A stretch of DNA of 15,736 nt from a candidate division NC10 bacterium CSP1-5 (GCA_001443495.1 LDXR01000020.1:1-15736); one strand, 5' to 3'. Positions 1 to 15,736 are shown, counted from the first letter of the stretch. A program made the numbers and translations. Notes: a model not told the origin generated them from the sequence alone.

Positions 1-307
1 CATGGCAGCTCACGCACCCGCCTCCATGCATCGCGAGCCACATCGGTCCGCCTTGAAACGGGACGGGACCCGTCCGTTCGCTGACCCCAGTGTAGTAGAT
101 GCGTTCGCCGTTCGAGTCATACCGGGTCTTCAGCGGGACACCGCCCGGACCTCCCATCATGCCCCATCCGCCAGGGCCTCGCATCATTCCGGGGCCCATC
201 ATGCCGGGACCCCACGTCCAGGGGCCGAAACCGGCGCCGAGGAATGATAAGCCCAGGACACCGATGACGATTAGAATGATTCCGATTGTCCCCGACCTGT
301 TCATCAT
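1..307 (-). CDS. Membrane-anchored c-type cytochrome-like protein, C-terminus cut off by the window edge
   Basis: This reading frame is open from an ATG ATG pair (307 or 304) down to base 1 with no stop, so the protein continues outside the window. The visible 102 codons start with a basic residue and one hydrophobic segment (about residues 5-26, rich in I, L, V and G), which is an uncleaved anchor or signal peptide. A Gly/Pro/Met-rich linker with WGPGMMGPGMM follows, then a soluble stretch with YDSNGERIYYTG. The last codons read GGGCVSCH, a CxxCH heme-c attachment motif. I infer a small periplasmic cytochrome c tethered to the membrane. The MGPGMM linker resembles that of the Met-rich protein at 408-869 on the same strand, so it probably belongs to the same metal-response cluster. 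No function is assigned beyond heme binding; a zinc or copper CxxCH site is the alternative. Confidence 0.7.
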   Translation of the reverse strand, partial: MMNRSGTIGIILIVIGVLGLSFLGAGFGPWTWGPGMMGPGMMRGPGGWGMMGGPGGVPLKTRYDSNGERIYYTGVSERTGPVPFQGGPMWLAMHGGGCVSCH

Positions 308-371
308 AGCCCCTTACTACCTCTTCCTGTTTAGAGATGTACTGTGTGTCCGTCAGTCGCTCGCAGGGACG

Positions 372-399
372 AGGGAGGGGGCCTCAGCGCCCCCTCCCT
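372..399 (-). terminator. Strong G/C hairpin between two metal-cluster genes
   Basis: A perfect 11-bp stem (372-382 pairing with 389-399) has a 6-nt loop. One arm is AGGGAGGGGGC and the other GCCCCCTCCCT. It lies 8 bp past the stop of the Met-rich protein gene and about 65 bp before the next gene on the same strand. No T-run follows the stem on the minus strand, so it is not a textbook intrinsic terminator. It may be an attenuator, an RNA-stabilising hairpin, or a G-tract protein-binding site. Confidence 0.5.
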
Positions 400-407
400 T
401 GTGAACA

Positions 408-869
408 CTACTTGCCTGGCGACTTGGCCTTTTCCTTGAGGGCCGTGCCGTGCCGGGTCAGGATCTCACCCATCCGCTCCATCATCTCTTTTTGCATCTG
501 CTGCTGGAGTTCCGGCGTCATCGTCTCCATAGCCCGGCCATACTTCTGCATCATCTGGCCCATGAGGCTCATGACTTCGCCATGGATGGACATCATGGTC
601 CCCATGATCTCCGGGGAACCCATCATCGGGCCCATCATCCCCATGCCTGGGCCCATGCCCGGACCCATCATGCCCTCGCCGCCCATCTGGCCCATCATGC
701 CGGGACCCATACCCATACCCGGCCCCATCTGCCCCTGCATGCCGGGACCAGGACCCATCGGGCCCTGCGGACCCATCTGGCGCTGTGGAGGAGCCTGCTG
801 CGCCAGAGTGTAACCGACAAAGCCTAGGACAAGGGTCAGCGCCAGGCTTGCCATCAGGCCTTTCCGCAT
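408..869 (-). CDS. Secreted methionine-rich (MGPG-repeat) protein, likely metal binding
   Basis: The product has 153 residues. A Sec signal peptide covers residues 1-23 (MRKGLMASLALTL then GYTLA before QQAPP). Residues about 31-85 are a low-complexity Gly-Pro-Met repeat (MGPGMGMGPGMMGQM type). The rest, about 86-140, is a Met- and Gln-rich segment predicted helical, with GQMMQKYGRAMETM and QQQMQKEMMERMG. I count about 32 Met in 153 residues and no Cys. Clusters of Met thioethers in periplasmic proteins typically bind Cu(I) or Ag(I), so a copper-buffering role is inferred, supported by the upstream CsoR-type repressor. The start is fixed by an excellent ribosome binding site, AAGGAGGTGA, 8-9 nt before the ATG at 869. 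The family is not recognised by name; a weak CpxP/Spy-like chaperone relation of the helical part is possible. Confidence 0.85.
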   Translation of the reverse strand: MRKGLMASLALTLVLGFVGYTLAQQAPPQRQMGPQGPMGPGPGMQGQMGPGMGMGPGMMGQMGGEGMMGPGMGPGMGMMGPMMGSPEIMGTMMSIHGEVMSLMGQMMQKYGRAMETMTPELQQQMQKEMMERMGEILTRHGTALKEKAKSPGK

Positions 870-924
870 AGCAAATCACCTCCTTTCCTCTCGTCTTAGA
901 TAGCGTTACTTCGTGCTCATCGAC

Positions 925-1260
925 TCATCCCAGGAGATCCCGCTTCTTGGCCTCGAATTCGTCCCTGTCGATCTCGCCGCGCGCATAGCGCCTTTTCAGG
1001 ATGTCGAGCGGCGAATCGGCCCGAGGCTCTTTCCCCTGGGTGACCAACCAGCGGATCCCGAGGACGAGACCCACGATGATCAAACCCCAGAACACAAGCA
1101 TCATCAGCATCATCCCGATGCCCCACGGTCCCCAGGCACCCCACATGGGGTGGCCCCACCCGTACTCGTAGGGGCGCTCCTGCGCCCACGCCCAGACCGG
1201 AATCCCCATGCCGAAGATACCCAGGGTCAAAGCTGCTGCCTTGGACCTTAAAGACTTCAT
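925..1260 (-). CDS. Membrane protein with C-terminal SHOCT domain
   Basis: The product has 111 residues. An N-terminal signal or anchor segment (about 8-27) is followed by a Trp/Gly/Met-rich stretch (YGWGHPMWGAWGPWG), a transmembrane helix (about 49-71, rich in M, L, I, V) and a C-terminal SHOCT motif (about 83-111: PLDILKRRYARGEIDRDEFE). SHOCT is a short helical domain found at the ends of many bacterial membrane proteins, thought to aid oligomerisation or nucleic-acid contact; its role here is unknown. The ATG at 1260 is preferred to an upstream TTG at 1269 because an AGGGAG motif sits about 9 nt before it. It lies 45 bp from the preceding gene and 55 bp from the next, consistent with one operon. 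The Gly/Trp/Met-rich stretch resembles its neighbours' and hints at metal handling. Confidence 0.85.
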   Translation of the reverse strand: MKSLRSKAAALTLGIFGMGIPVWAWAQERPYEYGWGHPMWGAWGPWGIGMMLMMLVFWGLIIVGLVLGIRWLVTQGKEPRADSPLDILKRRYARGEIDRDEFEAKKRDLLG

Positions 1261-1305
1261 CTTTATCAACTCCCTTCTAGCACTTGCTAACTCGTCCGGT
1301 TCCTT

Positions 1306-1722
1306 CTACTCGAGGGTCCATTGAAATAGGCGTTCAGGAACGCCGGCGACCCCCTTCACGACGAGTTCGAGGCTTTTGGGCCTCGGTTCCGGCCACGCGA
1401 ATCGGACGGTTGCCTCGCGGTGATGGCCGCTCCCCTCGGCACCCTGCACTCCGGTGGGTGACAGCTCTCCACCTCGTCCGTCTCGGAGCCGCACGATCTC
1501 GTCGAACCGGTACCCGTCCAGGTTGACGGAATGGGTATCCAAGACCACCTTAAACGCGGGGCCGTCACCACGATCCTTGAGGAACGTGACGTCCACCGTG
1601 ACCCCACCGCCCGGGATCGATTGCTTTTCACCGGGCGGCGCCTGGGCCGCGACGGGCCCCCATGCCAGGAGGATAACCGCGCCCATCGTCATGATTCCGA
1701 ACACCATCCGCGTCAAGCTCAT
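1306..1722 (-). CDS. Secreted beta-rich protein of unknown function
   Basis: The product has 138 residues. A signal peptide covers about residues 1-26 (MSLTRMVFGIMTMGAVILL ending VAAQA). The mature part looks like one beta-sandwich domain: alternating strands such as VTVDVTFLKD, FKVVLDTHSVNLDGY, EATVRFAWPEP and SLELVVKGV. A GSGHHREAT loop gives two adjacent His residues, and DTHSVNL supplies another, so metal binding is possible. The start is supported by GGAGG 7 nt before the ATG. It is in line with the CsoR-led cluster, but a 150-bp gap separates it from the small membrane protein gene upstream, so it may have its own promoter. I do not recognise a named family. Confidence 0.85.
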   Translation of the reverse strand: MSLTRMVFGIMTMGAVILLAWGPVAAQAPPGEKQSIPGGGVTVDVTFLKDRGDGPAFKVVLDTHSVNLDGYRFDEIVRLRDGRGGELSPTGVQGAEGSGHHREATVRFAWPEPRPKSLELVVKGVAGVPERLFQWTLE

Positions 1723-1872
1723 CGATTTTCCTCCACGAATCTATATGCCGTTCCCTCTTACGGGTGACTTCCAAGCCACCAAGACTCACGCATCGGCGGA
1801 CGCCTCCACCTAGGAGTCGTCGTGCCAGGGGACCCGCTCATTTTGTCCGCGTTAGAGCCTCCTCTTTGAATT
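1723..1872. other. Intergenic gap inside the metal-response cluster
   Basis: No gene is supported here. On the minus strand a TATAGAT sequence lies about 20 nt before the start of the 1306-1722 gene and could be a -10 element, but I see no matching -35 hexamer at normal spacing. No clear terminator hairpin with a T-run is visible. Confidence 0.3.
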
Positions 1873-2052
1873 TCAATGGCAGCCGGTTCGCGGGGAGGTC
1901 GCACGCTTCTCCGTATCTTTCTTTGACTCGTCGTGCTGGTGCGCACCGCGACTGTGGCCACCCATGCCGCATCCCATGCCACCCCTGGACAGGAGCCAGA
2001 CGAACCCAATCCCTAACAGAATCCACAGCCAGTTCTCCGTGAGCCATTCCAT
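1873..2052 (-). CDS. Small single-pass membrane protein with Cys/Met/His-rich tail
   Basis: The product has 59 residues. A hydrophobic helix spans about residues 4-22 (WLTENWLWILLGIGFVWLL) and is followed at once by RGGMGCGMGGH and then HQHDES, a compact group of Met, Cys and His ligands next to the membrane; a final GCH ends the protein. Small proteins of this design (DUF2933-like and relatives) are common in copper and heavy-metal loci, where their exact function is unsettled. The ATG at 2052 has AGGAG 9 nt upstream; a GTG at 2058 is the alternative. The gene begins only 15 bp after the csoR stop, so the two are almost certainly co-transcribed. A metal-delivery or membrane-accessory role is inferred. 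Confidence 0.75.
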   Translation of the reverse strand: MEWLTENWLWILLGIGFVWLLSRGGMGCGMGGHSRGAHQHDESKKDTEKRATSPRTGCH

Positions 2053-2067
2053 GACCACCTTCTCCTT

Positions 2068-2337
2068 TCAGCGCTTGGCTGAGGCCGCAAAGACATCCAA
2101 GAGTTCCCGAATTACCCGCTCCCGATCCTGGTCGTTTTGGCCCTGCAGAGCCTTTGTGACGCAAGTCTGGAGATGGCCCTCCAACACATCTTGATTCAGT
2201 TTGTCGATGGCCCGCTGGACCGCGAGGGTCTGATGCAGGATATCGATACAGTATGCCTCCTCCTCTACCATCCGAGTCACTCCCCGGATATGCCCCTCGA
2301 TCGTGCGCAACCGGTTCAACGCCTCTTCCTTCGTCAT
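2068..2337 (-). CDS. csoR: CsoR-family metal-sensing transcriptional repressor
   Basis: The product has 89 residues, the usual length of the CsoR/RcnR/FrmR family (DUF156), an all-helical DNA-binding protein that leaves its operator on binding metal. The N-terminal signature EEALNRLRTIEGHIRGVTRM is typical. The sensor ligands of the Cu(I) branch are present as Cys30, His55 and Cys59 (AYCID and EGHLQTCV), with spacing identical to the Cys36-His61-Cys65 triad of the Mycobacterium CsoR. Tyr29 precedes the first Cys, as in copper sensors. This favours Cu(I) over Ni/Co (RcnR) or formaldehyde (FrmR). The ATG at 2337 is chosen because GGGAGG lies about 5 nt upstream; an ATG at 2355 lacks a ribosome binding site. 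It heads the minus-strand cluster and probably represses it. Confidence 0.93.
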   Translation of the reverse strand: MTKEEALNRLRTIEGHIRGVTRMVEEEAYCIDILHQTLAVQRAIDKLNQDVLEGHLQTCVTKALQGQNDQDRERVIRELLDVFAASAKR

Positions 2338-2756
2338 CCGCCCCTCCCGTCGCATCCACGGAGCTCAAACTTCCGATCTTGGATCACGAGAAGGGCAAGG
2401 CATGTACCACATTGTGTGGACTCGTGGAGAAGTGATCTAACGCATTGAAACCTCACAGTTTCTATGGCAGCTACGGCTCTCTCTCGGAATGCAGCCGGCC
2501 GCAGGGATGGGGCACCCCCGCCCCAGGGGGAGGGGGTAGTCTGATCTAAGTGGCGGCCATCTCAGCCTTCACCAAATGGGACATCCGTGTCGCGGTGCGG
2601 CGACGGTAACCCTCTCCGGCTCTCTCAGCACGGGCGGTACACGCTAATAAAGTTCCGCCGATCGGCCACCAGGCGCCGGGGGCTTCTTGTTTTCTCTTGA
2701 GCCCTCGTGGAACGAGGCAGAGGGACTCTCCGACAAAACGGAAGGAATTTGCTTGA
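2338..2756. other. Leader and regulatory region upstream of csoR, no gene seen
   Basis: About 420 bp separate csoR from the end of the cytochrome operon, both on the minus strand. I see no credible coding region. It contains the G/C-tract dyad annotated separately, a short inverted repeat CCACA-TTG-TGTGG at 2407-2419 about 70 bp before csoR, and a perfect 10-bp palindrome GCCGATCGGC at 2657-2666. No good sigma70 promoter pair was found. Confidence 0.5.
2514..2538. promoter_or_regulatory. Candidate CsoR operator (G/C-tract pseudo-palindrome)
   Basis: The sequence is a C-tract pair followed by a G-tract pair: ACCCCCGCCCC, a central A at 2525, then GGGGGAGGGGGTA. Known CsoR-family operators are G/C-tract pseudo-palindromes of this kind. 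It sits about 180 bp upstream of the csoR start on the same strand. Binding is inferred only from shape and position; a G-quadruplex or simple hairpin is the alternative. Confidence 0.4.
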
Positions 2757-3098
2757 TTACCTTTCGAAGATGATCTTGACGACCTCGGCTACCTCCCGGC
2801 CATCTTCGTGTCTGGTCGTGACGGAGATGACCCATCCCGGCTTCATGTCGGCGAGCTGCACCCTCTGCTCCTCGAAGCCAGCACCCACGCGGACGAACCT
2901 GACGATTCGGGATGTGGGCTTAATCTCGACCGTGACCCGCCGAGTCTTCCCTTGGCTGGTCGCCTCGATGGTGAGGGTACTTGCCGCTGGATCGACCACT
3001 TGCACCTTCCCGGAAATCGGTGCTTCATCAGCGAGGACGGTGCTGAGCCAAATGACGCTGATCATCGCAAGCACGTGGACTCTGGTTGCCTGGCCCAT
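2757..3098 (-). CDS. Small secreted OB-fold-like protein
   Basis: The product has 113 residues. A signal peptide spans about residues 1-23 (ending STVLA before DEAPISG). The mature part is beta-rich with the pattern ISGKVQVVDPAASTLTIEA, RRVTVEIKPTSRIV, LADMKPGWVISV and EVAEVVKI, which resembles the small OB-like periplasmic domain of DUF5666-type proteins. No Cys and no catalytic motif is visible. GGAGG lies 6 nt before the ATG. It starts 22 bp after the stop of the triheme cytochrome gene and so is the last gene of the electron-transfer operon. A structural or ligand-binding accessory role to the cytochromes is possible but not shown. Confidence 0.85.
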   Translation of the reverse strand: MGQATRVHVLAMISVIWLSTVLADEAPISGKVQVVDPAASTLTIEATSQGKTRRVTVEIKPTSRIVRFVRVGAGFEEQRVQLADMKPGWVISVTTRHEDGREVAEVVKIIFER

Positions 3099-3120
3099 TG
3101 CTTTCCTCCCGGAGCTTCTG

Positions 3121-4359
3121 TCATCGGGCTACGCCCGACGCTCGATGGCTTTCGCTAGAGAGGGAAAGGACATAGTACACGAGATCCCAGGCCTGGTCTG
3201 GCTCGAGGGCGTCCTCATACGAGGGCATCGGCGTTCCGGTAAGGCCTGTCACCACCGTCCGATAGACATCCTGCGGCGTCGCCCCGTTTTTGAATCGAGA
3301 GGGCTCCGTGAGGTCCGTTGCTGTGATCGGGAAGTCGTTCTGATCCTTGAGCGTGGGTGCAGACGGGCCATCCCCCCGCCCACTCCTGCCGTGGCAGGTC
3401 CAGCACTCCGCGTCAGCATAGAGTTGTCGACCCCGAGCGATCCGTTCGGGGGTTTCCGGCGGGGGGGCCGGAACGGGGACCGTCTTGACATCCTGTCGCG
3501 TCCAAAATCCCTGGTTTAGACTTTTCACATACTCCACGAGTTCGAGGCGCTGTTCCTCAGGCATGTGGCGAAAGCTCGGCATGATGCGGTACCCGCTCAA
3601 GCCCAAGGTGAGGGGTCCCCCTCGACTCCGGATCCCCTCGGTGACTGTCCGAAACAGGTCGGCCGTTGTCGGTAACTCCCCCGTGGGGGTGGAACGCAGC
3701 TTGAACAAACCGGCGGTGAAATCCCTCGGCTGCGGCGCTCGGTTTGGCGAGAGGGTGGGGCCAACCGATCCATCTCCCTGGCCATCCAGGCCGTGACACG
3801 AGACGCAGGCCATCCGATAGATGTCGCGCCCCATCTGCACCATCTCCGGGTGCTCCCAGGGTACGTGCGGGCCCTGGTGTCCCGAAAACGTATGCTGATA
3901 CGCAATCACCGCCCATCGGTCCTCAACCGAGAGGGTCCCCTTCCATGGGGGCATGGCCGAGCCTCGGGATTTAAACGGCTCAACGGTGCCGCCCTCGCTC
4001 GCACGCCAGAACCAGTAGTTATCCCTCATCTCGGCGACGGCATGTCGGTCGCGAAAGTCCGACGGCTTGAGTGGCAGGGCCTGACCCGCGGGACCTTTCC
4101 CATCCCCGTGCTCCCCATGACACACGGCGCAGTTGGCAGCGTAGATTTCCTTTCCTCGCGCGATCATGGCCTGATCGGTCCAGACGCTCGGCGGCATAAG
4201 GAGGTCCGCGTACTCGAGGGGGGCGGGGACGTGGGCGTGGCCTACCTCTTCTATCTCGTGTTTGTCCTCGCCATTGGCCCTGAGAGCCGGAGGATTTGTG
4301 ACCCATACCCCGACTGCCAGGGTGACCAAGGCCAGCGGAACGTACCACCAGTGCTTCAT
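3121..4359 (-). CDS. Periplasmic triheme cytochrome c (three class I-like domains)
   Basis: The product has 412 residues. A signal or anchor segment (about 5-20, WYVPLALVTLAVGVW) is followed by three cytochrome c domains. Heme motifs are CAVCH (77-81), CVSCH (185-189) and CWTCH (319-323). Each domain carries a likely distal Met in an MP motif: Met136 (AMPPW), Met260 (IMPSF) and Met378 (TPMPS). This is the class I fold repeated three times, giving a His/Met-ligated electron carrier. The ATG at 4359 is chosen because GGGAGGAGG ends about 9 nt before it; an ATG at 4365 is too close to that site, and a start at 4419 would overlap the upstream gene. The gene follows the Cyc2-like gene by 17 bp, so it likely accepts electrons from that protein or passes them on to an inner-membrane partner not in the window. 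Confidence 0.92.
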   Translation of the reverse strand: MKHWWYVPLALVTLAVGVWVTNPPALRANGEDKHEIEEVGHAHVPAPLEYADLLMPPSVWTDQAMIARGKEIYAANCAVCHGEHGDGKGPAGQALPLKPSDFRDRHAVAEMRDNYWFWRASEGGTVEPFKSRGSAMPPWKGTLSVEDRWAVIAYQHTFSGHQGPHVPWEHPEMVQMGRDIYRMACVSCHGLDGQGDGSVGPTLSPNRAPQPRDFTAGLFKLRSTPTGELPTTADLFRTVTEGIRSRGGPLTLGLSGYRIMPSFRHMPEEQRLELVEYVKSLNQGFWTRQDVKTVPVPAPPPETPERIARGRQLYADAECWTCHGRSGRGDGPSAPTLKDQNDFPITATDLTEPSRFKNGATPQDVYRTVVTGLTGTPMPSYEDALEPDQAWDLVYYVLSLSSESHRASGVAR

Positions 4360-4376
4360 ACGCATGCGCCTCCTCC

Positions 4377-5807
4377 CTAGAAATCCCAGTCGATGCCGAG
4401 CAGGACTTGATTGCGCCATTCCCGGAGTGGGTGGTGTTCAACAGTACTACGAACGTTCACGCTGTCACGGGCGAAGAAGGCAATGTTCTGCCACAGAAAG
4501 TATTTCACCTGGAACGAGAGGACACTGCCGTCTTCCTTCTGGTCCGTCAAGCCCCCTGCCCAGAGCTGATCGAAGCGTGTCGAGAGCATGACCTGCTCGT
4601 GGGCAAGGAAATCAAGCGCGAGGGTGAGGCCTGTCGCGGTTCTGTCGAACTCGCCCCCCAATCCGCTGGGGAGATCAAAGACTTGGTCGCGGATCAGCGC
4701 GCCGTACACATCAAGCCCCTTCCATCGTGCGTTCGCCGCCACGCCGTATCGAAGCCGATCAATCCGCCGATCGCTGGGGCGATCATGGTCGGTAGGGTCG
4801 GGCGCCCACGCCACGCCAAAGCCCCAATTGATCAAGGCCGAAACACTGAAGGCCGACTGATCCCGCTCACCAAAATCGACGCGCCATGCCGCGTAGGCGT
4901 TCCACCCTTCGTTTTCGCGGAGAAACCCGACCTGGACAATCTGGGGATGGTCAATCACCAGGTTGTGGAGCATGGCGTGAAAGTCCACTCCCGGCGCGCC
5001 CGGTGTGTTGTACATGACCTGATCGGTCACGAGCTGTGGCTCTCCCTCGTCTCGATCCTTGAAGAGTCCAAAGAACTTCGACGTAAAGGCATAGGGAACC
5101 ACGGGAAAGCGTTCAACCTCCCCCGCCTTCACTTCCGTTTCCGTGGCCGCGATCAGCTGGCGGTTCGTCGGATAGGAAAAGTTGGTCGACGGATCGATCT
5201 TCCCGGCCATCAGCATCGGGCCGTGCATGGTGAAGCCGCCGTGGCGGCCGACCATGGTCTGGTTGCCCATCTGCATCGTCGGGGCCCCGATCAGCCCGAG
5301 GACCTGCCCCAGATTGGCCATGAAGAAGGCCTCTTTGCCGAGGCCGACCTCTGCCCTGGTGACAAAGCGGCCATCTTCAAATACCACCGCATTCGGCTCC
5401 GCTTCGAGCTCAACAAAGAAGCTCAGATCAGGGAGCAGTGGGCGCGTGACGAAGAGGGTGAACTCCTCAGGAGGAACGAATTTGGATTCCGTGTCGTGAG
5501 GCGACTTGGTGGATTCGAATATCCCGCCCTCCATCCGAAACGCCAGCGTGTCCAGAATGGTCTGCGCCAAACCCTTGTCCTTGATGCTTTCACCCAAACC
5601 ACCCGGGCGCGCGGCACTCGGGATCTGAAAGCCCATCATGTGAAACTGCTCGCCGAAACTATTCAAGCGCGGCGGCCGCGTGTGGCAGACATTACATTGC
5701 AGGTCGTATTGTCGCGCAAACGCGGGGACAGCCTCGACGGACTGCACGTACGCGAATCCGATACCTGCGGTGACGAGTGCTAGGAGAACGAGCGAGCGCC
5801 TGAGCAT
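4377..5807 (-). CDS. Cyc2-like fused monoheme cytochrome c / outer-membrane beta-barrel protein
   Basis: The product has 476 residues. A signal peptide (1 to about 26, ending SVEA) is followed by PAFARQYDLQCNVCHTRPPR with one heme site, Cys38-x-x-Cys41-His42, then LNSFGEQFHMMGF. The FARQ-CxxCH-LN.FG pattern is shared by Cyc2-type outer-membrane iron-oxidising cytochromes and related cytochrome-porins. The remaining 400 or so residues have alternating polar/nonpolar strands and aromatic girdles (WNAYAAWRVDFGERD, ALINWGFGVAW), and the protein ends in Phe (LLGIDWDF), a typical beta-barrel C-terminus. The length fits a 16-strand barrel with an N-terminal heme plug. GGAGG lies 8 nt before the ATG at 5807. 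With the triheme cytochrome next door I infer electron transfer across the outer membrane. Fe(II) oxidation is not proven; a non-Cyc2 porin with a heme domain is the alternative. Confidence 0.75.
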   Translation of the reverse strand: MLRRSLVLLALVTAGIGFAYVQSVEAVPAFARQYDLQCNVCHTRPPRLNSFGEQFHMMGFQIPSAARPGGLGESIKDKGLAQTILDTLAFRMEGGIFESTKSPHDTESKFVPPEEFTLFVTRPLLPDLSFFVELEAEPNAVVFEDGRFVTRAEVGLGKEAFFMANLGQVLGLIGAPTMQMGNQTMVGRHGGFTMHGPMLMAGKIDPSTNFSYPTNRQLIAATETEVKAGEVERFPVVPYAFTSKFFGLFKDRDEGEPQLVTDQVMYNTPGAPGVDFHAMLHNLVIDHPQIVQVGFLRENEGWNAYAAWRVDFGERDQSAFSVSALINWGFGVAWAPDPTDHDRPSDRRIDRLRYGVAANARWKGLDVYGALIRDQVFDLPSGLGGEFDRTATGLTLALDFLAHEQVMLSTRFDQLWAGGLTDQKEDGSVLSFQVKYFLWQNIAFFARDSVNVRSTVEHHPLREWRNQVLLGIDWDF

Positions 5808-5893
5808 ACCGTCTGCCTCCGTGTGACGGAGAGCCAATAGAAATGGTTCCCGTGAAGCGCAAAGGAGGAGATTCAGGAAATGGAGGGAGACGG

Positions 5894-6244
5894 TTAAATG
5901 AGGAACGAGGCGTGGAGAAGGAACAGGGGACGGCGGCTACGGACTGGCGGTGCCCAATCGCTTGGTGCGGCAGGGATTAGTGGCCTCGCGGCGAAAAAGA
6001 TGGCTGGAGTGTCCACAACGGCAAGATCAGGGGAACCAACCACCGGCACGGCGTCTGGGCTGCAGGCCGAGAGGCTATCCGCACCATGTTCGTGGTGCCG
6101 GGTCTCAATCTCCGCCGTTGCTGTGTGTTGGAAATGCTGATGACCAGCTAGAGGCACTACGCAGACATGGCTGAGGAGAGCCACTGCCAGGAGTGAGACG
6201 AGCAGCCGGTGAAGAATTATCGAACGCCGGTCAGGGTTTTCCAT
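5894..6244 (-). CDS. Small histidine-rich secreted protein
   Basis: The product has 116 residues from the ATG at 6244 (an ATG at 6253 falls inside the -10 element). An N-terminal hydrophobic segment (about 9-33, IILHRLLVSLLAVALL) acts as a signal peptide or anchor. It is followed by a His-rich stretch (GHQHFQH and ETRHHEHG) suited to binding Zn, Cu or Ni. A Pro/Arg-rich C-terminal part ends in RRPLFLLHASFLI, an unusual hydrophobic tail. I do not recognise a characterised family; short His-rich proteins of this shape occur next to metal efflux and redox genes. It is the first gene after a strong promoter and lies 86 bp ahead of the Cyc2-like gene on the same strand, so it may be co-expressed with it. 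Confidence 0.7.
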   Translation of the reverse strand: MENPDRRSIILHRLLVSLLAVALLSHVCVVPLAGHQHFQHTATAEIETRHHEHGADSLSACSPDAVPVVGSPDLAVVDTPAIFFAARPLIPAAPSDWAPPVRSRRPLFLLHASFLI

Positions 6245-6251
6245 TGGCGGC

Positions 6252-6281
6252 ATTGTAGACGTCGGCGCTCCCGCATGTCAA
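6252..6281 (-). promoter_or_regulatory. Sigma70-type promoter for the His-rich protein / cytochrome operon
   Basis: On the minus strand a perfect -35 TTGACA (6281-6276) is followed by 18 nt and a -10 TACAAT (6257-6252, 5 of 6 matches to TATAAT). The predicted start of transcription falls near 6245, next to the ATG at 6244, suggesting a leaderless or nearly leaderless transcript. Confidence 0.65.
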
Positions 6282-6315
6282 GCGAGGAAGCAGAAAGGTC
6301 CGATAATTCTAGTTC

Positions 6316-7068
6316 TTATTCGCTCTTCTCGGTTCCCGAACGAAAAACCAGCGTGAGATTTGAGTGTTCTCCCTCTAAAACACTTACTTCCCTCTCGATG
6401 GTTCCGAAGGCCTCGTGCCAGGCCAAGAGGTGATACCGGCCGGGTGGGATTCCCCGGATCTCAAACGTCCCGTCCCGCCCAGTCACTGCACTGAAGGGCG
6501 ACGACGAGATCAGGATGTACGCCCGCATCCAGGTGTGCCCGACGTCACACTCGATGCGCAGGAGCCCCGCCTGCGGAAGCTGCGTCCGCGTTCGATCCCG
6601 GAAGTGGGGCAGGGCAACGTGAAAGGCTGTTCTCCCGTCCTGCAGATACGCATGGGCGCTGTGGAGGATCGGGTCGCTGTTCCGAACTTCCAGGGTTGCA
6701 AGCGGCTGCGCCACCTGGATGCGAGGCAGGAATTCGCAGCCCCGGTTATCGAGGATGGCGACCGCCTGCTCGGAACCCGGGAGGGGGAAGGTCGCAGCCT
6801 GGCCCTCCAAGAGGACCACTGCGTTTTCCACCTCGCCCGTTGCCGAGACCAGGTACCGCCCGAGGGGCCGCTCTTCTCCGCACAACTCGCGGTGCTTGTG
6901 CACCGGTACCGACTGCTGCACGGGGAGGGGACCCTGATACAGGATGCGCCCGCTGAGGATCGCGGGGGCCGGGGCGGTGACGGATGGAATTTGGCCGATT
7001 GCCCAACCCGTGAGAACCAGCATGATGAGGCCTGCCGTCAGGGCTTGCCCAACTCGCCGAAGCTTCAT
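6316..7068 (-). CDS. Secreted cupredoxin-like protein with carboxypeptidase-regulatory-like domain
   Basis: The product has 250 residues. A signal peptide (1 to about 25, LTAGLIMLVLTGWAIG) precedes a domain opening with ILSGRILYQGPLP. Residues about 105-188 look like a cupredoxin: LEVRNSDPILHSAHAY supplies a His (136 or 139) and IECDVGHTWMRAY supplies Cys174, His178 and Met181, the order and spacing of a type 1 copper site. Residues about 193-243 (AVTGRDGTFEIRGIPPGRYHL) form a carboxypeptidase-regulatory-like beta-sandwich. It would act in the periplasm or outside the cell; its partner is unknown. The ATG overlaps the stop of the MFS gene as ATGA, so the two are translationally coupled. Longer in-frame reading upstream is only the shadow of the MFS gene. 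Copper binding is inferred from ligands, not shown. Confidence 0.82.
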   Translation of the reverse strand: MKLRRVGQALTAGLIMLVLTGWAIGQIPSVTAPAPAILSGRILYQGPLPVQQSVPVHKHRELCGEERPLGRYLVSATGEVENAVVLLEGQAATFPLPGSEQAVAILDNRGCEFLPRIQVAQPLATLEVRNSDPILHSAHAYLQDGRTAFHVALPHFRDRTRTQLPQAGLLRIECDVGHTWMRAYILISSSPFSAVTGRDGTFEIRGIPPGRYHLLAWHEAFGTIEREVSVLEGEHSNLTLVFRSGTEKSE

Positions 7069-8273
7069 GCCTGATCTCTCACTCTGCGACCATCCTTTCC
7101 CCGGTTCGGATCGCTCACGGTGAGTGCGAAGATTACCGCCGAAACTCCAATGAACGCGGCGATCAGGGTGAAGGCCCATGGGTAGCCGGAGGAGGCGATC
7201 AGGAAGCCCGCCAGGATGGGACCCAAGGCCTCGCCGGTGTCCCAGATCGTTCCAAAGACCCCCATGGCCGAACCCATCTGCTCCGTCTTGACCAGTTCTG
7301 CCACCAGGGCAGTGGTCGAAGGGGTAACAATAGCGACGCCGAGGCCGAGGAGGGCAGAGAGGAGGAAGAGCGGGCCGAAAGCGGTTGTGTGTGGAATGAA
7401 GGGAAGAAAGATTGTGCACAGGACGAGGCCGAGGAGGATCATCGGCTTGCGGCCGATCCGATCCGAGAGGCGCCCTGCGATGGGCTTGGCCAGCATGGTG
7501 GTGGCGAGCTGTGCGCCGAGGACGAGGCCGATTTCCGCATCATTGAGGCCGATGTTCTTCGCGTAGGGGGGAAAGAACCCGAGAAACGCGCCGTAACCGA
7601 CGTACATGGCCGCCTCCATGCTGGAGGAGATGAGGACGGGAGGGCTTTTCAGCACCTCTCCCAGGCCGGCCCGGAACTTCACCCATCGGTCTGATGCCGT
7701 GCTTACCTGGAGGGGGCTGGTCTCTCGAGGAAGTAGCACGATCATTGCAAGGGGGAGGAGCCCGAGGAGTCCGACCAGAAGATAGGTTGTCGGATAGCTC
7801 GCCGTGGAGAAAAGGACGAAGCCGCCCAAGAGCGGGCCCAGCGTGGCGCCGACATCGCTGGCCGCGGCGAACCATCCCAGTTTTTCTCCTCGTCCCTCCT
7901 CGAACAGGTCCACCACATAGGCGGCAGCGACGGGAGAGAAGATCGCTGTGGCGAAACCGTGGAGGAAGCGGAGGAGGAGGAGCTGATTCGGATGGTTCAC
8001 GAGAGGGTAGAGGAAGGGTGGCCCGGCAAAGAAGAGGCAGCCGAGAAGCATCATCCGCCTTCGGCCCAGGATATCAGAGAGGGCACCCGCGGGGAGCTTG
8101 ATGAGGATGCCGGTGACGGTGGAGGCGGCGACGATCAGGCCCAGCAGTTCCGGCGAGGCTCCCAAGTCCTGGGCGAAGCGGGGGAGGACCGGGCTTCGGG
8201 CCATCTGGTACCCGAGGCGGGAGAACATCCCCGCGAGTATTATGATCAGGAAGGGGCTGAGGAGACGTGCCAT
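7065..8273 (-). CDS. Major facilitator superfamily (MFS) transporter
   Basis: The product has 402 residues, a usual MFS length, with about 12 hydrophobic helices. The family loop motif appears twice in the expected places: PAGALSDILGRRR (about 61-73, between helices 2 and 3) and AGRLSDRIGRKP (about 266-277, in the second half). This pattern fits drug/metabolite exporters of the DHA1 type, a H+-driven antiporter in the inner membrane, but the substrate cannot be read from sequence. The ATG at 8273 begins at the first helix (MARLLSPFLIIIL). An AGGAGG lies 16 nt upstream, rather far, so the start is slightly uncertain. Coupling with the cupredoxin-like gene by a 4-bp overlap suggests the two act together, perhaps in export of a metal complex or a redox-active compound. 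Confidence 0.9.
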   Translation of the reverse strand: MARLLSPFLIIILAGMFSRLGYQMARSPVLPRFAQDLGASPELLGLIVAASTVTGILIKLPAGALSDILGRRRMMLLGCLFFAGPPFLYPLVNHPNQLLLLRFLHGFATAIFSPVAAAYVVDLFEEGRGEKLGWFAAASDVGATLGPLLGGFVLFSTASYPTTYLLVGLLGLLPLAMIVLLPRETSPLQVSTASDRWVKFRAGLGEVLKSPPVLISSSMEAAMYVGYGAFLGFFPPYAKNIGLNDAEIGLVLGAQLATTMLAKPIAGRLSDRIGRKPMILLGLVLCTIFLPFIPHTTAFGPLFLLSALLGLGVAIVTPSTTALVAELVKTEQMGSAMGVFGTIWDTGEALGPILAGFLIASSGYPWAFTLIAAFIGVSAVIFALTVSDPNRGKDGRRVRDQA

Positions 8274-8526
8274 CTTCGCCTGTGTTGAGCCTCCTGAATT
8301 TTCGGCGCCATGCTGAATCCCAGGCGCACAGCTCGTTTCAGGCCGGCCCGCCATCTCATTTAGCGGGCACGGAGGGGGGCGTGTCAAGGGGGCTCTGCCC
8401 ACCCTGTTTTTTTCTCTTGACAAGAAGGAAGGTCTCCATTAATCCGTCGAATTCAAGGGCCCTCTTCAGGTGATGAAGAGGATCGTCGGGGGTAGAGGTC
8501 AGGAAAGGGGGTGGACAGGATCCACG
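8274..8526. promoter_or_regulatory. Divergent promoter region between the MFS pair and the PLP/epimerase operon
   Basis: A 7-bp inverted repeat TGTCAAG (8382-8388) and CTTGACA (8416-8422) places a perfect TTGACA hexamer on each strand facing away from the other. Minus strand: TTGACA, then about 18 nt, then CTAAAT. Plus strand: TTGACA, then 16-17 nt, then a weak TTAATC. A small hairpin GCCCGC/GCGGGC lies at 8346-8368 and a T7 run at 8406-8413. The -10 boxes are poor, so this is a candidate only. Confidence 0.4.
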
Positions 8527-9519
8527 ATGGACGAATCGAACAGTAGCGGTCGAGGGGGGCGGGGAGCGGCCACGGATTGCTCTCCAGTCCAACCCGGAAA
8601 AACTGCCCTCCTCCGCGGACGAAACGTCGAGCGGGCCTTAGGGTTCGAACGCATCCACTTCAAGTTCGAAGGGGGAAACCCCACCGGTTCCCAGAAGGAC
8701 CGAGCCGCCTTTGAGCTCGCGCGGAGGGCGGCTCATGAGGGATACGAGGTTATCACCCTGGCTACCTGTGGGAACTTCGGGGTTGCCGCCGCCTACGCTG
8801 CCCAGCACTCTTCTCTCCGGACCCTCATCTTTTTTCCTGAACGCTATCACACCCGCCGTTTAGCAGAGATGACTCGCCTCGGGGCCGAGGTGATCCGGGT
8901 CGATGGGGACTACGAGGCGGCGGTGGCCCAGAGTCGAGAAGCCGCGGAGCGGAACGGGCTCTTTGATGCCAATCCGGGGGGGAAGAACGGCGATGCAAGC
9001 CTTGAAGCGTACGGGGAGATCGCTCGTGAGATCGTCGAGGTCCTCGGGGACGCTCCACACTCGGTTGCGGTTCCGGTATCCAATGGAACCACGTTAGCGG
9101 GCATCTTCGATGGATTCTGTCGCCTGTATGAGAGTGGAAAGACAAGCCGCATGCCCCGCATGATTACGGCCAGCAGCTACCGAAAAAACCCCATCATCAA
9201 GAGTTTTCGGGAAGGCCATGCCTTTTGCATGGACCTCCACCCCTCTGAAATCCATGAAACCACGGTCAACGAGCCCTTAATCAATTGGCACTCCTTCGAT
9301 GGTGAGCTTGCCCTCCGGGCCCTCCGGGCGAGCGGGGGCTACGCCGAACACGCCTCTGATCAGGACATGCTTCAGCACGCTCGTCTCCTGCTCCAACGAG
9401 AGGGACTCAGCGTCCTTCCCGCCTCCACCTCCGCCCTCATCGCCTTAGCCAAGGTGCGGTTGAACGGTGGGCTCCCCGAGGATGACCATGTGGTGGTCCT
9501 TACCGGGCGCCGCCAGTAA
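8527..9519 (+). CDS. Threonine-synthase-like PLP-dependent enzyme (fold type II)
   Basis: The product has 330 residues. The PLP-lysine motif is FEGGNPTGSQKDRAA, with Lys57 as the likely Schiff-base lysine. A substrate/cofactor loop TCGNFGVAAAY follows (80-90), taking the place of the SSGNTG loop of cysteine and threonine synthases. A phosphate-binding loop PVSNGTTLAGIFDGF comes mid-protein, and VVVLTGRR ends it. These define the threonine synthase / cysteine synthase / tryptophan synthase beta superfamily. It lacks the N-terminal domain of full ThrC, and the unusual CGNFG loop makes the true reaction uncertain: a beta- or gamma-replacement or elimination on an amino acid. ATG at 8527 is preferred (AGGA 6 nt upstream); an in-frame ATG at 8470 would add 19 residues. 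It opens a four-gene plus-strand cluster with D/L-glutamate-type epimerase genes. Confidence 0.85.
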   Translation: MDESNSSGRGGRGAATDCSPVQPGKTALLRGRNVERALGFERIHFKFEGGNPTGSQKDRAAFELARRAAHEGYEVITLATCGNFGVAAAYAAQHSSLRTLIFFPERYHTRRLAEMTRLGAEVIRVDGDYEAAVAQSREAAERNGLFDANPGGKNGDASLEAYGEIAREIVEVLGDAPHSVAVPVSNGTTLAGIFDGFCRLYESGKTSRMPRMITASSYRKNPIIKSFREGHAFCMDLHPSEIHETTVNEPLINWHSFDGELALRALRASGGYAEHASDQDMLQHARLLLQREGLSVLPASTSALIALAKVRLNGGLPEDDHVVVLTGRRQ

Positions 9520-9537
9520 ATCGGCAAGCGCAGCGAT

Positions 9538-9615
9538 CAGCTATCAGCTGTCAGCAATCAGCTCGAAACCCCTTCGTAGATCTGCTGACGCCGGATGGCT
9601 GACTGCTGACTGCTG
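9538..9615. repeat. Heptamer (CAGCNNT) inverted repeat before the DUF1611 gene
   Basis: The left arm is four 7-bp units (CAGCTAT, CAGCTGT, CAGCAAT, CAGCTCG at 9538-9565). The right arm reads on the other strand as CAGCAGT, CAGCAGT, CAGCCAT (9615-9595). The arms can pair imperfectly into a stem of about 20 bp with a loop of about 30 nt. It ends 4 nt before the GTG/ATG start of the DUF1611 gene, which has no clear Shine-Dalgarno site, so the structure may affect its translation, or it may be a dispersed intergenic repeat. Confidence 0.7.
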
Positions 9616-9622
9616 AGTCGTG

Positions 9623-10678
9623 ATGGACGGGACCGCCATCGTCTTATGTGAGGGGGCCTTTGGGACCCCGAGTGGGAAGACTGCCCATGGATTGGTCCGT
9701 TACACCGATCGGTATCAGGTGCTGGGCGTGATCGACAGCCGGTGGGCAGGCCGGGATGCAGGGGAGGTCCTGGATGGGGCATTCCGTGGCATTCCAATCT
9801 TTCGCTCGCTCAAGGAGGCCCTACGGATCCCGGAAAGACTGCAGTATCTTGTCATCGGGCTGGCCCCGGATGGAGGACGCCTCCCGGATGAGTATCGAGG
9901 CGTCGTTCGCGAGGCCCTCGAGGCCGGTCTCCATATAGACTCCGGGCTGCACGACTTCCTTGGGGATGATCCTGAATTCGCCGGGCTGGCGCAGGAGCAC
10001 AACGTTTGCATCCGAGATGTCAGGCGGCCGCCGCCGAGGGAGCAGTTCCACTTCTTCAGTGGAAAGATCGAGGAGGTGACGGCGGTCCGCATCGCCGTGT
10101 TGGGGACCGACTCGGCGGTTGGAAAGCGCACCACCGCCCTGAAGCTCACGCAGACCTTGAACGCCCTCGGGTGCAAGACGGTCATGGTCGGAACGGGCCA
10201 GACCGCCTGGATGCAAGGGGTCAAGCACTGCATCATCATCGACTCCCTTGTGAACGATTTTGTGACGGGAGAGATCGAGCAGATCATCCATACGGCCTTC
10301 GTGGAGGAGCGGCCGCGGGCGATTATCCTGGAAGGGCAGGGATGCATTACCCATCCGGCTTACCCCGGCGGCTTCGAGCTGATCGCTGCCGGTCGGCCCC
10401 ACGGCATCGTGCTGCAACACGCCCCCAGACGTCTCCATTACGACGGCTTTCCCCAGTACCCCCTGAGTCCTGTGCATCGGGAGATCCGGATCCTGGAGCT
10501 CTTATCAGGAGTCCCGGTCGTGGCCCTGAGCCTCAACCATGAGGGGATCATCGATGCGGAGATCCCCACAGAGCTCCGGGCGCTGGAGGAGCGGTACGGC
10601 CGACCGACCTTCGATATCCTCACAGGTGGGGCGGAGGGGCTTGCGCGGCTCGTAATGAAATCCTTCGACCTTGATTGA
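9623..10678 (+). CDS. DUF1611-family P-loop protein (DgcN-like)
   Basis: The product has 351 residues (GTG at 9620 is the alternative start). The N-terminal Rossmann-like half opens with the family motif CEGAFGTPSGKTAHGLVRY (about 9-27). The C-terminal half has a P-loop, GTDSAVGKRTTA (about 161-172), and a Walker-B-like IILEGQG (about 235-241), followed by THPAYPGG. This is the two-part DUF1611 architecture. Characterised relatives (DgcN) are reported to N-acylate D-glutamate in a catabolic pathway together with an enolase-superfamily racemase, DgcA. Here an enolase-superfamily epimerase sits two genes downstream, in agreement with that pairing. The inferred role is nucleotide-dependent modification of a D-amino acid or related acid; substrate unproven. 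A heptamer hairpin lies right before the start, and the stop is 10 bp from the next ATG. Confidence 0.85.
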   Translation: MDGTAIVLCEGAFGTPSGKTAHGLVRYTDRYQVLGVIDSRWAGRDAGEVLDGAFRGIPIFRSLKEALRIPERLQYLVIGLAPDGGRLPDEYRGVVREALEAGLHIDSGLHDFLGDDPEFAGLAQEHNVCIRDVRRPPPREQFHFFSGKIEEVTAVRIAVLGTDSAVGKRTTALKLTQTLNALGCKTVMVGTGQTAWMQGVKHCIIIDSLVNDFVTGEIEQIIHTAFVEERPRAIILEGQGCITHPAYPGGFELIAAGRPHGIVLQHAPRRLHYDGFPQYPLSPVHREIRILELLSGVPVVALSLNHEGIIDAEIPTELRALEERYGRPTFDILTGGAEGLARLVMKSFDLD

Positions 10679-10688
10679 AGACGGACCG

Positions 10689-12182
10689 ATGGAGTCCCTC
10701 GGTTGCTTCGATCGGATCAGCATCGAGGACCCGACCCTCTCCGAGAACGGGATCGCCACGCGCTACCTTCTCTGGTCTGGTCCTCACATCGTTTCTACTC
10801 GCCTCCTCTTCCGGTACGAGCGCCCGATCCTTGATCCCCACGACCCGCTGATGCGGAATCTCGCACGGCTCATCGTGACGATGCCGGTGATCAACTACGG
10901 CCTCTTCACCGACGCGATCACGCTTCGCTTCCCCCTCGAGGCGGTCGATGTCCGGATGGTGGAGGCCATGCTGGAGAACACGGCTCGGGAAATCTATCTG
11001 AACAAGATCCTCGGCGAGAACCCGTTTCTCCTCCCGGAGTACCGGCCAACCGCCTTCGTGAAGCCGGATCGGTTTTGCCGCGCAGTCCTGCAGGTCGACG
11101 GCGTAGAACGGCTTTCCTGGAAGGTTGCCCTGGACCCCACCGGATACGCCGTCTCATCCTCCGGGGGCAAGGAGAGTCTGCTCAGCTACGGGATCCTGGA
11201 CGAGATCGGTCTTAAGCCGCATTGCTGCTTCTTTAACGAATCGGGCCGCCACTGGTATACGGCCCTCAATGCCTACCGCTACTTCAGGGCCAACGTGCCT
11301 AGGACCTGGCGGGTGTGGAGCAACGTGGATCGTCTGTACAACTTTGTCCTCCGCCACTTGAAGATCATCCGACGCGACTTCCATCGTGTCCGGGCAGACA
11401 TCTATCCCATTCGCCTCTTTACGGTCGAGGTGATGGCGGCCGCATTTCTTCCCATCCTCTACCGGGAACGGATCGGCCATCTGGTGATCGGCAACGAGTT
11501 CGATACCACCCAACGTTCCCGCAGCCACGGGGTCACCCACTACGACATGGTGTATGATCAGAGCCGCGACTTCGATGATTTCATGACCCGATATTTCCGC
11601 CGGAAGGGGTTCCCGATCCGTCAATGTTCGATCGTCCGCCCCTTGAGCGAGCTTCTCATCGAGCGAATCCTGGGCCGGCGATACCCCGACCTGTTTCGCC
11701 TCCAGACCTCGTGTCACGCCGCCCATCTGGATGGCAACCGGGTATTGCCCTGCGGACGGTGCGAGAAATGCCAGCGGGTCATGGCCCTCATGATCGCCAA
11801 TGACTTGGACCCGACGGTCATCGGCTATCGCAACGAGGACATTCTCCTCCTCGCGCACCGCCTCAAGAGGACCCGTCTGCGCCAGGAAGGCGCGGCGGTG
11901 AGACATCTCTGCCATCTCCTGTGGCGGCGCAACCCGGAGATGCTCCCGGGGAATCGGCCTCCACGGTCCCGTGCAGAGATCGAGTACCTCCGCTTCGATC
12001 GCGAACACTCCCCCCTCGATACCATTCCCCCGCCCATCCGTGGGTCGGTCCTGCGGATCATGCTCAAGTATGCGGAAGGGATTGTGCGGAGGCGGGGGCG
12101 CAGATGGATTCCGTGTGATCTCCAGGAAACATTGGAGCGCGGCAGAGAGGATCGGGGGAAGCGCGAGGAACAGGCGCCATGA
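10689..12182 (+). CDS. PP-loop ATPase, distantly MurL-like (glutamate-epimerase type)
   Basis: The product has 497 residues. An N-terminal domain of about 150 residues precedes a PP-loop nucleotide-binding motif SSSGGKESL (157-164), which binds ATP and adenylates a substrate. Further on are IGNEFDTTQRS (268-278), HGVTHYDMVYDQS (280-292) and a Cys cluster SCHAAHLDGNRVLPCGRCEKC (Cys342, 355, 358, 361), probably a zinc site like that of QueC. The order PP-loop, IGNE-type motif, then CGRCxKC matches MurL, which with ATP inverts the terminal L-Glu of UDP-MurNAc-L-Ala-L-Glu in Xanthomonas. Similarity is low, so orthology is not claimed; a QueC-like or other carboxylate-adenylating enzyme is the alternative. 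ATG at 10689 is chosen, though a TTG at 10671 is possible. Its stop overlaps the next start as ATGA. Confidence 0.7.
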   Translation: MESLGCFDRISIEDPTLSENGIATRYLLWSGPHIVSTRLLFRYERPILDPHDPLMRNLARLIVTMPVINYGLFTDAITLRFPLEAVDVRMVEAMLENTAREIYLNKILGENPFLLPEYRPTAFVKPDRFCRAVLQVDGVERLSWKVALDPTGYAVSSSGGKESLLSYGILDEIGLKPHCCFFNESGRHWYTALNAYRYFRANVPRTWRVWSNVDRLYNFVLRHLKIIRRDFHRVRADIYPIRLFTVEVMAAAFLPILYRERIGHLVIGNEFDTTQRSRSHGVTHYDMVYDQSRDFDDFMTRYFRRKGFPIRQCSIVRPLSELLIERILGRRYPDLFRLQTSCHAAHLDGNRVLPCGRCEKCQRVMALMIANDLDPTVIGYRNEDILLLAHRLKRTRLRQEGAAVRHLCHLLWRRNPEMLPGNRPPRSRAEIEYLRFDREHSPLDTIPPPIRGSVLRIMLKYAEGIVRRRGRRWIPCDLQETLERGREDRGKREEQAP

Positions 12183-13246
12183 TCATCCGAAACGTCGAAA
12201 TCTTCCCGGTGAGCTTTCGGTTGACCGAGAGCTATGCAACCGCCTACGAGACGACCTCGGAGGTTCACAATGTTGTCTGTCGGATCGAGACCAAGGCCGG
12301 TCTCGTGGGGTGGGGAAATGCCGCTCCCGACCCCTATGTCATGGGGGAGACCTCCACTTCCGTCGTACAGGCCATTGACCAGCAGTTGGGCCCGGCGTTG
12401 TTAGGTGAGGATGCGACCCGGATCCACTATCTGCATGCCAAGCTCAGCGAGGCCGTCCCCGGCAACTACGCGGCGAAGGCTGGCCTCAACATCGCCCTGT
12501 ATGATCTCTTGGGTAAGCGCGCGGGGCTCCCCCTCTACCAACTCCTGGGCTGTTACCGCCGGAAGATCCTCACCTCCGTCACGATAGGGATCGCCCCACC
12601 GGAGGAGACGGTGAGACGGGCGGTGGCACTGGCGGGGAGGGGATTCAAAGCCCTGAAGCTCAAAGGGGGCCGGGATTGGGAGGAGGATGTGGCGCGGGTG
12701 CGCAGGGTCCGTGAGGCGGTCGGGAAGGAGATGCTTCTCCGCCTGGACGCCAATCAGGGCTACGGTGTCGAGGAGGCTCTGAGTTTGATCCAGGCCCTGG
12801 AGGGGGTGGGGATCGAGTTTCTCGAGCAACCGACGCGGGCGGAACAGCTCTCCAGCCTGCAGGAGGTCACAGCCCGAAGCCGGATCCCGATCATGGCCGA
12901 CGAGACCGTCCTGAGCTCCACAGACACCTTCCGCGTGGCGGCTCACTATTACGCCGACCACATCAATATCAAGCTGATGAAGGCGGGAGGACTCACGAAC
13001 GCCATGAGAATGAATATCATCGCCGAGGCCGGAGAGATCGAGACGATGGCGGGATGCATGGATGAATCGGTGATCTCCATTGCTGCCGCTGCCCATTTCG
13101 CCGTCGCCTTTCGGAATGTTCACTACGCCGATCTGGACGGACATCTGGACCTGGACCGGGACGTAGCCAGAGGCGGGATCGTGATTGAAGACGGATTCGT
13201 CATCCCCGTCGATGGCCCGGGGCTCGGCCTTGAGGTGGACCTGTAG
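12179..13246 (+). CDS. Enolase-superfamily dipeptide epimerase (L-Ala-D/L-Glu epimerase-like)
   Basis: The product has 355 residues, the usual length. An N-terminal capping domain (1 to about 125) is followed by a TIM barrel. The catalytic KxK motif is Lys160-Leu-Lys162 (KALKLKGG). Mg2+ ligands are Asp190 (LDANQGY), Glu216 (LEQP) and Asp241 (ADE). The partner lysine is in NIKLMKAGG (265/268). The DxD pair Asp318/Asp320 (YADLDGHL) matches the motif that binds the dipeptide amino group in Ala-Glu epimerases and separates them from muconate lactonisers. Reaction: reversible inversion of the second residue of a dipeptide, in the cytoplasm. DgcA-type N-acyl-glutamate racemase is the close alternative given the DUF1611 gene. 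It overlaps the preceding gene by 4 bp (ATGA), so it is translationally coupled and ends the cluster. Confidence 0.88.
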   Translation: MIIRNVEIFPVSFRLTESYATAYETTSEVHNVVCRIETKAGLVGWGNAAPDPYVMGETSTSVVQAIDQQLGPALLGEDATRIHYLHAKLSEAVPGNYAAKAGLNIALYDLLGKRAGLPLYQLLGCYRRKILTSVTIGIAPPEETVRRAVALAGRGFKALKLKGGRDWEEDVARVRRVREAVGKEMLLRLDANQGYGVEEALSLIQALEGVGIEFLEQPTRAEQLSSLQEVTARSRIPIMADETVLSSTDTFRVAAHYYADHINIKLMKAGGLTNAMRMNIIAEAGEIETMAGCMDESVISIAAAAHFAVAFRNVHYADLDGHLDLDRDVARGGIVIEDGFVIPVDGPGLGLEVDL

Positions 13247-13321
13247 AAAAGTCCCGATCCCCTGAGCGGATTCCTCCGGTGACTCTAGCGGGGAGAGTTC
13301 GGCGAATGCAGTTGCTGCGGA

Positions 13322-13493
13322 GCCTGGATAAGGGGTCGTTCGGCTGGACCGATCTGAGGGGGCGTGTCTTCAGAGGAGGCCGAGATCCGTGCGCGCAGGG
13401 AAGGGTGTGCCCCCGTGCGCGTGGTCTTGACACGGGGCGAGCGGCGCCGTTCGGTGGGTCTCCGTCCCCGGGCATCCGACCCGCTATCCAGGC
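13322..13493. repeat. Imperfect 17-bp inverted repeat in the convergent intergenic region
   Basis: The left copy is GCCTGGATAAGGGGTCG (13322-13338). The right copy, read on the minus strand, is GCCTGGATAGCGGGTCG (13493-13477), identical at 15 of 17 positions. They bound 172 bp between the epimerase stop (13246) and the dnaA stop (13500). No open gene lies inside. A 7-bp stem CCCCGTG/CACGGGG sits within at 13411-13437. It could be a small miniature element, a bidirectional termination or pausing region, or chance. Confidence 0.55.
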
Positions 13494-13499
13494 CGCCCA

Positions 13500-14843
13500 T
13501 CATCCCGTGAGACGATTGGTCAGATCATGCAACTGTTTTCGGAATTTTTCGTCTTTGGCAATCAATTCCCGGACCTTGGCACAGGCGTGGATCACCGTCG
13601 AGTGATCCTTTCCGCCAAGCTCTGCCCCGATGTCCGGGAGGGATGCGTTCGTTTGTGTTCGACACAGATACATCGCCACCTGGCGGGGAAGGACGATGGA
13701 CTTGTGCCGGCTTCTTGACAGGAGCTCCTTTTCGTTCAGGCGGAAAAAATCTGACACCACCTCCAGGATCCGGGGGATGGTGATCGCCCTGTCCCCGTTC
13801 ATGAACTCCTTCAGGATCTCCCGGGCGAGATCGAGCGTGATGGCCTGATTCGTCAGGGAGGCATAGGCGACGATCCGCACTAGGTAGCCCTCCAGCTCCC
13901 GAACGTTGGATTTCACATTCGAGGCGATAAAGAGAGATACCTCGTCCGGGATCTGCACACCCTCTGCCTGGGCCTTCTTGCGCAGGATGGCCGCCTTTGT
14001 TTCCATGTCGGGGGCCTGGATATCGGCGATGAGGCCCCACTCGAAGCGGGAGCGGAGCCGTTCCTCAAGGCCAGGGATCTCCTTCGGGATGCTGTCGCTC
14101 GTCAGAACGATCTGTTTGGAGGCATTGTACAGGTCGTTAAAGGTATGGAAAAACTCCTCCTGGGTCCGCTCTTTTCCCGCAATGAACTGGATATCGTCGA
14201 TAAGAAGGACATCTACACTCCGGTACCGATTCCGGAATTCGCTGGTGGCGTCGAAGCGGATCGCATTGATGAGGTCGTTGGTGAACTTCTCCGAGGAGAC
14301 GTAGGAGACTCGAACCAGGTTGTCCCGCTCCAGGACGAGATGGCCGATGGCGTGGAGGAGATGGGTCTTGCCGAGGCCGACGCCGCCATAGACGAAGAGG
14401 GGATTGTACACCTTGGAGATCTGCTCAGCGATCGCCAGCGAGGCGGCATGGGCGAGCTGGTTCCCCGCCCCCACGACAAAACTATCGAAGGTGTATTTCG
14501 CATTCAGCGAGGTGGTGGGGCCGGAGCGGCGGACGGTCCGCTTCGGCGGGGTTTCCTTGGGAGGGGGGGGTGGGGAGGCATCCTGCTCGGGAACCACGAG
14601 CTCTATCTCCACCCGGGTGAAGAGGAGATCCTCGAGGGCGGACCGGAGGAATTCGAGGTAGTGCTCTTCAAACCACTCCTTGAAGAACCGATTGGGCAAC
14701 AGGATCTGGAGACGATTGTTGTGTATGGTTCCGAGGGTTAGGGGTCGGAACCAGGTTGCAAAACTATGGGGAATGAGTTGTCGTTGGATATTGGAGATAG
14801 CTGCCTGCCATACTTCCTGGGACATGAGGGATTGTCCACTCAT
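13500..14843 (-). CDS. dnaA: Chromosomal replication initiator protein DnaA
   Basis: The product has 447 residues, the normal size. Domain I (1 to about 85; VWQAAISNIQRQLIPHSFATW) binds helicase partners. A Pro-rich linker (about 86-115) is domain II. Domain III is the AAA+ ATPase with Walker A GGVGLGKT (153-160), Walker B VLLIDDIQF (212-220), sensor 1 VLTSD and the arginine-finger region LEERLRSRFEWG (259-270). Domain IV carries the DnaA-box recognition signature GGKDHSTVIHACAKV near the end. It opens the origin together with ATP. ATG at 14843 is selected because AGGAGG stands 8 nt upstream; a start at 14861 would overlap that site. DnaA boxes lie about 80-150 bp upstream, consistent with autoregulation and an adjacent origin. 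It is convergent with the epimerase cluster. Confidence 0.98.
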   Translation of the reverse strand: MSGQSLMSQEVWQAAISNIQRQLIPHSFATWFRPLTLGTIHNNRLQILLPNRFFKEWFEEHYLEFLRSALEDLLFTRVEIELVVPEQDASPPPPPKETPPKRTVRRSGPTTSLNAKYTFDSFVVGAGNQLAHAASLAIAEQISKVYNPLFVYGGVGLGKTHLLHAIGHLVLERDNLVRVSYVSSEKFTNDLINAIRFDATSEFRNRYRSVDVLLIDDIQFIAGKERTQEEFFHTFNDLYNASKQIVLTSDSIPKEIPGLEERLRSRFEWGLIADIQAPDMETKAAILRKKAQAEGVQIPDEVSLFIASNVKSNVRELEGYLVRIVAYASLTNQAITLDLAREILKEFMNGDRAITIPRILEVVSDFFRLNEKELLSRSRHKSIVLPRQVAMYLCRTQTNASLPDIGAELGGKDHSTVIHACAKVRELIAKDEKFRKQLHDLTNRLTG

Positions 14844-14899
14844 TCCTTCAGCCTCCTGCAATCCTGCCCGACTTGCGTGGAAAGCTGCTGCCGGAGCCC

Positions 14900-15140
14900 C
14901 CTTCCGCTAGGGTAAGGGGAGCTATCCACATATTATCCACAGGTCCGTGACATTCTAACTTCACCGGAGGCGAGGCGTCTGCGAGTTATCCCCAGAAGTG
15001 CATGATTGTGGTTGCAGGTGAGTGGCTCTAAAATTCATTGGACACGAGGGCGAAGCAACGGGTGACGCAGCCCGTTGTAACCGACCTTCGTATTCGAGTC
15101 AAGTCCTTTTTAGGGTGGGAAGAGAAATTTTTCGCGGCGC
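14900..15140. other. oriC: Probable oriC / DnaA-box cluster upstream of dnaA
   Basis: The intergenic region (14844-15217) carries one perfect DnaA box TTATCCACA (14933-14941), a one-mismatch box CTATCCACA (14922-14930) 2 bp before it, and TTATCCCCA (14986-14994, one mismatch), all on the plus strand. Small A/T runs occur at 15106-15112 and 15125-15132 and could be part of an unwinding element, although the region is not strongly AT rich. Location next to dnaA is typical for bacterial origins. Two or three boxes are fewer than many origins have, so it might be only the dnaA autoregulatory region. Confidence 0.6.
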
Positions 15141-15217
15141 ATATCTGGCGCGCAATTACCGGCGAGTCCGCGCGACAGAAAAGGCGATGAATCTGCGGAT
15201 GAGCTTTCAGTCTGCGT

Positions 15218-15598
15218 CTACGGGGATCGTGGCGAAGTGGCCATGACCGAACCGAGCAGCTCGTCGAGTTGCCGAGATTTGGCCCAGTATGTTCCCCCGT
15301 GCTCTTTCACTTCTGCTTCAACCTTGTCGCTGCCGTACGCGGTCATGATGATGACGCGGGTGTCGGGGGAGACCTTGCGCACCACCTTGAGGAGTTCGAG
15401 GCCGTCCGCGCACTCCTGCCCACGCATACGCAGATCAGCCAGGATGACGTCAAACGAGTGGCCCCGTATCGCTTCAAGGGCGGACTCGAGGCTGCAACAC
15501 GTCCGGACCTCCGCCCCCTGGTTTTTCAAGGCGTGGGCGAGGGCCAGGCGGATCGCGGGGTCGTCTTCCATGATGAGCACGTCAATGGTTGCGCGCAT
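15218..15598 (-). CDS. Stand-alone response-regulator receiver protein
   Basis: The product has 126 residues, a single CheY-like receiver domain with no output domain. The acidic pocket is Glu11-Asp12-Asp13 (IMEDDPA), the phospho-acceptor Asp55 (ILADLRM), the switch Thr86 (IIMTAYGS) and the conserved Lys107 (YWAKSRQLDELL). Two features are odd. The loop after Asp55 is DLRMRGQECADG, about three residues longer than the usual DxxMPxxxG and without its Pro. Lys107 is followed by Ser where the usual cis-Pro stands. It would signal through protein partners after phosphotransfer from an unidentified kinase. ATG at 15598 is used (a TTG precedes it), with AGGGG about 6 nt upstream. It lies on the far side of the origin region from dnaA, same strand. 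Confidence 0.88.
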   Translation of the reverse strand: MRATIDVLIMEDDPAIRLALAHALKNQGAEVRTCCSLESALEAIRGHSFDVILADLRMRGQECADGLELLKVVRKVSPDTRVIIMTAYGSDKVEAEVKEHGGTYWAKSRQLDELLGSVMATSPRSP

Positions 15599-15601
15599 CA
15601 A

Positions 15602-15736
15602 AGCCCCTATCGTCGAAAAGCGGCGTCACTTCAGACGAAACTGCAAGGGGCATACCAAGTGGGGGGGGGTACGGCTGCCACATCGACCCTTATCTGGCGG
15701 GTGGTTGCGCGATAGATAGGTAAAAGGAAGGGGGGG
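15602..15736. other. Right-edge non-coding stretch
   Basis: Upstream region of the receiver gene. It contains two G-runs (9 or more G at 15661-15669, and at the very end). No promoter pair or gene is supported here. Confidence 0.4.

Follow-up and report, generated by a model that had tools for sequence, protein, structure and literature searches.

A conserved four-gene operon beside dnaA in uncultured Methylomirabilota joins a remote MurL relative and a threonine-synthase-like enzyme to a DUF1611-epimerase pair

Results

A four-gene cluster converging on dnaA

The window, by which we mean the whole 15,736-nucleotide stretch of DNA analysed here (contig C20), comes from candidate division NC10 bacterium CSP1-5, whose genome (G000) comprises 2.77 Mb and is 99.7% complete. 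It carries a cluster of four genes (Table 1), flanked on one side by a divergent MFS gene and on the other by dnaA, on which the cluster converges. A sequence-only reading of this DNA had placed the four genes in one operon, spaced at about 100 bp, 10 bp and a 4-bp overlap. The genes are real, tightly spaced and all on the same strand, and the four families named for them hold at superfamily level only (Pfam E-values of 7e-56 for PALP, 4e-58 for DUF1611 and 9e-54 for MR_MLE). The gaps measure 100 bp, then 10 bp (or an 8-bp overlap if translation of the third gene begins at TTG), and finally a 4-bp overlap, so that the proposed spacing is correct if the PP-loop gene starts at the internal ATG. 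The operon layout is borne out by co-directional genes, close spacing and an order kept in two other species. A scan of the cluster region turned up neither a sigma-70 promoter above chance nor a terminator-like site, so the term 'one operon' is founded on how closely the genes lie and on their kept order. Rfam and tRNA scans gave no matches, nor did searches for defence and phage families.

Table 1. Features of the cluster, in window coordinates
Feature	Position	Strand	Remarks
PLP fold-type II enzyme, PRK06381 family	8527-9519	+	ATG start; longer frame from 8470
Intergenic gap between PLP and DUF1611 genes, with CAGCTATCAGCTGTCAGC-type repeat	9520-9619	.	Sequence and pattern; kept in three species
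DUF1611 protein, N-terminal Rossmann-like and C-terminal P-loop domain	9620-10678	+	PF07755, PF17396
PP-loop ATPase, remote MurL relative	10671-12182	+	TTG start; alternative ATG 10689
MR/MLE (enolase-superfamily) dipeptide-epimerase-like enzyme	12179-13246	+	1jpm/3rit/3jva matches and catalytic residues

Within the intergenic gap the short CAGCTATCAGCTGTCAGC repeat is accompanied by a partly complementary GCTGACTGCTGACTGCTGA stretch, likewise kept in the three species, and a further copy of the repeat lies elsewhere in the genome (L156:2047-2064).

Distribution and conservation

The sequence-only reading had turned on whether the four genes are neighbours in related genomes, and they recur in identical order in two further species of the genus, G005 (locus L004) and G002 (locus L005), with proteins that are 90-98% identical across the species. 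In the comparison of the window with G002, dN/dS values of 0.24 for the PLP enzyme, 0.20 for DUF1611, 0.20 for the PP-loop protein and 0.09 for the epimerase show purifying selection on all four. The cluster is a real, conserved and rare operon. Among the 95 genomes of the phylum that were searched, the PP-loop gene was absent from the other four of the same genus (three of which are 92-96% complete) and from all others; likewise, neither a full-length DUF1611 protein nor a PRK06381 protein above the cut-off was found in the phylum beyond the three cassette genomes. The cassette is patchily present beside dnaA. Two genomes, G006 and G003, have different genes after dnaA, which makes this a variable site, and the G+C content of the cassette (61-63%) is that of its surroundings.

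A genome-wide scan beyond the phylum with two short peptide patterns matched only two relatives that were already known, and viral contigs, phages and plasmids yielded no real relative of the PP-loop protein. A role for the divergent MFS gene as exporter of the operon was entertained and rejected, because copies 67-70% identical to it occur in genomes that have no cassette.

A dipeptide-epimerase-like enzyme with an acidic residue at position 24

The closest solved relatives of the fourth product are the dipeptide epimerases YkfB of B. subtilis (1jpm, 2e-73), 3rit of M. capsulatus (2e-72) and 3jva of E. faecalis (1e-70), with which it shares a full-length match, the catalytic residues and the DxD motif. 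The two catalytic lysines and the Asp-Glu-Asp metal ligands of dipeptide epimerases are all present (K160/K162, D190, E216, D241 and K265, aligned with 1jpm and 3rit). Against the DgcA model the enzyme scores 171.6 bits, where the cut-off is 400. The DxD motif was also tried as a divider of dipeptide from N-acetyl-Glu enzymes, and fails, since DgcA has it too.

The residues that might indicate substrate differ from those of YkfB and DgcA. The window enzyme reads Y23-E24 and has neither R24 of YkfB nor R23 of DgcA, which we take to be the arginines that receive the Glu side chain; in the YkfB structure R24 reportedly contacts the Glu side chain of the substrate. E24 is kept in the epimerases of all three cassette species, while YkfB and 3rit have Arg there, and most of the other proteins compared have Gly. 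A GCMDES loop is common, among the proteins compared, to the window epimerase and 3rit only, and the M. capsulatus enzyme is said to prefer cationic dipeptides. E24 and the loop may therefore lean, weakly, towards a basic residue; position 24 is a weak guide to substrate because 3rit itself has R24.

A DUF1611 protein outside the DgcN clade

Both domains of the second product score above the gathering threshold of the DUF1611 superfamily (PF07755, 196.7 bits, 3.7e-58; PF17396, 99.8 bits, 1.1e-28), and the protein reaches 137.8 bits against the DgcN model, the cut-off of which is 480. In a tree of 19 DUF1611 sequences the window protein and its two cassette counterparts group with DUF1611 proteins of Phaeobacter and Vibrio, and the split that separates this Orr-linked clade and the window from all DgcN sequences has support of 100/99. 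By these comparisons the protein is placed in the DgcN superfamily, outside the DgcN clade. Its nearest relatives found, 40-43% identical, are those of Phaeobacter and V. parahaemolyticus, in both of which the next gene is ornithine-racemase-like, of the alanine/ornithine-racemase family. This neighbourhood, too, leans towards a basic residue as the target of the cassette. The Phaeobacter racemase-family enzyme scores 269 bits against the ornithine racemase (Orr) model, with a cut-off of 480; against the lean, no racemase is annotated beside the V. nigripulchritudo DUF1611 gene, which belongs to this clade as well. The DUF1611 and alanine/ornithine-racemase-family pairs, an uncharacterised D-amino-acid module, are found on plasmids (Phaeobacter, L042 9844-12095; Vibrio, L044 11869-14183), and the Phaeobacter pair lies near two transglutaminase-family genes.

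The association of DUF1611 with an enolase-superfamily epimerase is a recurrent and already known one: the two genes are adjacent on plasmids of haloarchaea, Sphingobium and Bradyrhizobium and in annotated dgcN-dgcA pairs, which supports the earlier suggestion that the pair is tied to D-amino-acid or dipeptide chemistry. As in DgcN-DgcA, a DUF1611 gene in the window is followed by a gene for an MR/MLE-fold racemase or epimerase; the window differs in its low model scores (138 of 480 and 172 of 400 bits), in the clade of its DUF1611 protein and in two additional genes, of which the PP-loop gene separates DUF1611 from the epimerase. Haloarchaeal loci (Halorussus, Haloprofundus, Haladaptatus) share the adjacent DUF1611-dipeptide epimerase core but, unlike the window, carry NlpC/P60, D-aminoacylase or peptide ABC transporter genes and no PP-loop or PLP gene.

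A remote relative of MurL

MurL is unusual in being an ATP-spending epimerase, and review authors describe it as devoid of known domains and unclear in mechanism (PMC8788868). The third product of the cluster contains SGGKES, NE, RPLSEL and Cys-x(12)-CGRCEKC, and so displays the core motifs of MurL (SGGK[DE]S, NE, RPL.EL and C..CG.C..C). At E 0.001 it matches nothing in Pfam, and it has no trustworthy PDB sequence match. The MurL family NF041275 is the only NCBIfam family that the cassette PP-loop proteins match, at 17.3-19.0 bits against a cut-off of 700. When the PP-loop family was aligned by hhalign with five MurL-type sequences (MurL of X. sacchari, MurL of G042 and three Pseudonocardia plasmid proteins), the match extended across the PP-loop core with P 95.1 and E 3e-8. 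In a control search of 7,935 frames (about 85% of G000) with the MurL profile, the cassette protein came first (26.8 bits, E 8.6e-7), followed by what appear from their sequences to be TtcA-type and MnmA PP-loop enzymes. The earlier description as a MurL-like PP-loop ATPase therefore stands as remote homology, judged from profile comparison; by its score the protein is not a member of the MurL family itself. AlphaFold models built on three near-identical sequences were useless (pLDDT 35 for the PP-loop protein and 34 for the epimerase).

The likeness to the MurD2-MurL system of Xanthomonas oryzae (XOO_1319, PMC8788868) comprises the PP-loop core with SGGK, NE, RPLSEL and the four-Cys motif; the window protein differs in being only about 25% identical, over the aligned core alone, and in having no murD2 partner; the MurD encoded in its genome belongs to the D-Glu type. 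Stand-alone MurL-like PP-loop proteins, with no murD2, are also encoded on three mobilizable Pseudonocardia plasmids (L227, L228 and L229, about 3764-5160), where the gene converges on a large gene annotated as a WD40-repeat protein in two of the three.

A PLP enzyme distinct from the housekeeping threonine synthase

The first product matches NF004996 (PRK06381 'threonine synthase') at 401.2 bits, above the cut-off of 266. A separate ThrC is encoded elsewhere in G000 (TIGR00260, 329.5 bits), so that a threonine-synthase role of the cassette enzyme would be redundant; judged by family assignment, the latter is probably not the housekeeping ThrC. The NPFRIEGQK segment of the genome's ThrC reads NPGGKNGD in the cassette enzyme. 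The Arg within the NPFRIEG segment of threonine synthases presumably helps to bind the phosphate of phosphohomoserine, and its loss suggests that the PLP enzyme has another substrate.

The origin of D-glutamate for the cell wall

The murI model (TIGR00067) matched nothing in G000, in six genomes of the same genus or in the single-contig genome G026 of the same order, in answer to the question of whether murI lies elsewhere in the genome; the gene is thus missing also from sister genomes without the cassette. An E. coli alr query found no match in 85% of G000, the portion open to local searches, whereas the family models were run over the entire genome. Two class IV aminotransferases were scored against the D-amino-acid transaminase model, and both fall below its cut-off. 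Mutagenesis has shown that two residues of MurD2 set its stereospecificity for Glu (PMC8788868). At these positions MurD of G000 has Asp/Lys, as in E. coli MurD, and is of the D-Glu type, whereas MurD2 of G042, a genome of the same class, has Glu/Arg; the search for murD2 elsewhere in the genome thus returned a MurD with the D-Glu signature. Unlike in X. sacchari and G042, no murD, and hence no MurD2 with the Glu/Arg pair, adjoins the cassette PP-loop gene. Since murI is missing from cassette-less sisters as well and MurD of G000 is of the D-Glu type, the cassette probably does not provide the D-Glu of the peptidoglycan.

The MurD2-MurL pair of G042 (C18, about 57,500-58,800; L048, L080) represents an alternative D-Glu pathway in Methylomirabilota, and is adjoined by a DUF4392-like gene, recognised by eye. 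The assembly contains two different division/cell-wall (dcw) clusters, L205 (C14) and L097 (C19), whose MurD proteins clearly differ, and C19 is possibly a contaminating contig.

Discussion

A new, distant cousin of MurL and a threonine-synthase-like enzyme are here joined to a known stereo-inverting gene pair in a few uncultured Methylomirabilota. We favour, with a probability of about one half, the reading that the operon changes the configuration of a dipeptide or of a small derivative of an amino acid, and so enlarges the recurrent module of DUF1611 and dipeptide epimerase. The probable outcome is the making or remodelling of a small compound with a D-residue, and the target residue is possibly basic rather than Glu. 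The PLP enzyme would supply or consume a beta- or gamma-substituted amino acid; the DUF1611 protein, like DgcN, would N-acylate a D-amino acid; the MurL-like protein would use ATP to adenylate a carboxylate of the compound, leading to one-way epimerisation or to ligation; and the epimerase would act as a Mg-dependent two-lysine enzyme, by 1,1-proton transfer on the alpha carbon of a residue in peptidyl or N-acyl form. The glutamate theme that the sequence-only reading saw in these families has fared poorly, the DUF1611 protein lying outside the DgcN clade, the epimerase having no Arg at 23 or 24, and the PP-loop protein reaching 17-19 of 700 bits; its suggestion of a peptidoglycan-fragment role is likewise unsupported, given a MurD of the D-Glu type and the absence of murI from cassette-less sisters.

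Synthesis is preferred to salvage only because of the ATP-consuming step and of the lack of peptidase and uptake genes in the operon. Catabolism of D-Glu or muropeptides, in which a DgcN-DgcA or haloarchaeal-type route converts D-Glu or Ala-D-Glu to L-Glu compounds, aided by two accessory enzymes, is the best of the alternatives and in our view unlikely: in dgcN-dgcA operons the DUF1611-epimerase pair serves to break down D-Glu (PMC10845958, PMC11747546), and elsewhere it accompanies NlpC/P60, D-aminoacylase, dipeptidase and peptide ABC transporter genes, but this operon has no peptidase, deacylase or uptake system, its DUF1611 protein (outside the DgcN clade, 138 bits against 480) and its epimerase (171.6 against 400, without either Arg) fit the DgcN and DgcA models poorly, and catabolism does not need an ATP-using MurL-like enzyme. 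More doubtful is a specialised-metabolite operon, in which the PLP enzyme makes a non-standard (e.g. diamino) acid and the other three enzymes join or activate, epimerise and acylate it; a PRK06381 enzyme distinct from the genome's ThrC with an altered NPFRIEG segment, the acidic residues of the epimerase and a patchy occurrence within the genus, as accessory metabolism predicts, would suit such a role, but the PP-loop protein is the sole recognisable ligase and no exporter is dedicated to the operon, the MFS gene having close copies where there is no cassette. Very improbable is a peptidoglycan precursor route, in which the PP-loop protein, as a diverged MurL, would set the D-Glu stereochemistry in a genome that is 99.7% complete and has no murI, for to the remote MurL homology and the missing murI are opposed the same absence in cassette-less sisters and G026, the Asp/Lys of MurD, the lack of an adjoining murD and a score of 17-19 bits against 700.

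Returning to the stereochemical alteration of a small amino-acid derivative or dipeptide, a bolder form of it, which we advance tentatively and think doubtful, has a MurL-type ATP-driven epimerase working outside peptidoglycan synthesis, in one pathway with a dipeptide epimerase, in the energy-coupled inversion of a non-glutamate, possibly basic, residue. If true, MurL-like chemistry would serve purposes other than the cell wall, the MurD of this genome having no need of MurL, and the diverged relative would provide comparative material for the mechanism of MurL.
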